This document shows, one piece after another, positions 1 through 64,000 of a stretch of 64,000 bases of DNA. Position 1 is the first letter of the stretch. The number at the start of each line of letters is the position of its first letter. The notes under the pieces are model-generated. The model saw only the letters and a program-made list of their open reading frames with translations. It was not told the origin of the DNA and searched no databases. This DNA comes from an uncultured Anaerolineae bacterium (lineage in GTDB: Bacteria; Chloroflexota; Anaerolineae; Anaerolineales; Villigracilaceae), in contig CAIQVH010000036.1 of assembly GCA_903875215.1 (NCBI GenBank), forward strand, positions 62,001 to 126,000, given 5' to 3'. The position numbers and the translations under genes were made by a program.

Positions 1-825
1 AAGGCCAGCCCCCAATAATAAACCCAGACCACCGCTCAGCAACAATGCCTTACTCAGCCGACGCAACGTGCTCGCACCAGGCACTCCGGGGAGAAATATA
101 ACCAAAGATAAAAAGAACAACGGAATAGTGGGGCTGAATTTCACCACCCAACGCAAACGAGCCAGTAACTGAAGCTGTCCGGCGACCTGCGCCGCGGAAC
201 CTTCACTGGACATGATATCAATTTCGTCGGGGAATGCTGCCAGCCACCGAGCCATTTCAGATTGCAATAAAGTATGTAGTTTATTTGAGACAGTTTGGGT
301 CGGACGACAAGCAAAGGCTGTGGCTGAATCGGAGATCCAGCCCTGATGGATGGTAGTCGCAATAGCTTGCAATTGAGCAGAATGGCATGCAGGTTTCGCC
401 TGGATAATTTGCTCCAAGACCGGCAAACCATTGATTGCGATGATTTTCTTAAGTTGTTTGGATGAAAATTTTGTCTGAGAACCATCCACTAATACCTGGG
501 CTGAATCGATCCACTCTTCCAGCATGATTTGTGTGTCTAAGGGGGGCAATAAGACGGAAAAAGCCTGCTTTTTTTGTTCGGCAGATAAACCTTGGACGAT
601 ATCCGCTAAAACTTGTCCATCGGCTGGCCTTCCCGGTATGGAAAGGCCAGCTTGTTCTGCCAGGATGGCCGGCAACATTTCGTAAAAATGATTGTTGATG
701 AGCATGTTCTTGATAGTCTGCGCCGAGAAAACCTGTTGTTCTATCAGAACCAGGAACAGGGCCAGGACAGTTGTCAACACAAAGCCAGCCATAAAAAGGG
801 CTGGAAAAACTTTTTTCGTCATCAT
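1..825 (-). CDS. Membrane protein of unknown function, 3' end cut by the window edge
   Basis: Reading the minus strand from an ATG at 825 gives 275 codons without a stop to the first base of the window, so the gene continues past the left edge. A tandem ATG-ATG start lies behind a weak AGGAAGCAGG purine run. One membrane helix spans about residues 7-30, followed by a soluble, probably extracytoplasmic, region of about 190 residues. A second helix lies near residues 228-246 and a third begins near 258, where the window ends. No catalytic motif was recognised. Codon use is coherent over the whole length, which argues for a real gene, and the shorter frames overlapping it are shadows. Function unknown. 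Confidence 0.72.
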   Translation of the reverse strand, partial: MMTKKVFPALFMAGFVLTTVLALFLVLIEQQVFSAQTIKNMLINNHFYEMLPAILAEQAGLSIPGRPADGQVLADIVQGLSAEQKKQAFSVLLPPLDTQIMLEEWIDSAQVLVDGSQTKFSSKQLKKIIAINGLPVLEQIIQAKPACHSAQLQAIATTIHQGWISDSATAFACRPTQTVSNKLHTLLQSEMARWLAAFPDEIDIMSSEGSAAQVAGQLQLLARLRWVVKFSPTIPLFFLSLVIFLPGVPGASTLRRLSKALLLSGGLGLLLGAGL

Positions 826-1503
826 GTGTTTTTTTACCTGCTTCCTGGTAGAAAACTCTGCAGACCAAATTTCGCAAGCGAATTCATTTTGCACACTTAC
901 GTTTCTCAAATGGAATAACGCAAGCCACCCGTATGTCTACCCAACCATCCACCATTGGGGTCTACCAGATCTGGCCTCGCAGCTGGAACCGGGCTTTGTT
1001 ATCCAGGATTCTGCTGACCGATCGGCGCCGAGTTTTTCAGAAATAAATCCCCCGGCAAGGCGGATTGCCATTCACCGGGAATGATGGACTGGAAAATAAT
1101 GTTCTCAATTGGGATACACTAAAATTCAGGGGTAAATCTGCACAGCAACATACCAATAAAATTCCCGCGCTGTGGGCAGAATGTGGGGGCAAATCTGCCA
1201 GAGTTGGTTAGAAATATTATAGGCAATAATGCGTTTGCAAGCAACCCTTTTTGAAATCAAATTCAAGGTCATCTTAAAATCATCAAACAAGAAAAGGCAT
1301 GTCGGCGCGTGTGGGGGGGGACACGGTGCGCCCGGCCATGTCCGGTTTCAACGGGATGAATTCAACTCAAAGGAAAGCCAACAAAGCTATAATCAACTGC
1401 ACGCCATGGTGGCTGGCGTGCCTAACCGGCGTTGGCTGATCTGCAGGCCGCGGGCCTCTTCCACCAAAAACGGACGCGACTCCCAACCATCAAGGAGATG
1501 AAT
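826..1503. other. Intergenic region with a hairpin and a near-repeat, upstream of the FGGY kinase
   Basis: No convincing gene was found in these 678 bases. A TATAAT hexamer sits at 1388-1393 without a good -35 box. An inverted repeat GCACGCC/GGCGTGC lies at 1399-1405 and 1415-1421. The string GGGG(T/C)AAATCTGC occurs twice, near 1129 and 1186, which could be a paired operator. A run of nine G lies near 1313. The kinase start is served by AAGGAG at 1492-1497. Confidence 0.4.
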
Positions 1504-3105
1504 ATGAACCAAAGCGACATCCAGAAAGCGATCGAAACCGGAAAAACCGTGCTTGGCATTGAGTTGGGCTCAACGCGCATCAAGGCCGTGCTGATCGGCG
1601 TGGATCATACCCCCATCGCATCGGGCAGCCATGAGTGGGAAAATCGCTACGAACAGGGCGTTTGGACGTATAGCCTGGAATCTGCCTGGGCGGGTTTGCA
1701 GGATTGCTACCGCAGCCTGGCCGCGGATGTGCAGGCCAGATACCACCTGCCGCTCCAAAAAGTCGGCGCGCTGGGCTTCAGCGGGATGATGCACGGCTAT
1801 CTGGTTTTTGATCAGGCTGGAACCCTGCTCGCACCCTTCCGCACCTGGCGCAATACCATCACCGCGCAGGCCGCCGAAAAACTGACGGATTTGTTCCAGT
1901 TCAACATTCCCCAGCGCTGGAGCATTGCCCACCTTTATCAATCCATCCTGGATCAGGAATCTCATATCGGGCAGGTTGCCCACCTGACGACGCTGGCCGG
2001 CTACATCCACTGGCAGTTGACCGGGCAAAAGGTAATGGGCGTGGGCGAAGCCTCGGGCATGTTCCCCATCGACAGCCATACCAACGACTTTGACGCCCGC
2101 CGGCTGGCACAGTTCAACGAGCTGCTCAACGCGCAGAAGATCCCCTGGAAATTGCAGGATATCCTGCCCAGGGTACTCGTCGCAGGCGATTCAGCCGGGA
2201 CTCTCACCGCAGACGGCGCAAAACTGCTCGACCCGACGGGAAATCTCCAGGCGGGAATTCCGCTCTGCCCCCCGGAAGGCGATGCCGGGACGGGAATGGT
2301 GGCCACCAACAGCGTGGCGGTGCGCACCGGCAACGTATCCGCCGGGACATCCGTTTTCGCCATGATCGTGCTCGAAAAAGCCCTCTCGAAGCTCTATCCC
2401 GAAATCGATATGGTGACGACACCCACCGGAAAACCGGTGGCGATGGTGCACAGCAACAACTGCACCTCCGACCTGAATGATTGGATTGGCCTGTTTGAAG
2501 AATTTACGCAAGTCCTGGGGGTCGAAGTAAGCCAGGCGCGCCTGTTTGAAATGCTTTACCAGCAGGCGCTGAAAGGCGATGACGATGCCGGCGGATTGCT
2601 GGCTTATAACTATGTTTCGGGCGAACATATCACCCACATGGAGCAGGGCCGGCCGCTTTTTGTCCGCACCCCCGAAAGCCGTTTCACGCTGCCAAATTTC
2701 ATGCGTGTGAACCTGTTTGCCTCGCTGGGTGCGTTGAAAATCGGCATGGATATCCTGTTTGAGCAGGAAAACGTCCGGCTCGACCAGCTGCTGGGTCACG
2801 GCGGATTCTTCAAGACGAAGGAGGTGGGCCAGAAGATGATGGCAGCGGCGATGAATGTCCCGGTTTCGGTGATGTCTACGGCTGGCGAGGGCGGCGCGTG
2901 GGGTATGGCCTTGCTGGCGGCTTACCTGCTTGCCGGGGCGGATGGCGAACCCCTGGAAGCCTATTTGGCGAACAATGTCTTTGCCGCCGAAAAAGGCTCG
3001 ACCCTGGCGCCAGATCCAAAGGATGTGGCTGGTTTTAGGGTTTTTATGGAACGTTACCAGCGCGGACTGGGCATCGAAAAGGCGGCGCTGGCAGGGTTGA
3101 AGTAG
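1504..3105 (+). CDS. FGGY-family carbohydrate kinase
   Basis: Likely ATP-dependent sugar kinase of the FGGY family (xylulokinase/ribulokinase group), cytosolic, 533 residues, the usual family length. The N-terminal phosphate-binding segment [12 protein letters not shown] lies at about residues 18-29, a [10 protein letters not shown] segment near 92-101, and the C-terminal nucleotide-binding segment TAGEGGAWG near 459-467. The open frame extends upstream to 1432, but the ATG at 1504 is preceded by AAGGAG with six bases of spacing, so it is chosen. The sugar substrate cannot be read from sequence. No transporter or isomerase lies next to it; the following aldo/keto reductase is 72 bases downstream and could be co-transcribed. 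Confidence 0.88.
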
Positions 3106-3177
3106 CAGGAAGGTGGCGCCGCGCCAGCAGGTTGTCTCCCCACTTTTTGCGATTTTACGAAAGGAAAAACGAAAAAC

Positions 3178-4161
3178 ATGGAATACACTCGCCTGGGTTC
3201 AACCGGTCTAAAAGTCTCGCGCATCTGCCTCGGCTGCATGGGTTTTGGGAATGCTGAGCGTTGGATTCACAAATGGGTGCTTGATGAGAGCAACAGCCGC
3301 CCGGTTATCAGGCAGGCCCTGGAGCTGGGCATCAATTTTTTTGATACCGCCAATGTCTATTCCATTGGAGCGAGCGAGGAAATCCTCGGACGCGCGTTGA
3401 AGGATTTTGCCCGGCGGGAGGAGGTCATCATCGCCACCAAGGTACGCGGCAAAATGTCTGAAGGGCCGAATGGCGAAGGGTTATCGCGCAAGGCAATCCT
3501 GGGTGAAATTGACAACAGCCTGAAGCGGCTGGGAACGGATTACGTGGACCTGTACCAGATCCATCGTTGGGATTATGAAACCCCCATCGAGGAGACTCTG
3601 GAAGCGTTGAACGATGTGGTGCGGGCGGGCAAGGCGCGGTATATTGGCGCCTCTGCCATGTGGGCGTGGCAGTTTCAGCAGGCGTTGTACGTGGCGGAGA
3701 AGCACGGTTGGACGCGCTTTGTCTCAATGCAGAATCACCTGAACCTGATCTATCGCGAAGAAGAACGCGAGATGCTGCCGCTCTGCCGAGCCGAAAAAAT
3801 TGGATCCATCCCATACAGCCCGCTGGCGGCGGGCAGGCTGAGCCGCGATTGGGATTCGGAAAAGACTATGCGGTCTGAAACCGATCAAATCGCCAAAAGC
3901 AAATATGATTCAACTTCCGCAACCGACCGCCAGGTGGTGGAACGGGTTGCGGAAATTGCGGGGAAATATGAGGTGACGCGTACGCAGATCGCGCTGGCCT
4001 GGTTGTTGCAGAAAGAGCCGGTGACGGCACCCATCATCGGGGCGACGAAGATTTCGCACCTGGAAGAAGCTGTCGGTGCTCTGTCTGTCAGGCTCACCCC
4101 GGAAGATGTAACTTACCTGGAAGAGCCTTACGTTCCACACCGCATCATTGGCCACCAGTAA
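3178..4161 (+). CDS. Aldo/keto reductase
   Basis: Cytosolic NAD(P)H-dependent oxidoreductase of the aldo/keto reductase superfamily, 327 residues, typical length, expected TIM barrel. The four catalytic residues are visible: Asp in NFFDTANVY, Tyr in the same stretch, Lys in IIATKVRG, and His in YQIHRWD. The start YTRLGSTGLKVSRICLG is the usual N-terminal beta hairpin and strand of the YhdN/IolS-like group. The ATG follows a purine-rich GAAAGGAAAAACGAAAAAC leader. Its carbonyl substrate is not predictable. It is on the same strand as the sugar kinase and convergent with the ABC export operon. Confidence 0.92.
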   Translation: MEYTRLGSTGLKVSRICLGCMGFGNAERWIHKWVLDESNSRPVIRQALELGINFFDTANVYSIGASEEILGRALKDFARREEVIIATKVRGKMSEGPNGEGLSRKAILGEIDNSLKRLGTDYVDLYQIHRWDYETPIEETLEALNDVVRAGKARYIGASAMWAWQFQQALYVAEKHGWTRFVSMQNHLNLIYREEEREMLPLCRAEKIGSIPYSPLAAGRLSRDWDSEKTMRSETDQIAKSKYDSTSATDRQVVERVAEIAGKYEVTRTQIALAWLLQKEPVTAPIIGATKISHLEEAVGALSVRLTPEDVTYLEEPYVPHRIIGHQ

Positions 4162-4203
4162 CGCAGAGAAATCCTGCGCGGAGATGGAAAAGCTGCGGTC
4201 TGC

Positions 4204-5043
4204 TCAGCCAGCCTGCCGATTCGCCAGCTCGAGGATGGCCTTCACGTCTCTGACCTGGTGATCTGAGATGCCGAGCGCCTGCAGCTCGACCGGGTTTCCG
4301 GCTACGATTTGTTGTCCCAGCCCGGAATGGCGCCACATTTTCAGATCTTCTTCCAGCGGTGAGCCGATGCGGTCTTCGCGCACGATCCGGCCATCGGTCA
4401 TCACCAAAATGCGTTGGGTTTGCCGGGCCACGCCAGGATCATGGGTGACAATGATAAAAGTGACGCCCTGCGACTGGTTCAATTGTTTGAGCAGGCTCAT
4501 CAATTCCTGGCCGGCGCCGGTATCCAGGCTGCCGGTGGGCTCATCTGCCAGCACCAGCGGAGGCTGATTGGCCAGCGCGCGCGCCACGGCCACCCGCTGG
4601 CGCTGGCCGCCAGAAAGCTGCCCGGGCAAGTGATTCTGACGGTCAGCAAGTCCGACCAGCGCCAGCAGTTCTTCGGCGCGTCTGCGGCGGGCGCGGGCTT
4701 CGAGAAAACCGGTCATCGGAATCTCGATGTTTTCGCGGGCCGTCAGCGTGGGCAGCAGGTTGTGAAGTTGGAACATGAACCCGACTGTTTTGGCCCGGAA
4801 GCGGTCGACATCACGCAGGGTGGCCAGATTTTGTCCATTGACCAGGACCGTGCCGCTGGTGGCGACATCCAGGGTGCCCAGGATGTTCAGCAGGGTGCTT
4901 TTTCCACTGCCGCTGGGGCCCATCACGGCCAGGAATTCTCCGGCATCAACCGAGAGGGTGACGCCATCCAGGGCGTGAATCTCCTCGGCGTCACCGTAGA
5001 TGCGGGTCAGGTCGTGGGTTTCGATCATTCGGTCTGGGCTCAT
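4204..5043 (-). CDS. ABC transporter ATP-binding protein, MacB/LolD type
   Basis: Cytoplasmic ATPase that would power the FtsX-type permease encoded upstream. Walker A GPSGSGKST lies near residues 42-50, the ABC signature LSGGQRQRVAVARA near 143-156, Walker B LVLADEP just after, and a switch His in IIVTHDPG. At 279 residues it is about 45 longer than the usual 225-235; the extra C-terminal tail after the ATPase core (from about MWRHSGLG) has no recognised motif. Its ATG overlaps the stop of the adaptor gene by four bases (ATGA), indicating translational coupling. Substrate unknown; macrolide, lipid or peptide export are all possible for the family. Confidence 0.93.
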   Translation of the reverse strand: MSPDRMIETHDLTRIYGDAEEIHALDGVTLSVDAGEFLAVMGPSGSGKSTLLNILGTLDVATSGTVLVNGQNLATLRDVDRFRAKTVGFMFQLHNLLPTLTARENIEIPMTGFLEARARRRRAEELLALVGLADRQNHLPGQLSGGQRQRVAVARALANQPPLVLADEPTGSLDTGAGQELMSLLKQLNQSQGVTFIIVTHDPGVARQTQRILVMTDGRIVREDRIGSPLEEDLKMWRHSGLGQQIVAGNPVELQALGISDHQVRDVKAILELANRQAG

Positions 5044-6215
5044 TCGCTGACCTCGATGTCTATAAAAGCGGTCATCCCCCAGCGCAGGCCGGCTGGAAGG
5101 GTGTCGAGCGTGACGATGGTGGTGTAGTTCACGCCCGAGCTTGCCGAAGATTTTTCTGCCACCGACAGGATGGTGCCCCGCAGCACGACGTCTGGCAAGG
5201 CGTCGAAGGTGACGATGGCCGTATCGGGTGGGTGGATGCGGGCGGCATCAATTTCACTCAGGTCGGTGGTTTCCACTCGCAGGTGATCCAGATCGCCCAG
5301 TTGCAGAAGGGGCAGGCCCGGCGTGACCCATTCACCAAGGCGCACATCCAGGTTGCAGATGGCGCCGTCAAACGGGGCGCGCAGTTCCAGGTTGGCGGCG
5401 GCTTCCGCGGCGGCCAGCACTTGCGCTTTTGCCAGAGTCAGGCGGGCTTCAGCCTGGGCCAGCAGTTCTGTGTCCGGGCCGGCCTGGTGCCGTTCAAAAT
5501 CTGTCTGGGCGCGGAGAAGCTCGGCCTGGGCGACCGCCAGCGCGGCGCGATCCCTGGCGGCGTCAATTTCATCCGGTTTGGCCAGGTACCAGTTCAGGAG
5601 GGCGATGCGGTTTTGCAGATAGGTGCGGGCTTTGATCAGGTTAAGTTCCATCTGCGCTTTGAGGGCATCCCCTTCCGGGCGTTTTTGGACCAGCTTGAAG
5701 GCATCTTCGGCTCTGGAAACCTGTTTTCGCGCCAGGTCAATCTCATCCTGGGTCTGTTTGAGCAGATCATCGGAAGCGCGGGGATAATCCAGGCGCGTGA
5801 CGTCTTCCTGGGCGTCTTCCAGCGCCTGGCGGGCCTCTGCCAGCGCCTGCTGCGTGCGGGCCTGTTCTGCGGCAGCGTTTTCCTTCAAGGTATCGAGCGC
5901 CTGCCGGGCGTTGATCAGCTCGTACTGCGCCGCACTCAGGATGGCCTGCGCGGCGGCCTGGCCGTTCAACTGCAAGAGCAAATCCCCGGCTGAGACACGC
6001 TGCCCCTCGGTCACGAGGATTCTGGCGACCACGCCCGGGCTGCGTGCGCTCAGGGTGGCCCACTGCTCCGGCACGACCACGCCAGTTGTGCTGATGACTG
6101 CGGAATAGTCCTGCAGCCCGGTCTGCGGGATGGGGATGGGGGTTTCTCGGGCAGTACCACACCCGGCAAAAAGCAGAGAAACGAGGAGCAGGATAAGCAT
6201 TCGGGTACGTTTCAT
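5040..6215 (-). CDS. HlyD/MacA-like membrane-fusion adaptor lipoprotein
   Basis: Adaptor subunit of a tripartite-type exporter, 391 residues. The N-terminus has a hydrophobic signal ending in the lipobox LFAGC, so it should be a lipoprotein on the outer face of the membrane. A biotinyl-lipoyl-like half motif (ATLSARSPGVVARILVTEGQ) precedes a long Ala/Glu/Arg-rich coiled coil at about residues 95-265. The second lipoyl half (LRAPFDGAICNLDVRLGEWV) and a beta-barrel region follow. It sits between permease and ATPase genes in one transcription unit. No TolC-like outer-membrane partner lies in the window, as expected if the organism is monoderm. Confidence 0.92.
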   Translation of the reverse strand: MKRTRMLILLLVSLLFAGCGTARETPIPIPQTGLQDYSAVISTTGVVVPEQWATLSARSPGVVARILVTEGQRVSAGDLLLQLNGQAAAQAILSAAQYELINARQALDTLKENAAAEQARTQQALAEARQALEDAQEDVTRLDYPRASDDLLKQTQDEIDLARKQVSRAEDAFKLVQKRPEGDALKAQMELNLIKARTYLQNRIALLNWYLAKPDEIDAARDRAALAVAQAELLRAQTDFERHQAGPDTELLAQAEARLTLAKAQVLAAAEAAANLELRAPFDGAICNLDVRLGEWVTPGLPLLQLGDLDHLRVETTDLSEIDAARIHPPDTAIVTFDALPDVVLRGTILSVAEKSSASSGVNYTTIVTLDTLPAGLRWGMTAFIDIEVSE

Positions 6216-6252
6216 GATACCAACCTCCAGAATTCAACCTGCCAAGCCAGTG

Positions 6253-8538
6253 TTATTCATAGCGCAGAGCTTCCACTGGCTGGAGACGCGTGGCGCGATA
6301 GGCCGGGTAGAGGCCGCCCAGCGCGCCCAGCAAAATGGACAATAAAAATGCCCGGGCAAAGATCTCCCAGCTCCAAACCGGGTCCACCCAACTTCCAAGA
6401 GCGGCGCTCAATTTCATTAACTTAATCAACCCAAAGGAGATGGCCACCCCAACCATGCCGCCGAGCAATCCCAGCAGCATGGCCTCGCGCAGGATCATGG
6501 TCATCACTGCCCCGCGCCGCCAGCCAAGCGCCCGCAGCACACCGATTTCGCGGGTGCGCTCAAAAACGGACATCAGCATGGTATTGAGCACACTCAACCC
6601 GCCTGCGATGATCGCGATCAGCGAAATGCCGTTCAGCATGGCGTTGGAACTCTGGATGTCGGGCATTTCCTGGGCAAATTCAGCGCTCAAGGCGGCATAT
6701 GCCCCCGGATATTTGGTGTTGATTTGTTTTACGATTTCGGGTGCCTGCGGGGCATTCTTGAGTTTGACCGCAATCATGCTGACCTGGCGCGGCCGGCCGA
6801 CGAAGTTTTGGGCGTCGCGCAGGGTGACCACGCCCCCGGTCTGTTCCCAGCCGATATTGGTTTCGTAAATGCCCACCACGCGGAAGCGCATTCCGCTAAT
6901 CTCGAACATGTCACCCGGACCTTTTTTGAGCGTATCAGCCATCAGCCGGCCAAGCAGAATCTGACGGTTGCCGGTCAGCTTCTGACCCTCGACAATATGA
7001 AAGCGCTGAATGACCGGATCGTTGGGAGAATAACCTTGCAGCAGGAACATCACGCCCGAATCGGGCAGGATCAGACCGGTGAAGACCATGCCAGCCGCAC
7101 TTTGCACTGCAGGCATGGCGGCAATGGCATCGACAATGCGCTCGTCAATGGCGCTCAGAGTGGTGTCGGCGATATCCGCCTGGCGGATCATGATCTCGGC
7201 CTTTGTGCTGCCAGCCATGTCGGTAAAGGAAGCCACAAAACCCTGAACCACTCCTTCCAACGCCAGGATGGCACCCACCGTCAGCCCGATTGCGCCGAGG
7301 GTGAGCAGGCTGCGGGTGGAACGCTGCCATAGACTCTGGATGGCCATTCCACCGCAGGGTAAACGGCGCGCACGCGGGCTGCCGCCTTCGTAACGCAAGG
7401 CTTCCACCGGCCGGAACAGGGAAGCCCGCCAGGCGGGGTATATTCCGCCCGCCAGGCCGAGCGTGAGTACCACGCCGATGGCCTGGGCCACCAGCCCCCG
7501 GGAGAGGCTTCCGGTCTGGGTTCCCATCAGCACGGTGATTTTTGAAAGTCCATTGAGCAGCAGCCAGCCTTGAAGAATCCCCAGCAATCCCCCCGCCAGG
7601 CAGACCATGATCGACTCGCCTAAAATCATCCCCAGCACCTGCTGGCGCTTCCAGCCCAGTGCCCGCAGGACGCCGATTTCGCGGGTGCGTTCCAGGATGG
7701 CCATTAATTGGGCGTTCAGCATTCCCACACCACCGATGACAATGGCCAGCCCGCCGATGACCCATACAAACCCTCGCAGGATGACCTGCATGGACTGCTG
7801 GTTGGCAAATTCGGAGGTGCCGCTGAGCAGTAAGTGCGGCCACTTGCGGGCAACGCGCTCTTCGACGCGGGCGCGCAGGCCGGGGTCGGCTAGGCGGATG
7901 TAGAACAGGCTGACCTGGCTGCTTTTTCCCAGCAAAATCTGCGCGTCTTCGAGGCGCAGCAGCGCGCCGCTGTCTTCAAAAACGTCGCCGGTCTCGTAAA
8001 TGCCGACGATGCGGTAGGTACTGCTGGTAATGCGGAAGGTATCACCGACGCCTTTATTCAGCACTTCTGCAGCGGCAGAACCGAGCAGGATAGGCTTTCC
8101 ACGCAAATCGCGCGGCAGGCGCTCGAACAGGTCATATCCCTGGCTGGCGGTGAAACGCTCGAACAGGTCATATCCCTGGCTGGCGGTGAAACGCTCGAGC
8201 ATGAAACTGCCGGCCGGATAGCCAAAAACGAAGAATAATGGCTCGCTCTCGGTCTGCACCAACCCCTGGAGCATGCCGGTCACGGCTTCCACTTCTGGCA
8301 TGGCGGCCAGTTCCGCGCCGACGCTTTCTTTGACGGCGCTGTAGCTGATGTCCATGGTGTCGGGTTGGCTGAGAACGAGGTCGGCCTTGCTGCCTTGCAT
8401 CATTGCGCCATAGCCTGCCTGGAATCCGTCGGCCAGCGCGCCGAGAGCAATGATGACGGTGACCCCCACGCCGATGCCCAAAATGGTTAACGAAGTGCGA
8501 ATTTTTCGACGCAGGAGGTTCCTGAAAATGATGTACAT
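6253..8538 (-). CDS. Double FtsX-domain ABC transporter permease
   Basis: Integral membrane permease of 761 residues built from two homologous halves. Each half has one helix, an extracytoplasmic MacB_PCD-like domain and three further helices, and each includes the conserved ERTREIGVLRALGW coupling segment, near residues 285 and 675. This two-repeat architecture is known for MacB-type and lipoprotein-export permeases. The ATG follows CCAGGAG with nine bases of spacing, and a TTGACA-16-TAGAAT promoter lies 60-88 bases upstream. Near residues 117-140 an exact 12-residue tandem duplication (ERFTASQGYDLF twice) interrupts the first extracytoplasmic domain. First gene of the permease-adaptor-ATPase operon. 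Confidence 0.92.
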   Translation of the reverse strand: MYIIFRNLLRRKIRTSLTILGIGVGVTVIIALGALADGFQAGYGAMMQGSKADLVLSQPDTMDISYSAVKESVGAELAAMPEVEAVTGMLQGLVQTESEPLFFVFGYPAGSFMLERFTASQGYDLFERFTASQGYDLFERLPRDLRGKPILLGSAAAEVLNKGVGDTFRITSSTYRIVGIYETGDVFEDSGALLRLEDAQILLGKSSQVSLFYIRLADPGLRARVEERVARKWPHLLLSGTSEFANQQSMQVILRGFVWVIGGLAIVIGGVGMLNAQLMAILERTREIGVLRALGWKRQQVLGMILGESIMVCLAGGLLGILQGWLLLNGLSKITVLMGTQTGSLSRGLVAQAIGVVLTLGLAGGIYPAWRASLFRPVEALRYEGGSPRARRLPCGGMAIQSLWQRSTRSLLTLGAIGLTVGAILALEGVVQGFVASFTDMAGSTKAEIMIRQADIADTTLSAIDERIVDAIAAMPAVQSAAGMVFTGLILPDSGVMFLLQGYSPNDPVIQRFHIVEGQKLTGNRQILLGRLMADTLKKGPGDMFEISGMRFRVVGIYETNIGWEQTGGVVTLRDAQNFVGRPRQVSMIAVKLKNAPQAPEIVKQINTKYPGAYAALSAEFAQEMPDIQSSNAMLNGISLIAIIAGGLSVLNTMLMSVFERTREIGVLRALGWRRGAVMTMILREAMLLGLLGGMVGVAISFGLIKLMKLSAALGSWVDPVWSWEIFARAFLLSILLGALGGLYPAYRATRLQPVEALRYE
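8121..8192 (-). repeat. Exact 36-bp in-frame tandem duplication inside the permease gene
   Basis: The 36-base unit at 8121-8156 is repeated without a mismatch at 8157-8192 and encodes ERFTASQGYDLF twice. The length is a multiple of three, so the reading frame is kept. Perfect identity suggests a recent slippage or recombination event. Confidence 0.97.
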
Positions 8539-8598
8539 TTCCGCTGCTCCTGGTGATGGGTTGCGCGCGCCGCGTCACGTCGCGCCACCTATAAATTC

Positions 8599-8626
8599 AT
8601 TCTATGCCATTCAAAGAATTTGTCAA
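8599..8626 (-). promoter_or_regulatory. Sigma70-like promoter of the ABC export operon
   Basis: On the minus strand TTGACA (8626-8621) is followed after 16 bases by TAGAAT (8604-8599). The predicted transcription start is about 55 bases before the permease ATG. It faces the permease-adaptor-ATPase operon and lies in an otherwise gene-free stretch. Confidence 0.6.
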
Positions 8627-8705
8627 ATGCCTGCCAGTTCCCCCGGTTTAGGATATTTTTCCAGGCGATTTCAGAAATGGTGTCTGGAACCATGCCAGGC
8701 GATGG

Positions 8706-10298
8706 TCAAGGGGCCGGGGTGGAGGTCTGCTTCCAGATGGTCACCCGGTTTCTTCCGGCCTGCTTGGAGAGGTACAGGGCTTTATCGGCCTTGATGATGA
8801 CCTGTTCGGGATCCAGGGCATGGTCTGGGTAGGCGGCAATGCCAAAGGATAGGGTGCCGCTGAAGGTTTGCCCAGCCTCGGTCAGGCTGATTTCTGCGCA
8901 TTTTTGTCGGATTTCTTCTGAGCGCTGGGCGGCCTGATCCATTGTCGCCCCGTAGATGAGCAGCAAAAATTCTTCGCCACCATACCGGCAGACGATATCC
9001 GAGCCGCGTGAGTTTTGAACCAGCAGGTTGGCAATTTCCACCAGGTATTTGTCACCGACCTGATGCCCGAAGCGGTCGTTGATCTGTTTGAAGTTATCAA
9101 TATCGGCAATGATGATGCTCAAGGGTTGATGTTGGCGCTCGGCCTGCACAATCAGGTGTTTGAGTGACTCGGCCAGGAAGCGGCGGTTGTACAGACCGGT
9201 CATCGGATCACGCAGTGATTGTTCGCGCAGTTCGGCCTGCAGATGTTCGATTTCCTGCAGGCTGATGCGCAGCTCATCGTTAGTAGTACGCAGCGCCACC
9301 TCGGCCAGCTTGCGTTCGGTGATATCTTCCTTGACGGCCAGGTAATGGGTGGTAACCCCGTTTTCATCTTTGATTGCCGAAATGGTGGCCGATTCGAAAT
9401 ACAGGGAACCATCTTTTCTGCGGTTGACAAATTCTCCGCGCCATTCCTGCCCGGCGGCGAGTGTTTCCCACAATTGGCGGTACGTTTCCGGCGGGGTTTG
9501 GCTGGATTTCAGCACGCGCGGGTTCATTCCCAGGACTTCTGCCTCCGAATAGCCGGTGACCTGGCTGAAGCGCGGGTTGACATATTGAATCCGGCCCTCC
9601 AGGTCGGTGATGACGATCGAGGCCGGGCTTTGCTCAACCGTGCGCGTCAGGGCGCGCAATTCCTGCTCGGCGCGTTTACGCTCGGTAATTTCCTGGTCGG
9701 CCCGTATCAGCGAGCGGTGCATGACCTGGTAACTGTAATAACTCAAGCTGCCGGTAATGATAAACAGGCAGGTGTAAACCACCCATTGGAACATTGTCAC
9801 GCTGTAATTGGGTGTGGGCAGCAGCCCGGCATTTTCTGCCAGGATCAGGCTCATCACAGCCAGAGAACTGGCAAAACACGAAAGCAGGATACCCCGCCAG
9901 CCAAAAAGGGAGCCCGACAGAATGATGACAAAAAGGTAGGTGGCGGTCGCAGCGGTGCGGATTGTACCCTGGTTGATGTTGTTGGCCAGCACCCAGAGAA
10001 ACACCAGGATGATGGCGCTGCTGCCAACGATGGTGATATTGGCGCGCCCGAGCAGGATTCGCAACCCGAGGAACAGCAAAAAAGCGATCCCATGAATAAG
10101 AAGGGTGCTGACTGACGCCTGGCCTGTATACAAATGGATGCCAATGATCAAGGCAAGGTAACCTAAACCGCTCCACAAGGTATAGTTGAGAATGCTGCGC
10201 AGATGATTTTTTTCTTCTGCGCCGCTGTATAGTTCAGAAAGCTGCCTGGGCTGGGGAATCTTCATATGTTGATCGGGTTTTTCGGCGCTGGATCTCAT
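8706..10298 (-). CDS. Membrane-bound PAS-GGDEF diguanylate cyclase
   Basis: Predicted to make cyclic di-GMP from two GTP. About six membrane helices occupy roughly residues 30-190. A PAS domain with PAC tail follows ([19 protein letters not shown] through VKEDITERK), then a short coiled coil and a GGDEF domain. The active-site motif reads GGEEF, a functional variant, and an RxxD inhibitory site (RGSD) stands five residues before it, so product feedback is expected. The frame is open up to 10385, but the ATG at 10298 overlaps the gatB stop as ATGA and is preferred (530 residues); another ATG at 10265 is possible. Last gene of a run with gatB and a PaaG-like isomerase. Confidence 0.9.
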
Positions 10299-11755
10299 CG
10301 CTTGAGCTGACGTTCCAGTTCTGCGCGCAAGACCTGCGGATTGGCCTTGCCGCCCGCCTTGCGCATCACCTGGCCAAACAGCCAATTCTCCACGCTCAGC
10401 TTGCCAGCGTGGAAATTCTCCACTTCCGGCCCGTTCTCGGCCAGCGTCTCAGCCACCAACCGGGCAATCAAGCCTGCGTCGGAAACCTGCCGCAGCCCAC
10501 GGGCTAAGACAATCTCCGCGGCGGGTTGGCCGCTGGCGAACATCTCCGCCAGCACCGTTTTGGCCGTCGTCTGGTTGATCGTGCCATCAGCCACCAGCCC
10601 GAGCAAAGCCGCCAGATCCTCCGGACGAATCTTCAGGGAGTCGAAACCCATACCCGCTGCATGCATCAGCGCCGGGAGTTCTCCCGTCACCCAGGCATAC
10701 ACCGTGCGAATCCCGCTGGCGCCGGCTCGCAAAACCGCCTCAAAATACTCACCCGGAGCTTTTTCTGCAACCAACCCCCAGGCCTCCGCCGCGCTCAACC
10801 CGTAGCTTTCTTTATAGCGTTGCTGGCGCGCCCAGGGCAATTCCGGCAGCGCATCGCGCACCGCCTCCATCCAGGCCTTGCTCACCACCAGCGGCGGCAG
10901 ATCCGGCTCGGGAAAATAGCGATAGTCGTGGGCGTCTTCCTTGCTGCGCTGACTATAGGTCATCTGGCGGGCATCATCCCAGCCGACGGTCTCCTGTGCC
11001 ACGCGCCCGCCTTCATCTAATATGGCCGATTGACGCTGGATTTCGTAGGCCACGCCGCGTTCCAGCGCGCGAAAGCTGTTCAGATTTTTGATCTCAACCT
11101 TGGTGCCCAGTTCACTCGAACCAGCCGGGCGAACGGAAATATTCGGCTCGATGCGCATCACACCCTTCTCCAGGTCGCCGCTGTTCACGCCCAGCGCGCG
11201 CACCAGTGCCCGCAGCAGCTCAGCGTACAGACGCACCTCCTCAGCCGAGTGAAAATCCGGCTCGGTGACGATTTCCAGCAGCGGCACGCCCGCCCGGTTC
11301 AAATCCACCAGGCTGTACGAGCCTGGGTCGGCGGCCCCCGGTTCTGGCGTCACATGCGTCAGCTTGCCTGTATCCTCCTCCAGGTGCACGCGGCGAATTC
11401 GAATCAGCCGTTCTCCCTGCAAAGTTGACAGACGGATGCGCCCCCGCTCTGCCAGCGGCTGCTCATACTGCGAAATCTGGTAACCCTTGGGGATATCGGG
11501 ATAGAAATAATTCTTGCGCGCAAACACGCTGAAGGGGTTGAGCGTACATTCCAACGCCAGCGCCACGCGCAGGCCAAACTCCACGGCCTGCTGGTTGAGC
11601 ACCGGAAGCGTGCCGGGATGTCCAGCGCACACCGGGCAGACGGCCGTGTTCGGTGGCGCCGAAACGGAATCCACTACCGGGCAGGCGCAAAACATCTTGG
11701 CTTGCGTTTGCATTTCGATGTGAACTTCCAGGCCGATAACAGGTTCGTAGATCAT
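10295..11755 (-). CDS. gatB: Asp/Glu-tRNA amidotransferase subunit B
   Basis: Subunit of the GatCAB complex that converts Glu-tRNA(Gln) and/or Asp-tRNA(Asn) to the amidated forms; GatB holds the kinase/tRNA-binding part. The N-terminus [16 protein letters not shown] is diagnostic, followed by the GatB signature region with [10 protein letters not shown] and [12 protein letters not shown]. The C-terminal helical and YqeY-like tail runs over roughly the last 150 residues. The frame opens at a GTG at 11776, but the ATG at 11755 gives the canonical N-terminus and is preceded by AGGA (486 residues). gatA and gatC are not in the window. It starts 34 bases after the isomerase gene and overlaps the diguanylate cyclase gene by four. 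Confidence 0.96.
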
Positions 11756-11788
11756 CCCAAAAATCCTGGCGGGCACGCGCCTGCCTTG

Positions 11789-12559
11789 TTAGATGAATTC
11801 AGGTGTGCGTTTCTCGAGGAAGGCCGCCACGCCCTCCTTATGCTCGGGCCGTTTTCCGGCCACTTCCTGGATGTGACTTTCGTAATCGAGAATCTCCTCC
11901 AGATTGGGCAGAACCGCCCGGTTGAACAGGCGTTTCGTCAGCCCAAAAGCGCCCACCGGCCCGGCGGCCAGCTGCGCGGCCATGCGATGAGTTGCGGGCA
12001 TCAGCTGCTCGAACGGCACGACCCGGTTGACCAGCCCCCACTCGAGCGCTTTGTCTGCGCCGATCGCCTGGTTGCTGAAAGCGAACTCGCTGGCCCGCCC
12101 CAACCCGATCAAGGCCGGGAGCAGCAGCGAAACCCCCGAATCGGGCGCAAGCCCAATGCCGCAGAACCCAACCACGAAGCGGGCAGTTTCTGCGGCGATG
12201 CGCAGGTCGCAGGCCAGGGCAATCCCCAGCGAGGCCCCGGCGCAGGGTCCGTTGATGCCGGCGATGACCGGCTTTTCAATCTGGCGAATCTGCCGGATGA
12301 GCGGGTTGTAGGTCTCCAGCAGGTGCTGGCGGAAGGAGAGCGTCTCGGCGCCAGCCCGGATTTCTTCGATATCCTGACCAGCACCAAATACGGCTCCTGC
12401 GCCGGTCAGCACGATGACGCGCGCGCGGGTTTCGCGCGCCGCCTGTTTGAAGGCCTCCTGCAACTCGCCAATCAATGCCAGGTTGAAGGCATTGGCCCGC
12501 GGACGATCAATCGTCAGGGTCAGAATTTGATCTTGGAGGGTGCTGTTCAGACAGGTCAT
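11789..12559 (-). CDS. PaaG-like enoyl-CoA isomerase (crotonase superfamily)
   Basis: Crotonase-fold acyl-CoA enzyme, 256 residues. The oxyanion-hole segment GINGPCAGASLG is present. The two glutamates of classical enoyl-CoA hydratase are replaced (by Gly and Phe in my by-eye alignment). The segment FCGIGLAPDSG instead matches PaaG-type 1,2-epoxyphenylacetyl-CoA/3,4-dehydroadipyl-CoA isomerases, where that Asp is catalytic. An isomerase role is therefore more likely than hydration. The ATG has a good GAGG site. No other phenylacetate genes are nearby, so the physiological substrate is open. It is followed by gatB on the same strand. Confidence 0.85.
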   Translation of the reverse strand: MTCLNSTLQDQILTLTIDRPRANAFNLALIGELQEAFKQAARETRARVIVLTGAGAVFGAGQDIEEIRAGAETLSFRQHLLETYNPLIRQIRQIEKPVIAGINGPCAGASLGIALACDLRIAAETARFVVGFCGIGLAPDSGVSLLLPALIGLGRASEFAFSNQAIGADKALEWGLVNRVVPFEQLMPATHRMAAQLAAGPVGAFGLTKRLFNRAVLPNLEEILDYESHIQEVAGKRPEHKEGVAAFLEKRTPEFI

Positions 12560-12577
12560 GGGAACCTCGTTGATAAA

Positions 12578-12622
12578 AAATGCGTAATTCGTTCCCAGGG
12601 GATGACTACGAATTACGCATTT
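12578..12622. repeat. Perfect 15-bp inverted repeat of the AATGCGTAAT type
   Basis: AAATGCGTAATTCGT at 12578-12592 is perfectly complementary to 12608-12622, with a 15-base loop. There is no T-run, so it is not an obvious terminator. A related hairpin with the same AATGCGTAAT core lies at 35129-35174. Confidence 0.8.
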
Positions 12623-12640
12623 AGGCAGACGCGTCCTGAT

Positions 12641-13012
12641 TTATTCCAACAGGTCGAGATCGTCATCCGCCGAGTCGTCGTCGGAAGTGTCGATCTCCAG
12701 TTCCATATCGTCGCGCTCAACATGCAGCCAGAGCAAAAGCACCTGACCTTCGTCGGTGTTGACCATGCGGGCAGCCAGGATCGGGGCGCTGGCTTCCAGG
12801 CCAACTTCGTCACGATAATGTAGGTTAATGGGTTCGTTTTTTCGCCAGCGGCGGTAACAGCGTTCGACCAGTGCCGGGCCGTTGAAGGTGCGCAGGCGCG
12901 TCAGGGCCGTGATGGAAAATTGGCGGGTTTCATTCAAACCCAAAGCCCAGCCATCCTGGACGGGTTCAAAAATAGGGGTAGGACCTTCGATTATTGTGAT
13001 ACGGTCATCCAT
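12641..13012 (-). CDS. Hypothetical acidic-tailed protein
   Basis: A 123-residue soluble protein with no signal peptide or helix. It opens MDDRITIIEGPTPIFEPV, has a basic middle (ERCYRRWRKNEP), and ends in a very acidic tail rich in Asp and Glu over the last 25 residues. The ATG is preceded by AGGA at a suitable distance and the frame is well used. I do not recognise a family and assign no function. It is on the strand opposite the nuo operon, with which it shares the 276-base upstream gap, and is separated from the isomerase gene by the inverted repeat. Confidence 0.75.
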   Translation of the reverse strand: MDDRITIIEGPTPIFEPVQDGWALGLNETRQFSITALTRLRTFNGPALVERCYRRWRKNEPINLHYRDEVGLEASAPILAARMVNTDEGQVLLLWLHVERDDMELEIDTSDDDSADDDLDLLE

Positions 13013-13208
13013 AGTTATTTCCTATTAAGTGTAGACATGATACCATAAAGTGCCGGTGGCTGAATAAGACAGAAATTGGCCATTCCGGCCGTCTGGGCAT
13101 GCCGCCGTGGCCGGGGAGGCCTGTCAGGCGGCTGGGCCGGCCCGGGCGGGAGAAAATATGACAAAGATAGTGATAAATGTCATCGCGATTACTTATTAAA
13201 GTTTCTTT

Positions 13209-13244
13209 GTGAAATTTCACACTTCCATTATGATATGTTATACT
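13209..13244 (+). promoter_or_regulatory. Promoter of the nuo operon overlapping a palindrome
   Basis: TTCACA (13216-13221), a 17-base spacer, and TATACT (13239-13244) form a strong sigma70-like promoter 45 bases before nuoA. The perfect 12-base palindrome GTGAAATTTCAC (13209-13220) overlaps the -35 box. Its TGTGA/TCACA halves resemble CRP/FNR- or Rex-class sites, but the spacing (four bases between TGTGA and TCACA) fits neither canonical CRP nor canonical Rex exactly. A repressor bound here would block RNA polymerase. Confidence 0.6.
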
Positions 13245-13288
13245 TGCTCGTCTTTAACCCCCAAATTTCTACGAACGGAGCTGTTCCT

Positions 13289-13660
13289 ATGCTGCTCGAA
13301 TATGCTGCCATCGCCGCGATGATCGTTGTGACCACCATCATAGCCGTCATCGCGATTACATTAGGGGTGTTGTTTGGCCCCAACCGCCCCTCCAGCAAGA
13401 AAAACATGCCGTATGAATCGGGCATGAATCCAATCGGGCCTGGCACACGGCGCATCCCGGTACGTTTTTACCTGATCGCCGTGTTGTTCATTTTGTTTGA
13501 CATTGAAGTGGTCTTTTTTATTCCCTGGGCATTGATCTTTCAGGATTTTGTGAAAGCCGGCCAGGGAATATTTGTGTTGTTTGAAATGTTTGTTTTCATC
13601 GCCATCTTACTGGTGGGCTACATCTATGCCTGGAAGAAAGGAGCACTCGAATGGGAGTAG
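13289..13660 (+). CDS. nuoA: NADH-quinone oxidoreductase subunit A
   Basis: Small membrane-arm subunit at the junction with the peripheral arm, 123 residues, three predicted helices (about 5-27, 57-80, 88-110). The first loop contains [22 protein letters not shown], here without the usual Cys that marks the active/deactive switch in some species. An acidic DIEVVFF follows in helix two. The open frame starts earlier at 13076, but the ATG at 13289 sits eight bases after GGAG and matches family N-termini. First gene of the operon; it overlaps nuoB by ten bases. Confidence 0.95.
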
Positions 13661-14133
13661 AACAGAAACTTGCCGATATGGGCGTGGTCACAGCGCGCCT
13701 GGAAGACGTGGTTAATTGGGGCCGCACGAACGCCATGTGGCCAATGCTATTCGGTCTGGCCTGTTGCGCGATCGAGATGATGGCTTCGCAGGCGGCGCAT
13801 TATGATATGAGCCGCTTTGGGATGGAGCTGATGCGCCCCAGCCCGCGTCAGTCGGACTTGATGATCGTGGCCGGGCGCGTGACGCGCAAAATGGCCCCGG
13901 TGCTGCGCCGCCTGTACGAGCAAATGCCCGAACCGAAATGGGTGATCGCCATGGGCGATTGCGCTTCGTGCGGCGGGGTTTTCAACAATTATGCCGTGGT
14001 GCAGGGCGTCGATGAAATCGTCCCAGTGGATGTCTATGTGGCAGGCTGCCCGCCGCGCCCCGAAGCCCTGATCCACGGTATCATGACCCTGCATGACCGC
14101 GTCCGCAAAGAAAAATTCAAGGACTGGGCCTAG
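13651..14133 (+). CDS. nuoB: NADH-quinone oxidoreductase subunit B
   Basis: Peripheral-arm subunit that carries cluster N2, the last iron-sulfur centre before quinone; 160 residues, normal length. The four ligands are visible: the adjacent pair in LACCAIEMM, the Cys in GDCASCGG, and the Cys in VAGCPPRPE. The ATG lies inside the end of nuoA, behind GAAAGGAG, so translation is probably coupled. nuoC follows after two bases. Confidence 0.97.
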
Positions 14134-14135
14134 CC

Positions 14136-14648
14136 ATGAGCGAGAAACTTAACCAGATCACCCAAGAACTGTGCGCCGATTTCAACGGCCGGCTGGTTGA
14201 ATTCGCCGGCGAGCCCAGCGTGATTTTGCCTGCCGACCAACTGCAGGCTGCCGCCCGGCACATTCAGGCTGACCTCGGCTTTGAACTACTATCCTGCATG
14301 ACCGCAGTGGATTACTGGCCGGAGGAAAACCCGCGCTTCCATGTCATCTATCGCTTCACATCGATCAGCAACCACCTGACCCTGAATATGCGCGTACCGG
14401 TACCCGGACTTTCACCCTCCATCCCAACAGTGGAAACGGTCTATCACAGCGCCAACTGGCACGAACGCGAGATCTTTGACATGTTCGGCATCCGCTTTGA
14501 AGGTCATTCGGATCTGCGCCGCCTGCTGATGCCCGCCGACTGGGAAGGTCACCCACTGCGCAAAGATTACCCGCTCGGCTACGAAGAGCCGCAGTACAGC
14601 TTCAACTTTGACGAAATTGCAGTGCGCAAGCCGGCCCCCAAGGAGTAG
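14136..14648 (+). CDS. nuoC: NADH-quinone oxidoreductase subunit C
   Basis: 30-kDa type connecting subunit, 170 residues, separate from NuoD rather than fused as in E. coli. The conserved [15 protein letters not shown] stretch, typed here as [18 protein letters not shown], and the C-terminal [10 protein letters not shown] are diagnostic. It packs against NuoD in the quinone-reducing module. It follows nuoB by two bases and precedes nuoD by five. Confidence 0.97.
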
Positions 14649-14653
14649 CGCGT

Positions 14654-15883
14654 ATGACGGATATTAAAGAAGTCACCTACGACGAAATTCGTCACCTGGT
14701 TTCAGACCGCGCCATGAAGGGCGAGACGATGCTCCTCAACATGGGGCCACAGCACCCTTCCACGCACGGCGTTCTACGCCTGCTGCTTGAGTTGGATGGC
14801 GAACTGGTGCTCAACTGCATTCCCGATGTCGGCTTTTTGCACACCGGCGTTGAGAAAAACATGGAAGCCAAGACCTACCAGAAGGCCGAAGTGATGACCG
14901 ACCGCATGGATTATATGAACACGGTTGGCAATAACTTTACCTACTGCCTGGCAGTGGAAAAGCTGGTCGGATTAGATGTGCCTGACCGCGCCCAGGTGTT
15001 GCGCGTCATCCTAGCCGAACTGACCCGCATCCAGTCGCACCTGGTCTGGCTGGGCACCTCCGCGCTGGATGTGGCCGCCATGTCGGTCTTCCTGTACGCC
15101 TTCCGCGAACGCGAAGCAACCTTGAACATCCTGGAACTGGTCTCTGGGCAGCGCATGATGACCACCTACATTCGCCCCGGCGGCGTCTGGCGCGATGTGC
15201 CCCCCGAATTTGAACCAGCCCTGCGCGATTTTCTCAACGTCATGCCCAAGCGCATTGACGAATACGAAGCCCTGCTGACCAAGAATCCGCTCTTTCTCGA
15301 CCGCACGCTGGGAATTGGCACCATTTCCGGGCAAGATGCCATCAACTGGGGCGCGACCGGTGCCTCCCTGCGCGGCTCGGGCATCAACTACGATGTGCGC
15401 AAATTCGCGCCCTATTCCGGCTACGAACAATACGATTTCGAAGTCCCGCTGCGCACCGAAGGCGATGTCTACGCCCGCTACCTGGTCCGCATCGAGGAAA
15501 TGCGCCAGTCGCTGCGCATCATCCACCAGGCGCTGGAAAAACTTCCCGCCGGCCCGGTGCGCTCAAACAATTACAAATTCGTCCCCCCGCCGCGCTCCGA
15601 AATCGGCACCAGCATGGAAGCCCTGATCCATCACTTCAAACTATGGACCGAAGGCTTCAACGCGCCGAAAGGCTCCGTCTACGTGGCGACCGAATCTCCG
15701 CGCGGAGAGCTGGGTTGTTACCTGGAAGGTGACGGCGGTCCAAAACCGTACCGCGTCCACTTCCGCACCCCCTCGTTTGATAACCTGCAAGTCCTGCCAG
15801 TAATGGGCACAGGCCATCTCGTGGCCGACCTGGTCGCCATTATCGGCTCGGTGGATATTGTGTTGGGAGATGTTGACCGATGA
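14654..15883 (+). CDS. nuoD: NADH-quinone oxidoreductase subunit D
   Basis: 49-kDa type subunit forming the quinone pocket with NuoB, 409 residues. The quinone-site loop NMGPQHPSTHGVLRL is at about residues 29-43. The family pattern TGVEKNMEAKTYQKAEVMTDRMDY follows in pieces, and the C-terminus ends in VLGDVDR as in most NuoD proteins. The ATG follows AAGGAG. Its last four bases overlap the nuoE start. Confidence 0.97.
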   Translation: MTDIKEVTYDEIRHLVSDRAMKGETMLLNMGPQHPSTHGVLRLLLELDGELVLNCIPDVGFLHTGVEKNMEAKTYQKAEVMTDRMDYMNTVGNNFTYCLAVEKLVGLDVPDRAQVLRVILAELTRIQSHLVWLGTSALDVAAMSVFLYAFREREATLNILELVSGQRMMTTYIRPGGVWRDVPPEFEPALRDFLNVMPKRIDEYEALLTKNPLFLDRTLGIGTISGQDAINWGATGASLRGSGINYDVRKFAPYSGYEQYDFEVPLRTEGDVYARYLVRIEEMRQSLRIIHQALEKLPAGPVRSNNYKFVPPPRSEIGTSMEALIHHFKLWTEGFNAPKGSVYVATESPRGELGCYLEGDGGPKPYRVHFRTPSFDNLQVLPVMGTGHLVADLVAIIGSVDIVLGDVDR

Positions 15884-16380
15884 GCCTCGCCGAAAAATAC
15901 CCCGAAGAAGTCCAGGCGATTTTCGCCAAATACCCTATCAAGCGCTCGGCCGTCATGCCGCTGCTTTACCTGGCCCAGCGCGAAGAAACTTATATCACCA
16001 AAGAATCGATGCAAGACATCGCCCATCTGCTCGATCTGACCGTCACCGAAGTCGCCTCCATCGTCGGTTTTTACTCACTCTACCACGATGAAAAAGCCGG
16101 CAAATACCGCATGCAGGTCTGCACCGATCTGCCCTGCGCCCTGCGCGGCGCCGATGCGTTCCTCAACAACCTGTGTGGCAACCTGGGCGTCAAGGTTGGC
16201 GAGACCACGCCCGATGGCCTGGTGACCGTCGAAGCGGTAATGTGTCTGGCGGCTTGCGATAAAGCCCCGATGTTCCAGCTCCAGCACGGCGATGAAGTGC
16301 ATTATCACGAAAACATGACCGTCGACCGGACGTTGGAACTCATCGAAGCGCTGAAAAAAGCCGATGTGGAGGTGAAATAA
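15880..16380 (+). CDS. nuoE: NADH-quinone oxidoreductase subunit E
   Basis: 24-kDa type thioredoxin-like subunit holding the [2Fe-2S] cluster N1a, 166 residues. Ligands appear as VCTDLPCALRG (two Cys five residues apart) and CLAACDKAPM (two Cys four apart). The ATG overlaps the nuoD stop (ATGA), and the TAA stop shares its last base with the nuoF ATG (TAATG), so D, E and F are translationally linked. The presence of E, F and G means NADH is the likely electron donor, unlike the truncated 11-subunit complexes. Confidence 0.96.
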   Translation: MSLAEKYPEEVQAIFAKYPIKRSAVMPLLYLAQREETYITKESMQDIAHLLDLTVTEVASIVGFYSLYHDEKAGKYRMQVCTDLPCALRGADAFLNNLCGNLGVKVGETTPDGLVTVEAVMCLAACDKAPMFQLQHGDEVHYHENMTVDRTLELIEALKKADVEVK

Positions 16381-17639
16381 TGACCCATCTCCTGTTTCGT
16401 CACCGCGACATTCCCGAAATAAACAAGCTGCAGGTCTACCAAAAAAATGGCGGCTTTGCCAACTTCAAAAAAGCCGTCACCAGCCTGCAACCCAAGCAGA
16501 TTGTCGATGAAGTCAAGGCTTCCGGCCTGCGCGGGCGCGGCGGTGCAGGCTTCCCGACTGGCGTCAAGTGGTCCTTCCTACCCGATACCATCTGGCCGCA
16601 CTACGTCGTCTGCAACGCCGACGAATCCGAACCCGGCACCTTCAAAGACCGCGAGATCATGGAAAGCAACCCCTTCCAGTTCCTTGAGGGCGTGGCGATT
16701 GCCTGCTACGCCGTCGGCGCAAACGAAGGCTACGTGTACCTGCGCGGCGAATTTTTTGAAGTGGCAAAATTCCTCGACCAATGCATTGCCGAGATGGAAA
16801 AAGCCGGCTACCTGGGCGATCGGCTCTTCGGCACCGAATATTCCCTGCGCCTGAAGACACATCTCGGCGCGGGCGCCTATATCTGCGGCGAGGAAACTGC
16901 CCTGCTCGAATCGATCGAAGGCAAACGCGGACAACCGCGCCTGCGCCCGCCCTTCCCGGCCGTGGTCGGCCTGTATGGCAAGCCGACCGTCATCAACAAC
17001 GTGGAAACGCTGACCAACCTGCCATATATCATCGAACACGGCGCGGCAGGCTACCGGCAGTTCGGCACCGAAAAAAGCCCCGGCGTGAAGATTTTCTCGC
17101 TTTCCGGGAACGTCAACAAGCCAGGCAACTACGAACTGCCGCTCGGCGCCACCTTCCGCGAATTGATTTTTGGCCTGGGTGGCGGCCTGCCCGAGGGGCG
17201 CAAACTCCGCGCCATCATGCCGGCTGGCGCCTCCTCGTCGATCATCCGCGTCGATAACGCCAGCTTCGAAAGGGTGATGGATACGCCGATGGACTATGAA
17301 AACGTCCAAAACGTCGGATCCCTGCTCGGTTCGGCTTCCGTCATCGTCATCGACGACAGCCACCCCATGGACTGGGTCATCAACAAAACCATCCACTTCT
17401 TCAAGCATGAATCGTGCGGCAAATGCACTCCCTGTCGCGATGGCAATTACTGGATGCAGCACCTGACCGAACGCATTCACGAAGGTCACGCCACCGAAAA
17501 AGATGTCGTCCTGCTCAAAAGCGTGGCCGGACAGATGCTTGGCAAATGCCTGTGCGCCCTCGGCGATTTTTCCACCATGGCGGTCACAACGGCCATTGAA
17601 CGCTTCCCCGAAGATTTTGAGAAAAAGGTGAAAGCGTAA
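16380..17639 (+). CDS. nuoF: NADH-quinone oxidoreductase subunit F
   Basis: NADH-oxidising subunit with FMN and cluster N3, 419 residues. The nucleotide/FMN-binding loops are GRGGAGFPTGVKWSF and GAGAYICGEETALLES. The N3 ligands are in ESCGKCTPCRDG plus the Cys in KCLCALGD. The start matches family N-termini, shares one base with the nuoE stop and has the SD within nuoE. After nuoF comes the longest internal gap of the operon (104 bases), filled by a self-complementary repeat. Confidence 0.97.
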   Translation: MTHLLFRHRDIPEINKLQVYQKNGGFANFKKAVTSLQPKQIVDEVKASGLRGRGGAGFPTGVKWSFLPDTIWPHYVVCNADESEPGTFKDREIMESNPFQFLEGVAIACYAVGANEGYVYLRGEFFEVAKFLDQCIAEMEKAGYLGDRLFGTEYSLRLKTHLGAGAYICGEETALLESIEGKRGQPRLRPPFPAVVGLYGKPTVINNVETLTNLPYIIEHGAAGYRQFGTEKSPGVKIFSLSGNVNKPGNYELPLGATFRELIFGLGGGLPEGRKLRAIMPAGASSSIIRVDNASFERVMDTPMDYENVQNVGSLLGSASVIVIDDSHPMDWVINKTIHFFKHESCGKCTPCRDGNYWMQHLTERIHEGHATEKDVVLLKSVAGQMLGKCLCALGDFSTMAVTTAIERFPEDFEKKVKA

Positions 17640-17642
17640 GAG

Positions 17643-17735
17643 CGATATTCGATCCCCGGGATTAGATATTCGGTATTCGGAGCCTGCTCTTCCAGCGCCA
17701 AATATCGAATTCCGAAATATCGAATCTCGCTTACG
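17643..17735. repeat. Self-complementary ATATTCG-rich element between nuoF and nuoG
   Basis: The left part contains several ATATTCG/GTATTCGG units and the right part their complements (CGAATATC-like, CCGAAATATCGAAT). GCGATATTCGAT near 17643 pairs with GCGAGATTCGAT read from the opposite strand near 17730, with one mismatch. The arms can fold into an imperfect long hairpin. There is no T-run, so read-through into nuoG is expected. Confidence 0.65.
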
Positions 17736-17743
17736 GAGCATTT

Positions 17744-20170
17744 ATGGCAAAACTCATCAACCTGAAAATCAATGGAACGCCCGTCACGGTTCCCGAAGGC
17801 ACACTGGTGGCCGATGCTGCCAAAAAAGCCGGCATAGACATCCCCGTCTTCTGCTACCACCCCAAAATGGAGCCGGTCGGGATGTGCCGCCAGTGTCTGG
17901 TCGAAATCGGCCGCCCGATGATCGACCGCGCCACCGGCCAACCCATCCTCGACGACAGCGGCCAGCCCAAACTACAATTCATGCCCAAGCTCGAAACCGC
18001 CTGCACCAACCCGGTTTCCGAAGGCATGGTCGTGCTGACCAGCACCGAAAAAGCCACCACCGGGCAAAAAGAGATCATCGAACTGCTGCTCACCTCGCAC
18101 CCGCTCGACTGCCCGATCTGCGACAAAGGCGGCGAATGCCCGCTCCAAAACCTGGCGATGACCTACGGCGCCGACCAGAGTCGCTTCACCTTTGAAGAAA
18201 AACATCACGCCGAAAAGCATGTCGCACTCGGCGACTTGATCTTCCTCGACCGCGAACGCTGCATCCAGTGCGCGCGCTGCATCCGCTTCCAGGACAGTAT
18301 CGCCGGAGAACCTGTGCTGGCTTTCTACCAGCGCGGACGCAACACCGATATCGTCACCTGCTCCGACCCCGGCTTCGACTCAGTCTTCTCGGGCAACACC
18401 ACCGATATCTGCCCCGTAGGCGCGCTGACGACCGCCGATTTCCGCTTTGGGGCGCGCCCCTGGGAACTCAAACAGGCCGCCTCGGTCTGCGCACAGTGCC
18501 CGGTCGGCTGCAACGTGACATTCAACGTACGCCGCGAAGCCAAAAGCGGCGGCGGATACGCCATCAAACGCGTCATGCCGCGCCAAAACGAACAGGTCAA
18601 CGAAATCTGGATGTGCGACAAAGGCCGTTTTGCAGGATACCCCTACACTGAATCTACCTCACGCCTGACGCTGGCCCCCGCCGAACTCGACTCAGCCCTC
18701 AGCCGCGCCGCCGCTAAACTGGCAGAAGCCAAATCTGACGCGGTCATCCTGGCTGGCGGGCGCCTGGCCAACGAAGATTTATACAATCTCAAACAACTGG
18801 CCGCCGCTCTCGGAGCGCCAGCCTACCTCTACACCCAAATGGGCGGCGGGGAAACTACCACCGCCTACGGCCTGACCGCGGGCTCAAACCTGGGCGACCT
18901 GGGCAAAGGCGATACCGTTATCGTGGCCGCTTCTGACCTTTATAACGAAGCTCCCATCTGGCACCTGCGCCTGAAAGCAGCCGCCCAACGCGGCGCGACG
19001 CTGATCGTCGCCAATGCCCGCGCCACAAAGCTGGACGAATTTTCCAGCTTTGTCGTGCGCTATGCGTACGGCGATGAAACCGAGACCGTCAAAGGTCTTT
19101 TGGGCAAAGAAAAAGTCGGCGAGGCGATCAAGAACGCCAACCATCTGGTCATTTTCTACGGTGCAGATGGGCTGGGCCTGGGCGGCACTTCTGCCCTGGC
19201 CGCCGCCTGCGCTGAACTGCTCAACGGGAAAACCGGTCAACCGAATAACGGATTAATCGGGGTTTGGAGCACACCCAACCAGCAAGGCGCCCTTGAGCTC
19301 GGTTTCCGCCCGGCTGCCGATTTGGCTTCCAAACTAAAAGGCAAGACCGTTTACATCCTCGCCGCCGACCCGGCGGGCGATGATCCCCGGCTGGCCGAAG
19401 CCTTGAAAACGGCCAAAACCGTCATCGCGCAAGATATCCTGGCGACGGAGACGACCCGGCTGGCCGAAATTGTGCTCCCGGCGGCGGCTTATACCGAACG
19501 CGAAGGCACTTACACTTCTGCCGAGCGGCGCGTCCAGCGCTTTTACCCGGCTGTCCCGGTCAAACCCGGCACCCGGGTCGATTTTGCCCTGGTGGCGGAA
19601 ATTGCCAAAAAGTGCGGGGTCGAGCTCGAAGGGCGTTCTGCGCTGTTGGTGATGAACAAACTGGCGGCAGGTGAATCGGCTTTCAGCGGCCTGAATTATG
19701 CCAGCCTGGCAGAAGCTGTCGAGCAGTGGCCGATCATCGGACGCGGCGATCTATATTATGGCGGGACAAGCTATGAGAATAAGCTTGGGCTTGGCGTCAT
19801 CCTGGCCCAGGGAGCCCAGCCGTTCAACGTGGAACGTTCAACGATGAAGGCAATCCGGCCGCAAGAAAACGAGTTGCTGGCTGTGCCGGTCACCAAACTT
19901 TATGATCTTGGCACGACGCTGGCCCCGGCCAGTCGGCTGGCTGCGCAGGTGGAGCGTTTTGCGGGAGTGGTACTGAACCCGGTCACAGCGGCGAAGCTGG
20001 GCTTGGAAAACGGTGGCAAGGCAACGGTGAGCGTGAACAACGTGGAAGTGGCCACCCAAATCCTCCTGGACGAATCCGTCTCGACGGGTGTGGTGCTTAT
20101 TCCGCGTAGTTTCGCAATCCCCCTCTCCGAGCCGGCCGCGGTGAAAATTTCGGTCGCCGAGAAGGCTTAA
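17744..20170 (+). CDS. nuoG: NADH-quinone oxidoreductase subunit G
   Basis: 75-kDa type subunit, 808 residues, with ferredoxin-like N-terminal clusters and a molybdopterin-oxidoreductase-like C-terminal body that lacks the cofactor in this family. Ligands are visible for N1b (CYHPKMEPVGMCRQC), N5 (HPLDCPICDKGGEC), N4 (CIQCARCIRF) and a further CAQCPVGC set. The last corresponds to cluster N7, present in some bacteria. GGAG lies a few bases before the ATG. The C-terminal third (from about residue 540) has the usual prokaryotic dehydrogenase fold (TTRLAEIVLPAAAYTEREGT). Confidence 0.96.
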   Translation: MAKLINLKINGTPVTVPEGTLVADAAKKAGIDIPVFCYHPKMEPVGMCRQCLVEIGRPMIDRATGQPILDDSGQPKLQFMPKLETACTNPVSEGMVVLTSTEKATTGQKEIIELLLTSHPLDCPICDKGGECPLQNLAMTYGADQSRFTFEEKHHAEKHVALGDLIFLDRERCIQCARCIRFQDSIAGEPVLAFYQRGRNTDIVTCSDPGFDSVFSGNTTDICPVGALTTADFRFGARPWELKQAASVCAQCPVGCNVTFNVRREAKSGGGYAIKRVMPRQNEQVNEIWMCDKGRFAGYPYTESTSRLTLAPAELDSALSRAAAKLAEAKSDAVILAGGRLANEDLYNLKQLAAALGAPAYLYTQMGGGETTTAYGLTAGSNLGDLGKGDTVIVAASDLYNEAPIWHLRLKAAAQRGATLIVANARATKLDEFSSFVVRYAYGDETETVKGLLGKEKVGEAIKNANHLVIFYGADGLGLGGTSALAAACAELLNGKTGQPNNGLIGVWSTPNQQGALELGFRPAADLASKLKGKTVYILAADPAGDDPRLAEALKTAKTVIAQDILATETTRLAEIVLPAAAYTEREGTYTSAERRVQRFYPAVPVKPGTRVDFALVAEIAKKCGVELEGRSALLVMNKLAAGESAFSGLNYASLAEAVEQWPIIGRGDLYYGGTSYENKLGLGVILAQGAQPFNVERSTMKAIRPQENELLAVPVTKLYDLGTTLAPASRLAAQVERFAGVVLNPVTAAKLGLENGGKATVSVNNVEVATQILLDESVSTGVVLIPRSFAIPLSEPAAVKISVAEKA

Positions 20171-20182
20171 GGAGGCAAGCGC

Positions 20183-21319
20183 ATGGATTGGTTTATGGTT
20201 TTGGAATGGCTGATTAAGTCTTTCGTGCTGGTGATGGTGCTTTTGACCGGGTTTGCCTATCTGACCTGGTTTGAGCGCCGTGTCCTGGCATTTATGCAGG
20301 TGCGCATTGGCCCGAACCGCGCCGGCTGGCAGGGTTTGCTCCAGCCGATTGCGGATGCGGTCAAACTGATTTTCAAAGAAGAACTGGTGCCAAACCAGGT
20401 GGAAAAACTGCTCTTTGTGTTGGCGCCGATTGTGACGGTGGTTCCGGCGGTGGTGATTGCCGCGGTGCTGCCGTGGGGGCCGACGATCCCCTTCCCAATT
20501 TTTGGGCGCACGATTACGCTCTATATCGCGGATATCAATATCGGTGTGCTTTACATCACGGCGATTGCCTCGATCGCGGTTTACGGCATTGTGCTGGCGG
20601 GCTGGGCGTCGAATAACAAGTATGCCATGCTGGGCGGAATGCGCTCTTCGGCGCAGATGGTTTCGTATGAGCTGGCGCTGGGCCTGTCGTTTGTGACGGC
20701 GACGCTGCTGGCTGGTTCGATGCAGGCCACGCACATTGTCGATGCGCAGAAGGGCGTCTGGTTTGCGCTGGTGCAACCGGTGATGGCCATTATTTTCCTG
20801 GTGGCCACGCTGGCAGAAGTCAACCGCGCGCCGTTTGACATGCCCGAAGCCGAGCAGGAACTGACCGCCGGCTACCACACCGAATATTCCGGGATGAAGT
20901 TCGCGCTCTTTTTCATGGCCGAATACATCAAGATGATCGCCATCTCGGCAATTGCAGTGACGCTGTTTTTCGGCGGCTACCGCGAATTCTGGTTCCTGCA
21001 GACTACCTGGTTCAGCGTTGACCAAAACTGGTGGCTGGGCCCGATCTACATGTTTCTGAAAATCGTCGTGCTGTTGTTCTTCATGGTCTGGATTCGCGCC
21101 ACCCTGCCGCGCATTCGCTATGACCGCTTGATGGCTTTCGGCTGGAAGGTGATGTTGCCTCTCGCGCTGGTGGAGATCATGGTGACCGCCACGGTCCTGG
21201 CCTTTGGCCTGCCCTGGTACGTCAACACATTCGCCTCGCTGGTGCCGTTTGCAGTGGCAGTGATGATCGTTGATCGTTCCCTGACAACCAAAAAGCAAAG
21301 GAGAGTTTCCAATGCTTAA
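20183..21319 (+). CDS. nuoH: NADH-quinone oxidoreductase subunit H
   Basis: Membrane subunit that forms the quinone chamber roof, 378 residues, eight or nine helices. The hallmark loops are MQVRIGPNRAGWQG and the acidic DMPEAEQELTAGYHTEYSG, which line the quinone channel. It starts behind AAGGAGG. The last eight bases overlap nuoI. The long open frame on the opposite strand (19838-21397) is His/Arg/Gln-rich and is a shadow. Confidence 0.97.
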   Translation: MDWFMVLEWLIKSFVLVMVLLTGFAYLTWFERRVLAFMQVRIGPNRAGWQGLLQPIADAVKLIFKEELVPNQVEKLLFVLAPIVTVVPAVVIAAVLPWGPTIPFPIFGRTITLYIADINIGVLYITAIASIAVYGIVLAGWASNNKYAMLGGMRSSAQMVSYELALGLSFVTATLLAGSMQATHIVDAQKGVWFALVQPVMAIIFLVATLAEVNRAPFDMPEAEQELTAGYHTEYSGMKFALFFMAEYIKMIAISAIAVTLFFGGYREFWFLQTTWFSVDQNWWLGPIYMFLKIVVLLFFMVWIRATLPRIRYDRLMAFGWKVMLPLALVEIMVTATVLAFGLPWYVNTFASLVPFAVAVMIVDRSLTTKKQRRVSNA

Positions 21320-21833
21320 AGATTCCATGCTGGTGCAGTTGGGTAAAGGGATGTTTACCACGCTGCGGGCCCTGTTCTTTGAGAAAAAAGTCACCATTCA
21401 ATATCCCGAGCAAACCCGCCCGGTGGCGCGGCGCTATCGCGGACGGCATGTGCTCAATCGCTACGAAAACGGCCTGGAAAAGTGCATTGGCTGTTCGTTG
21501 TGCGCGGCAGCCTGCCCGGCCGATGCGATTTTCGTCGAATCAGCTGAAAACACCGACGAGCGGCGCTTCTCTCCCGGAGAGCGCTATGCCAGCACCTACG
21601 AAATCAACATGCTGCGCTGCATCTATTGTGGCTTCTGCGAAGACGCCTGCCCGACCGAAGCCATCACTCTCGGGGAAATCTACGAACTTTCGTTTACCGA
21701 CCGTCGCGAAGCCATTTTCACCAAAGAGCGGCTGCTCTTGCCCGTCCCAACGGGTGGAGAGCCCACTCCGCAAGTGACTGAACCGGGAAAATTCACCCGT
21801 TCTGTGCCCGCGATGCAAAATCCGCAAGATTGA
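21312..21833 (+). CDS. nuoI: NADH-quinone oxidoreductase subunit I
   Basis: TYKY-type subunit carrying clusters N6a and N6b, 173 residues. Two ferredoxin motifs are complete: CIGCSLCAAACPADAI and CIYCGFCEDACPTEAI. It links NuoG/NuoD clusters with N2 in NuoB. Translation start is inside the nuoH end, behind AAAGGAG. nuoJ begins ten bases after its stop. Confidence 0.97.
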   Translation: MLKDSMLVQLGKGMFTTLRALFFEKKVTIQYPEQTRPVARRYRGRHVLNRYENGLEKCIGCSLCAAACPADAIFVESAENTDERRFSPGERYASTYEINMLRCIYCGFCEDACPTEAITLGEIYELSFTDRREAIFTKERLLLPVPTGGEPTPQVTEPGKFTRSVPAMQNPQD

Positions 21834-21843
21834 AAGGTGCGCG

Positions 21844-22359
<516 letters not shown>

Positions 22360-22662
22360 ATGGTATCTGTAAATTATTATCTCGCGCTGTCCGCCATCCT
22401 GTTTACCATCGGCGCGCTGGGTGTGCTCATCCGCCGTAACGCGCTGGTAATTTTCATGTCGGTGGAGCTGATGCTCAATGCCGCCAACCTGGTCTTTGTC
22501 GCCTTTGCGCGGGAATATGGGGTCTTCTCCGGCCAGATTTTCGTCTTCTTCGTCATGACCGTCGCCGCCGCAGAAGTGGCCGTCGGCCTGGCGCTGATCG
22601 TCACCATCTTCCGCTCGAAGCAGAGCATCGATGTGGACGAAATGAACAGCCTGAAGGGATAA
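22360..22662 (+). CDS. nuoK: NADH-quinone oxidoreductase subunit K
   Basis: MrpC-like membrane subunit, 100 residues, three helices. The two buried glutamates of the E-channel are present, Glu36 in [12 protein letters not shown] and Glu72 in [13 protein letters not shown]. Start directly abuts nuoJ; nuoL begins six bases downstream. Confidence 0.97.
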
Positions 22663-22668
22663 AACATA

Positions 22669-24771
22669 ATGGAAACGACTTCCGGCTTGTTCTTTTTCCT
22701 GGCTCCCTGGATCGTCTTTGCCCCGCTGGTTGGGTTGCTGATCAACCTGGCAATCGGCCAGCGGCTGGGCGAAAAAGGTATCGGTGCGGTGGCGGCCTCG
22801 GCCTCGGGATTCGCCTTCGTGACCGCGCTGCTCCAGCTCTATTCGCTCTCGGTGCATCCCGAAGGAGCGCTCGTCAAAGTCGCCGAATGGATCCATATCG
22901 GCAACCTGGCCCTCGATTGGACGTTCCGCGTCGATACGCTTTCCGTGACGATGATGCTGGTCGTCTCGGGCGTCGGCACACTGATCCACATCTACGCCAT
23001 TGGGTACATGCACGAAGACGTGCGCTTCAAGCATGATGTGCCCCGCTACCGGCGCTTCTTCGTCTTCCTGAACCTGTTCATCGCCGCGATGATGATCCTG
23101 ATCAGCGGCGACAGCTATATGATGCTCTTCGTCGGCTGGGAAGGCGTGGGGCTGTGCTCCTTCCTGCTGATTGGCTTCTGGTACGACATGGACACGCTCG
23201 GGCGGCCATCCTGGGCCAACTCGAACGCCGCCAAAAAGGCCTTCATCACCAACCGCGTCGGCGATTTTGGCTTCCTGATCGCCGGGTTCCTGATGTTCTG
23301 GTACATGGGCAGTTTTCAATTTGACGCGGTGTTTGCCGCAGCGCCAGAAGTTGCCCACGCCGAGCCCTGGGTCATCACCGCCATTACGATTTTCATGCTG
23401 GTGGGTGTGGCCGGGAAATCCGCGCAGATTCCGCTCTACATCTGGCTACCCGACGCGATGGCCGGCCCGACGCCCGTTTCCGCGCTGATCCATGCCGCGA
23501 CAATGGTCACCGCCGGCGTGTACCTGGTCACGCGCTCCTGGCCGATCTACGGGCTGACGCATGATGGCCAGTACATCGTCTCCACCATCGGCGCGGTCAC
23601 AGCGCTCTTCGCCGCGACGATTGCCGTAGGCCAATATGACATCAAAAAGGTGCTGGCCTATTCCACCATCAGCCAGCTCGGATTCATGGTGGCGGCGGTC
23701 GGGATGGGCGCCTTCGTCGCAGGCATGTTCCACCTCATTACGCATGCCTTCTTCAAGGCGCTGCTGTTCCTTTCTGCCGGTTCCGTCATCCTCGGCATGG
23801 AACGCGGACATCATCACCTGCCGCACGGCGATCATCACGAAGTCTTTGATCCCGGCGACATGCGCAACATGGGCGGGATGCGCAAGACCATGCCGGTCAC
23901 CTTCTGGGTTTATATGATCGGCACGCTGGCCCTGGCCGGGATTTTCCCCTTTGCCGGGTTCTGGTCGAAAGATGAAATCCTGCTCGACGCTGCCAAGGTT
24001 TTCCCGCACGTTTACATCATGCTGGCGATTGCAGCCTTTTTCACCGCCTTTTACATGGGCCGCCAGATCTGGATGGTCTTCTTTGGCGAAGCGCGCCACG
24101 CCGCCGCTGAACACGCCGAAGAAAGCCCGCAGGTGATGACCATCCCGCTGATGGTGCTGGCTGCGCTCTCCATCCTGGGCGGTGCACTCAACCTGCCGGG
24201 CGTCCACACGCTGACTCACTGGCTCGAACACTCCGTCCACCTGGCCGAACACGAAGGCGAAGTGGCGGCCTGGCTCCAGGTTTCCTGGGGCGGGTTAAAT
24301 CCCATCGTAGCGCTCATCTCCACCGTCGCCGCGCTGCTCGCCATCTACCTCTCCTGGCTGCTCTACGGGCGCAACCCGCTCAAAGCCGGTCAGCCTGACC
24401 CGTTGAAGAAGCCCCTCGGCCCGATCTTTACCGGCATGGAGAATAAATGGTTTATTGACGAAGCCTACTGGTTCGTTTTTGTTGACCGATACGTGGATCT
24501 GGCTAACTTCCTGGCCCAAAAAGTGGACTGGGACTTCTGGCATGAGTGGTTCCACAACTCGGTGATTGCGCGGGGCTTTGTGGGCCTGACACGCTTCCTG
24601 GCCGACCCGGTTGACCTGGGCGTGGTCGATCGCGTCTCCTACTGGCTCAGTGACCTGGTCAAGGCTTCGTCCGAGTCTCTGCGTAAACTACAAAATGGCT
24701 TTGTCCGCTCCTACGCGCTATCTGTGCTGCTGGGCGTCGTGGCGATTTTAGGATATTTGTTGTTCAAATAG
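22669..24771 (+). CDS. nuoL: NADH-quinone oxidoreductase subunit L
   Basis: Antiporter-like distal pump subunit, 700 residues, with the long C-terminal lateral helix expected of NuoL. Proton-channel residues are visible: Glu in WEGVGLCSFLLIGFWY, Lys in VGVAGKSAQIPLY, and His/Lys in LIHAATMVTAG and later helices. A His-rich loop (RGHHHLPHGDHHE, near residues 382-394) lies between helices, as in some other bacterial NuoL proteins. A 74-base gap with a perfect hairpin separates it from nuoM. Confidence 0.96.
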   Translation: METTSGLFFFLAPWIVFAPLVGLLINLAIGQRLGEKGIGAVAASASGFAFVTALLQLYSLSVHPEGALVKVAEWIHIGNLALDWTFRVDTLSVTMMLVVSGVGTLIHIYAIGYMHEDVRFKHDVPRYRRFFVFLNLFIAAMMILISGDSYMMLFVGWEGVGLCSFLLIGFWYDMDTLGRPSWANSNAAKKAFITNRVGDFGFLIAGFLMFWYMGSFQFDAVFAAAPEVAHAEPWVITAITIFMLVGVAGKSAQIPLYIWLPDAMAGPTPVSALIHAATMVTAGVYLVTRSWPIYGLTHDGQYIVSTIGAVTALFAATIAVGQYDIKKVLAYSTISQLGFMVAAVGMGAFVAGMFHLITHAFFKALLFLSAGSVILGMERGHHHLPHGDHHEVFDPGDMRNMGGMRKTMPVTFWVYMIGTLALAGIFPFAGFWSKDEILLDAAKVFPHVYIMLAIAAFFTAFYMGRQIWMVFFGEARHAAAEHAEESPQVMTIPLMVLAALSILGGALNLPGVHTLTHWLEHSVHLAEHEGEVAAWLQVSWGGLNPIVALISTVAALLAIYLSWLLYGRNPLKAGQPDPLKKPLGPIFTGMENKWFIDEAYWFVFVDRYVDLANFLAQKVDWDFWHEWFHNSVIARGFVGLTRFLADPVDLGVVDRVSYWLSDLVKASSESLRKLQNGFVRSYALSVLLGVVAILGYLLFK

Positions 24772-24779
24772 AGTCAAAT

Positions 24780-24832
24780 GTCGAAGGTCGATATCAGACC
24801 TTCGACTGAGACCTTCGACTTTTGACCTTCGA
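24780..24832. repeat. GACCTTCGA repeat and hairpin between nuoL and nuoM
   Basis: GTCGAAGGTC (24780-24789) and its exact complement GACCTTCGAC (24797-24806) form a 10-bp stem with a 7-base loop. The right arm is then repeated at 24810-24819 and, minus the last base, at 24824-24832. Three tandem right arms compete for one left arm. No T-run follows. Confidence 0.85.
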
Positions 24833-24845
24833 TTGAGGTAGAAAC

Positions 24846-26360
24846 ATGGACTTTCTTCTACAACCCCTTTCTCTTGTGACGTTTTTCCCGCTGGTCGGCG
24901 TACTGGTGTTGCTGTTCATCAACTCCGAAGCCAAGACCGCCATCCGCTGGACAGCTATCGGCACCGCGCTGATCACCTTTGCCATCTCGCTGTGGGCCTT
25001 CTTCTTCAGCGGGTTATACAATCCGGCCAGCGGCGACCTGCAACTGGTTGCCAAATACGACTGGATCATGGTCTCCGGCTGGAGCATCCGTTATTACCTT
25101 GCCGCAGACGGCCTGAGCGTCTTATTGATCCTGCTGACCACCTTCCTGACCCCCATTGCCCTGCTCTCCACCTGGGCAGCCGTGCAGGAACGCGTCAAGG
25201 ACTTCATGATCTTCTTCCTGCTCCTGGAAGTAGGCATGTTGGGTGTCTTCGTTGCGCAGGATTTGTTCCTGTTCTACATCTTCTGGGAATTCACCCTCGT
25301 GCCAATGTACTTCCTGATTGGCATCTGGGGCGGCCCCAACCGGCTCTACGCGGCGGTCAAGTTCTTCCTCTACACCATGGCTGGCTCGATCCTGATGCTG
25401 CTGGCAATTCTATGGCTCGGCATCAACGTCGGCACCTTCTCGGTTCCTGATATGATCGGCAAAGTGCCCGCCGCAGCGCAGATGCTGCTCTTCATGGCCT
25501 TCACCGCCGCTTTCGCCATCAAGGTGCCGATGTGGCCGCTGCACTCCTGGCTGCCGGATGCGCACGTTGAAGCCCCGACGGCAGGTTCCGTTATCCTGGC
25601 CGGCGTACTGCTCAAGATGGGCACCTACGGCTTCCTGCGCTTCAACCTGCCGCTCTTCCCCGAAGCGGCGGTCAAAGCCGCACCGGTGATCGCTGTTCTA
25701 GCGGTGATCGGCATCCTGTACGGCGCCGCAGTTTCCTACTCGCAGAAAGATGTCAAAAAACTGGTGGCCTACTCCTCGGTCAGCCACCTTGGCTTCGTCA
25801 TGCTGGGGATGTTCGCGCTCAACTCGCAGGGCATCGCCGGGGCGATCTTGCAGATGATCAATCACGGCCTCAGCACGGGCGCGCTGTTCTTGCTCGTCGG
25901 CATGATCTACGAACAGACCCACACCCGCGAGATCAAAGTTTACGGCGGCCTGTGGAAAATCACCCCGATTTTTGGCACGCTGATGCTGATCGTTGCGCTC
26001 TCCTCGATGGGCTTGCCCGGCCTGAACGGCTTCGTCGGCGAATTCACCATCCTGCTCGGTGCGTTTGGTTCAGCGGCCTACGGTTCCTACTGGTACGCCA
26101 TCCTCTCCGCCATCGGCGTCATCCTGGCCGCCATCTACATCCTTTACATGTTCCAGAAAATGTTCCTGGGCCCGGCAGGCGAAATCACCCACCACCACGA
26201 ATTGAAAGACCTCAACTGGCGCGAGATCATCACCCTGCTGCCCCTGCTGGTCTTCATCTTCTGGATTGGCATCTACCCGGCGCCATTCTTCAACCTGATC
26301 GCCCCGGCGATTGAAAAACTGCTCGTTCCCTTCCAGGCCATCTTGCTGGCGGCGCACTAA
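24846..26360 (+). CDS. nuoM: NADH-quinone oxidoreductase subunit M
   Basis: Second antiporter-like pump subunit, 504 residues, about 14 helices. The pump Glu lies in FWEFTLVPMYFLIGIWGG and the pump Lys in AIKVPMWPLHSWLPDAHVEA; DVKKLVAYSSVSHLGFV is the conserved helix-7/8 region. The upstream SD is GAGG within the repeat tail. A 51-base gap with a hairpin separates it from nuoN. Confidence 0.97.
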   Translation: MDFLLQPLSLVTFFPLVGVLVLLFINSEAKTAIRWTAIGTALITFAISLWAFFFSGLYNPASGDLQLVAKYDWIMVSGWSIRYYLAADGLSVLLILLTTFLTPIALLSTWAAVQERVKDFMIFFLLLEVGMLGVFVAQDLFLFYIFWEFTLVPMYFLIGIWGGPNRLYAAVKFFLYTMAGSILMLLAILWLGINVGTFSVPDMIGKVPAAAQMLLFMAFTAAFAIKVPMWPLHSWLPDAHVEAPTAGSVILAGVLLKMGTYGFLRFNLPLFPEAAVKAAPVIAVLAVIGILYGAAVSYSQKDVKKLVAYSSVSHLGFVMLGMFALNSQGIAGAILQMINHGLSTGALFLLVGMIYEQTHTREIKVYGGLWKITPIFGTLMLIVALSSMGLPGLNGFVGEFTILLGAFGSAAYGSYWYAILSAIGVILAAIYILYMFQKMFLGPAGEITHHHELKDLNWREIITLLPLLVFIFWIGIYPAPFFNLIAPAIEKLLVPFQAILLAAH

Positions 26361-26375
26361 TCTCCCTCACCCCGG

Positions 26376-26398
26376 CCCTCTCCCGCTCAGGGAGAGGG
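26376..26398. repeat. CCCTCTCCC/GGGAGAGGG hairpin between nuoM and nuoN
   Basis: CCCTCTCCC at 26376-26384 pairs exactly with 26390-26398 around a GCTCA loop. The surrounding CTCCCTCACCCCGGCCCTCTCCC wording, shown here in parts, resembles intergenic elements scattered in many bacterial genomes. No T-run follows, so it should not end transcription. Confidence 0.75.
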
Positions 26399-26411
26399 GG
26401 AAGCGTGAACT

Positions 26412-27860
26412 ATGACCCAACTTGATTTTTCCACCATCCTCCCGGTCGCCGTTCTGACCGCCTGGGCCTGCGCTCTGCTCATCGTGGATTTGTTCATCCC
26501 ACGTGATCGCAAGGGGTTGACCGCCCTGCTGGCCGCCTTTGGCCTGGCACTCACGCTCGGCATCAGCCTGACGCAGGTCGGCCGCGAGCTTTCCGGCTTC
26601 AACGGTATGGTCATGCTGGATGGATTCTCCAATTTCCTGTGCATGCTGTTCCTGGTGACCGGTTTGTTCGGCGTGGCAGTAGCCTACGGCTATAACCGCC
26701 GGATGCAGATCGAACGCGGCGAATATTATGTCATCATGCTCTTCAGCATCGTTGGCATGCTGCTCATGTCACAGGCCGCTGACCTGATCATCATCTTCCT
26801 GGCTCTGGAATTGCTCTCCATCCCGCTCTACGTGCTGGCGGCTTTTGCCTACCCCAAAGCCGAATCTCAGGAAGCCGGGATCAAATACTTCCTGCTGGGC
26901 GCTTTTTCGACCGGTTTCGTCGTCTACGGCATTGCCCTGATCTTTGGCGCCACCGGTACCACCTCGATTGCCAAAATCATTGCCGAGGATGTTCCGGCGG
27001 GCGCTGTCGATGCCAACCTGTTGGCGGCAGGCGCGGGCCTGGTCCTGGTCGGGCTGGGCTTCAAAGTGGCCCTGGTGCCCTTCCATATGTGGACGCCCGA
27101 TGTATACCAGGGCGCCCCAACCTCGGTAACAGCCTTCATGGCCGCAGGCGCCAAAGCCGCCGGGTTCGCCGCCCTGCTGCGCATCTTTGGGCTGTCCGTC
27201 TCGCCGACGGCCTGGGCGCTGGCTCCGGTGCTGGCAGTTCTCGCGGCGCTGACGATGATTATCGGCAACCTGATCGCGGTCGCACAGACCGACATCAAAC
27301 GCATGCTGGCCTACTCCAGCATCGCCCAGGCCGGTTACATCCTGATGGCCTTCGCCCCCCTCAACGACGAACGCCTGCGCGCCGTTTCAGTGGCAGCAGC
27401 GCTCTTCTACCTGGTCGCCTACACCATCACATCCTTCGGCGCCTGGGGCGTGGTCATGCTGCTCGAATCAGCCGAAAACAAGGGCCTCAACATTGCCGAT
27501 TATGCCGGCCTGGGCCGGAAATACCCGCTGCTGGGCACCGCCATGACCATCTTCATGCTCTCGTTGACCGGTCTGCCGCCCACACTCGGTCTGGTGGGCA
27601 AGCTCTACCTGTTCCGCGCCACCGTGGAAGGCGGCCTGTACTGGCTGGCCATTGTCGGCGTGCTGACTTCGCTCATCTCCGCGTTTTACTACCTGCGCGT
27701 GGTGGTAAACATGTTCATGCGCGAAGGCGATCCGCAGATCCACCGAGAGTGGTGGCTGGAATTCACCATTGGCGCGACGGCAGTGATTACGGTCGTTGTC
27801 AGCCTGGTGCCCGCGCCATTGTTCAACTGGGCGCAGCAGGCGTTGATAAAACTGTTCTAA
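26412..27860 (+). CDS. nuoN: NADH-quinone oxidoreductase subunit N
   Basis: Third antiporter-like pump subunit, 482 residues, last gene of the operon. The pump Glu is in ALELLSIPLYVLAAFA, the Lys in GLGFKVALVPFHMWTPDVYQ, and TDIKRMLAYSSIAQAGYIL is the conserved central helix. A strong terminator starts nine bases after the stop. All 14 core subunits are therefore present and intact, with no frameshift. Confidence 0.97.
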   Translation: MTQLDFSTILPVAVLTAWACALLIVDLFIPRDRKGLTALLAAFGLALTLGISLTQVGRELSGFNGMVMLDGFSNFLCMLFLVTGLFGVAVAYGYNRRMQIERGEYYVIMLFSIVGMLLMSQAADLIIIFLALELLSIPLYVLAAFAYPKAESQEAGIKYFLLGAFSTGFVVYGIALIFGATGTTSIAKIIAEDVPAGAVDANLLAAGAGLVLVGLGFKVALVPFHMWTPDVYQGAPTSVTAFMAAGAKAAGFAALLRIFGLSVSPTAWALAPVLAVLAALTMIIGNLIAVAQTDIKRMLAYSSIAQAGYILMAFAPLNDERLRAVSVAAALFYLVAYTITSFGAWGVVMLLESAENKGLNIADYAGLGRKYPLLGTAMTIFMLSLTGLPPTLGLVGKLYLFRATVEGGLYWLAIVGVLTSLISAFYYLRVVVNMFMREGDPQIHREWWLEFTIGATAVITVVVSLVPAPLFNWAQQALIKLF

Positions 27861-27868
27861 ATGCAGAC

Positions 27869-27918
27869 AAAAGACCGGGCGACTGGAAAATATCCCAGCC
27901 GCCCGGTCTTTATTTTCC
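27869..27918 (+). terminator. Terminator of the nuo operon
   Basis: AAAGACCGGGCG (27870-27881) pairs perfectly with 27900-27911, with an inner CTGG/CCAG pairing, followed by ATTTTC. It lies between the convergent nuoN and amidase genes and may act in both directions. Confidence 0.85.
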
Positions 27919-27923
27919 CACCC

Positions 27924-29387
27924 TTATGCGGCGATGGTGTACGCCAGGTATACCCAGCCTCCACTGGAAATTTCTCCCCAGCCGCTCATTTCACGCACCA
28001 CTTCGACGGTTTCCCCCCTCTTCAGGGTGCGCAGCGTGGCTGCGACATTTTCGGGGATCGACCGCACGGCCAGCGCAGCCACATTGACCCTGACCGGGCG
28101 GCTGAGTTTGTACCCAATCCCGGCAGTCGGGAGGATGGCCGAACATTCCGGGTTGGGGATGCGCGAGTCGGCAGCCACTTCTTTCCAGGCTTTCCAGAAC
28201 AGGTCGAGCGGATAGGCGTGGGCGTTTCCGTCTACCGGGTTGGTGTAGAGCGGGTCGTGAAGATACACATGGCGGATGTCCATGCCGACGACAACAGCGA
28301 AATGCGGTCCTTCGAAATGCTTTTCCGTCAGCCCGGCTTCTTCGAAGACTTTATAACGCAGCAGGACGATGGCCGGTTTGCCCTGCGCCAGCGCCGCGAA
28401 CAGGTCCTGGGTGCTCAGGCCGGCTTTGAAATCGGTCAGCAGGCCCAGGCTGCCCAGGGCGTTGCGCAGCTGGGTCACGCTCAGGTACGGGTCGGGGCCG
28501 GGGACGGCAAAGCGTGTGTAAAATTCATCAGGAGTCAGGGTGAAGCCATCCAGATAGGCGCGCAGCAGCATAATCGCCGCCGCGGCGCCGCAGTCATTGC
28601 GGTGCAGGTCTGCGCCGGTTCCCAGTTGAGAGACGTAGGGCACAGGGAGCAGGTTGACCGGCTTGAAAGCGGTTTGCCAGGCATATTCAGTGGTCAGGCC
28701 GCTTTCAAGGTCTTCCACCTGGTAGTGGGCCGGTTGGGGCCTTTCGGGCGCATCGACCGGCAGGCTGAGACCCGGCAGCCCGGCAACCCGGGCCGCCACC
28801 TGCATGCGGAACGCTTCCATCGGGAAAGCCGGGCCGGGATCCAATTTGCGCTTGGGGGCGATGTCAGCGTGGCCCAGAATTTCGCGAATGCCGTAGGCCT
28901 GCACCAGCGCCGCCACAACTTCAGCGGCGGTCTGCAATTGGATGGAGGTGTATTTGTGCCAGCCATACATCACATTCGGGGTTTGCTCATGTGCGGCAAT
29001 CATCACTTCGTTGTCAGGGTAGGCTTTGCCAAAGCTGGAGACCCAGCGGTTGCCAGTCAGTTGCATCATTCCGGCGTTATCCAGCTCAATTCCAATGGCA
29101 TAGCGATTCAGGCTCTGGTATCCTTTCCAATTGCTGAGGCCGGCATGCCAGGCAGCCGCGTTGAAAGGCACCAGCTGGGTGATTTCCCCGCTACGTCCAA
29201 TGACCAGGTGCGCCGAGACCTTGCTGGCCGGATTCGCCAGCCAGTTAACGGCCACTTCCTGGCTGGGTCCGCAGGTATAGTGCAGGATGACAAACAAAGT
29301 TTCTTGCAGCGCCGGGTCAAAATTGGGCGATCTGACAAATTTGACTGGCGTGTTATTGACCATCAGCCGAAAATCATTGACCAGCAT
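27924..29387 (-). CDS. N-acetylmuramoyl-L-alanine amidase with C39-like and SH3-like domains
   Basis: A 487-residue three-part protein. Residues 1-205 are an Amidase_2 (AmiD/PGRP-like) zinc amidase with ligands His36 (VILHYT), His173 (LGHADIAP) and Asp183 (KLDPG), so peptidoglycan cleavage is plausible. Residues 225-410 are a C39-like cysteine-peptidase domain with Cys266 (NDCGAAAA), His362 (PHFAVVVG) and Asp378 (LHDPLY) all present. The last 60 residues form an SH3-like wall-binding domain. There is no signal peptide at this start, so export is unexplained. It is divergent from a gene with the same C-terminal module. The Asp-Cys-Gly context is seen, the peptidase activity is inferred. Confidence 0.85.
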   Translation of the reverse strand: MLVNDFRLMVNNTPVKFVRSPNFDPALQETLFVILHYTCGPSQEVAVNWLANPASKVSAHLVIGRSGEITQLVPFNAAAWHAGLSNWKGYQSLNRYAIGIELDNAGMMQLTGNRWVSSFGKAYPDNEVMIAAHEQTPNVMYGWHKYTSIQLQTAAEVVAALVQAYGIREILGHADIAPKRKLDPGPAFPMEAFRMQVAARVAGLPGLSLPVDAPERPQPAHYQVEDLESGLTTEYAWQTAFKPVNLLPVPYVSQLGTGADLHRNDCGAAAAIMLLRAYLDGFTLTPDEFYTRFAVPGPDPYLSVTQLRNALGSLGLLTDFKAGLSTQDLFAALAQGKPAIVLLRYKVFEEAGLTEKHFEGPHFAVVVGMDIRHVYLHDPLYTNPVDGNAHAYPLDLFWKAWKEVAADSRIPNPECSAILPTAGIGYKLSRPVRVNVAALAVRSIPENVAATLRTLKRGETVEVVREMSGWGEISSGGWVYLAYTIAA

Positions 29388-29484
29388 AGCATCCCTTTCT
29401 CCAGAAAACCACGCAGAATGGCGGCATCCACCTCCCCATTATGCCCGAATTTCCCTTCTTCTTCAACCAATCTCCCAAAAATGC

Positions 29485-29513
29485 GTGACAATCCACCCGG
29501 AATTTGCGATAAT
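29485..29513 (+). promoter_or_regulatory. Promoter of the deacetylase-like gene
   Basis: GTGACA (29485-29490), a 17-base spacer and GATAAT (29508-29513), with TG two bases before the -10 as in extended -10 promoters. It places the start of transcription near 29520, which supports the ATG at 29560 as the start codon. Confidence 0.5.
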
Positions 29514-29559
29514 AAGTCTGGCTTTGATGCTCATCCTGACCTTGTTTGGAGATTTTGCG

Positions 29560-31245
29560 ATGGCAGATACGCTTCCTACTTCCACCCCCCTGGTGTCGCC
29601 GCCAAATTCTGGCGGGGCAACCCGCATCCCGGTGCTGGAATATCACGATAGCGAATATAAAGGCGGGCCAGCTGTCCAGATGACCACGGCCTGGTTCCAG
29701 GATCAAATGAAATGGCTCAGTGATAACGGATTCAAAACTCTAAGCGGAGCTGAAATTCTGCAATTTGTGGAAGGAACTTCCCAGCCCGCACAAAAATCGG
29801 TCATCCTGCGCTTCGATTTGGGCAACCCCGTCTACCCCAATTTCCGCGACGTAATCCTTCCCACCCTGCAAAAATACGGCTTCACGGCCCATATTTTCCT
29901 CCTGACCAGCAACATAAAAGACACTTGTGTCAACAACTTCCCGTGCTGGGAGAAGTTACGCGAATGGGAACAGACCGGGCTGGTAGAATTTGGTTCGCAC
30001 GGCGTCAATCATCCCGATTATGCCCGGGCCGATACCAACACACGCGTTTGGGATGCCCGCGAGAGCAAGCGCGTGATTGAAAGCAAACTCGGCCATCCCA
30101 TCTCTTTCTTTTCCTTTCCCTACGATTCAGTCCCCAGCGCCGCGGATGCGCTCCTGAAAGCCTGCGGCTACCGGCTGGCTTTTGCCGGCTACACCCGCCT
30201 CGACCGCAGCGTGCAATACAAAGACCCCAAGCTCTACGCCCTGCCCTGCTACTACCCATACAGCAGTCCGGGCGCATATCCCCTCTTGACGACCACCACA
30301 ACACGACAGACCTTTGAACAGTTGATGCTGGCCGCGGTTAAAAACCCCACGGAGAACGCTCCGCTGCCCGTGAGGCCGGTTCCTGCCCCCCAGCCCGATC
30401 CGACTCCAATCCTGCCGCCTGCCCCACCACCCGCCGCAACACCCCGCCTCTACCGGGTCAACCCGCTTGAGAGCGGCACAGCCGCCGAATACAGCCTCAA
30501 CACTGCCTTCAAACCCCTGGTGCTGCTGCCCGTCCCCTACATCTCCCAACTGGGGGCAGGTGCAGATGCGCACCTTAACGACAGTGGAGCCGCCGCAGTG
30601 CTGATGCTGCTGCACGCCTACCTCAACCTGAACCTTCTCCCCGATGATTTTTACCCCACTTTCGGCATCTCCACCGATTCGCCCCTGAGCCTGCTCCAGC
30701 TAAAAACAGCCCTTACCAGCCGCGCCATTCCTGCCGACCTGCGCGAGAAGCTGACCCTTCAGGATCTCTTCGTCTTTTTGGCCGCCAGCAAGCCCGTCAT
30801 TATCCCGCTAAATTACCAGGTACTCGCCCAGGCTGGTCTGACCGAACAATCTCCAACTGGGACGCAGTATTCGGTCGTGGTTGGGCTGGATGCCAGGAAT
30901 ATCTACCTGCACGACCCGCTCTATTCAAACCCGGTTGCCGGGCAGGCCCACCCTTACCCGCTCGATCTGTTCTGGCGGGCCTGGAAGGAGACCGCCACCG
31001 ATTTGGGATCGCCCCTGCCTGAGCGCTCGGCCATCCTGCCCAGCCTCGGGCTCGGTTTTTCGCTGACGCGCCGGGTGCGGGTCAGCAATTCCACGCTCAA
31101 TGTCCGTTCGGGGCCGGGGCTCAATTATCAGCCGTTGAAAATGCTCAAGGTCAATGAAATTGTCGAAGTGGATCGCGAGCTGAACGGCTGGGGTCAGGTG
31201 ACCGGCGTCGGCTGGATTGCGCTGGCGTATACGGTGCCAGCTTGA
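29560..31245 (+). CDS. NodB-like deacetylase domain protein with degenerate C39-like and SH3-like domains
   Basis: A 561-residue protein. Residues 20-250 are a polysaccharide-deacetylase (NodB) fold with VLEYHD at the start, RFDLG instead of the usual TFDDG (second, metal-binding Asp lost; Asp86 kept) and the metal His pair His147/His151 (SHGVNHP). A Pro-rich linker (about 263-296) follows. Residues 298-490 match the C39-like domain of the divergent amidase, but the Cys is Ser342 and the His is Gln436. An SH3-like domain ends the protein. The ATG at 29560 has GGAG eight bases upstream; an upstream ATG at 29527 would add a hydrophobic segment and a possible signal sequence. Possibly a binding or scaffold protein rather than an enzyme. 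Confidence 0.8.
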   Translation: MADTLPTSTPLVSPPNSGGATRIPVLEYHDSEYKGGPAVQMTTAWFQDQMKWLSDNGFKTLSGAEILQFVEGTSQPAQKSVILRFDLGNPVYPNFRDVILPTLQKYGFTAHIFLLTSNIKDTCVNNFPCWEKLREWEQTGLVEFGSHGVNHPDYARADTNTRVWDARESKRVIESKLGHPISFFSFPYDSVPSAADALLKACGYRLAFAGYTRLDRSVQYKDPKLYALPCYYPYSSPGAYPLLTTTTTRQTFEQLMLAAVKNPTENAPLPVRPVPAPQPDPTPILPPAPPPAATPRLYRVNPLESGTAAEYSLNTAFKPLVLLPVPYISQLGAGADAHLNDSGAAAVLMLLHAYLNLNLLPDDFYPTFGISTDSPLSLLQLKTALTSRAIPADLREKLTLQDLFVFLAASKPVIIPLNYQVLAQAGLTEQSPTGTQYSVVVGLDARNIYLHDPLYSNPVAGQAHPYPLDLFWRAWKETATDLGSPLPERSAILPSLGLGFSLTRRVRVSNSTLNVRSGPGLNYQPLKMLKVNEIVEVDRELNGWGQVTGVGWIALAYTVPA

Positions 31246-31337
31246 AGCCAGGCATAACGCGAAAATACGGATAAATTCCGGCTAAAAAAATTGCCCTTCC
31301 TATTCCAGGCATGATATCATAGCGCCTGGAGGATAAT

Positions 31338-31661
31338 ATGGCTGATGTTCCTTATGTTTCTGAAGTTGATTTTCAGGCTGAGGTGATTGATTCGCCCCTG
31401 CCCGTTCTGGTTGATTTCACAGCAGTTTGGTGTGGGCCGTGCAAGATGATCGCGCCCATCGTTGAGCAGCTGCATAGCGAGTGGCAGGGCCGGGTCAAGG
31501 TGGTCAAATGCGATGCTGACCAGAATCCCAACATCCTGATGCAGTACGGCATTATGGGAATTCCCACCGTGATGCTCTTCAAGGCTGGCAAGGTGGCCGA
31601 GCGCGCCACGGGCTACCAGCCCAAAGACAAACTGGTGGCCCGCCTGACGCCACATCTTTAA
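31338..31661 (+). CDS. trxA: Thioredoxin
   Basis: Cytosolic dithiol-disulfide oxidoreductase, 107 residues, normal length. The active site WCGPCKM is near residues 31-37 and the cis-Pro loop GIPTVMLF near 75-82. A strong GGAGG lies five bases before the ATG. A TTGCCC-18-TATCAT pair at 31291-31320 may be its promoter, though that would leave a very short leader. It is followed by a strong terminator, so it is likely transcribed alone. Confidence 0.96.
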   Translation: MADVPYVSEVDFQAEVIDSPLPVLVDFTAVWCGPCKMIAPIVEQLHSEWQGRVKVVKCDADQNPNILMQYGIMGIPTVMLFKAGKVAERATGYQPKDKLVARLTPHL

Positions 31662-31668
31662 CCCGGGT

Positions 31669-31712
31669 AAAGAGAGACGCGCTGCTTTGCAGGCAGCGCG
31701 TCTCTCTTTTTA
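31669..31712. terminator. Bidirectional terminator between trxA and surE
   Basis: A perfect 17-bp stem, AAAGAGAGACGCGCTGC (31669-31685) with 31693-31709, and a 7-base loop followed by T residues. T-runs on both sides suit both convergent genes. Confidence 0.93.
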
Positions 31713-31728
31713 ATGGGAAAACGGTGCT

Positions 31729-32541
31729 TCAGATGTGGGCTGGGCGGGCGAAGGCTTCCAGCTCGTGAAGTGACAGGGGCGCGGTCATATCCAGAGTCAG
31801 CGGGGTGACTGAGACGTGCCGCTTTTTGAGCAGGACGTACACGTCGCTGTTGGCTGGTTCGTGATCCCAATCCACTGCCATTTCGTAGCCGGGGATGCCC
31901 GGAACGTCCCAACTATCGCGGACGGGCGGGGTGGCGATGTAGTAGCGTTGTTTCGAGAGCCGCGTCCATTCCCAGGGGGTTGCCTGGCTGGCCCCGGCGG
32001 GGACATCCACCTTGAGCAGGTCGGTGCCGGCGGGCAGGCCATGTTGTAAAATCATCCCGGCGAAAAACTGGGCAAACCCGGCGGCGGCGCTGAAATCCAC
32101 TTCCAGTGAGTAGGACAGGTGGTGCGCCTTGTCGGTCTCCAGCGAGACTGCCAGGGCCGGGATGCCCATTGCCGCGGCTTCCATGGCCGCCCCAACTGTG
32201 CCAGAGACGGTGATTCCATTGGCAACATTTTCGCCGTAATTGATACCTGATACGACCAGCGCGGGTCTTCCAGTCATGATTTCCAGTATCCCATGTTGGA
32301 CTGCCTGGGCTGGCGTTCCGCCGACGGCATGCACCAGCCATTCCTGACCATTGACCTGCACCCAATCGCGCTGGATGGTGCCATCGGAGGTGGCAGGCAT
32401 GCTGCGCCCGGTGCCGGAAGATTGTTCACGCGGCGCAGCCACCGTCACAAAACCAAGCTGGGAGAGTGCCGCAGCCACGGCCCATAAACCGGGTGAGCGG
32501 ATGCCATCATCGTTGGTGAGCAGGATCTGGGGTTTAACCAT
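31729..32541 (-). CDS. surE: 5'/3'-nucleotidase SurE
   Basis: Metal-dependent nucleoside monophosphate phosphatase, 270 residues. The metal site is LLTNDDGI near residues 7-14, the Ser in PREQSSGTG near 37-45, and the Asn in VSGINYGENVANG, all SurE hallmarks. The ATG is 60 bases downstream of a tRNA-Arg gene on the same strand. Convergent with trxA. Confidence 0.95.
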   Translation of the reverse strand: MVKPQILLTNDDGIRSPGLWAVAAALSQLGFVTVAAPREQSSGTGRSMPATSDGTIQRDWVQVNGQEWLVHAVGGTPAQAVQHGILEIMTGRPALVVSGINYGENVANGITVSGTVGAAMEAAAMGIPALAVSLETDKAHHLSYSLEVDFSAAAGFAQFFAGMILQHGLPAGTDLLKVDVPAGASQATPWEWTRLSKQRYYIATPPVRDSWDVPGIPGYEMAVDWDHEPANSDVYVLLKKRHVSVTPLTLDMTAPLSLHELEAFARPAHI

Positions 32542-32604
32542 GCGTTGATTATGCCATAGAAAAGATTATTAAAGAAAAAAGAGCGGGAAAATCCCACTCT
32601 TTCC

Positions 32605-32680
32605 TGGCGCCCTTGGCGCGACTCGAACACGCGACCTATTGCTCCGCAAGCAAGCGCTCTATCCACTGAGCTACAAGGGC
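32605..32680 (-). tRNA. tRNA-Arg (anticodon GCG)
   Basis: Folds as a full cloverleaf on the minus strand: acceptor GCCCTTG/CAAGGGC, D stem GCTC/GAGC, anticodon loop TTGCGGA, T stem GCGTG/CGCGC with TTCGAGT loop, discriminator G and an encoded CCA. The anticodon GCG reads CGC (and CGU by wobble). The top of the anticodon stem shows a C-T mismatch (27-43). No integrase or att duplication is nearby. Confidence 0.93.
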
Positions 32681-32793
32681 ATTAGCGAGACGGTATTTTA
32701 CTCCACACACCGGGGAAGGTCAAGGTCTTAAGTGCCCGGGGATTGATCTTCGTCTGTCCGGGATGGAGTCCTGTCCCCCTGTGTTTCCCGGGC

Positions 32794-32979
32794 TCAGACC
32801 AGAAAAAGCAGAATGGTGATGACCAAGGCGGCCAGTGAAAAAGCAAGCACCAGTTTTCTAGGGCTTGAAACCACTGGTGTGGCGCGCTCACGTTTGAGCA
32901 GGCGGGAAATGGCAGCTTCTCTCATGAATTCTTCCCGGCGCAGTCGGGCCAGTTCGACTTCTAAAAATGGGTTCAGCAT
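32794..32979 (-). CDS. Small tail-anchored membrane protein
   Basis: A 61-residue protein: a charged N-terminal helix rich in Arg and Glu (ELARLRREEFMREAAI) followed by one hydrophobic helix at the very C-terminus (residues 43-61). The frame opens earlier at 33054, but ATG 32979 has AGGAG six bases upstream. No family recognised. It lies downstream of another small membrane protein gene on the same strand, and the two may form a unit. Confidence 0.65.
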   Translation of the reverse strand: MLNPFLEVELARLRREEFMREAAISRLLKRERATPVVSSPRKLVLAFSLAALVITILLFLV

Positions 32980-33123
32980 GGTGTACTCCTGATCAGGCGA
33001 AATATGTGATTGGGTTGGGGTTGAGCTTGGCCAGGGACGCATGGTTTTATCCATACGCCCTTGGAAGTTGCCAGTAAGTCACTCACAGGCGCTGTAATTT
33101 GCACGGAATTCGGTCGGTGATAT

Positions 33124-33561
33124 TTATTTTCCAGGCGGGCCATATCGTAAGGATTTGGAAGCTGCCCCACCTTGATAGGTTCTGAATCTCATGGCATCGA
33201 TGACGATGCTGTTGGCGTTCTGCCGGGTCTGGGCGAAGTAATACTGGGCCTGGGCCTCCCAGCGGCCAGAGAAGGCTTCTACAACGCCCTTGCGGTGCAG
33301 GCGCAGGCTTTCCAGGCGGTCAACCGAATTAACATCCGAGGCTGCCTGTGACATGCGAACCCGTTCAGACTGGGCCGCATAATACTGCGCCAGTGCTTCC
33401 CAGCGGCCGGCTTCGGCATTGACTGCCAGCGCAGTGGATTCTTTCTGAGCTGTGATCACAGCGCTCGAACTGTAGGCCATGACGGCCAGAGCCAGAGTAA
33501 TAATCAATACTGCGGCAATGATATAACGGACGTTATTGCTAATATTTTTTGGGGACATCAT
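33124..33561 (-). CDS. Membrane-anchored protein with two GRWEAxAQYYxAQ repeats
   Basis: A 145-residue protein with one N-terminal helix (about residues 11-31), then an exported or cytosolic helical part. GRWEALAQYYAAQSE near residue 52 recurs as GRWEAQAQYYFAQTR near residue 99, an internal duplication of about 47-residue period. ATG 33561 (with ATG 33558 following) has AAGGAG six bases upstream; the longer frame to 33633 is rejected. No family is recognised. A TTGACA promoter with a palindrome in its spacer lies just upstream. Confidence 0.68.
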   Translation of the reverse strand: MMSPKNISNNVRYIIAAVLIITLALAVMAYSSSAVITAQKESTALAVNAEAGRWEALAQYYAAQSERVRMSQAASDVNSVDRLESLRLHRKGVVEAFSGRWEAQAQYYFAQTRQNANSIVIDAMRFRTYQGGAASKSLRYGPPGK

Positions 33562-33603
33562 CAATTTCTCCTTGAATGAAAAACTTTCCAGATAATCACG
33601 CTG

Positions 33604-33633
33604 ATTGTGTTCAGCGCACAGATCATCTGTCAA
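33604..33633 (-). promoter_or_regulatory. Promoter with palindromic spacer for the repeat protein gene
   Basis: On the minus strand TTGACA (33633-33628), 18 bases, and CACAAT (33609-33604). The spacer contains a 13-base palindrome with one central base, ACAGATSATCTGT at 33618-33630, a good place for a repressor. Confidence 0.5.
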
Positions 33634-34057
33634 TGAAATGGTTTATGGGGCTGTACCAAATTTGGAGTTACATTGCTTTTTCCTCCGGTCTGAAGCCTGC
33701 CAGCACAGCGGGGCTGGCTTTGCGGGCAGGAGCTAATATCAGGAGGTGCGTCGAATCAAAAGCACATTCCTCGGGACCGGGGAAAACTAGGAAGGGAAGG
33801 GATGCTCAGCATTGGATCGGCGCATCATAAAAATGCCCTCTGACGCCGGTTTCGCTGTTGGCTCTCCAGGATCTCTGCACTTTGTTTGCGCAAGCGACCA
33901 ATACAAGATTCCTGTGTCGTAGCCTATCAGATAAAATAATAATACAATGCTTATCCTAATTGTCAAGTATTAACTTTGACCGAGTTTTAGAGCAACTCGT
34001 GTTTTATCCAGAGTCAGATAAACCGCCCTTCCAAAAGGGCGGTATAATCGGCCTGTT
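33634..34057. other. Intergenic region between divergent membrane-protein genes
   Basis: No gene is supported in these 424 bases. Near 33695-33732 the nested complement CCTGCC...GGCAGG encloses CAGC...GCTG, a possible structured leader of the minus-strand gene. The stretch 33900-34000 is AT-rich. At 34022-34041 CCGCCC and GGGCGG flank an eight-base loop directly in front of TATAAT (34042-34047), only ten bases before the sortase ATG. Confidence 0.45.
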
Positions 34058-34951
34058 ATGGCTGAAAAACGCCCCGAAGATTTATCGGTTGAAGAACTTC
34101 GTCGCCTGTTGCTCGATAAGCGCCGAGTCACCCGGCATGACCGGTTGGAGCGTTTTCGCCGTACCGGGCGTGTGATTGACCTCGCGCCAGACCTGGAAGC
34201 CGACGCTGAAACTCTCGAGCCGGTCTACGAGACTCCGAGCGGGTACACCCCGCTCACGCCGCAGCGCCGCCGCTGGACAGATACTGTGCTGGTGTTTGTT
34301 GAAGTGCTGGCTGTGCTGGTGCTCTTTGGCGTGGTCATGGATGTTTTTTCGATCCTGCGCACGCTCAACCAGGAAGTAGCCGCCTCGCTGGAACAACCAA
34401 CCGCCCTACCGACGGCGCTCATCACGGCGGTCGTCCTGCCTTCAGGTCACACGCCACCCAATGCCGAAGGTGGAGCGCGGCCCAACGAAGCAGAAATCCC
34501 CGAGCATTTGCAGCCCATCGCCCAGTCGATTGCCAACGTGCCGGTACCCACCGCCAGCCCGGTGCAAGCCATCCGCATCCAGATCCCCGCCATCAAGGTG
34601 GATGCGCCGGTCGTACAGGGAGATGCCTGGGAACAACTCAAAAAAGGGGTCGGTCAACATATCGGCACCCCCAATCCGGGCGAGAATGGCAATATCGTTC
34701 TTTCGGCGCACAATGACATTTTCGGAGAAATCTTCCGCGAGCTGGATAAGCTCCAACCGGGCGATGTCATCATCCTTTATGCCAGCCAGCGCCAGTATAA
34801 TTACATCGTCACCGGCACGCAGATCGTCGAGCCGACGCGGGTAGATGTGATGGATCCCACCACCAACGCCACCGTCACGCTCATCTCGTGCTACCCTTAC
34901 CTGATCGATAACCAGCGGATTGTCGTTTCCGCCGTGTTACAGAACCCCTAG
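34058..34951 (+). CDS. Sortase (class D/E-like transpeptidase)
   Basis: Membrane-anchored cysteine transpeptidase of 297 residues that would cut a sorting signal and join the substrate to the surface. A basic cytosolic N-terminus precedes one helix (about residues 76-100), a Pro/Thr-rich stalk and the sortase barrel. The catalytic triad is visible: His near residue 218 (LSAHNDIFGE), Cys278 (TLISCYPY) and Arg287 (DNQRIVV). The CYPY context is typical of class D. No LPXTG-type substrate is encoded in the window. A 49-residue membrane peptide follows after ten bases and is probably co-translated. Confidence 0.92.
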   Translation: MAEKRPEDLSVEELRRLLLDKRRVTRHDRLERFRRTGRVIDLAPDLEADAETLEPVYETPSGYTPLTPQRRRWTDTVLVFVEVLAVLVLFGVVMDVFSILRTLNQEVAASLEQPTALPTALITAVVLPSGHTPPNAEGGARPNEAEIPEHLQPIAQSIANVPVPTASPVQAIRIQIPAIKVDAPVVQGDAWEQLKKGVGQHIGTPNPGENGNIVLSAHNDIFGEIFRELDKLQPGDVIILYASQRQYNYIVTGTQIVEPTRVDVMDPTTNATVTLISCYPYLIDNQRIVVSAVLQNP

Positions 34952-34961
34952 GAGTTAGAAA

Positions 34962-35111
34962 ATGGCAAAGAAAAGCAAGACCTCGTCCCTCAGCGCGGCC
35001 ACCGAATTCAACCCCGATTACTCACAGGTCAAAACCGACCTGAAGCGCATCGGCATTCTGGGCGGCAGTTTCTTCGTAATCATCATCGCGCTGTCGTTCT
35101 TCCTGCGCTGA
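34962..35111 (+). CDS. 49-residue single-helix membrane peptide downstream of sortase
   Basis: GGAG at 34951-34954 stands seven bases before the ATG, and 49 codons follow. The N-terminal half is charged and begins MAKKSKTSS. A hydrophobic helix (RIGILGGSFFVIIIALSFFL) ends at a final Arg. It may stabilise the sortase or a preprotein complex, or be an independent small protein. No known family is recognised. Confidence 0.7.
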   Translation: MAKKSKTSSLSAATEFNPDYSQVKTDLKRIGILGGSFFVIIIALSFFLR

Positions 35112-35128
35112 GCCGCCCGCGCACAGCT

Positions 35129-35174
35129 GAATGCGTAATCCATCCACGCGCTCTGCGGGACGGGTTACGCATTC
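35129..35174. repeat. Second AATGCGTAAT-type hairpin
   Basis: GAATGCGTAATCC (35129-35141) pairs with GGGTTACGCATTC (35162-35174), with one G-T pair and a 20-base loop. It shares its core with the element at 12578-12622. No T-run follows. Confidence 0.7.
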
Positions 35175-35186
35175 TCATTTCAACCC

Positions 35187-36431
35187 ATGACCCGATCCCT
35201 GATCGAACTGACCCTCACCACCCTGACCTACGGCGGCGCAGCCATGGGCCGCCTGGCCGACGGCCGCGCCTGCTTTGTGCCCTTTGCCCTGCCCGGCGAA
35301 ACCATCCGCGCCCGGCTGGTGGAAGAGCGCAAAAACTTCGCCCGCGCCGAGCTGGTCGAAATCTTGCGTCCTGCCCCGGCGCGTATTGCGCCGCGCTGCG
35401 CCCACTTTGGCGTGTGCGGCGGCTGCCACTATCAAAACCTGGCCTACCCCGACCAGCTGACCGCCAAAACCGAAATCCTGCGCGACCAGCTCACCCGCAT
35501 TGGCAAAATTCAAAACCCACCCGTGCACCCCATCGTCGCCTCCCCGGCAGAATGGAATTACCGCAACCACGTCCAATTTCACCTGGATGAAAACGCGCAC
35601 CTGGGATTCATCACCGCTGGGACCGAATCCGCGCGAAATGACGCCCCCTTCAGCATACTCCCGATTACCGAATGTCACCTGCCAGAGGCCGCCCTGAACA
35701 ACCTCTGGCCGGCACTCAATTTCGAAGCCGGAACCGCGCTCGAGCGCGTCTCGCTGCGCGCCGGGCAGGAGACCCTGCTCCTGCTCGAATCCGATTCCCC
35801 CGTCACACCCTCCGTCGAGATCGAAGCCGAAATCTCGGTAGTGCACCTGACCGGAGAAGAAGCCATTGTCATCGCCGGAGATGACCACCTTGTGCTGGAA
35901 GTGCTCGGGAGACCGTTCAAAGTCTCCGCCGGGTCGTTTTTCCAGGTCAACACCCCCATGGCCGCCCGAATGGTGGAATACGTTCTGGGACTGCTCCCAG
36001 CCCGTGTGGGCACCCTGCTGGATGTTTATTGCGGCGTTGGCCTGTTCTCGGCCTTCCTGGCCCCGCGCTGCGACCGCCTGATCGGCATCGAGATCTCGCC
36101 GGCGGCCTGCGCCGATTTTGCCGCCAACCTGGATGAATTTGAGCATGTCGAGCTGTACGAGGCCCCCGCCGAACATGTCTTGCCCGCCATTTCGGTTGCG
36201 GCACAGGTTGTACTGGTGGATCCGCCGCGCGCCGGTCTGGAGAAAAAAGCCCTCGATGCGCTGGTGGCCCTGGCCGCACCGGTTTTAATCTACGTTTCGT
36301 GTGATCCTTCCACCCTGGCGCGAGATTCCGCCCGGCTGCTGGCAGGCGGCTACACCCTTGAGCAAGTGACGCCCTTCGACCTTTTCCCACAGACCTATCA
36401 TATCGAAAGTATCAGCCTGTTCACGCGATGA
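35187..36431 (+). CDS. 23S rRNA (uracil-5)-methyltransferase, RlmD/RlmC/TrmA family
   Basis: SAM-dependent RNA m5U methyltransferase, 414 residues. Residues 1-60 are a TRAM RNA-binding domain (LTTLTYGGAAMGRLADGRA). The [4Fe-4S] ligands appear as RCAHFGVCGGCHY. The SAM motif is DVYCGVGLFS near residue 276, VDPPRAGL is motif IV, and the catalytic Cys is in YVSCDPSTLARD near residue 372. Whether it modifies U1939, U747 or tRNA U54 cannot be said from sequence. The last four bases overlap the DUF6062 gene. Confidence 0.93.
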   Translation: MTRSLIELTLTTLTYGGAAMGRLADGRACFVPFALPGETIRARLVEERKNFARAELVEILRPAPARIAPRCAHFGVCGGCHYQNLAYPDQLTAKTEILRDQLTRIGKIQNPPVHPIVASPAEWNYRNHVQFHLDENAHLGFITAGTESARNDAPFSILPITECHLPEAALNNLWPALNFEAGTALERVSLRAGQETLLLLESDSPVTPSVEIEAEISVVHLTGEEAIVIAGDDHLVLEVLGRPFKVSAGSFFQVNTPMAARMVEYVLGLLPARVGTLLDVYCGVGLFSAFLAPRCDRLIGIEISPAACADFAANLDEFEHVELYEAPAEHVLPAISVAAQVVLVDPPRAGLEKKALDALVALAAPVLIYVSCDPSTLARDSARLLAGGYTLEQVTPFDLFPQTYHIESISLFTR

Positions 36432-37051
36432 CCACTTCGGCGCTGTATGATTCCTTGTTGCTGGCCTGTCGCCAGCCGGGCTGCCCGCTTTGCCGGGTAA
36501 GCCACGATGTTGAATATCGCTACCTCGACCAGTTTTTCTATTCCCAGGTCAACGACTATGATTCGCGGGTTCGTTTTCGCGCCAGCACCGGTTTTTGCCC
36601 GCCCCATGCCGATATAGCGCTGAACGAGTTGGCTGGAAAATCACTTGGAGTGGCGATCCTTTACGAAGATTTGCTGCGGATTGCCCAGGAAAGCCTTGAA
36701 AAGGGCCAAAACCTGGCCATGGCAAAGGGTAAATGCCCGGCCTGCCAGCTCCACGATGAGACGAATGGCTACCTGCTCACTGATCTGGAACGTTATATTT
36801 TGCAGCCCGATCTGCAAAGCGCCTTGCAAAGCTGCGCCGGGCTGTGTTTTCAGCATTATTCACTGGCGTATGACCGTCTGCGAGGGGATAAGCGCCGCCA
36901 ACTGGTAGCCATTCAGCTGCAGGCTGTGCAATCTTTGCGCGCCGAACTGGCGGAATTCATCCGCAAGAATGATTATCGCTTTCAGGGTGAGGGGTTTGGG
37001 TCGGAGCGCGATGCCTGGCGCAGGGTAGTGGAATTGGTAACGGGCAAATAG
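36428..37051 (+). CDS. DUF6062-like protein with two CxxC/CxxH metal modules
   Basis: A 207-residue soluble protein. Two similar metal-binding sets occur: CPLC with CPPH near residues 19 and 59, and CPAC with CFQH near 104 and 143. Spacing suggests two zinc or iron sites made by an internal duplication. The remaining sequence is helical and ends in a basic region. Translation is coupled to the methyltransferase by an ATGA overlap, suggesting an RNA-related or accessory role, which is only inference. Confidence 0.8.
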   Translation: MTTSALYDSLLLACRQPGCPLCRVSHDVEYRYLDQFFYSQVNDYDSRVRFRASTGFCPPHADIALNELAGKSLGVAILYEDLLRIAQESLEKGQNLAMAKGKCPACQLHDETNGYLLTDLERYILQPDLQSALQSCAGLCFQHYSLAYDRLRGDKRRQLVAIQLQAVQSLRAELAEFIRKNDYRFQGEGFGSERDAWRRVVELVTGK

Positions 37052-37750
37052 CTACTTGTAAAATCCAAAACGGGGCAGGCCGGCGGCGCTGATACGCGCC
37101 ATGCGCTCGCTCGCCGGGCTGATTAACCTGAAGCCGCCGTCACGGTGCAGTAACGGGATGCGCCGCCGGGTGCGGGCAAATTCAGCGCGCATTTTTTCAG
37201 AGTGGGCGGCATACGCTTCGAAGATATCCTGCTCCAGCGCGAAGAGCCGGTCATGGGTGGCAATGAATTCGTGGCGGTAGGCTTCAGTTACGGCTTCCAG
37301 GTGACTGATCACCCAGCAGACCGATTCAAATTCCCATTCGCAGGCCAGGCCTAAAAAACGATAATCCGTGCTGACATAAGGGAAAAATGGGAACTGCCGG
37401 CAGCTGAGGGCGCGGAAGGGACGCTGGCAGGCCTGCGGGCCGAGACAGGCCAGGTAGAGCATGTTTTCAGGTTGTTCCAGTTGAAGCTGCCGGGTTTCGT
37501 CGCTTTGCGAACATTCATCGCCGCGCCAGGGTTGCCATAGGTTGGTTGTTTTTTGCAAAAAGGTCCATTCCTGGGGGTAGGCGGCAGGGACGGCGTGACA
37601 GATGTCGCAGCAGAAGGGTTTTCCGGCCGGGTTGTGGCGGGCACATTGCTGGCCACAGTCCAACGCGGCCAGCGGCTCATCCAGCCTGGCGTAGAGTGTG
37701 CGGATGTCGGCCAGCGGCGAGGTAAGGTAGTCTTTCAGGGTGAGGGGCAT
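37052..37750 (-). CDS. Cys-rich hypothetical protein (YkgJ-like cluster)
   Basis: A 232-residue soluble protein with about eleven Cys, mostly in the first 120 residues: CGQQCARH, FCCDICH, DECSQ, LACLGPQACQ and LSCRQFPFFP. The arrangement resembles YkgJ-type metal or Fe-S cluster proteins but is not a clean match. The C-terminal part (EAYAAHSEKMRAEFAR) is helical and basic. Convergent with and directly abutting the DUF6062 gene (no intergenic bases). Confidence 0.72.
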   Translation of the reverse strand: MPLTLKDYLTSPLADIRTLYARLDEPLAALDCGQQCARHNPAGKPFCCDICHAVPAAYPQEWTFLQKTTNLWQPWRGDECSQSDETRQLQLEQPENMLYLACLGPQACQRPFRALSCRQFPFFPYVSTDYRFLGLACEWEFESVCWVISHLEAVTEAYRHEFIATHDRLFALEQDIFEAYAAHSEKMRAEFARTRRRIPLLHRDGGFRLISPASERMARISAAGLPRFGFYK

Positions 37751-37801
37751 GGGAGATGAGCAACCTGCCCACCGGGTGGGGCCGATGGGCAGGCTGGGTG
37801 G

Positions 37802-39706
37802 TTAGTTTTCGGCCAGGACGATGATCCGGTCGCCTTCTGTGAAGGTGATTTCGGTAGTTTTTTTGGGGTTGGTACGCACTCCGTAGGAGGCGGCTGCGCT
37901 GCGGGCTTCGGTGTTGATGCGGTAGCCAATGGCGGTTTCGCCACGGCGGCGGGCGGCCTCGAGGACGGTGTAGAAGTTGACAGCCTGGCCGAGTTCCACG
38001 TAATCGGCGGCTGGTTTGATGTAGATTTCGGAACCTTCGGGGTCAAACAGGTCTGTAAACAGGTCGTATAAATCTGCGTTTTCTGAGAGCTGCGACATCA
38101 TCAGGCTGATGAGGTGGTCGCTGACGATGAAATCATCCACTTTGGCGACTTCGGCCAGCTCGCGGTTGCGCAGGTCGAGCATTTCACTGACGATGGAGAA
38201 GGGCGTCTGGTCTTTTTCGGCGATGTCGCGCAGGTGCAGGAGGGTGATGAGGGTGCGGGCATCGGCGTCTTGGATGTCGAGGCTGGTATCGGCCAGGACG
38301 ATGACGTGGTCGTAATCGGCTATTTTTAGTTCGTCGAGCAGGACGCGGTCGGTGGTGTCGCCAGCCTGAAAATGCAGTTTCTGGTTGGACAGTGTTCCGC
38401 AGGCGTGGATTTCTTCTGCAAAATTTCCGCTGGCGACGATGGTGATACTGGAACCTTTGACAACGTAGTTGTCCAGTTCGCGCAGGATGATCGGGGCGGA
38501 GTCATTCCAGCCAAGCAGGAGGCCTTTTTCGGGCTGCAGGGAGGCGCGTTTGGCGCTGCTGCGCAGCATTTGGGGCTGGATTGGCGGGTTGCTCAGGCCC
38601 GTAAGTCGGATGGTGTCGTCATCGGCTGCGATGACAATCACTTTGTCGCCGGGGGCCAGGCGCAGATCCATGGCAGGGTTGAGCAGGATTTTGCCGCCGG
38701 ATTGCTGGATGCCGATCAGGGCGGAATCTTCGTAGGCGCTGAGTGCATCTCCGTAGGTTTTCCCGGAAAGCGAGGGTTCGGCTTTGATGTAAATTTCATC
38801 GCCGCCGAAATTGAGCAGTTCAGTGTAGACAACCGACAGCCCGGATTGGCGCGAGGTTTGCGCGGTGACGCGGGCAATAATTTCGCCGGTCAGGACGGCG
38901 CTCAGGTGGTCTTTGGCGCCGATCATGTGGATGACTTGCAGGTTGCGTTCATCCTGAACCTGGGTGACGATCTGGTAGGGTTCGGGGTGGCGGTTGGGGT
39001 TGTTGGTAACGGCCAGCGTGGTCTTGATGACGTAGGAATCGGCGTCGCCTTCTTCGGGGGGCAGGATGATGATCGAGCGGGCGGTGTGTGGGTTGATGAT
39101 CTCTAGATCGGTGGGGTCGTTGGGTGAGCCGGAGCGGCAGATGATACGTGTGGTTTTGGTATCGCTGAGGCGCGCGTTGAGTTCTTCTTCCATCTCCACT
39201 TTGTCTTTATCGGCCAGGATGACGATCACGCCGTCTTTCTGGTTTTCATTGGCGGTGATGACTTCCTGGAGGATGGTGAAAATCTGCGGCGACCAGCCAA
39301 GAATGACCGTGTGGTGATTTTCCAGGACGCGCGAGCGACCTTTGCGCAACTCCTCGAGTTTGCCTTCCACCCCGGCTGTCAGTACGCCGATCAGGGTGGA
39401 GATGATGAAAACGCCGCCGAGTGTGACCATGAACATGACCAGGCGGAATCCCCAGCCGGCGTCCCCACCCATGGTTCCGGCGTCGAGTGTGCGCATCAGG
39501 CTTTCCCAGGCTGCCTCGATGAAGCTCATGCTTTCGCTGCCTTCCGGGGCCACGATCCGGCCTCCGATGCTGATGACCGCGGCGGCCAGCAGGATGATGA
39601 CCACAGAAAGAATCCCCAGCCCGGCAATGAGCGCCAGCGTGCCGCGGGACATGTAATTATCAAACCAGTAGCCAATTTTTTCTTTTAATGTGGGTTTTGG
39701 GGACAT
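37802..39706 (-). CDS. CASTOR/POLLUX-like RCK ion channel
   Basis: Membrane protein of 634 residues related to the CASTOR/POLLUX family of plant nuclear ion channels. Helices occur near residues 22-48 and 90-115, with a re-entrant pore region (TLDAGTMGGDAGW) between them. The long cytosolic remainder contains two RCK-type Rossmann domains (HHTVILGWSPQ near residue 132 and GLLLGWNDSAP near 390), each followed by a regulatory-like subdomain. Start ATG 39706 with GGAG seven bases upstream is chosen over the open frame to 39886. Ion specificity unknown. A TATAAT lies 47-52 bases upstream. Confidence 0.85.
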   Translation of the reverse strand: MSPKPTLKEKIGYWFDNYMSRGTLALIAGLGILSVVIILLAAAVISIGGRIVAPEGSESMSFIEAAWESLMRTLDAGTMGGDAGWGFRLVMFMVTLGGVFIISTLIGVLTAGVEGKLEELRKGRSRVLENHHTVILGWSPQIFTILQEVITANENQKDGVIVILADKDKVEMEEELNARLSDTKTTRIICRSGSPNDPTDLEIINPHTARSIIILPPEEGDADSYVIKTTLAVTNNPNRHPEPYQIVTQVQDERNLQVIHMIGAKDHLSAVLTGEIIARVTAQTSRQSGLSVVYTELLNFGGDEIYIKAEPSLSGKTYGDALSAYEDSALIGIQQSGGKILLNPAMDLRLAPGDKVIVIAADDDTIRLTGLSNPPIQPQMLRSSAKRASLQPEKGLLLGWNDSAPIILRELDNYVVKGSSITIVASGNFAEEIHACGTLSNQKLHFQAGDTTDRVLLDELKIADYDHVIVLADTSLDIQDADARTLITLLHLRDIAEKDQTPFSIVSEMLDLRNRELAEVAKVDDFIVSDHLISLMMSQLSENADLYDLFTDLFDPEGSEIYIKPAADYVELGQAVNFYTVLEAARRRGETAIGYRINTEARSAAASYGVRTNPKKTTEITFTEGDRIIVLAEN

Positions 39707-39900
39707 GGGTAGCTCCAAGAGGATGGGAGATGGATATAGAATAATTAAGACTATTATAGGGGTTTTTGGAAAATCGAGAAGGTTTTCGCAAAAGTTGCCT
39801 CTCCTGCTGCGGCTGCAGCTGCTTGACTGTTCAAGATGCTGACGTTGGCGTACAATTGCTGCCAGCGTGCCGCCAGGCACCATCAAGAAAGTGCGATGCC

Positions 39901-40536
39901 ATGAAAAACCTGCTCAATCGACTCAAATCCGTCAGCCTGGCACAGTGGCTGGCGCTGGCACTGGTCATTTTGGGGTTGGGAGTGATGATCTACAAAGCCA
40001 GGGGCATGTTGGAATTCTACAAGGAAGTGCAATATGCCAGCCAGCATGATTTCGCCGCCGGGAATCTCTCCCCCGATTTGATTCGCCCGTGGATGAGTTT
40101 GCGCTATGTCGCCGCGGCGTTTGCTGTGCCGCAGCAGTACCTGTATCAGGCAGCCAATATCCAGCCCAAAAAAGAGACCAGCATGATCGCAATCAACCGT
40201 CTGAACAGCCAGATGGATCTTGGCAAAGTGGATGGCCAGCCGGCGCTGATGCAAACCCTGCGCGCGGCAATCCTTGCATACCGCGCCAACCCCGTCGCCA
40301 CCGGGCTGCTTGAAAAACAGGTGGAGAATTGGATGACCATGCAGTATGTCGCCAACAGTTGCGCCATCAGCGTGGAGAGTCTCTTCGAGGGACTTAACCT
40401 GCCGGCGCAAGGGAATGCCTACAAGCCGCTCAACTTCCTGGCCACAGAAACTGACTACAGCGGCGGCCCCAAGGCCCTGCTGGCCAACATCCAGAAAATC
40501 GTTGACGAACGATGCGTCAAACCGGCGGTTCCATGA
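39901..40536 (+). CDS. Hypothetical membrane-anchored protein
   Basis: A 211-residue protein with a basic N-terminus, one helix at about residues 14-32, and a soluble helical part. Two related segments occur, PWMSLRYVAAAFAVPQQYLYQA and NWMTMQYVANSCAISVESLFEG in shortened form, indicating an internal duplication of a two-helix unit. The frame opens at 39766, but ATG 39901 gives a sensible membrane anchor. The DedA gene overlaps its stop by four bases, so function may be tied to lipid or membrane handling. Confidence 0.72.
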   Translation: MKNLLNRLKSVSLAQWLALALVILGLGVMIYKARGMLEFYKEVQYASQHDFAAGNLSPDLIRPWMSLRYVAAAFAVPQQYLYQAANIQPKKETSMIAINRLNSQMDLGKVDGQPALMQTLRAAILAYRANPVATGLLEKQVENWMTMQYVANSCAISVESLFEGLNLPAQGNAYKPLNFLATETDYSGGPKALLANIQKIVDERCVKPAVP

Positions 40537-41153
40537 GCATAGATTTAACTTCTCTCGCGCTGGGCTGGATGGCCGCGTATGGCGCACCAATGGTGGCCGG
40601 TATCCTGTTTTTCGGCGGCCTGGGCGTCCCGGTGCCGGGCACGCTGGTTGTGATTGCATCCGGCGCTTTCATCCGCCAGAGCCTGCTGGATGCAGTTTCC
40701 ACGCCACTGCTGGGTTACCTCGGCACCATCCTCGGCGACGGCCTGCTCTTCGCCATAGGATTTTTTGCCAGCCATTGGATCGAGCGCCGCTTTGGAGCAA
40801 CCTCTGCCTGGAAAAGCGCCCAGGATTTGTTCGAGCGCCGCGGCGGGATCGCCATTTTTCTCACACGCTGGCTGCTGACGGCCGTAGCCCTGCCAGTGAC
40901 ACTCGTGGCGGGCAGCAGCGGCTACCGTTTCCGCAAATTCTTTCTCTACGACTTGCTCGGTGAACTGCTCTGGTTCGTCATCTACGGCGGGCTGGGCTAT
41001 GCCTTCGGCAGTCAATGGGAATTAATCAGCGATTTTATCTCCAACTTCAGCGGCTTTCTGGTCGGCGCGCTGGCATTGGGGGTGGGCATTTACGCCCTGG
41101 TCAGGTTGGGCCGCAAACCCGTAAAAAACGCACCCGCTGACGGATCAGTTTAG
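40533..41153 (+). CDS. DedA family membrane protein (VTT domain)
   Basis: Polytopic membrane protein of 206 residues. It holds the VTT/SNARE-associated core: VPVPGTLVVIASGAF, GTILGDGLLFAIGFF, and the RF-(x)-RWL region with FLTRWLLTAVALPVTLVAGSS in pieces. The family scrambles lipids such as undecaprenyl phosphate or phosphatidylethanolamine between leaflets; the lipid here is unknown. ATG 40533 overlaps the preceding stop. The UPF0173 hydrolase follows 22 bases downstream. Confidence 0.9.
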   Translation: MSIDLTSLALGWMAAYGAPMVAGILFFGGLGVPVPGTLVVIASGAFIRQSLLDAVSTPLLGYLGTILGDGLLFAIGFFASHWIERRFGATSAWKSAQDLFERRGGIAIFLTRWLLTAVALPVTLVAGSSGYRFRKFFLYDLLGELLWFVIYGGLGYAFGSQWELISDFISNFSGFLVGALALGVGIYALVRLGRKPVKNAPADGSV

Positions 41154-41175
41154 GCTTTTTTAAAGGAGATTTTCC

Positions 41176-41862
41176 ATGACCCATACCCTTACCTGGTTCG
41201 GACACGCCACTCTCGGGCTGGAAACGGGCGGCGCACACCTGCTGGTGGATCCCTTCTTCAGCGGCAACCCGGCCGCCCGTGTGCGCGCCGAGCAGGTTTC
41301 CCCCGAATTCATCCTCGTCACCCACGGGCACGGGGATCACGTTGGAGATACAGTGGCCATTGCCCGGCGCAGCGGCGCAATGGTCATCGCCAACTATGAA
41401 ATCTGCAACTGGCTGGGCCGGCAGGGAGTGGAGACGACCCATCCCCAGCATCTGGGCGGCGGTCACCAATATCCGTTTGGTTATGTAAAAATGACCCAGG
41501 CCTTGCACGGTTCCTCCCTGCCAGATGGTTCCTACGGCGGCAACCCGGCTGGTTTTTTGCTGACCCTGCTGGACGGACGAAAAATTTACCTGGCGGGTGA
41601 TACCGGCCTGTTTGGCGATATGCGTCTGATTGGCGAGGAAGGCATTGATTTGGCGGTTCTGCCGATTGGCGATAACTTCACCATGGGGCCGGAGGATGCC
41701 CTGCGCGCTGTCAGGCTGCTCGCGCCGAAACAGGTCATCCCGATCCACTACTCCACCTGGGATTTAATCCGTCAGGATGCCCAGGTCTGGGCTGAGCGGG
41801 TGCAGCAGGCCACAGGAGTCCAGGTTCATGTCCTGTCGCCGGGCGGAAGTTTGCAATTTTAA
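41176..41862 (+). CDS. UPF0173-type metallo-beta-lactamase-fold hydrolase
   Basis: Cytosolic metal-dependent hydrolase of 228 residues, the usual length for UPF0173. The metal motif is THGHGDHVGD near residues 54-63, a second His appears in ALHGSS, and the bridging Asp in YLAGDTGLFGDM. The final His is in VIPIHYSTWD. AAGGAG precedes the ATG. A strong terminator ends the unit 39901-41862. Substrate unknown. Confidence 0.93.
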   Translation: MTHTLTWFGHATLGLETGGAHLLVDPFFSGNPAARVRAEQVSPEFILVTHGHGDHVGDTVAIARRSGAMVIANYEICNWLGRQGVETTHPQHLGGGHQYPFGYVKMTQALHGSSLPDGSYGGNPAGFLLTLLDGRKIYLAGDTGLFGDMRLIGEEGIDLAVLPIGDNFTMGPEDALRAVRLLAPKQVIPIHYSTWDLIRQDAQVWAERVQQATGVQVHVLSPGGSLQF

Positions 41863-41880
41863 GCGAGGGAGAAGAAATAC

Positions 41881-41914
41881 AGCCCGCCGGAATGATTCGG
41901 CGGGCTGTTTCTTT
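41881..41914 (+). terminator. Terminator after the UPF0173 hydrolase gene
   Basis: AGCCCGCCG (41881-41889) pairs with CGGCGGGCT (41898-41906) around an 8-base loop, followed by a T-rich run. It separates this plus-strand unit from the convergent PAP2 gene. Confidence 0.9.
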
Positions 41915-41928
41915 TGCGGTGCGGTGAG

Positions 41929-42489
41929 TTAATAGAGCGGGAAAAAGCGCAGCAGGGTTTCAAAAATCAGCGGCGAGGCCGGGTATCCGATCAGCGCCAC
42001 TAAAATGCCCACCAGTGCTCCAGCCAGGATATCCGATAAATAATGGACGCCCATGGCCACCCGCGCCACGGCCACCAGCGGCGCCCAGATCCACAAGACC
42101 ACGGCCAGCCAGTCCGGCCCTAAAAAGGTGGCGAGCACGGCAATCAGAAAAGCGCGCGCGGCATGACCGGATGGGAAGGAGTGCGGGTCGGTGTTGCGGT
42201 AGATAGCGCCCCATTCGCCCTCCGGGCGGCGGCGTTTGATGGTGAATTTGAGCGTCATCACCAGCGCGGCCAGGATTGAGATCCACCAGAATTCATAGAC
42301 CGCCCAAAGTTTCCAAAAAGTTTGATTGGCGACCAGCCAGAGCAACAGCAAGGCGGCGCCCCAGAACCAGGAGTCGCCGGAATGCGCGAAGAACATGGCG
42401 AAACTGCGCAGAAGGCCGGGTTTTTCGGCCACGCGCCAGGCGTAGGAGACATCACGGTCAAGTTCGAGCAGGCGTTTGAGCAAGGTCAT
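41929..42489 (-). CDS. PAP2-family phosphatase
   Basis: Integral membrane phosphatase of 186 residues, probably on undecaprenyl pyrophosphate or a phosphatidate-type lipid. The three family motifs are KFTIKRRRP, SFPSGHAAR and ARVAMGVHYLSD, all with their catalytic residues. Four or five helices are predicted. The shorter frames on both strands here are shadows. The nucleotidyltransferase gene is 63 bases upstream on the same strand. Confidence 0.92.
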   Translation of the reverse strand: MTLLKRLLELDRDVSYAWRVAEKPGLLRSFAMFFAHSGDSWFWGAALLLLWLVANQTFWKLWAVYEFWWISILAALVMTLKFTIKRRRPEGEWGAIYRNTDPHSFPSGHAARAFLIAVLATFLGPDWLAVVLWIWAPLVAVARVAMGVHYLSDILAGALVGILVALIGYPASPLIFETLLRFFPLY

Positions 42490-42552
42490 TCTCCAGCAGG
42501 GGTAGGAAAGACCTGGTCTGGTCGCCCCTGTGAGGTTTTAAGGAGCCGGTGG

Positions 42553-43320
42553 TTATGGCTTTGCCAAGTCGGCGCGCATGATTTCCAGCTGGTGGGGTTT
42601 ATCCACGTCCATGCCGGCTTCGGCCCAGGGCCAGATGATGGCTTTGCCGCGAATGCCGATGCTGGCGCAGGCGCGGTGCACGGCTTCTTCGAGGGTCAGC
42701 TGGCGGGTGAGCAGCAGGAAGAGTGTGCCAAAACCGATGATGGAGGCCTGTTTGAGCGGGCTTTTGCGGTTGCCGATCAGGGCTTCCCAGGTTTCGAGGT
42801 GTTCGGTGGCCATGCTGACGTGTGCGGCGTTGATGTCGGCTCCACATACATCCATGTCTTTAAGATGCGTCCAGGTGCGTTTAGAGTTTGGATAGCGTTT
42901 GTCCATCACTTCGCGCGGGACGACGCCGTAGTGCAGATCGGCGAGATCGGCTTCGACCTGTGAGACCAGCCAATCGATCATTTCACCGGTCAGGGCAGGG
43001 ATGTCGGAGGAGACAATCAGGACGTGCTGGCTCTCGGGGTTGAGTTCGAGTGATTTTTGGACCCCTGTGACGATGTTGGCGAGCATGCGTCCCTGGTTGG
43101 ACAGGTAGTGGATAGGTTTGGTGCAGGTGACGCCGGCTTTTTCACTCATGCCGATCAGGATGACAGCCTCGACTTTTTGCGAGGCGGAAAGCGCATCCAG
43201 CACCCACTGGATCATCGGCTTGCCGGCGATATCGAGCATGGCTTTGGAGCGGCCTTCAGTGTAGGGGTAAAGCGGGTCTTCGGGGAGCGGGATTCCGCCC
43301 GCAGTGACAATCGCGTTCAT
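42553..43320 (-). CDS. MobA-like nucleotidyltransferase
   Basis: Rossmann-like nucleotidyltransferase (NTP_transf_3 group), 255 residues. The N-terminus MNAIVTAGG with GRSKAMLDIAGKPMIQWVLD is the NTP-binding loop, and VSSDIPAL carries the metal Asp. The C-terminal half has unusual extra sequence (NAAHVSMATEHLETWEALIG). Targets such as sugar-1-phosphate or molybdopterin are possible. It follows the quinate-dehydrogenase-like gene by 20 bases and is likely transcribed with it. Confidence 0.88.
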   Translation of the reverse strand: MNAIVTAGGIPLPEDPLYPYTEGRSKAMLDIAGKPMIQWVLDALSASQKVEAVILIGMSEKAGVTCTKPIHYLSNQGRMLANIVTGVQKSLELNPESQHVLIVSSDIPALTGEMIDWLVSQVEADLADLHYGVVPREVMDKRYPNSKRTWTHLKDMDVCGADINAAHVSMATEHLETWEALIGNRKSPLKQASIIGFGTLFLLLTRQLTLEEAVHRACASIGIRGKAIIWPWAEAGMDVDKPHQLEIMRADLAKP

Positions 43321-43340
43321 GGGTGCTTCTCCGGTGGCGG

Positions 43341-44246
43341 TCAGTTCAGTTGCTGAAGCTGCGGTTCGAAGCCGAGCTGGTTGAGCATGTCGCTATATTC
43401 TTCCCGGGTCAGCGGGCGGCCTTTGCCTGAGAGGGCGACGAGGGCAGCTTCCATCATGTTGGTGCCAAAGGAGCGCCCGTCCAGCACGGGGGTGGTGGTC
43501 AGCAGGTACTTGATGCCGGCTTGTTTGAAAAAGGCTACATCTTCAGGGGTGGTGGTGTTGGTGACGATGATCTTGCCCGGGAGTTCATCGGGCATGTGGC
43601 GTTTGATGTAGTGACAGTCACCAGCGATGACGGTGGCCCAGTGGAACCATTTTTCGCCTTTGGGGGCGCGTTTTTCCTGTTTTTCTCCGGTCGGGTAAAC
43701 CCATTCGAAGGGCAGGCGGCCCACCAGCGGCATCAGCAGCGCGGCAGCGGTTTCAATCTGCCGGGTGTTATGGAGCATGATCGGCACATCAATGCCAAAG
43801 AGCAGGTCGCCGTAGGTGCATTCGTAGCCGGCTTCGGGGAAGCAGGTGGACATGCCCCAGCGATCAATGCCGACCGGGATGAGGGCTTTGCGTCCTTTTT
43901 CTGTGATGTAGTCTTTAATTTTGGCATCCAAAAAAGCGGCGGATTTGTTTTCGAGTGTGTTCTTCAGCCCGACGCCATCCACAAGCGGCGTTTTTTTGAC
44001 ATAACGCACCATCGGCTGTACCGAGTGGAAGGGGTACCACTTCTCGCCGACCAGGGCGCCCAGATCGGCCCCGCCCACGCCGAAAGCGTCAACGCTGCCA
44101 TCCAGTTCCTGGTATTTCAGGGCAGCGGCTTCCATGTCGCCATCCGTCCCGATCCGCTCGATGGAGATTTTCTCTCCCAGCAGGGTGATTTCAACTGCCT
44201 TGTTGCGCTTTGACGAACCAATGCTGATGCTGACGGCACGCTTCAT
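43341..44246 (-). CDS. Conserved protein often annotated quinate 5-dehydrogenase-like
   Basis: A 301-residue soluble protein with an Asp/Gly-rich start (SIGSSKRNKAV) and conserved blocks DAFGVGGADLGAL, GDCHYIKRHMPDELPG and TTPVLDGRSFGTNMMEAAL. From memory, closely similar Chloroflexota proteins carry the automatic name quinate 5-dehydrogenase, but I see no classic GxGxxG Rossmann motif or shikimate-dehydrogenase-type active site, so function is uncertain. A clear promoter lies 28-56 bases upstream. It heads a two-gene unit with the nucleotidyltransferase. Confidence 0.7.
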   Translation of the reverse strand: MKRAVSISIGSSKRNKAVEITLLGEKISIERIGTDGDMEAAALKYQELDGSVDAFGVGGADLGALVGEKWYPFHSVQPMVRYVKKTPLVDGVGLKNTLENKSAAFLDAKIKDYITEKGRKALIPVGIDRWGMSTCFPEAGYECTYGDLLFGIDVPIMLHNTRQIETAAALLMPLVGRLPFEWVYPTGEKQEKRAPKGEKWFHWATVIAGDCHYIKRHMPDELPGKIIVTNTTTPEDVAFFKQAGIKYLLTTTPVLDGRSFGTNMMEAALVALSGKGRPLTREEYSDMLNQLGFEPQLQQLN

Positions 44247-44273
44247 AACGCCTCCACGAATTTAATTTTTGCC

Positions 44274-44302
44274 AGTATACACCCAATTATTAGGGCTGTC
44301 AC
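44274..44302 (-). promoter_or_regulatory. Promoter of the quinate-like/nucleotidyltransferase unit
   Basis: On the minus strand GTGACA (44302-44297), 17 bases, TATACT (44279-44274), with TG immediately before the -10. The SD GGAGG follows about 25 bases on. Confidence 0.55.
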
Positions 44303-44347
44303 AGAATACAACCGGTCAACCTCATAAAAGTTGCGCTCTGCCCTGCT

Positions 44348-44974
44348 TCAATAGGGCTGGGCCAGGAGTTCGTCCAGCACCTGTTTGGATTGCGCCTCGA
44401 TGACACTGTGCTGGCTGTCACCGTGGCTGTCCATCGTCACCACCACCGGGAAATCCTGCACCTCGATCACCCACAGCGCCTCGGGGACGCCAAACTCCAG
44501 CTTGTAGACGCCCAGTACCTTTTTAACGCTCTGGGCGATATAGGATGCGGCTCCGCCGATGGCATGGAAATACACGCCGGGCGTTTCCTGGCAGCCTTTG
44601 AGCGTCTTCGCGCCCATGCCGCCTTTGCCGATAACGCCTTTGAGATTGAAATGCTTCATCACATCGGCCTGGTACGGCTCCTCGCGAATGGAGGTGGTCG
44701 GCCCGGCCGCAACAAAACGATACTCCTTGGTGTCCAGCCCGGCCACCACTGGCCCGCAGTGGTAGATGACGTTGCCTGGCAACAGCTTTCGCAGCTCTTC
44801 GTAGACTTGCAAGTCGTCGCCCTGCGGCGCGCGGGTCTTCTTAATAAATGTTTCCATCATCCATTTATGGGCCGCATCACGCCCAGTCACCATCACGCCG
44901 CTTAATAACACCGGCTCCCCCACGCGCAAGGCGCGGATCTCTTCATCGCTGGCGGGTAATTGAATTTTGCGCAT
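44348..44974 (-). CDS. Class I fumarate hydratase, beta (C-terminal) subunit
   Basis: Small subunit of a two-subunit, iron-sulfur fumarase (or L-tartrate dehydratase), 208 residues, converting fumarate and malate. The conserved blocks VLLSGVMVTGRDAAHK, VIYHCGPVV, AGPTTSIREEPY, GKGGMGAKTLKG and DSHGDSQH are all there. It starts 18 bases after the alpha-subunit gene, the usual pairing. Sequence alone does not separate fumarase from tartrate dehydratase, but the malic enzyme and complex I nearby favour central metabolism. Confidence 0.93.
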   Translation of the reverse strand: MRKIQLPASDEEIRALRVGEPVLLSGVMVTGRDAAHKWMMETFIKKTRAPQGDDLQVYEELRKLLPGNVIYHCGPVVAGLDTKEYRFVAAGPTTSIREEPYQADVMKHFNLKGVIGKGGMGAKTLKGCQETPGVYFHAIGGAASYIAQSVKKVLGVYKLEFGVPEALWVIEVQDFPVVVTMDSHGDSQHSVIEAQSKQVLDELLAQPY

Positions 44975-44992
44975 CTTTTCCCTTCCAATCCG

Positions 44993-45868
44993 TCATTCGT
45001 AGCTGACCTGCTCGCCCAGCACCGTCATTTTGCGGCGGCGATAAGCCCAGCACATATACGAAACCGAGACAAAATAAGAGGCCGGCAGCCGGTGCATCCC
45101 CGTGATTTTCGTGTCGATCACAGTGGTTTGCCCGCCGAAACCCATCGGCCCGATTCCGAGCGTATTGGCCTCGCTGGTTAGACGCTCTTCGAGCGCGGCC
45201 AGCGCCGGGTCGGGGTTGCGTTCGCCAATTTTTCCGAATAAAACTTCTTTGGATTTGGCGTAGGAATTGCCTCGATCTCCGCCAATTGCCACGCCGAGAA
45301 TACCCGGCGCACAGCCCTGACCCTGAGCCTTTTGTACCGCGTCGAGCACCACTTTCCGCACCCCGGCCAGATCCCGCCCGGCGCCAAGTGCGTTATTCGG
45401 CAGCGAATACTGGGCCCCAACATTCTCGCAGCCACCACCCTTGAGCATCAACTCGATGGTCAGCGCGGCCTCGGCGTCGACTTCTTCAAAATGGATGTAG
45501 GGGAAATCTTCGCCTCCCAGGTTATTGCCGCTGTTCTTATCGTAAACGGCATCCACTGCGTTGGGGCGCATGTACGACTTTTTCGTCGCGATCACCAGCG
45601 CGGCGCGGATCATCTCGCGCAGCCGGCGCGTGCTCCAGCCTTCCGGGTAGTGGACGTAAAAGATGGGTGTGCCGGTATCCTGGCAGATCGGTGTGGAGTT
45701 CTGGCGCGATATTTCCACGTTTTTGAGCACCGTTTCCAGCGCCCCGCGCGCCGCCGAGCCGGGAGCTTCTTTTTCCACCGCTGTTCTCAGGCGCGTTTCC
45801 ACGTCTGCGGGCAGGTCGGTGGAGGTGCGGCGGATAAATTCGACAATTTCATTGGTCAAATCTCGCAT
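44993..45868 (-). CDS. Class I fumarate hydratase, alpha (N-terminal) subunit
   Basis: Large catalytic subunit holding the [4Fe-4S] cluster, 291 residues. The three Cys ligands are in PICQDTGTP, GGGCENVG and GQGCAPGI. Substrate-binding blocks MRPNAVDAV and GPMGFGGQTTVID are present. ATG 45868 stands eight bases after GGAGG and is preferred to the in-frame start at 45883. The cluster makes this enzyme oxygen-sensitive in known members. Confidence 0.93.
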   Translation of the reverse strand: MRDLTNEIVEFIRRTSTDLPADVETRLRTAVEKEAPGSAARGALETVLKNVEISRQNSTPICQDTGTPIFYVHYPEGWSTRRLREMIRAALVIATKKSYMRPNAVDAVYDKNSGNNLGGEDFPYIHFEEVDAEAALTIELMLKGGGCENVGAQYSLPNNALGAGRDLAGVRKVVLDAVQKAQGQGCAPGILGVAIGGDRGNSYAKSKEVLFGKIGERNPDPALAALEERLTSEANTLGIGPMGFGGQTTVIDTKITGMHRLPASYFVSVSYMCWAYRRRKMTVLGEQVSYE

Positions 45869-45963
45869 AGGTTGTACCTCCATTGAGCGGTTCGATGATA
45901 CACCGAAATCGGTTTTTTGCGCCGGGTAATGAAACTGGTTGGATGAATAAGCGGGGGTGATTT

Positions 45964-46977
45964 TCAGCGTTGCACCCGGACGCGCTGGACGTGCCGGTTT
46001 TCTGCGCCGAACTTGTATTTGTAATCTTCGTTGCCACGCATAAAGTCAAATTCGCTGCGCTGGTGGTCATTGGCCCATTGCAACAGGTGGCCGAGCAACA
46101 CCCAGCCGGGAGAAAGATCCATAAAGCGCCGGTCGAGGCCGGAGTTGTAAACCCAAATTTTGTTGTTGTAGTCGAAGTTAAGATAACCGGCAGCTTTTTC
46201 ACCGTCCACTTCCAAAAAGGCGAGTTGCAGCCAGCCGGCCTGGAAAGCGGCGTGCACGCTGGATTTCATTTGTGTGCGCATGACTTCGGTCAGAAAGGCG
46301 GCTTTGTCGGGATCCTGGGCCATCAAGTGCAGGAATCCGTCCATCTCCTGGTCGAGGTCGGCTTCGTTGTCGACGATGTACCAGCGGACTTGCCGGCCGC
46401 TTTCTTCGGCGCGGCGCATTTTGCGGCGGATTTCGTGGCGCTGTTTCTTGTCGATCCTGCTCAGGTAGAGTTCAAAATCGCCGGGGAGCGGGATGGCTGG
46501 CGAAGGCTGGTAGGTTTCTTCGGTGTAAGTCCAACCGCGGCGGGGAGATTCAGCTTGCAGGGCCGTGAGTGTGGGCGAGGTTTCGGGCAGGTTGTACCAG
46601 TCGAGCAGCGACCAAGGCTGCGGGGCGTTCGTATCCAGCCAGTCGAGCAGGCCGCTGATAAAGGCGGCATGCTGTATGGGGCCGACGATCATATCCTGGT
46701 AATCGGAGATTTCGATACTTCCCACGAGCATTAATGCAGGCAGACCGTCGCGGTTGGTGGTGAAGAAGAGCGGGGCCAGGCCGACCAGTTGTTCATTTTC
46801 GCGGGCGCTGACGAGACACAGGCGGGTTTCGGGCGGCCATTCGCCGCCGCCGCGCGTCTGCCACCAGGTGCTGAGATATTCGTGGCGCAGGAAGGGGGCG
46901 TTGAGAATGCCCGCGCCAAGGAGTTGATTCCACTCGTCGGCAGGCAGGTCGAATGATGAATGTTGTTTGAAGTCCAT
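45964..46977 (-). CDS. CelD/BcsL-like GNAT acetyltransferase
   Basis: A 337-residue protein with two GNAT-like halves, as in the CelD/FemAB-like group. The N-terminal half contains PFLRHEYLSTWWQTRGGGEW, the central part a basic KKQRHEIRRKMRRAEE, and the C-terminal half YLNFDYNNKIWVYNSGLD and SPGWVLLGHLLQWAND. Such proteins often act on exopolysaccharide or peptidoglycan-linked sugars; the acceptor here is unknown. No polysaccharide operon flanks it. Confidence 0.85.
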   Translation of the reverse strand: MDFKQHSSFDLPADEWNQLLGAGILNAPFLRHEYLSTWWQTRGGGEWPPETRLCLVSARENEQLVGLAPLFFTTNRDGLPALMLVGSIEISDYQDMIVGPIQHAAFISGLLDWLDTNAPQPWSLLDWYNLPETSPTLTALQAESPRRGWTYTEETYQPSPAIPLPGDFELYLSRIDKKQRHEIRRKMRRAEESGRQVRWYIVDNEADLDQEMDGFLHLMAQDPDKAAFLTEVMRTQMKSSVHAAFQAGWLQLAFLEVDGEKAAGYLNFDYNNKIWVYNSGLDRRFMDLSPGWVLLGHLLQWANDHQRSEFDFMRGNEDYKYKFGAENRHVQRVRVQR

Positions 46978-47048
46978 GATGGGAAATTCTACCAGCTTGG
47001 AGATTGTGGAGGGGTTGCTGTCTGACGAGTTTTACACAACTCAGATAT

Positions 47049-47219
47049 TTACCTGGCCCGCAGCGCATACACGCCTGCACACGGCGAGACCTGGAGGCTG
47101 TCCACCGTTAACCGGCTTTGTCCATTGGGATCGTAGCCATCGAACGGGAAAATGCCGGGTTCGCGGTGCGATTGATCGTAAGTTTTTGCCCACGAGTCGA
47201 ATTCGGAAGGGGAAAGGGG
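47049..47219 (-). pseudogene. Possible decayed gene fragment, methyltransferase-like N-terminus
   Basis: After the TGA stop of the upstream membrane-protein gene, the same frame stays open for 57 codons to a TAA at 47051. It reads non-randomly: EFDSWAKTYDQSHREPG, then FPFDGYD. That wording resembles the N-terminus of class I SAM-dependent methyltransferases of this phylum (F-W-A-x-x-Y-D...G-x-F-P-F-x-G-Y), but the rest (LQVSPCAGVYALRAR) does not continue the fold. No start codon serves it. It may be a remnant, or chance. Confidence 0.28.
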
Positions 47220-47708
47220 TCAAGCATCGGGATTTTCCAGCCTGGCAATCGAGGTATCCTGCGGCAGGCAGCGCACCTTGACTTTTTCGCCTTCTTTCAA
47301 GCGCAAGTAGGTTTCCTGGGAGATGGCCTGTTTGAAGCGGAAGTCAGCATCGATGGCGTAAACGACATAGCAAAAACGATTCCCCTTTTTGTCTTTTTCC
47401 AACCGCTTTTCGAATACAGTGCCATCGACAATCTCACCTGCCCTTTCGAGCAGGATTGCCAGCCGGAGTTGGGCCAGCGCCGGGATCAGGAACAGCACCC
47501 CGATAGACAGCACGAACAGCCCGGCCAGGAGCAGGCTGACACCGAGCAGGGTGCGGTCATGCCAGAGATTGGAAAGTCCGCTATCGGCCAGCAGCAGGGC
47601 CAGGAAGGCGCTGACGCCAAACACAGCGGTAATCAGCGCGGCGTAGAAGGCCTTGAGCGAGAGGAAGGTTGGTGACAGTTCGGGCGGGGAATTGGTTTCT
47701 TTGTTCAT
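47220..47708 (-). CDS. Hypothetical two-helix membrane protein
   Basis: A 162-residue protein. Two helices occupy about residues 16-41 and 53-80; the C-terminal 75 residues form a cytosolic or external beta-rich part (DGTVFEKRLEKDKKGNRF, VRCLPQDTSIARLENPDA) reminiscent of DUF3592. The ATG at 47708 is taken rather than the TTG at 47717. The upstream SD is weak. It lies between the cysS hairpin and the acetyltransferase gene and is probably monocistronic. Confidence 0.68.
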   Translation of the reverse strand: MNKETNSPPELSPTFLSLKAFYAALITAVFGVSAFLALLLADSGLSNLWHDRTLLGVSLLLAGLFVLSIGVLFLIPALAQLRLAILLERAGEIVDGTVFEKRLEKDKKGNRFCYVVYAIDADFRFKQAISQETYLRLKEGEKVKVRCLPQDTSIARLENPDA

Positions 47709-47722
47709 GCGCTTCAAAGTAA

Positions 47723-47746
47723 AAGGGCGGCAGGAATGCCGCCCTT
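47723..47746 (-). terminator. Hairpin after cysS
   Basis: AAGGGCGGC/GCCGCCCTT pair around a 6-base loop; on the minus strand the stem runs into TTTTACTTT. It lies just beyond the cysS stop. Confidence 0.6.
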
Positions 47747-47756
47747 GATGAAATCG

Positions 47757-49154
47757 TTAGGCCCAGCGCCAGGTGGCGCCGTTTTTGCTGTCTTCAACGG
47801 TGACGCCGAGGGCTTTAAGGCGGTCGCGGATCAGGTCGGACATGGCCCATTGTTTTTGCTGGCGCATTTCGGCGCGGACTTCGAGCAGCAGGTCGATGAA
47901 TTTATCAGCGTCGCCGGTGGAGGTTTTTTCGGCCAGTCGCAGGCCGAAGACGCCGGTTAGCTCGCGGAGGGTGTCTTGGGCGGGTTGGAGCTGCGCGGCG
48001 GTGGCGCCGGCATCGCGGGCGGTGTTGATGGCGCGGACGAAGTCGAAGAGCTGGCCGAGCGCGCCAGCGGAGTTGAAGTCGTCGTCCATGGCGTCGGTGA
48101 AGGCCTTTTTGACGGTTTCTATCGCAGCCGGGAGAGCGGCGGCTGCCTCGGCGGCGGATTCCGCTCCTTGGGCGGTGGCCGGCCGCAGGGCCGATTTGAG
48201 GCGCTCGAGGCCTTTTTCGGCGGCATCCAGTGTTTCGTCGTTGAAGATGAGCGGGGCGCGGTAGCTTCCATTCAAAACCAGCATGCGCATTACATCGGCC
48301 TCGCGTTTGGATATGAATTCTTTGATGCTGATGATGTTGCCGAGGCTTTTGGACATTTTCTCGCCGCCGAGCTGCAGCATGCCGTTGTGCATCCAGTAGC
48401 GGGCGAATTCCTTGCCGGTGTAGCTTTCGGTCTGGGCGATTTCGTTTTCGTGGTGCGGGAAGATCAGGTCGTTGCCGCCGCCGTGAATGTCGATCTGTTC
48501 GCCGAGTTCGACAAGGTTCATGGCGGAGCATTCGATGTGCCAGCCAGGGCGGCCCTGGCCCCAGGGGCTGGCCCAGGAGATTTCGCCGGGTTTGGCGGCT
48601 TTCCACAGGGCGAAGTCCATCGGGTGTTCTTTTTGTTCTTCGATCTCGATGCGCGCCCCGGCCTGCATATCGTCGAGCTTGCGGGCGGAGAGGCGGCCGT
48701 AATCCTCGTCGTGGGTGACACGGAAGTAGACGTCGCCGTTGGGGGCCGGGTAGGCGTAGCCGCGCTCGATCAGGCCCTCGATGAATTTGATAATGTCGGG
48801 CATGGTCTTGCTGACCTGCGGGGTGGCGGTGGCGGGCAGGATGTTGAGGTCGAGCAGGTTCTGGCGGTAGTCGGCGATGTATTTGTTCGAGAGTTCGAGC
48901 GGCGGGATGCCCAATTGGTTGGCGCGGTTGATGATTTTGTCGTCGACATCGGTGAAGTTCATGACGTGTTTGACTTTGTAGCCGCGATATTCGAGGTAGC
49001 GGCGGACAATGTCAAAGACGAGCGCGGACATGGCGTGCCCGACGTGGGCGTCGTTGTAGACGGTGACGCCGCAGACGTACATTTTTACCAGGCCGGGTTC
49101 GAGGGTCTGGAAGTCTTCTTTTTTGCGGGTGAGGGTGTTGTAAAGGCGGATCAT
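47757..49154 (-). CDS. cysS: Cysteinyl-tRNA synthetase
   Basis: Class I aminoacyl-tRNA synthetase, 465 residues. The HIGH signature is HVGHAM at about residues 35-40, preceded by the zinc Cys (CGVTVYN), and the KMSKS signature is KMSKSLGN near residue 267. Further zinc ligands fit HIECSAMN and a downstream His/Glu. AGGAG precedes the ATG. A TATAAT -10 box lies at 49175-49180 on the minus strand without a clear -35. No T-box leader was seen upstream of it. Confidence 0.97.
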
Positions 49155-49274
49155 GGCTTTCTCCTGGTGGGCAGATTATATCGTAAGAACAGTTTTGGCG
49201 TTATTCCGGCTTGCCGGAGGGATGGCCTGCAGCAATTTATCGACAAGAAATCTGGGATTGCTGCTGGAGGAAGA

Positions 49275-49409
49275 ATGCCAGCCACTCAACCGCCATCGCT
49301 GGTTGCTATTGCGGTGACCCTGGCTCTGCTGACTGCTGTCGGCCTGCTGGAATCCTTGCTGGTCACTATGCTGGGGATGTGGCCATCGGTGCGTAATTCC
49401 GTTACCTGA
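49275..49409 (+). CDS. Candidate 44-residue single-helix peptide
   Basis: ATG 49275 is preceded by GGAGG with four bases of spacing. The peptide has one hydrophobic helix over about residues 8-34 and a short polar tail. A plus-strand terminator starts 18 bases after the stop, yet no other plus-strand gene lies upstream in this gap. Together these suggest it is transcribed and translated. No promoter is obvious. Conservation is unknown. Confidence 0.42.
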   Translation: MPATQPPSLVAIAVTLALLTAVGLLESLLVTMLGMWPSVRNSVT

Positions 49410-49426
49410 ACCTGCCCGTTAAATCG

Positions 49427-49469
49427 AAAAGACGCGAAATGGGAGAATCGCGTCTTTTGATTTTTTTTT
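49427..49469 (+). terminator. Terminator on the plus strand
   Basis: AAAAGACGCGA (49427-49437) pairs with TCGCGTCTTTT (49448-49458) around a 10-base loop, followed by GA and nine T. The T-run makes it act mainly on plus-strand transcripts. Confidence 0.85.
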
Positions 49470-49558
49470 GGCCAGAGTGATGCTGAATTCCTGGGATCTA
49501 GAGCTAACTTGTGAGCAAACCCTTTTGGACAGGGAAAACAATGAACTCCAATCTCAAG

Positions 49559-50632
49559 TTAGTTATCGGGTTTGGCAAAGATCATGCGCCCGGCGGCGGT
49601 TTGCAAGACCTTGGTGACTGAGACGTTTTTGGTCTGGCCGATATAGCGGTTGCCGTTTTCGATGACGACCATGGTGCCATCATCCATATAGCCGACGCCC
49701 TGGCTCAATTCCTTGCCTTCCTGGATAATGGCAATGGCAAGCGCTTCACCGGGCAGGACGACCGATTTGACGGCATTCGCCAGCTCGTTGATGTTCAGGA
49801 TGGTGACACCCTGCAATTCGGCGACGCGGTTCAGGTTGTAGTCATTGGTCAGAATGGGGCATTTCAGCTGGCGGGCCAGGATGATCAGTTTGTCATCCAC
49901 TTCGCGGACGCCTTCCACGTCAATATCGCTAATGCGCACAGAGACGGCGGACACTTTTTGCAAATCGGCCAACACTTCCATACCTCGCCGGCCACGCTGG
50001 CGGCGCAGCGAATCAGCCGAGTCGGCGATGTATTGCAGTTCGTTAAGTACGAAGCGCGGAATCAGCAGGGTGCCGGGCAGGAAACCCGCCTTGGCGATAT
50101 CGGCCACACGCCCGTCAATGATGACACTCGTATCAAGCAGGATGGTGCGCGAGCCCTGGCCCCAGTTAGCATGGCCGCCGGCTGTGGAAGAGGCACTCTC
50201 GCTGCCTCGATTGAAAATGGTTGAAATCACGGTCAGCATGTCGGCCTGGCGCATGACGAACAGGGCTACGCCGAAATAACCGAACAACACCACGGCAATA
50301 AAAGGCAAAATCCCGCCCACTGGTGCCGGCAGTTGCGAGAGCGGAAAGGTCAGCAGGGCGGCCACCAGCAACCCGGCCACCAGGCCCGAAATCCCAGCCA
50401 GCAGGTTTTCGGCAGAAACGCGCACAAGCATTTTACGTAGGGCGCGCATCGGTGTGATTGTAAAATACGGGGTGGCCACCAGGCCAAACAAGGCTCCGAC
50501 CATGCCCATGCCAAGAGTGTAGGTGACAATCTGATCGAGCGCGTTGGCCTGTGCAAACCAAAACCCCCAGTAACTTCCCACTCCAGCGAATAACAGCATG
50601 CCCAGAATACGGATAATAAAACTAGAACTCAT
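49559..50632 (-). CDS. PIN-TRAM membrane protein (YacL-like)
   Basis: A 357-residue protein with four N-terminal helices (residues 1-135), a PIN domain and a C-terminal TRAM domain. The PIN acidic residues appear in ILLDTSVIIDGRVADI, FVLNELQ, and LTNDYNLNRVA, suggesting an RNase. TRAM is VGYMDDGTMVVIENGNRYIGQ in pieces. This architecture is widespread in Gram-positive-type bacteria with unclear role. Promoter TTGACA-17-TACACT lies 40-68 bases upstream, SD AAGGAG. Confidence 0.92.
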   Translation of the reverse strand: MSSSFIIRILGMLLFAGVGSYWGFWFAQANALDQIVTYTLGMGMVGALFGLVATPYFTITPMRALRKMLVRVSAENLLAGISGLVAGLLVAALLTFPLSQLPAPVGGILPFIAVVLFGYFGVALFVMRQADMLTVISTIFNRGSESASSTAGGHANWGQGSRTILLDTSVIIDGRVADIAKAGFLPGTLLIPRFVLNELQYIADSADSLRRQRGRRGMEVLADLQKVSAVSVRISDIDVEGVREVDDKLIILARQLKCPILTNDYNLNRVAELQGVTILNINELANAVKSVVLPGEALAIAIIQEGKELSQGVGYMDDGTMVVIENGNRYIGQTKNVSVTKVLQTAAGRMIFAKPDN

Positions 50633-50671
50633 CGATAACTCCTTCGCAAAAAAGAAATAAAGGTAGAAAAA

Positions 50672-50700
50672 AGTGTATCCATCATAGCATGTCGTGTCAA
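50672..50700 (-). promoter_or_regulatory. Promoter of the PIN-TRAM gene
   Basis: On the minus strand TTGACA (50700-50695), 17 bases, TACACT (50677-50672). A TATGAT also sits inside the spacer. Confidence 0.6.
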
Positions 50701-50784
50701 AGGCGTCAATTACAGGCCCCTGTTTTCATTGATTATTCCTATGCCCCGACTTTGTCCCTGCCCTGAAAAAATAATCACAGGCTG

Positions 50785-50790
50785 TATAAT
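50785..50790 (+). promoter_or_regulatory. -10 box of the moaA operon
   Basis: TATAAT preceded directly by TG, 36 bases before the moaA ATG. No good -35 hexamer stands 17 bases upstream. The leader is too short for a molybdenum-cofactor riboswitch. Confidence 0.4.
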
Positions 50791-50825
50791 GGGGACACTT
50801 AACGATACCCCACCTTGAGGTGAAT

Positions 50826-51800
50826 ATGGCTGTAGATCGCTTTGGACGCAACATTCATTATTTGCGCATTTCTCTGACTGACCACTGCAACCTGCGCTGT
50901 ATTTATTGCATGCCCGAAGACCAGACCTTTCGTCCCAGCGCGGATCTGCTCCAGGACGACGAAATCCTGCGCCTGACACGCCTGTTCGCCTCGCTTGGCT
51001 TTGACAAAATCCGCCTGACCGGCGGCGAACCCACCGTGCGCGCCAATGTCGTCAAGATTGTGCGCGGAATTGCCTCGACGCCTGGCATCCGCTCGCTTTC
51101 GATGACCACCAATGGAATCCTACTCTCACAACTTGCCCAACCTTTGAAAGAGGCTGGCCTCCAGCGCGTCAATATCTCGATTGATACCCTCGACCCGGAG
51201 AAGTTCCGCCGCTTGACGCGTTGGGGCAAGCTCCAACAGGTTTGGGATGGTATCCTGGCGGCCGAGCGGGTCGGGCTGGCCCCGATAAAGTTGAACGCCG
51301 TCATCGTCAAAGGGTATAACGAAGACGATGTGATTGACCTGGCCGCCCTGACGATCGAACGTCCCTGGCAGATGCGCTACATCGAGATGATGCCTTTTGC
51401 CGGGGTGACGGATATTCAGACCAAGCAAGTTGTGACCGCTGCCGATATTCAAAAACGCATCGAATCAGAGTTCGGCCCGCTCGAAGTCAGCGGGAAATAT
51501 GACGGGGAGGCGCGCATCTTCCGCATCCGCGGCGCCAAAGGCGAACTAGGGTTCATCTCCTCGGTTTCGGTGCCATTTTGTTCCGCCTGCACCCGCGCGC
51601 GTCTGACCGCCGATGGCGTGCTGCGCATGTGCCTGCTGCGCGAAAAGGAAATCGACCTGCTGACCCCAATGCGCGACGGCGCCAGCGACGAAGAGTTGCG
51701 CCGTCTTGTGCTCGATGGCGTTTGGAACAAACCCTGGGGACACGGCCTGGAGGAAGGCCTCATTCCACTCAACCGCGCGATGAACCAGATCGGGGGCTGA
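50826..51800 (+). CDS. moaA: GTP 3',8-cyclase MoaA
   Basis: Radical SAM enzyme for the first step of molybdenum-cofactor synthesis, 324 residues. The radical SAM cluster motif CNLRCIYCMP is near residues 22-31, LTGGEPTVR near 68-76, and the C-terminal cluster ligands in FCSACTRARLTADGVLRMC. The protein ends in the conserved Gly-Gly needed for activation. ATG 50826 has GAGG five bases upstream. No other moa gene is in the window. It heads an operon with the HAD and malic-enzyme genes. Confidence 0.95.
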   Translation: MAVDRFGRNIHYLRISLTDHCNLRCIYCMPEDQTFRPSADLLQDDEILRLTRLFASLGFDKIRLTGGEPTVRANVVKIVRGIASTPGIRSLSMTTNGILLSQLAQPLKEAGLQRVNISIDTLDPEKFRRLTRWGKLQQVWDGILAAERVGLAPIKLNAVIVKGYNEDDVIDLAALTIERPWQMRYIEMMPFAGVTDIQTKQVVTAADIQKRIESEFGPLEVSGKYDGEARIFRIRGAKGELGFISSVSVPFCSACTRARLTADGVLRMCLLREKEIDLLTPMRDGASDEELRRLVLDGVWNKPWGHGLEEGLIPLNRAMNQIGG

Positions 51801-51802
51801 AT

Positions 51803-52531
51803 ATGGCGCCCATCCCCGCAATCAAGGCCATTTTCTATGACCTGGATGGTACTCTGCGCCTCAGCCAACCCTCGGGCCTGAGCGCCTTCGCTGCCCAAAC
51901 CTCCAGCCTCGGACAGAAGATCAGCCCGGATGACCTATCGCGCGCTTCCCGCTGGGAACATTACTACTTTGCCGAATCGCCGGAGTTGATCAGCGACCGT
52001 GCCGAATACAGCGACGGCAGCCGCGACTTTTGGGCCCAATACAGCCTGCGCCAGCTACAGGTGCTGGGCGTTGCCCCGAAAGAGGCGCACGAATGGGCCC
52101 CAAAAATCAGCGCGTACATGGACAAGCATTATCAGCCCGAAGACATCATCCTGGATGAAGTCTACACCACCCTGCGTGAGTTGCGCACCCGAGGCTATGC
52201 CCTGGGTATCCTGTCAAACCGCTTCGAGCCCTATACAGACTATCTGGCAGAAAAGGGTCTGACCGCGAGTTTCGACCTGGTGGTGCACGCCGGCGAGGCC
52301 GGCATCCGCAAACCCAATCCGCAAGTTTTTGACTACCTGCTCGCCAGGGCTGGCTTTTCTGCCGCCGAATCACTCTATGTTGGCGACAATTACTACGCCG
52401 ATGTGGTTGGCGCGCGTGCAGCCGGGCTGTATCCCGTGTTATATGACCGCGAACAGGCCTTTCCCAATCCCGATTGTTCGGTCATCAGCGCGCACCCCCA
52501 ACTGCTGGACCTGCTCGAAGGGAGAAAATAA
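51803..52531 (+). CDS. HAD-superfamily hydrolase
   Basis: Cytosolic phosphatase-like protein of 242 residues. Motif I is IFYDLDGTLR near residues 10-19, motif II is in LGILSNRF, the Lys of motif III in GIRKPNPQVF, and motif IV is VGDNYYADVVGA. It starts three bases after moaA, and the open frame before it is a shadow. Physiological substrate unknown. The malic enzyme gene starts at the base after its stop. Confidence 0.9.
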   Translation: MAPIPAIKAIFYDLDGTLRLSQPSGLSAFAAQTSSLGQKISPDDLSRASRWEHYYFAESPELISDRAEYSDGSRDFWAQYSLRQLQVLGVAPKEAHEWAPKISAYMDKHYQPEDIILDEVYTTLRELRTRGYALGILSNRFEPYTDYLAEKGLTASFDLVVHAGEAGIRKPNPQVFDYLLARAGFSAAESLYVGDNYYADVVGARAAGLYPVLYDREQAFPNPDCSVISAHPQLLDLLEGRK

Positions 52532-53881
52532 ATGGCCTGGGAACGTAGAATCAGCCGCACGATCCGCGTCCGAAACGAGCAGACCGTTGGGCAGCTGGCC
52601 CGCCTGTTTACCGCCATTTCCGAAGCGGGCGGCGGCGTCGGAGATATTCACATGCTGACGGAAACTTCACGCCATGTCGTGCGCGATATCACCGTCTATG
52701 CCGACGACCTGATCCAGATGGAAGCCGTCCTCGAGGCGGTGCGCGCCATCCCCGGCAGCAAGGTGATCGACGTGCGCGATGAAGTGCTGGAACTACATCT
52801 GAAAGGCAAAATCGCCATCCGCTCGCGCTACCCGATCGATTCACTGGCCACCCTGCGGCGCGTCTACACCCCCGGCGTGGCCGAAGTCTGCCTGAAAATT
52901 GCCAAAGATCCGGCGCTGGCACGGCTGTATACCAGCACCAGTCACATGGTCGCCATCGTCACCGATGGCACCGCCGTACTTGGCCTGGGCGACATTGGCC
53001 CACTGGCGGGCATGCCCGTCATGGAAGGCAAGGCCATGCTGATGGAAACGCTGGTCGGTCTTTCGGGTGTGCCGATCTTGCTGGACACCCGCGACCCGGA
53101 TGAAATCGTCGCCACCATAGCCGCCATCGCCCCGACCTTTGCCGCCATCCAGCTGGAAGATATCTCCGCGCCACGCTGCTTCGAGATCGAGGAAAAACTA
53201 CAGCGCCGGCTCGACATCCCAGTCCTGCACGACGACCAGCACGGAACTGCCGTGGTCACCACCGCCGCGCTGCTGGTTGCCTCCCGCCAGACGGGCGTGT
53301 ATCTCTCCTCGGCCAAAATCGGGCAGATTGGGCTGGGCGCAGCCGGGTTTGCCACAGCCCGCATGTTAATGCGGCTGACCGGCAACCCGGTCTGGGGCGC
53401 GGATTTGAACCCGGAAGCACTAAAACGGCTGACCAGGGCCGGGGGGCGGGCCTCCAGCCTGGGCGAGATCATGGCCAACTGCGATATTGTCATCTCGACC
53501 ACCGGCGTCGCCGGGCTGATCAAAGCGGAGATGGTGCGCAAAGGCCAGATCATCCTGGCGCTCTCGAACCCGAATGCCGAAATCGACCCGGACGTGGCGC
53601 TGGCGCAGGGCGCGCTCTTCGCCGCGGACGGTAAATCGGTCAACAACGTCCTCGGTTTCCCCGGCATTTTCCGCGGCGCGGTGGATGCCAACGCGTCGCG
53701 CATTACGAATGAAATGCTCCTGGCGGCCTCGCAGACAATTGCCGACCTGACCCCGCCCGGCGAATTGGTCCCCAATCCGCTCGACAAGAAAGTCCATCAC
53801 GCCGTGGCGCGTGCCGTCGCCCAAAAAGCCATTGAGCAGGGGATTGCCAGGGCGGAGTATGTTCCTTATGTGGAAGAATAA
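52532..53881 (+). CDS. NAD(P)-dependent malic enzyme with N-terminal ACT domain
   Basis: Decarboxylates malate to pyruvate; 449 residues. Residues 10-85 form an ACT domain (QTVGQLARLFTAISEAGGGVG), likely an allosteric amino-acid sensor. The catalytic part has VYTPGVAEVC, the Lys-containing TDGTAVLGLGDIGP and VMEGKAML, the metal Glu-Asp in IQLEDISAP, HDDQHGTAVV, and a Rossmann loop GLGAAGFATA. Immediately follows the HAD gene and ends with a strong terminator. Confidence 0.94.
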   Translation: MAWERRISRTIRVRNEQTVGQLARLFTAISEAGGGVGDIHMLTETSRHVVRDITVYADDLIQMEAVLEAVRAIPGSKVIDVRDEVLELHLKGKIAIRSRYPIDSLATLRRVYTPGVAEVCLKIAKDPALARLYTSTSHMVAIVTDGTAVLGLGDIGPLAGMPVMEGKAMLMETLVGLSGVPILLDTRDPDEIVATIAAIAPTFAAIQLEDISAPRCFEIEEKLQRRLDIPVLHDDQHGTAVVTTAALLVASRQTGVYLSSAKIGQIGLGAAGFATARMLMRLTGNPVWGADLNPEALKRLTRAGGRASSLGEIMANCDIVISTTGVAGLIKAEMVRKGQIILALSNPNAEIDPDVALAQGALFAADGKSVNNVLGFPGIFRGAVDANASRITNEMLLAASQTIADLTPPGELVPNPLDKKVHHAVARAVAQKAIEQGIARAEYVPYVEE

Positions 53882-53905
53882 CAGGTTGCGTCAGAGCACT
53901 GACTT

Positions 53906-53954
53906 AAAAAGCGGCGGCCACACTCCCTCGGGCATGTGGCCGCCGCTTTTTTGT
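53906..53954 (+). terminator. Terminator of the moaA-HAD-malic enzyme operon
   Basis: A perfect stem AAAAAGCGGCGGCCACA (53906-53922) with TGTGGCCGCCGCTTTTT (from 53935) around a 12-base loop, followed by a T-run. It is followed by the convergent aminotransferase gene. Confidence 0.94.
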
Positions 53955-53967
53955 TTATCGGTCGCCC

Positions 53968-55215
53968 TTACTCGTACAAATATTTCTGCCTGGCCCCCTT
54001 GGCCACTTCTTCACGCAACAGCAGGCCCAGACGGGTGATGCCTTCGCGGATGGCGTCGGGGCTGCAATAGGAGAAGTTCAGGCGCATGGTGTTTTTCCCG
54101 CCACCGTTGGGGTGGAAAGCCGCGCCGGGAACAAAGGCCACTTTTTTATCAATGGCGGTTTTAAACAATTCGGTGGCATCCATCCAATCGGGCAAAATGC
54201 CCCACAGGAACATACCGCCCTGCGGCCGGGTCCAGCGCACTTCGGAGGGAAAGATCTCATCCATGGTTTCGAGCATCGCGTCGCGGCGTTCTTTGTAAGT
54301 GGCACGGATGACCTTGACATGCTCATCCAAAAAGCCACCCTTGCCGACCTCGTACGCAACAATCTGGTTGAAAGTGGCGGTATGCAGATCGGCGGCCTGC
54401 TTGGTCATCACGATTTTGCGCGTCACCTGCTCGGGGGCGATCACCCAGGCCAGGCGCAGACCGGGCGAAAGCAGCTTGGAGAAGGTGCTCAGGTAGATCA
54501 CGTTGCCGGTGTAGGTGCCGTTATCCTGGCGATACTGGCTGTCGAGCAGCGCTACTGAGGGCAGGTGCTCCCCCTCGAAGCGCAACTGACCATACGGGTC
54601 GTCTTCGATGATCGGTACTCCGTAACGGTCGGCCAGTTCCACCAGTTTGAGGCGCCGTTCCAGGGTCAGCGTGGAACCGCTTGGGTTCTGGAAATTGGGC
54701 AGGATGTAGATGAATTTGGGGCCGATGCGCAGCGCCTTTTCCAGCTCATCCACGATCATCCCATTTTCGTCGGAAGGCACGGAGATATACTGCGCTCCAT
54801 AGGCGTTCCAGGCTTGCAGCGCGCCCAAGTAGGTCGGCGATTCGACCACGATGTAATCTCCGCGGTTCAAGAACAGGCGGCCCATAAAATCGAGTGCCTG
54901 CTGAGAGCCGGAAGTGATGCAGATATTCCCGGCCTCGACCTGGATGCCGTACCGCCGGGTGTGGCGGGCGATCATTTCTCGCAAAGGGGTGTAGCCTTCG
55001 GTGGTGCCGTATTGCAGTGCCTGCGCGCCCAGGGTGTCTAGGACGATGTTGCAGGCTTCTTTAAATTCTTTGACCGGAAAGACCTCGGGCGCGGGCAGGC
55101 CGCCGCCAAACGAGATGATGTCGGGCTGCTCGGTCAACTTCAGCAGCTCGCGGATCACCGAACTTCCCATCTTTTGCATGCGGTGGGCGTATCGGTATTC
55201 CCAGGGTGTTTGCAT
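53968..55215 (-). CDS. PLP-dependent aminotransferase (ARO8/LysN-like)
   Basis: Fold-type I aminotransferase of 415 residues. The PLP Lys is in STFSKLLSPGLRLAW near residue 246. ILPNFQNPSGSTLT, EDDPYGQLRFEG and the N-terminal ISFGGGLPAPEVFP are hallmarks of the 2-aminoadipate/aromatic (ARO8, LysN) group. It has no MocR DNA-binding domain. Start ATG 55215 behind AAGGAG. Its leader contains a terminator and a Cys-rich uORF, so expression may be attenuated. The amino acid used is not predictable. Confidence 0.92.
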   Translation of the reverse strand: MQTPWEYRYAHRMQKMGSSVIRELLKLTEQPDIISFGGGLPAPEVFPVKEFKEACNIVLDTLGAQALQYGTTEGYTPLREMIARHTRRYGIQVEAGNICITSGSQQALDFMGRLFLNRGDYIVVESPTYLGALQAWNAYGAQYISVPSDENGMIVDELEKALRIGPKFIYILPNFQNPSGSTLTLERRLKLVELADRYGVPIIEDDPYGQLRFEGEHLPSVALLDSQYRQDNGTYTGNVIYLSTFSKLLSPGLRLAWVIAPEQVTRKIVMTKQAADLHTATFNQIVAYEVGKGGFLDEHVKVIRATYKERRDAMLETMDEIFPSEVRWTRPQGGMFLWGILPDWMDATELFKTAIDKKVAFVPGAAFHPNGGGKNTMRLNFSYCSPDAIREGITRLGLLLREEVAKGARQKYLYE

Positions 55216-55268
55216 TCTTACTCCTTAAGTAGGGATTTGTAATTTCGACAATGGCAATGGTCAAAGAT

Positions 55269-55305
55269 AAAAAAAGCCTGGCAGGTATGGTTGACCTGTC
55301 AGGCT
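55269..55305 (-). terminator. Leader terminator upstream of the aminotransferase
   Basis: On the minus strand AGCCTGACAGGT (55305-55294) pairs with ACCTGCCAGGCT (55286-55275) around a 7-base loop, with one A-C mismatch, followed by seven T (55275-55269). It stands 54 bases upstream of the start codon, where a normal gene-end terminator is not expected, since another hairpin follows trpB2. Confidence 0.7.
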
Positions 55306-55345
55306 GGCCTGATTTCTGGCATAAGGATGCCCAATAAAAGGGTTC

Positions 55346-55369
55346 TTACAGTAAACAGCAGCATCGCAT
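55346..55369 (-). CDS. Candidate leader peptide uORF rich in cysteine codons
   Basis: ATG at 55369 gives Met-Arg-Cys-Cys-Cys-Leu-Leu-stop. It lies 41 bases upstream of the leader terminator. A stretch GGGCATCCTTATGCC between them can form an alternative hairpin. No strong SD precedes it (GGGATTAAGAT), and the nearest promoter-like pair, TTGCGG (55402-55397) and TAAGAT (55379-55374), would put the start within the ATG, so another promoter must lie upstream if it is used. Confidence 0.35.
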   Translation of the reverse strand: MRCCCLL

Positions 55370-55612
55370 TTTTATCTTAATCCCATTTGCAGATTTCCGC
55401 AACCGACAAAAAACCCACAAACCCATGACACTTGTCAGCTTTTTGACTGACCAGGGTCGAAATCATTTACCTCCGCTGATCGCTTTATGATTGGGTGCGC
55501 GTAAAACTATCGGAGATGGATCCAAAGATACCGAAAAGCAAGTTTTCGCCGGGCCGCATCACCATGCTCCTGGGAAAAGAGAACCTGGGGGTTTGCTCTC
55601 GCCGGGCGCCAG
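55370..55612. other. Non-coding stretch between trpB2 and the aminotransferase leader
   Basis: No gene seen. It contains a short TGACA-AG-TGTCA inverted repeat near 55430 and the promoter-like pair noted with the uORF. Confidence 0.4.
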
Positions 55613-55658
55613 AAGAAACGCCGCCGTCCCGAGCTTCAGGGGCGGCGACGTTTCTTTT
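55613..55658. terminator. Hairpin after trpB2
   Basis: AAGAAACG and CGTTTCTT arms with an inner GCCGCC/GGCGGC-like pairing, interrupted by small mismatches, stand about 14 bases beyond the trpB2 stop. Short T-rich runs on both sides suggest a moderate terminator of the T-box operon. Confidence 0.6.
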
Positions 55659-55671
55659 AAGGGTGGTCAGC

Positions 55672-57045
55672 TCAGGCCGGGAAGGAAACCTGCGGCAGGT
55701 GCTGCATGGCTTCCTGCACTGCGGCGGCAGGATATTCGTAATCTTCCAGTTCGCCCTGCAGGTATTTTTCGTAGGAGGTCATGTCGAAATGACCATGCCC
55801 GGAGAGGTTGAAGACGATCACACGCTTTTCGCCTTTGGCCTTGGCATCCAGCGCCTCGTCAATGGCGGCGCGGATGGCGTGCGAGCTTTCGGGGGCCGGG
55901 ATGATGCCTTCGGCTTTGGTGAATTGCACGGCAGCTTCGAAGGTGGCGCGCTGTTTTACGGCAACGGCTTCGATCAATCCGGCATCATACAGCGAGGAGA
56001 TCAGCGGTGACATGCCGTGATAGCGCAGCCCGCCAGCGTGGATGCCAGGCGGCATGAAGGTGTGGCCGAGCGTGTGCATCTTGACGACAGGCGCCATCTG
56101 GGCGGTGTCGCCGTAATCGAAGGTGTAGACGCCTTTGGTTAGCGAGGGCGTGGCGGTCGGTTCGACGGCCAGCAGGCGGGTGCGTTTGCCGTTTTTGAGA
56201 TTTTCGCGCAGGAAGGGGAAGGCGATGCCTCCAAAGTTTGAGCCGCCGCCGACACACCCGATGACGACATCCGGGTATTCTCCAGCCATATCCATCTGTT
56301 TGAGGGCTTCTTCGCCAATGACGGTCTGGTGCAGCAGGACATGATTGAGGACCGAGCCAAGGCTGTATTTTTTCTGCCCGCCGGAGGTGGCGGCCACTTC
56401 GACGGCCTCGGAAATGGCGATGCCGAGTGAGCCGGTGTTGTTGGGGTCTTGGGCAAGCAACGAACGTCCGTAATGCGTGCGATCGGTGGGGCTGGCGAAA
56501 ACCTGGGCGCCGTAGGTTTCCATGAAGATGCGGCGGTAGGGTTTCTGGTTGTATGAGACTTTGACCATGTACACTTCCAGGTCAATATCGAAGAAGTTGC
56601 AGGCCATGGCGAGCGAGGTGCCCCACTGGCCGGCGCCGGTTTCGGTCGTCAGGGCTTTGGTGCCGGCGGCTTTATTGTAGAAAGCCTGGGCGACGGCAGT
56701 GTTGGGTTTGTGGCTGCCGACAGGTGAGGCGCCTTCGTACTTGAAATAGATGTGCGCGGGGGTGCCGAGCGCTTTTTCGAGCCGTACGGCGCGAATCAGC
56801 GGGGTGGGCCGCCAAAGTTTGTAGATTTCGCGCACTTCTGCGGGGATAGGGATGAATCGTTCGGTGCTGATTTCTTGTAAGATCAGTTCCATGGGGAACA
56901 GAACCGAGAGGAAATCTGGGGTGACGGGTTCGAGGGTGCCGGGGTGCAGCACTGGCGAGGGGGCGACGGGGTTGTCGCCGTTTACGTTGTACCAGTATTT
57001 CGGGATGTCGTTTTCGGACAGGTTGAAGTGGGTTTGGTCAGACAT
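55672..57045 (-). CDS. TrpB2-type tryptophan synthase beta-like enzyme
   Basis: PLP-dependent beta-replacement enzyme, 457 residues, matching the TrpB2 (TrpB-like) branch rather than the trpA-linked TrpB1, which is about 400. The N-terminal region has [12 protein letters not shown], the PLP Lys is in [25 protein letters not shown] follows, and the PLP-phosphate loop is [10 protein letters not shown]. No trpA is adjacent. Its position in a Trp T-box operon behind a 55-residue unknown protein supports tryptophan synthesis from indole or a closely related reaction. Strong start ATG 57045 behind AAGGAG. Confidence 0.94.
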
Positions 57046-57069
57046 GGTGATTTCTCCTTTGGTGTGGGG

Positions 57070-57237
57070 TTAGGGAACAAAGCTGGGGCCGGGGACTTGC
57101 CCGGGGAAAGGGGTGTCAGCGAGGCGTTGGGCGTAAACCTGTTCTGCGGTCAGCACGGAAATCGGCTGGCTGGCGGCTGCTTCGCGTTCTTGAGCGGGAA
57201 GTTCTTGAGTGCGTTCATCCTGTGCTGGCGATTGCAT
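57070..57237 (-). CDS. 55-residue unknown protein, first gene of the Trp T-box operon
   Basis: ATG 57237 is preceded by AGGAG with seven bases of spacing, and 55 codons follow. The N-terminal half is rich in Gln, Glu and Ala (ERTQELPAQEREAAASQ) and probably disordered or helical. The end is Pro-rich (TPFPGQVPGPSFVP). No helix spans the membrane. It lies between the T-box terminator and trpB2. Possible roles are a TrpB2 partner, a small regulator or a translational entry gene. I recognise no family. Confidence 0.62.
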   Translation of the reverse strand: MQSPAQDERTQELPAQEREAAASQPISVLTAEQVYAQRLADTPFPGQVPGPSFVP

Positions 57238-57259
57238 GTGTTTCTCCTGGTTGTGGTTT

Positions 57260-57592
57260 AAAAAAAAGCGCGTTCGTCCCAATGACGGGACGAACGCGAA
57301 GTCCGTGGTGCCACCCGAAGTAGACTGCCTGGAAATAAAAATCCCCGCGATGTTGCGGGGAAAGAAAGCCAGCCTCACTCGTTCCGGGTACGCTCTGGTG
57401 GAGAGTTATACCCTGGCCCTGTAACGGGGGCCTGCCGGCTCAGACTACTGGGTTGGGCGGGGGCTCAACCGTTTATCCTGCAACTCCGAGGTCCATTTTG
57501 CGCTGTCGTGCGGGCAGGACTCACACCAAAAATTGCCTGCTCTCTGAACCGCCGTGCGGCGCATACTCGTCCTCTTCGACGTTATTGTTTTA
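57260..57592 (-). promoter_or_regulatory. Tryptophan T-box riboswitch with terminator
   Basis: Minus-strand leader. The T-box core reads GGGTGGCACCACGG (57316-57303). Stem I has GAGG (57574-57571) facing CCTC, an AGTA loop-E element, and AAATGGACC on the right side, giving the specifier TGG (Trp) at 57495-57493, followed by the GGAGTTGC-like element. The TGGC in the T-box pairs with the acceptor end of a tRNA whose discriminator is G, as in tRNA-Trp. The terminator CGCGTTCGTCC/GGGACGAACGCG with eight T (57298-57260) competes with the antiterminator. Low charged tRNA-Trp should switch transcription on. Confidence 0.9.
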
Positions 57593-57603
57593 TTGTGAGC
57601 GTG

Positions 57604-57631
57604 ATTATAGCCGTGCCGGGGTTTCTGTCAA
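57604..57631 (-). promoter_or_regulatory. Consensus promoter of the T-box operon
   Basis: On the minus strand TTGACA (57631-57626), 16 bases, TATAAT (57609-57604). Both hexamers are perfect. Transcription would begin near 57597 and produce the whole T-box leader. Confidence 0.85.
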
Positions 57632-57743
57632 GGGATAAACCCGGTGTAATCCAAAAGTCCCTGCCGGGCGGTTTCCGGGTGTATCCTGTGTATAATTGAA
57701 CCAGAATTTGCCTGAGTACCGTAGCAGATAGTGAGCTTGCGTT

Positions 57744-59186
57744 ATGACCTTTCCTGAAGAAAAGCACCTTCCTGATGACGGCCAGCAGCCGTTGAAACAA
57801 TCTGGCCGTCCGTTGCCGACGGATCAGACGATTCCACCTTTCCCTGTTCCAGATACGGATGTGGAGTTTGATTTTGAGCAAGGACAGGAAGACCTGGCCG
57901 CATTCCGCCACCGGTTGGAGGAGATTGATTTTCAACCGCAGCCTTTTTCCATGCCAGAAGTGCCTGCCCGACCTCGATCTGCACGCCGACAACGCGGCAA
58001 CCGCCTGTTAAAGCGCCCGGATTCTAGCGAGCTGGGTGAACGGCTCGAGCTGATTGCGCGGCGCGCTTCTCCTACGATTGATTTTTTTATTTTTTCCTTT
58101 CTCTCAGGCTGCGTCCTGGCGGTCGGGTATCTGCTCAATGCCCCAGCTTTTTTGCTGCTTGGTATTGTGGCTGCCCCGCTGATGGCGCCCTGGATCGGCG
58201 TGATGATGGCGGCCGCCATCGGCGAAACGCGTTTTCTTGGTCAAACGTTGGGTGGTTTTTTCACCGTCATCCTGTTGATTTTTGGGCTGGGTGTATTGGG
58301 CGGTTTTGCCTCGCGCCTGTTCCAGCCGATGGATTCAACCCAGGCGCTGCTGCATGCCCGCCTGTGGTGGCCCGATTTGTTCCTGCTGCTGCTGGGGACG
58401 GCCGTCCTGGCAATCTCTTTCATCCAGGGTGAAGAAAAGCCTCTGCTGGCGAGCCTGATGGTGGCCTACGAATTCTTCCTGCCAGTCAGCGCCGCCGGGT
58501 TCGGCATGGGTTCGGGCGTGGCCGGGCTGTGGCCACAAGCCGGGCTGGTATTCTTCATCCACCTGGCCCTGGCGTTAATTACCGGTCTGCTGGTAATTTT
58601 CTACATGGGCTTTCGTCCGTTGGAATTGCAGGGATATGCGTATGCCGGCCTGTCTGTGATCGCCAGTGTGGCGCTGGTGGCTGGATTTCTACTACTCGGC
58701 AACCGCATCCAGCTTCCCAGCCTGCCGGCTGCCACAGAGATTCCCAGCCCCTACCCAACCGCGCTGCCGCTTGTGGTGCCATCAAAAACGGTGACCGCCA
58801 CTCTGACACATCTCCCCACCCGCACCCCGGCCGTCAAACTGGCTACCGTCACGCCGACGCCTGTTCCCGCCAGCCTGACTCCCACGGTAATCCTGGCACT
58901 GGATGTCACCGCCTCGCCGGAAAGCCCTTTGCTCACCCCCCTGCCGACACCGGTTTACGGGCGCATCGAGTCAACCACCGGCGGCGTCACTATTCGTATC
59001 AAACCGGATGGTTATGGCATCACCACCATTCTGAACGGCTATCTGGCAGAATTCCTACCCGAGGCTCCCGTCACTTTCAATGGCGAAGTCTGGGTCAAGG
59101 TCCTGATCCGCACACCAGGCAAAGATATCGAAGGCTGGGTGCTGCGCGATTCAATCATCACCGCCACCCCCAGCGGCGCACCATAA
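57744..59186 (+). CDS. DUF389-like membrane protein with extracytoplasmic stalk and SH3-like end
   Basis: A 480-residue protein. The first 110 residues are soluble and low-complexity (Pro/Gln/Glu). Residues 110-315 hold about seven helices with the DUF389-type signature (FLSGCVLAVGYLLNAPAFLL and APLMAPWIGVMMA). A Pro/Thr stalk (about 325-400) follows, then an SH3-like C-terminal domain (GGVTIRIKPDGYG, GWVLRDSI). This domain fusion is unusual for DUF389. ATG behind a weak GAG site; the gene is divergent from the T-box promoter. Function unknown. Confidence 0.75.
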   Translation: MTFPEEKHLPDDGQQPLKQSGRPLPTDQTIPPFPVPDTDVEFDFEQGQEDLAAFRHRLEEIDFQPQPFSMPEVPARPRSARRQRGNRLLKRPDSSELGERLELIARRASPTIDFFIFSFLSGCVLAVGYLLNAPAFLLLGIVAAPLMAPWIGVMMAAAIGETRFLGQTLGGFFTVILLIFGLGVLGGFASRLFQPMDSTQALLHARLWWPDLFLLLLGTAVLAISFIQGEEKPLLASLMVAYEFFLPVSAAGFGMGSGVAGLWPQAGLVFFIHLALALITGLLVIFYMGFRPLELQGYAYAGLSVIASVALVAGFLLLGNRIQLPSLPAATEIPSPYPTALPLVVPSKTVTATLTHLPTRTPAVKLATVTPTPVPASLTPTVILALDVTASPESPLLTPLPTPVYGRIESTTGGVTIRIKPDGYGITTILNGYLAEFLPEAPVTFNGEVWVKVLIRTPGKDIEGWVLRDSIITATPSGAP

Positions 59187-59216
59187 CACGACATTACCCC
59201 AATACGGAGAATTTTC

Positions 59217-60671
59217 ATGCCCATACACTTTGGCACCGACGGCTGGCGGGCCGTCATATCAGATACGTTCACCTTTAGCAACCTGCGCATGGTTGCCCAG
59301 GCCATCGCAGATGCAGCCGCATCTGAACACTGGGATACTTCATCCACACCCAACGTGGACGCGAAAAAATTTGTCGTCGGGTTCGACACGCGCTTCCTCT
59401 CGGATCGTTACGCGGCGGAAGTGGCGCGTGTGCTGGCCGCCAACGGCTTCAGCGTACTGCTGGCCCAGGCCGATGCGCCCACCCCGGCCATTTCATACGC
59501 GGTTAAGCATCACAACGCCGCGGGCGGGGTGATGATCACTGCCTCGCACAATGCCCCACGTTATAACGGCGTCAAGCTCAAGGCGGCGTATGGCGGCTCG
59601 GCGCTGCCCGAAGAGTGTCGCAATGTGGAAGTTTACATCAACGACAACGAGGAACGCGCCCGCGGCCCCAACCTGATGGATTTTGACAAGGCGCGCAATC
59701 TGGGGCTGATTCAAAAATTCAATCCCCTGCCGGTTTACTTCGATCACCTGCGGACATTGATCAACGCCGATATTATCGCCGACAACCCGCAGCGTTTCGT
59801 TGTTGACTCGATGTACGGCTCGGGGCGGGGCACCATCCGGGCCTTTTTACAGGGCACCGGCTGCGAAATTACTGAAATCCGCGGCGAAATGAACCCCGGT
59901 TTTGGCGGAGTCCACCCGGAGCCGATTGGCAAATATCTCTCTCCGCTGGCGGGCGCGCTGGGAGCCGGGCTGGGCAGTTTTGGCCTGGCAACCGATGGCG
60001 ATGCCGATCGCATTGGCGCGATGGATGAACGCGGCAATTTTGTTGACCCACATAAGATCATGTCGCTGGCGTTGAAATATCTCGTCGAGCAGCGCGGCTG
60101 GAGCGGGGCGGTGGTGCGTACCGTCTCAACGACGCGCATGATCGACCGGCTGGCGAAGTGTTACGGGTTGAAAGTCTACGAAACACCGGTGGGCTTTAAT
60201 CACATTGCAGATTATATGATGGCCGAGGATGTGCTCATCGGCGGCGAAGAATCGGGCGGAATTTCGTTCAAGGGGCATATTCCCGAAGGCGATGGCCCGA
60301 TCATGGGGCTGCTGCTGGTGGAGATTATTGCCCGGTCTGGCAAGACGCTGGGGCAGCTGGTGGATGAGCTGCTTACCGACGTGGGCCCGGCGCTGTATGA
60401 GCGGGCTGACCTGCGTCTTTCTCGCCCGGTGGCCAAGAAGGAGATGACTGATCTGCTCGTAAACCAGGCTCCGGCTGAAATTGGCGGCCAGAAAGTGGCC
60501 GAAATCAGCAGCCGGGATGGCGTCAAGTACATCATGGCCGATGATTCGTGGCTGCTGATTCGACCTTCGGGTACCGAGCCGGTGCTGCGGGTTTATGCCG
60601 AGGGGCGCAGTATGCAAATTGTGAAGGATCTGCTGGGGTACGGGCAAAAAGTTGCCGAGGGCGTGGTTTAA
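59217..60671 (+). CDS. Phosphoglucomutase/phosphomannomutase family protein
   Basis: Alpha-D-phosphohexomutase of 484 residues. The N-terminus FGTDGWRA, the catalytic phosphoserine loop TASHNAPRYNG near residue 109, the metal loop ATDGDADRIG near 260, the sugar loop GGEESGG near 341 and the phosphate loop RPSGTEP near 450 are all present. Glucose- or mannose-specific use cannot be told. GGAG precedes the ATG. It follows the DUF389 gene by 30 bases and ends at a plus-strand terminator. Confidence 0.95.
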   Translation: MPIHFGTDGWRAVISDTFTFSNLRMVAQAIADAAASEHWDTSSTPNVDAKKFVVGFDTRFLSDRYAAEVARVLAANGFSVLLAQADAPTPAISYAVKHHNAAGGVMITASHNAPRYNGVKLKAAYGGSALPEECRNVEVYINDNEERARGPNLMDFDKARNLGLIQKFNPLPVYFDHLRTLINADIIADNPQRFVVDSMYGSGRGTIRAFLQGTGCEITEIRGEMNPGFGGVHPEPIGKYLSPLAGALGAGLGSFGLATDGDADRIGAMDERGNFVDPHKIMSLALKYLVEQRGWSGAVVRTVSTTRMIDRLAKCYGLKVYETPVGFNHIADYMMAEDVLIGGEESGGISFKGHIPEGDGPIMGLLLVEIIARSGKTLGQLVDELLTDVGPALYERADLRLSRPVAKKEMTDLLVNQAPAEIGGQKVAEISSRDGVKYIMADDSWLLIRPSGTEPVLRVYAEGRSMQIVKDLLGYGQKVAEGVV

Positions 60672-60677
60672 TCCCGC

Positions 60678-62702
60678 TTACTGACAGCCCAATTCATTCA
60701 ACAGCCCATCCCGGATGGGCTGTTTTTGTTGGACGCGACTCCACAGCGCGCAAAGCCCTTTGCGCTGCGTGGAGTCGCTGATCGTCTGGAGGGAAAGGCT
60801 TTCGGCCTTCTCGGGCTGACCGGTGATGGCGTAGGCTTCGATGAAGGGCAGCCATTCGGCGGGCACCCTGGCCCGGTAGCCGAGTTGTTCAGCTTCCTGT
60901 CCGAGACGGGCGACGGTGGCCCAATCGCCACGCTGGCGGAAGAATTCGGCGCGGGTGTAGTAGTAACACCAGCTGTGCGGAGGCTCCGGGCCGAAGATGG
61001 CCGCTGGCAGAGTGGGCACGGGGGCATCTGTCAGAATCAGATCCGGGTTGGAGAGTTGCACGATCTGCGGGTAGAACGGCGATTGACGGGCCAGGTTAGT
61101 GTGTTTGTCATACAACGGGTCGAGAATGTGCAGGCAGGCATTGGGCGCTGCGACAAAGCCCACCATCTGAGAAGTGTTGCCGTAGAAACGAATCGGGCGA
61201 TAGGCGAACTGGAAATCCTGGCCGGGCTCGAGGCTGGGGAATTTCCCGGGACGTTCACCCACGCCGACCAGCAGGTAAGGCAGCCGGGTGGGTTGAAGTT
61301 GGGGGGCGTAAATCCAGTTTAGCGGCGCGGTCAGCGAGTAGTCGGTTTCGTAGTCCATTTCCACTTCGTCGGTCATCAGCACGCTGTTGGGCTGCAGGGC
61401 GGGGATGCGCCAGGCCAGCTGCCAGTACAGGTCGAGCTGGCGGGCCCAATCGCGGCGGAAGATGCTGGCAGTGTAAGCCTGCTGCCCGGCTCCCAGCGCA
61501 ATCAACACGGCCGCGGCGCTGATCCAGTATTGCCGCTTCTGAAGGAGCAGGCTCAGCAGCCCGGCGGCGAGCAGGCTGGCTCCTGGCAGCATTGAAACGG
61601 TGAAACGGTCGAAGCTGGAGCCAAGCGTCAGGGGCAAGCCGGCGGCCCAGGATGGAATCCGCCCGAGCAGGATGCCGGCAATCCCGATCAGGATCGTATT
61701 CCAGGCCCAGGCTTGAATCCCGCTGCCGGGGGTGGAATTTGAAAATGGCGTGGTCTTTTTCAACCGGGTGAAGAACATCCACAGGATCCCAAGCGTGATC
61801 ACGCTGACGCCCAGCGCCAGCCAGGTGGAAGGCGCGCCCGGCGCCTGTGCCGCCAGGATGGGCAGTTGGAACCAGGCCAGCAGGCCAGCCTTGAGCAGCG
61901 CCTCGCCCAACGTGCTGAGCAAATTCAGCAAAATGCCGCTGAGAGTGGGCGCAATTTGCCAGATGACGACATTGTAGTTGGCGTATATGCCAGAGTGGTA
62001 GTAGAAATCCAGCCAGGCAATATCGGCTGCCCAGATGACCAGGTAGGGCAGCCAGGCCCGGATGGCCTGCCAGAAGCGCACAAATGGACGGCCGGCGGGG
62101 GCTTCAAGGGTAACTAAGATGAACAGAAAGCGCAGCGGCTCAAGGCTGAGGAAATATTCGGTCGGGAAGACGCCCAGTGTCAACAGTAACAGAGCCAGGA
62201 TCGTCCGACGGCGCGATCCGGTGACCGAACGGATTGCCAGCCCGGTCATGCCGAAGGAGAGTAGATAGAACAAAAAGGGGATTAATTCCTGGTTGATATG
62301 TGTCAGGGCCACCCAGTGTTGGCTGTAGCCAGGGTATACCAGGAAGGCGAGCGCCGCCAGCAGGGTTTGCCAGGGGCGCTGCGGCCAAAGGTTGTGGAAA
62401 GTCCACCAGGCGGCCAGGGTCAGGGCGAAGCGCATCAACAGGGCAAAGAACTGCCAGGCCAGCGGTGTGGTGGGCAGCAGGGTTGTAGTCAACCAAAAAA
62501 TCGGCCCGAGGAAAGGACGCACCCGTAAAAATGAGCGCAAGAAACTGGCTGGCCCCATGAACTGCGCCGTCCAGGCAAAGGGCCAGTCATCCCAATAAAA
62601 ACCGGTCTGGAACACTGCCAGGCCATAGGCCAGCATTGTCAACAGGGCAAATAGCCAGGGAATGGATTTCTCGGGGTTGCGGAAAAGTTTGAACGCATTC
62701 AT
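60678..62702 (-). CDS. Polytopic membrane protein, GT-C glycosyltransferase-like
   Basis: A 674-residue protein with about 11 helices in the first 410 residues and a soluble C-terminal half. FYWDDWPFAW in the first external loop resembles the DD/DE motif of GT-C fold glycosyltransferases that use lipid-phosphate sugars, but the rest is not a clean match. The last 110 residues (AREFFRQRGDWATVARLGQE-like) look like a TPR-type helical repeat. The stop is seven bases after the phosphoglucomutase stop, and its 3' end contains that gene's terminator. Confidence 0.75.
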   Translation of the reverse strand: MNAFKLFRNPEKSIPWLFALLTMLAYGLAVFQTGFYWDDWPFAWTAQFMGPASFLRSFLRVRPFLGPIFWLTTTLLPTTPLAWQFFALLMRFALTLAAWWTFHNLWPQRPWQTLLAALAFLVYPGYSQHWVALTHINQELIPFLFYLLSFGMTGLAIRSVTGSRRRTILALLLLTLGVFPTEYFLSLEPLRFLFILVTLEAPAGRPFVRFWQAIRAWLPYLVIWAADIAWLDFYYHSGIYANYNVVIWQIAPTLSGILLNLLSTLGEALLKAGLLAWFQLPILAAQAPGAPSTWLALGVSVITLGILWMFFTRLKKTTPFSNSTPGSGIQAWAWNTILIGIAGILLGRIPSWAAGLPLTLGSSFDRFTVSMLPGASLLAAGLLSLLLQKRQYWISAAAVLIALGAGQQAYTASIFRRDWARQLDLYWQLAWRIPALQPNSVLMTDEVEMDYETDYSLTAPLNWIYAPQLQPTRLPYLLVGVGERPGKFPSLEPGQDFQFAYRPIRFYGNTSQMVGFVAAPNACLHILDPLYDKHTNLARQSPFYPQIVQLSNPDLILTDAPVPTLPAAIFGPEPPHSWCYYYTRAEFFRQRGDWATVARLGQEAEQLGYRARVPAEWLPFIEAYAITGQPEKAESLSLQTISDSTQRKGLCALWSRVQQKQPIRDGLLNELGCQ
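60701..60727 (+). terminator. Terminator after the phosphoglucomutase gene
   Basis: ACAGCCCATCC (60701-60711) pairs perfectly with GGATGGGCTGT (60713-60723) with almost no loop, so the inner pairs will open; T-run follows. It lies within the end of the convergent membrane-protein gene. Confidence 0.75.
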
Positions 62703-62803
62703 AAGTGCAGGCTGCCCAGATTATAGAGCAAAATCGGTCGATGTGGTGGCAGTGGGTTGGATTGTGAGGTACACTAACGGGAAAATAACTTGCGAGGCTC
62801 GCA

Positions 62804-63724
62804 ATGAACAAAAATGAACCCACGCCCTTGTTTGGCGGTATTGAAGGTGGCGGCACCAAGTTTGTGTGCGCAGTGAGCAGCGGGCCGGCAGATGTGCGCG
62901 CCGAAGCCCGTTTTCCAACTACCACGCCGCAGGAAACCTTGCAGCGCGTGATTAATTTTTTTCAGGAACAGGAAAGCAAATTTGGACGGCTGGATGCGCT
63001 CGGCCTGGCCTGTTTTGGCCCGCTCGATCCGCGCCTGGCTTCGCCAACATATGGCCGGATCATGCTGACACCCAAACCTGGCTGGTCAAACGCCGACCTG
63101 GTGGGCACACTGCGCACCGCTTTTGACCTGCCGATTGGCTTTGATACCGATGTCAACGGCGCCGCACTGGCCGAGGCGCGCTGGGGCGCTGCACAGGGTT
63201 GTGACCCGGTCATGTACATCACCATTGGAACCGGCATTGGCGGAGGCCTGCTCGTCAACGGGAATCTTGTCCACGGGCTGATCCACCCTGAAACCGGGCA
63301 CCTGCTCCTGCCCCACGATTGGCAGCGTGACCCGTTCCCCGGCGCCTGCCCCTTCCACGGCGATTGCTTCGAGGGCCTGGCCGCCGGCCCGGCCATTGAA
63401 AAACGCTGGGGTCAGCGCGCCGAAACCCTGCCTCCCGATCATCCCGCCTGGGAATTGGAAGCCGAGTACATTGCCCTGGCGCTGGCCAATTACATTGTGA
63501 CGCTTTCGCCGCAGCGCATTATCCTGGGTGGCGGGGTCAGCCAACAGCCGCAAGTCATGCAACTCGTACGCCGCAAGGTACAGGCCCGGCTGAACGGCTA
63601 CGTCCAGTCACCGCAAATTCTCGAACAGATAGACCAATACATCGTCCACCCAGGTTTGGGCAATCAGGCGGGTGTACTCGGTGCCATTGCCCTGGCTGCC
63701 CAGGCCCTGCAGAATCAAAACTAA
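62804..63724 (+). CDS. ROK-family sugar kinase, fructokinase-like
   Basis: ATP-dependent sugar kinase of 306 residues without a DNA-binding domain. The N-terminal phosphate loop is [26 protein letters not shown] and [15 protein letters not shown] are ROK blocks. The zinc motif is HPETGHL with [10 protein letters not shown], where the second group has Cys-x3-H-x2-Cys rather than three Cys. This matches the fructokinase/ScrK-like branch. GAGG before the ATG. The cytochrome gene follows after 11 bases. Confidence 0.92.
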
Positions 63725-63735
63725 CCCAACCGGAT

Positions 63736-64000
63736 ATGAGCCGTTATCACCCCGTCCTGATCAGTCTACACTGGCTTTCGGCCCTGCTTTTACTCCTCAC
63801 ATCTCTGATTGGGGTCTTCAGGTTGGTGCCCCTGCCGAATTCACCCGCCAAACTGATCCCGCTGACCCTACACATGGCCCTCGGCCTCAGCCTTCTGGCC
63901 CTGACCATCGTCCGCTTTTTTGTGCGGCGCGCCACGCTCAAGCCATTGCGCAAAGTTCGCAACCCGCTGGCCCCCAAAAAGCCATTCCTTGTGACCATGG
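63736..64000 (+). CDS. Cytochrome b561-like membrane protein, 3' end cut by the window edge
   Basis: 88 complete codons remain open to the last base. The start MSRYHPVLISLHWLSALLL contains the His-Trp pair typical of di-heme cytochrome b561/Ni-Fe hydrogenase b subunits (heme-ligand His). A second helix with LHMALGLSLLALTIVRFF holds another candidate ligand His. The remaining helices lie beyond the window. It is probably transcribed with the ROK kinase gene (11-base gap). Confidence 0.8.
   Translation, partial: MSRYHPVLISLHWLSALLLLLTSLIGVFRLVPLPNSPAKLIPLTLHMALGLSLLALTIVRFFVRRATLKPLRKVRNPLAPKKPFLVTM

Follow-up and report, generated by a model that had tools for sequence, protein, structure and literature searches.

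A tryptophan T-box operon of an uncultured Anaerolineae bacterium with a conserved small protein upstream of trpB2 and, in its relatives, a candidate arrest peptide

In Bacillus subtilis, a small protein expressed from a tryptophan T-box, anti-TRAP (RtpA), inactivates TRAP. Within the Chloroflexi, a T-box upstream of a trpB-like gene is already in print: Wels et al. (2008, PMC2494555) describe T-boxes related to trpE and to a trpB-like gene in two Dehalococcoides genomes, and a word search of the main text of that article finds no small ORF, leader peptide or rtpA. In the arrest peptide TnaC, as presented in PMC8429421, the residues Trp12, Asp16, Ile19 and Pro24 are critical; Trp12 and Asp16, together with Ile15, line the L-Trp site, whereas Ile19 is a hinge at which only medium-sized hydrophobic residues are allowed and the carbonyl of which is bonded to His22. 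In the arrested state, according to the same source, RF2 binds the UGA codon but its catalytic loop is unable to settle. Other arrest peptides have been described in other bacteria, among them CliM (PMC13183943) and CruR (PMC9426467).

The locus analyzed here lies on the minus strand of a 64,000-nucleotide stretch (hereafter, the window) from the genome of an uncultured Anaerolineae bacterium. The regulator and the class of the target gene are the same as those reported for Dehalococcoides (PMC2494555); the locus differs from that account in having a small protein (A) and, in its relatives, also a micro-ORF (B) between the T-box and trpB2. Two elements look new: a conserved small-protein family tied to the trpB2 T-box and, in leaders of the same set, a candidate arrest peptide. 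In the open-access literature on TrpB2, small proteins, and leader or arrest peptides, no description of A or B was found among the matches listed, and nothing was found that joins Anaerolineae, T-box and tryptophan, or all three of T-box, Chloroflexi and trpB2; given the open-access scope of this search, A and B are not proven to be unpublished.

The T-box leader, trpB2 and the tryptophan genes

The leader starts behind a sigma-70-type promoter (57604-57631), in which TTGACA (57631-57626) and TATAAT (57609-57604) are separated by 16 nt, so that the perfect promoter reported in the preliminary description, made from the sequence alone, is borne out. A covariance search (Infernal) identifies a tryptophan T-box leader at 57283-57588: the match to RF00230 runs from 57588 to 57283 with 80.8 bits (E 7.4e-18), spans the full length of the model (positions 1-219), and aligns both the AGUA element and the antiterminator element. 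This score falls short of the RF00230 gathering score of 93 bits, as do those of all 7 T-box matches in this genome, and the shortfall is therefore attributed to the model, which has its limits in this lineage, and is not read as disproof. Of the six other T-boxes in the genome, four are followed by genes identified by eye as thrS, pheS, leuS and ileS. The genome also encodes a tRNA-Sec.

Sequence and covariance alignment place a TGG (Trp) specifier codon at 57493-57495 and the T-box core, GGGTGGCACCACG, at 57304-57316. The specifier motif, A(N)TGGNCC, recurs in 108 of the 115 leaders of the comparative set that have a T-box core. The T-loop, UGGC at 57313-57310, is complementary to G73-CCA, and the tRNA-Trp(CCA) of this genome reads ...CTGGCCT-G, that is, its discriminator is G73. 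With the TGG specifier, the UGGC T-loop and a tRNA-Trp carrying G73, both tRNA contacts fit, in agreement with the pairing to the discriminator that had been proposed from the leader sequence. The antiterminator competes with an intrinsic terminator (57260-57298), which consists of a 13-pair hairpin in the predicted fold followed by T8 and ends at 57260. The leader as a whole (57255-57595) folds at -128.1 kcal/mol (z -2.9 against 100 shuffles). Thus, the T-box with a TGG specifier, an AGTA element and a terminator, as described earlier, is recovered by the covariance model, albeit below its gathering score; judging from its sequence, the leader very likely senses uncharged tRNA-Trp as a T-box and presumably switches in response.

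The second gene of the operon, trpB2 (55672-57045), encodes a standalone TrpB-like protein of 457 aa that passes the curated cut-offs of both NF009057 (722.7 bits, cut-off 366) and TIGR01415 (622.2 bits, cut-off 518.85). An inverted repeat directly 3' of trpB2 (55614-55656) probably marks the end of the two-gene operon. Past this repeat, at 53968-55215 on the same strand, lies a gene for a PLP aminotransferase, the best curated matches of which, below the cut-off, are to the aminotransferase part of MocR-type regulators. The one further TrpB-like match in the genome, on contig C19, was rejected as a second trpB because it is a threonine synthase.

The absence of trpA near this locus, noted in the preliminary description, extends to the whole genome (98.64% complete, 2.48% contaminated): searches for trpA (TIGR00262) and for IGPS/trpC (PF00218) yield no match, and both searches are positive in 14 of 14 control genomes. 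The bacterium seems unable to make tryptophan from scratch and, given that neither gene is matched, TrpB2 is likely to salvage indole. In that case, the locus would provide a defined genetic setting in which the standalone TrpB2 serves indole salvage, with neither trpA nor trpC in the genome. Across the family, trpA is matched in 36 of the 81 genomes with trpB2 and not in the other 45, so that TrpB2 is not confined to genomes without trpA.

GTDB contigs supplied 80 trpB2 loci for the comparative set, and the other loci came from 152 family genomes. The removal of 26 near-duplicates and of 5 entries with less than 120 nt of upstream DNA from the 164 rows leaves 133 upstream regions; in 3 of these, the trpB2 start lies beyond the contig edge, and the TrpB2 tree was built on the other 130 rows. 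Since the rows are related, the counts should not be taken as independent events. Of the 133 loci, 115 have a T-box core: 49 contain the T-box only, 34 the T-box and A, 20 the T-box, A and B, and 12 the T-box and B; one locus has B only and 17 have none of the three. On the TrpB2 tree, a quick reconstruction with 54 weak branches out of 127 inner ones, the minimum number of changes is 16 for A and 11 for B.

The small protein A

ORF A (57070-57237), which is read from 57237 to 57070 behind an AGGAGAA-type ribosome-binding site, encodes a protein of 55 aa that contains no Trp and ends in F-V-P-stop. A-like ORFs of 46-70 aa are located 3' of the T-box terminator in 54 of the 133 loci and share the succession of [LM]QE, LPA-x-QV-x-x-EQ (a stretch predicted to form a helix) and AP-x-F-[I/V]-P-stop. 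The Q and the E of the QE motif are each conserved in 50 of the 54 sequences. At the C-terminus, the final P is invariant (54/54), the F is present in 50 sequences (Y in 3, L in 1) and F-[V/I/L]-P-stop is found in 50, counts that are affected by the choice of the set on the basis of this very end; when the last 9 columns are removed, the model recovers the same 54 loci, but it was built from them. Three loci with ORFs in the place of A that end in LAF[I/V] or LALV without Pro (L040, L051 and L068) were excluded from the count.

Outside the three motifs, divergence is strong. The pooled pN/pS of the family is 0.30 over 78 pairs with at least 55% identity, a value based on uncorrected proportions in pairs that are not independent. 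The proteins have an acidic character, with a net charge of -5.7 on average (from -10 to 4), and are nearly devoid of Trp (2 of the 2979 residues in 54 sequences), as would suit a protein made under Trp shortage. The presence of A is not tied to the absence of trpA; if anything, the opposite trend is observed (Fisher p 0.056). Searches of Pfam and NCBIfam with 51 members of the family (A1) return nothing consistent, only scattered single-member matches with E values of at least 0.008, and nothing in the PDB matches A by sequence or by fold. The AlphaFold2 model (mean pLDDT 69.8, pTM 0.36) contains a single helix, residues 31-41, and is too weak to be read for anything but this helix; A is mostly disordered. 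By its conservation and selection, A appears as a real protein family without database relatives, and the 55-residue protein that the preliminary description placed under the same control as trpB2 is borne out as a genuine conserved gene (54 of the 133 loci, pN/pS 0.30).

The micro-ORF B in relatives

In relatives, a second, far shorter ORF, B, typically M-x(2-4)-[I/V]-x-F-H-P-P-UGA-AGG, is located directly 5' of trpB2, behind A, trpS or the T-box alike; the window itself has no B. The search pattern, [F/L]-[H/R/Q]-P-P-stop, with the identity of the stop codon and position -5 left free, finds B in 33 of the 133 regions, including 20 of the 54 A loci, compared with none in the reverse complements, none in the reversed sequences, one in the complemented sequences and a mean of 0.19 (maximum 1) in 100 dinucleotide-block shuffles. 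One more locus, L133, with the B-like end F-F-P-P-UGA, was kept out of the 33. The trpB2 leader of a named cultured strain, Pelolinea submarina (L048), also has an end of the B type, behind an uncertain start codon. A purine-rich ribosome-binding sequence, by a generous pattern, precedes a possible start of B in 32 of the 33 loci and, counted from the nearest start, B comprises 8-10 codons in 25 of them and 4-21 codons in the others.

In the codons for F, P, P and stop, positions 1 and 2 are invariant or almost so and the third positions vary, which is a clear coding signal. The codon choice itself is strongly skewed: the first Pro is CCR in 32 of the 33 loci, the second Pro is CCY in 31, the stop is UGA in all 33 and the next triplet is AGG in 25. 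Over the first 100 codons of trpB2, Pro is encoded by CCG 809 times, by CCC 494, by CCT 180 and by CCA 173. The tail has I (20), V (5), L (3), F (2) or another residue (3) at position -5, F (30) or L (3) at the F position, and H (27), R (4) or Q (2) at position -2. A, unlike B, uses mixed stop codons (TAA 30, TAG 14, TGA 10) and has CCR as its last Pro codon in 43 of the 54 sequences, so that the two ORFs are objects of different kinds.

A stricter version of the B pattern matches 18 of 400 genomes of the order, compared with one match in the backward control. Twelve of these matches are located before trpB2, 2 run into the start of trpB2 where the contig ends and the remaining 4 look like chance; all 14 matches at trpB2 lie behind a T-box core. 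A looser pattern, applied to 396 genomes of the class, matches 27 genomes against 11 backward-control matches, and only two of the matching loci, L089 and L090, are at trpB2; the others look like chance.

The end of B is similar to that of TnaC of E. coli K-12, I19-V20-D21-H22-R23-P24-UGA, where P24 is encoded by CCT. The two ends have in common Pro at position 0 (Pro24 in TnaC), His at position -2 (His22) and, further in, a hydrophobic residue at position -5 (Ile19), together with a CCY last codon and the stop UGA. In B, position -5 is I, V, L or F in 30 of the 33 loci, position -2, which the pattern restricted to H, R or Q, is H in 27, and the end is Pro-UGA in all 33, the P being prescribed by the pattern and the stop not. 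Trp12 and Asp16 of TnaC have no counterpart: 25 of the 33 peptides have only 8-10 residues and so do not extend to these positions. To judge from the alignment of the two ends, B keeps the part of TnaC near the peptidyl-transferase centre without the part that forms the Trp pocket. The downstream genes also differ, the one after TnaC degrading Trp and the one after B, trpB2, making it. This likeness, noticed after the fact and comprising three positions, a codon and a stop, is a lead and not a claim of membership. From CliM (PMC13183943) and CruR (PMC9426467), as described there, B differs in sequence, in the greater length of those proteins and in their signals, YidC activity and copper, respectively.

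With these features, B is a candidate arrest or slow-termination peptide for trpB2, a role for which the odds appear somewhat favorable. If B indeed stalls ribosomes, the C-terminal I-x-x-H-x-P-UGA core of TnaC can exist without the tryptophan-binding part, and the needs of a minimal stop-codon arrest peptide would become directly testable. Several other explanations for the output of B were considered and rejected. Sequestration of the trpB2 ribosome-binding site is not general: the mean probability that the site is unpaired is 0.30 compared with 0.31 for shuffled spacers in 29 B loci (the count omits 4 of the 33, namely, L035, with no recognized site, and L136, L148 and L183, with spacers longer than 130 nt), and sequestration is strong only in L022, L023 and L028. 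A Rho/rut-like C-rich spacer after B is not B-specific (p 0.77 against A-only loci and 0.08 against T-box-only loci), the excess of C over G being 0.126 in B loci (n = 33), 0.113 in A-only loci (n = 14) and 0.076 in T-box-only loci (n = 33). Both results are negative as general explanations, which counts against a simple attenuator model. Decoding of the UGA of B as selenocysteine, considered in view of the tRNA-Sec in the genome, was discarded upon inspection because B and trpB2 do not keep a constant frame relative to each other.

Readings of the operon and the distribution of A

The reading that we prefer is a Trp-responsive T-box operon for indole salvage in which A likely acts in trans and, in many relatives, B probably stalls the ribosome; we assign a probability of about 0.5 to this proposal as a whole. 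It is based on computed features, namely, the T-box, the specifier, the tRNA match, the gene content and, for A and B, their conservation and the selection acting on them, from which we infer the switching, indole salvage, the translation and trans role of A, and the stalling by B. Pairing of uncharged tRNA-Trp to both the TGG specifier and the T-loop (UGGC) would let the antiterminator form, and A and trpB2 would be transcribed. TrpB2 would then make Trp from indole and serine, and A, translated and Trp-poor, would accumulate during Trp starvation and act in trans on TrpB2 or on Trp charging, using the helix together with the F-[I/V]-P end at its C-terminus. Stalling of the terminating ribosome by B at P-P-UGA would, in many relatives, add a translational layer before trpB2.

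For A itself, the role of an optional trans-acting, starvation-induced accessory or regulatory peptide is at best an even bet; since Pfam, NCBIfam and the PDB contain no consistent relative of A, conservation is what this role is drawn from. If A does act in trans, a bacterial family that lacks TRAP would have in it a small-protein reporter of uncharged tRNA-Trp. A hidden Markov model of A, built from 51 of the 54 sequences, matches 58 of the 152 family genomes at E <= 1.1e-5, with E values down to 7e-19, although the matched genomes include the sources of the model. In 54 of these 58 genomes, trpB2 follows A within approximately 510 nt on the same contig, and in two more, G298 and G461, the contig ends near the trpB2 start, 3' of A. 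The remaining two have no trpB2 match: G504, a genome that is 66% complete, has an intact A behind a T-box, which is neutral to mildly favorable with respect to a trans role, whereas in G474, A is interrupted, which ties A to the operon.

Alternatively, A could be a cis-acting leader without a trans function, such that a pause of the ribosome at F-[V/I]-P-stop sets the translation or coupling of the next gene. This possibility, unlikely but deserving serious consideration, accommodates the invariant final P and the F-[V/I/L]-P end next to a diverging interior, with the reservation that A was chosen by its end, as well as the interruption of A in the trpB2-less G474 and the presence of another Pro-stop ORF, B, in 20 of the 54 A loci. 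Moreover, in 18 of the 34 loci with A but without B, the A stop is separated from the trpB2 start by 15-33 nt, so that a stop-bound ribosome would touch the trpB2 ribosome-binding site. The use of three stop codons and of CCR for the last Pro, so unlike B, speaks against such a leader, and a QE motif located approximately 30-45 residues from the end, together with a variable distance between the helix and the end, is a poor fit to a peptide shaped to the exit tunnel. Furthermore, in locus L237 (genome G461), an intact trpS intervenes, the order being T-box, A, trpS, B, trpB2, and a degraded trpS remnant follows A in L151; hence A belongs to the T-box-proximal first position and not to the immediate neighborhood of trpB2. 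Together, the two loci suggest that T-box-A-trpS-B-trpB2 could be the ancestral order.

A rather doubtful extension is that the relatives stack two tryptophan sensors, with A as a third element. The T-box would read tRNA-Trp charging at the level of transcription, and B, 8-10 residues long and TnaC-like, would gate trpB2 by reading free Trp or indole in the tunnel; A, in the window as well, would either stall at F-[I/V]-P-stop or signal Trp starvation in trans. B would then be among the shortest metabolite-sensing arrest peptides, with the I/H/P core of TnaC but no Trp site.

The preliminary description had considered a small partner of the standalone TrpB2. Homologues of A do occur upstream of trpB2 in 54 of the 133 loci, and A is co-regulated with trpB2; of the 58 genomes in which A is matched, trpB2 is present in 56, two of these with a contig break near its start. 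Nevertheless, A is missing by the model from 25 of the 81 trpB2 genomes, a set defined by matches with at least 76% identity, partial ones included. Seven of the 25 have less than 300 nt upstream on the contig and one, G511, has a weak A match (E 0.015), so that 17 absences stand with the region in view. Ten genomes with only 60-70% identical trpB2 matches were left out; none has A at E <= 1.1e-5, and counting them as well, A is missing from 35 of 91. Absence of A where the T-box and trpB2 are kept, which the preliminary description named as a refuting observation, is thus seen in part of the genomes, including the closest relative, L003 (genome G397), with a TrpB2 89% identical to that of the window, a T-box and no A match; A is, therefore, not an obligatory subunit. 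With at least 16 changes of A on the TrpB2 tree, many of whose forks are weak, and strong divergence outside the three motifs, an obligatory structural subunit is improbable; the partnership is not supported as originally stated, whereas A as an optional partner of TrpB2 is possible.

The T-box-trpB2 interval of L003 contains an ORF that reads into the trpB2 start and includes a stretch, LSAERLLSKR, resembling the helix of A, but lacks both the QE motif and an F-[V/I]-P end; by its sequence, this ORF is perhaps a decaying A.

A role like that of anti-TRAP would follow the same logic, as both RtpA and A are short proteins expressed first from a Trp T-box. However, A comes from a family without TRAP and has hardly any cysteines: TRAP (PF02081) is found in 0 of the 152 family genomes, with a positive B. 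subtilis control, which refutes a role against TRAP itself, and the 12 Cys among the 2979 residues of 54 sequences leave no zinc-binding pattern, making this reading highly improbable. A chance origin of both ORFs, A and B, in the interval from the T-box terminator to trpB2, as their shortness and the lack of both in 66 of the 133 loci might suggest, is barely credible given the selection on A and the E values of its model (its sources being among those genomes), the 33 B loci where 0.19 are expected, and the 14 of 18 strict matches that fall at trpB2, all behind a T-box core.

Where trpS lies between the T-box and trpB2, the encoded TrpS has a C-terminal extension ending in G[A/I/T]FC in L022, L045, L057, L179 and L307; L081 ends in PLAI, L049 ends in LALV (GLALV) and not in F[I/V]P, and L033 and L060 show neither kind of end. 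The contig of L307 stops inside the trpB2 start, and its end sequence, agatcggaagagc, is presumably a sequencing adapter. Finally, between another T-box and a gene read by eye as leuS, locus L203 (G000:C18:73888-74016) contains a 43-aa Arg-rich ORF, MKKVIRNIRNAMQNIRAALGRLLQPRPALRPVPVHSRRVYRRR, and similar ORFs are found in 5 other genomes of the family (E <= 2.2e-7), each with a T-box core 5' and the same gene 3'; conserved T-box-proximal micro-proteins may be a wider theme.
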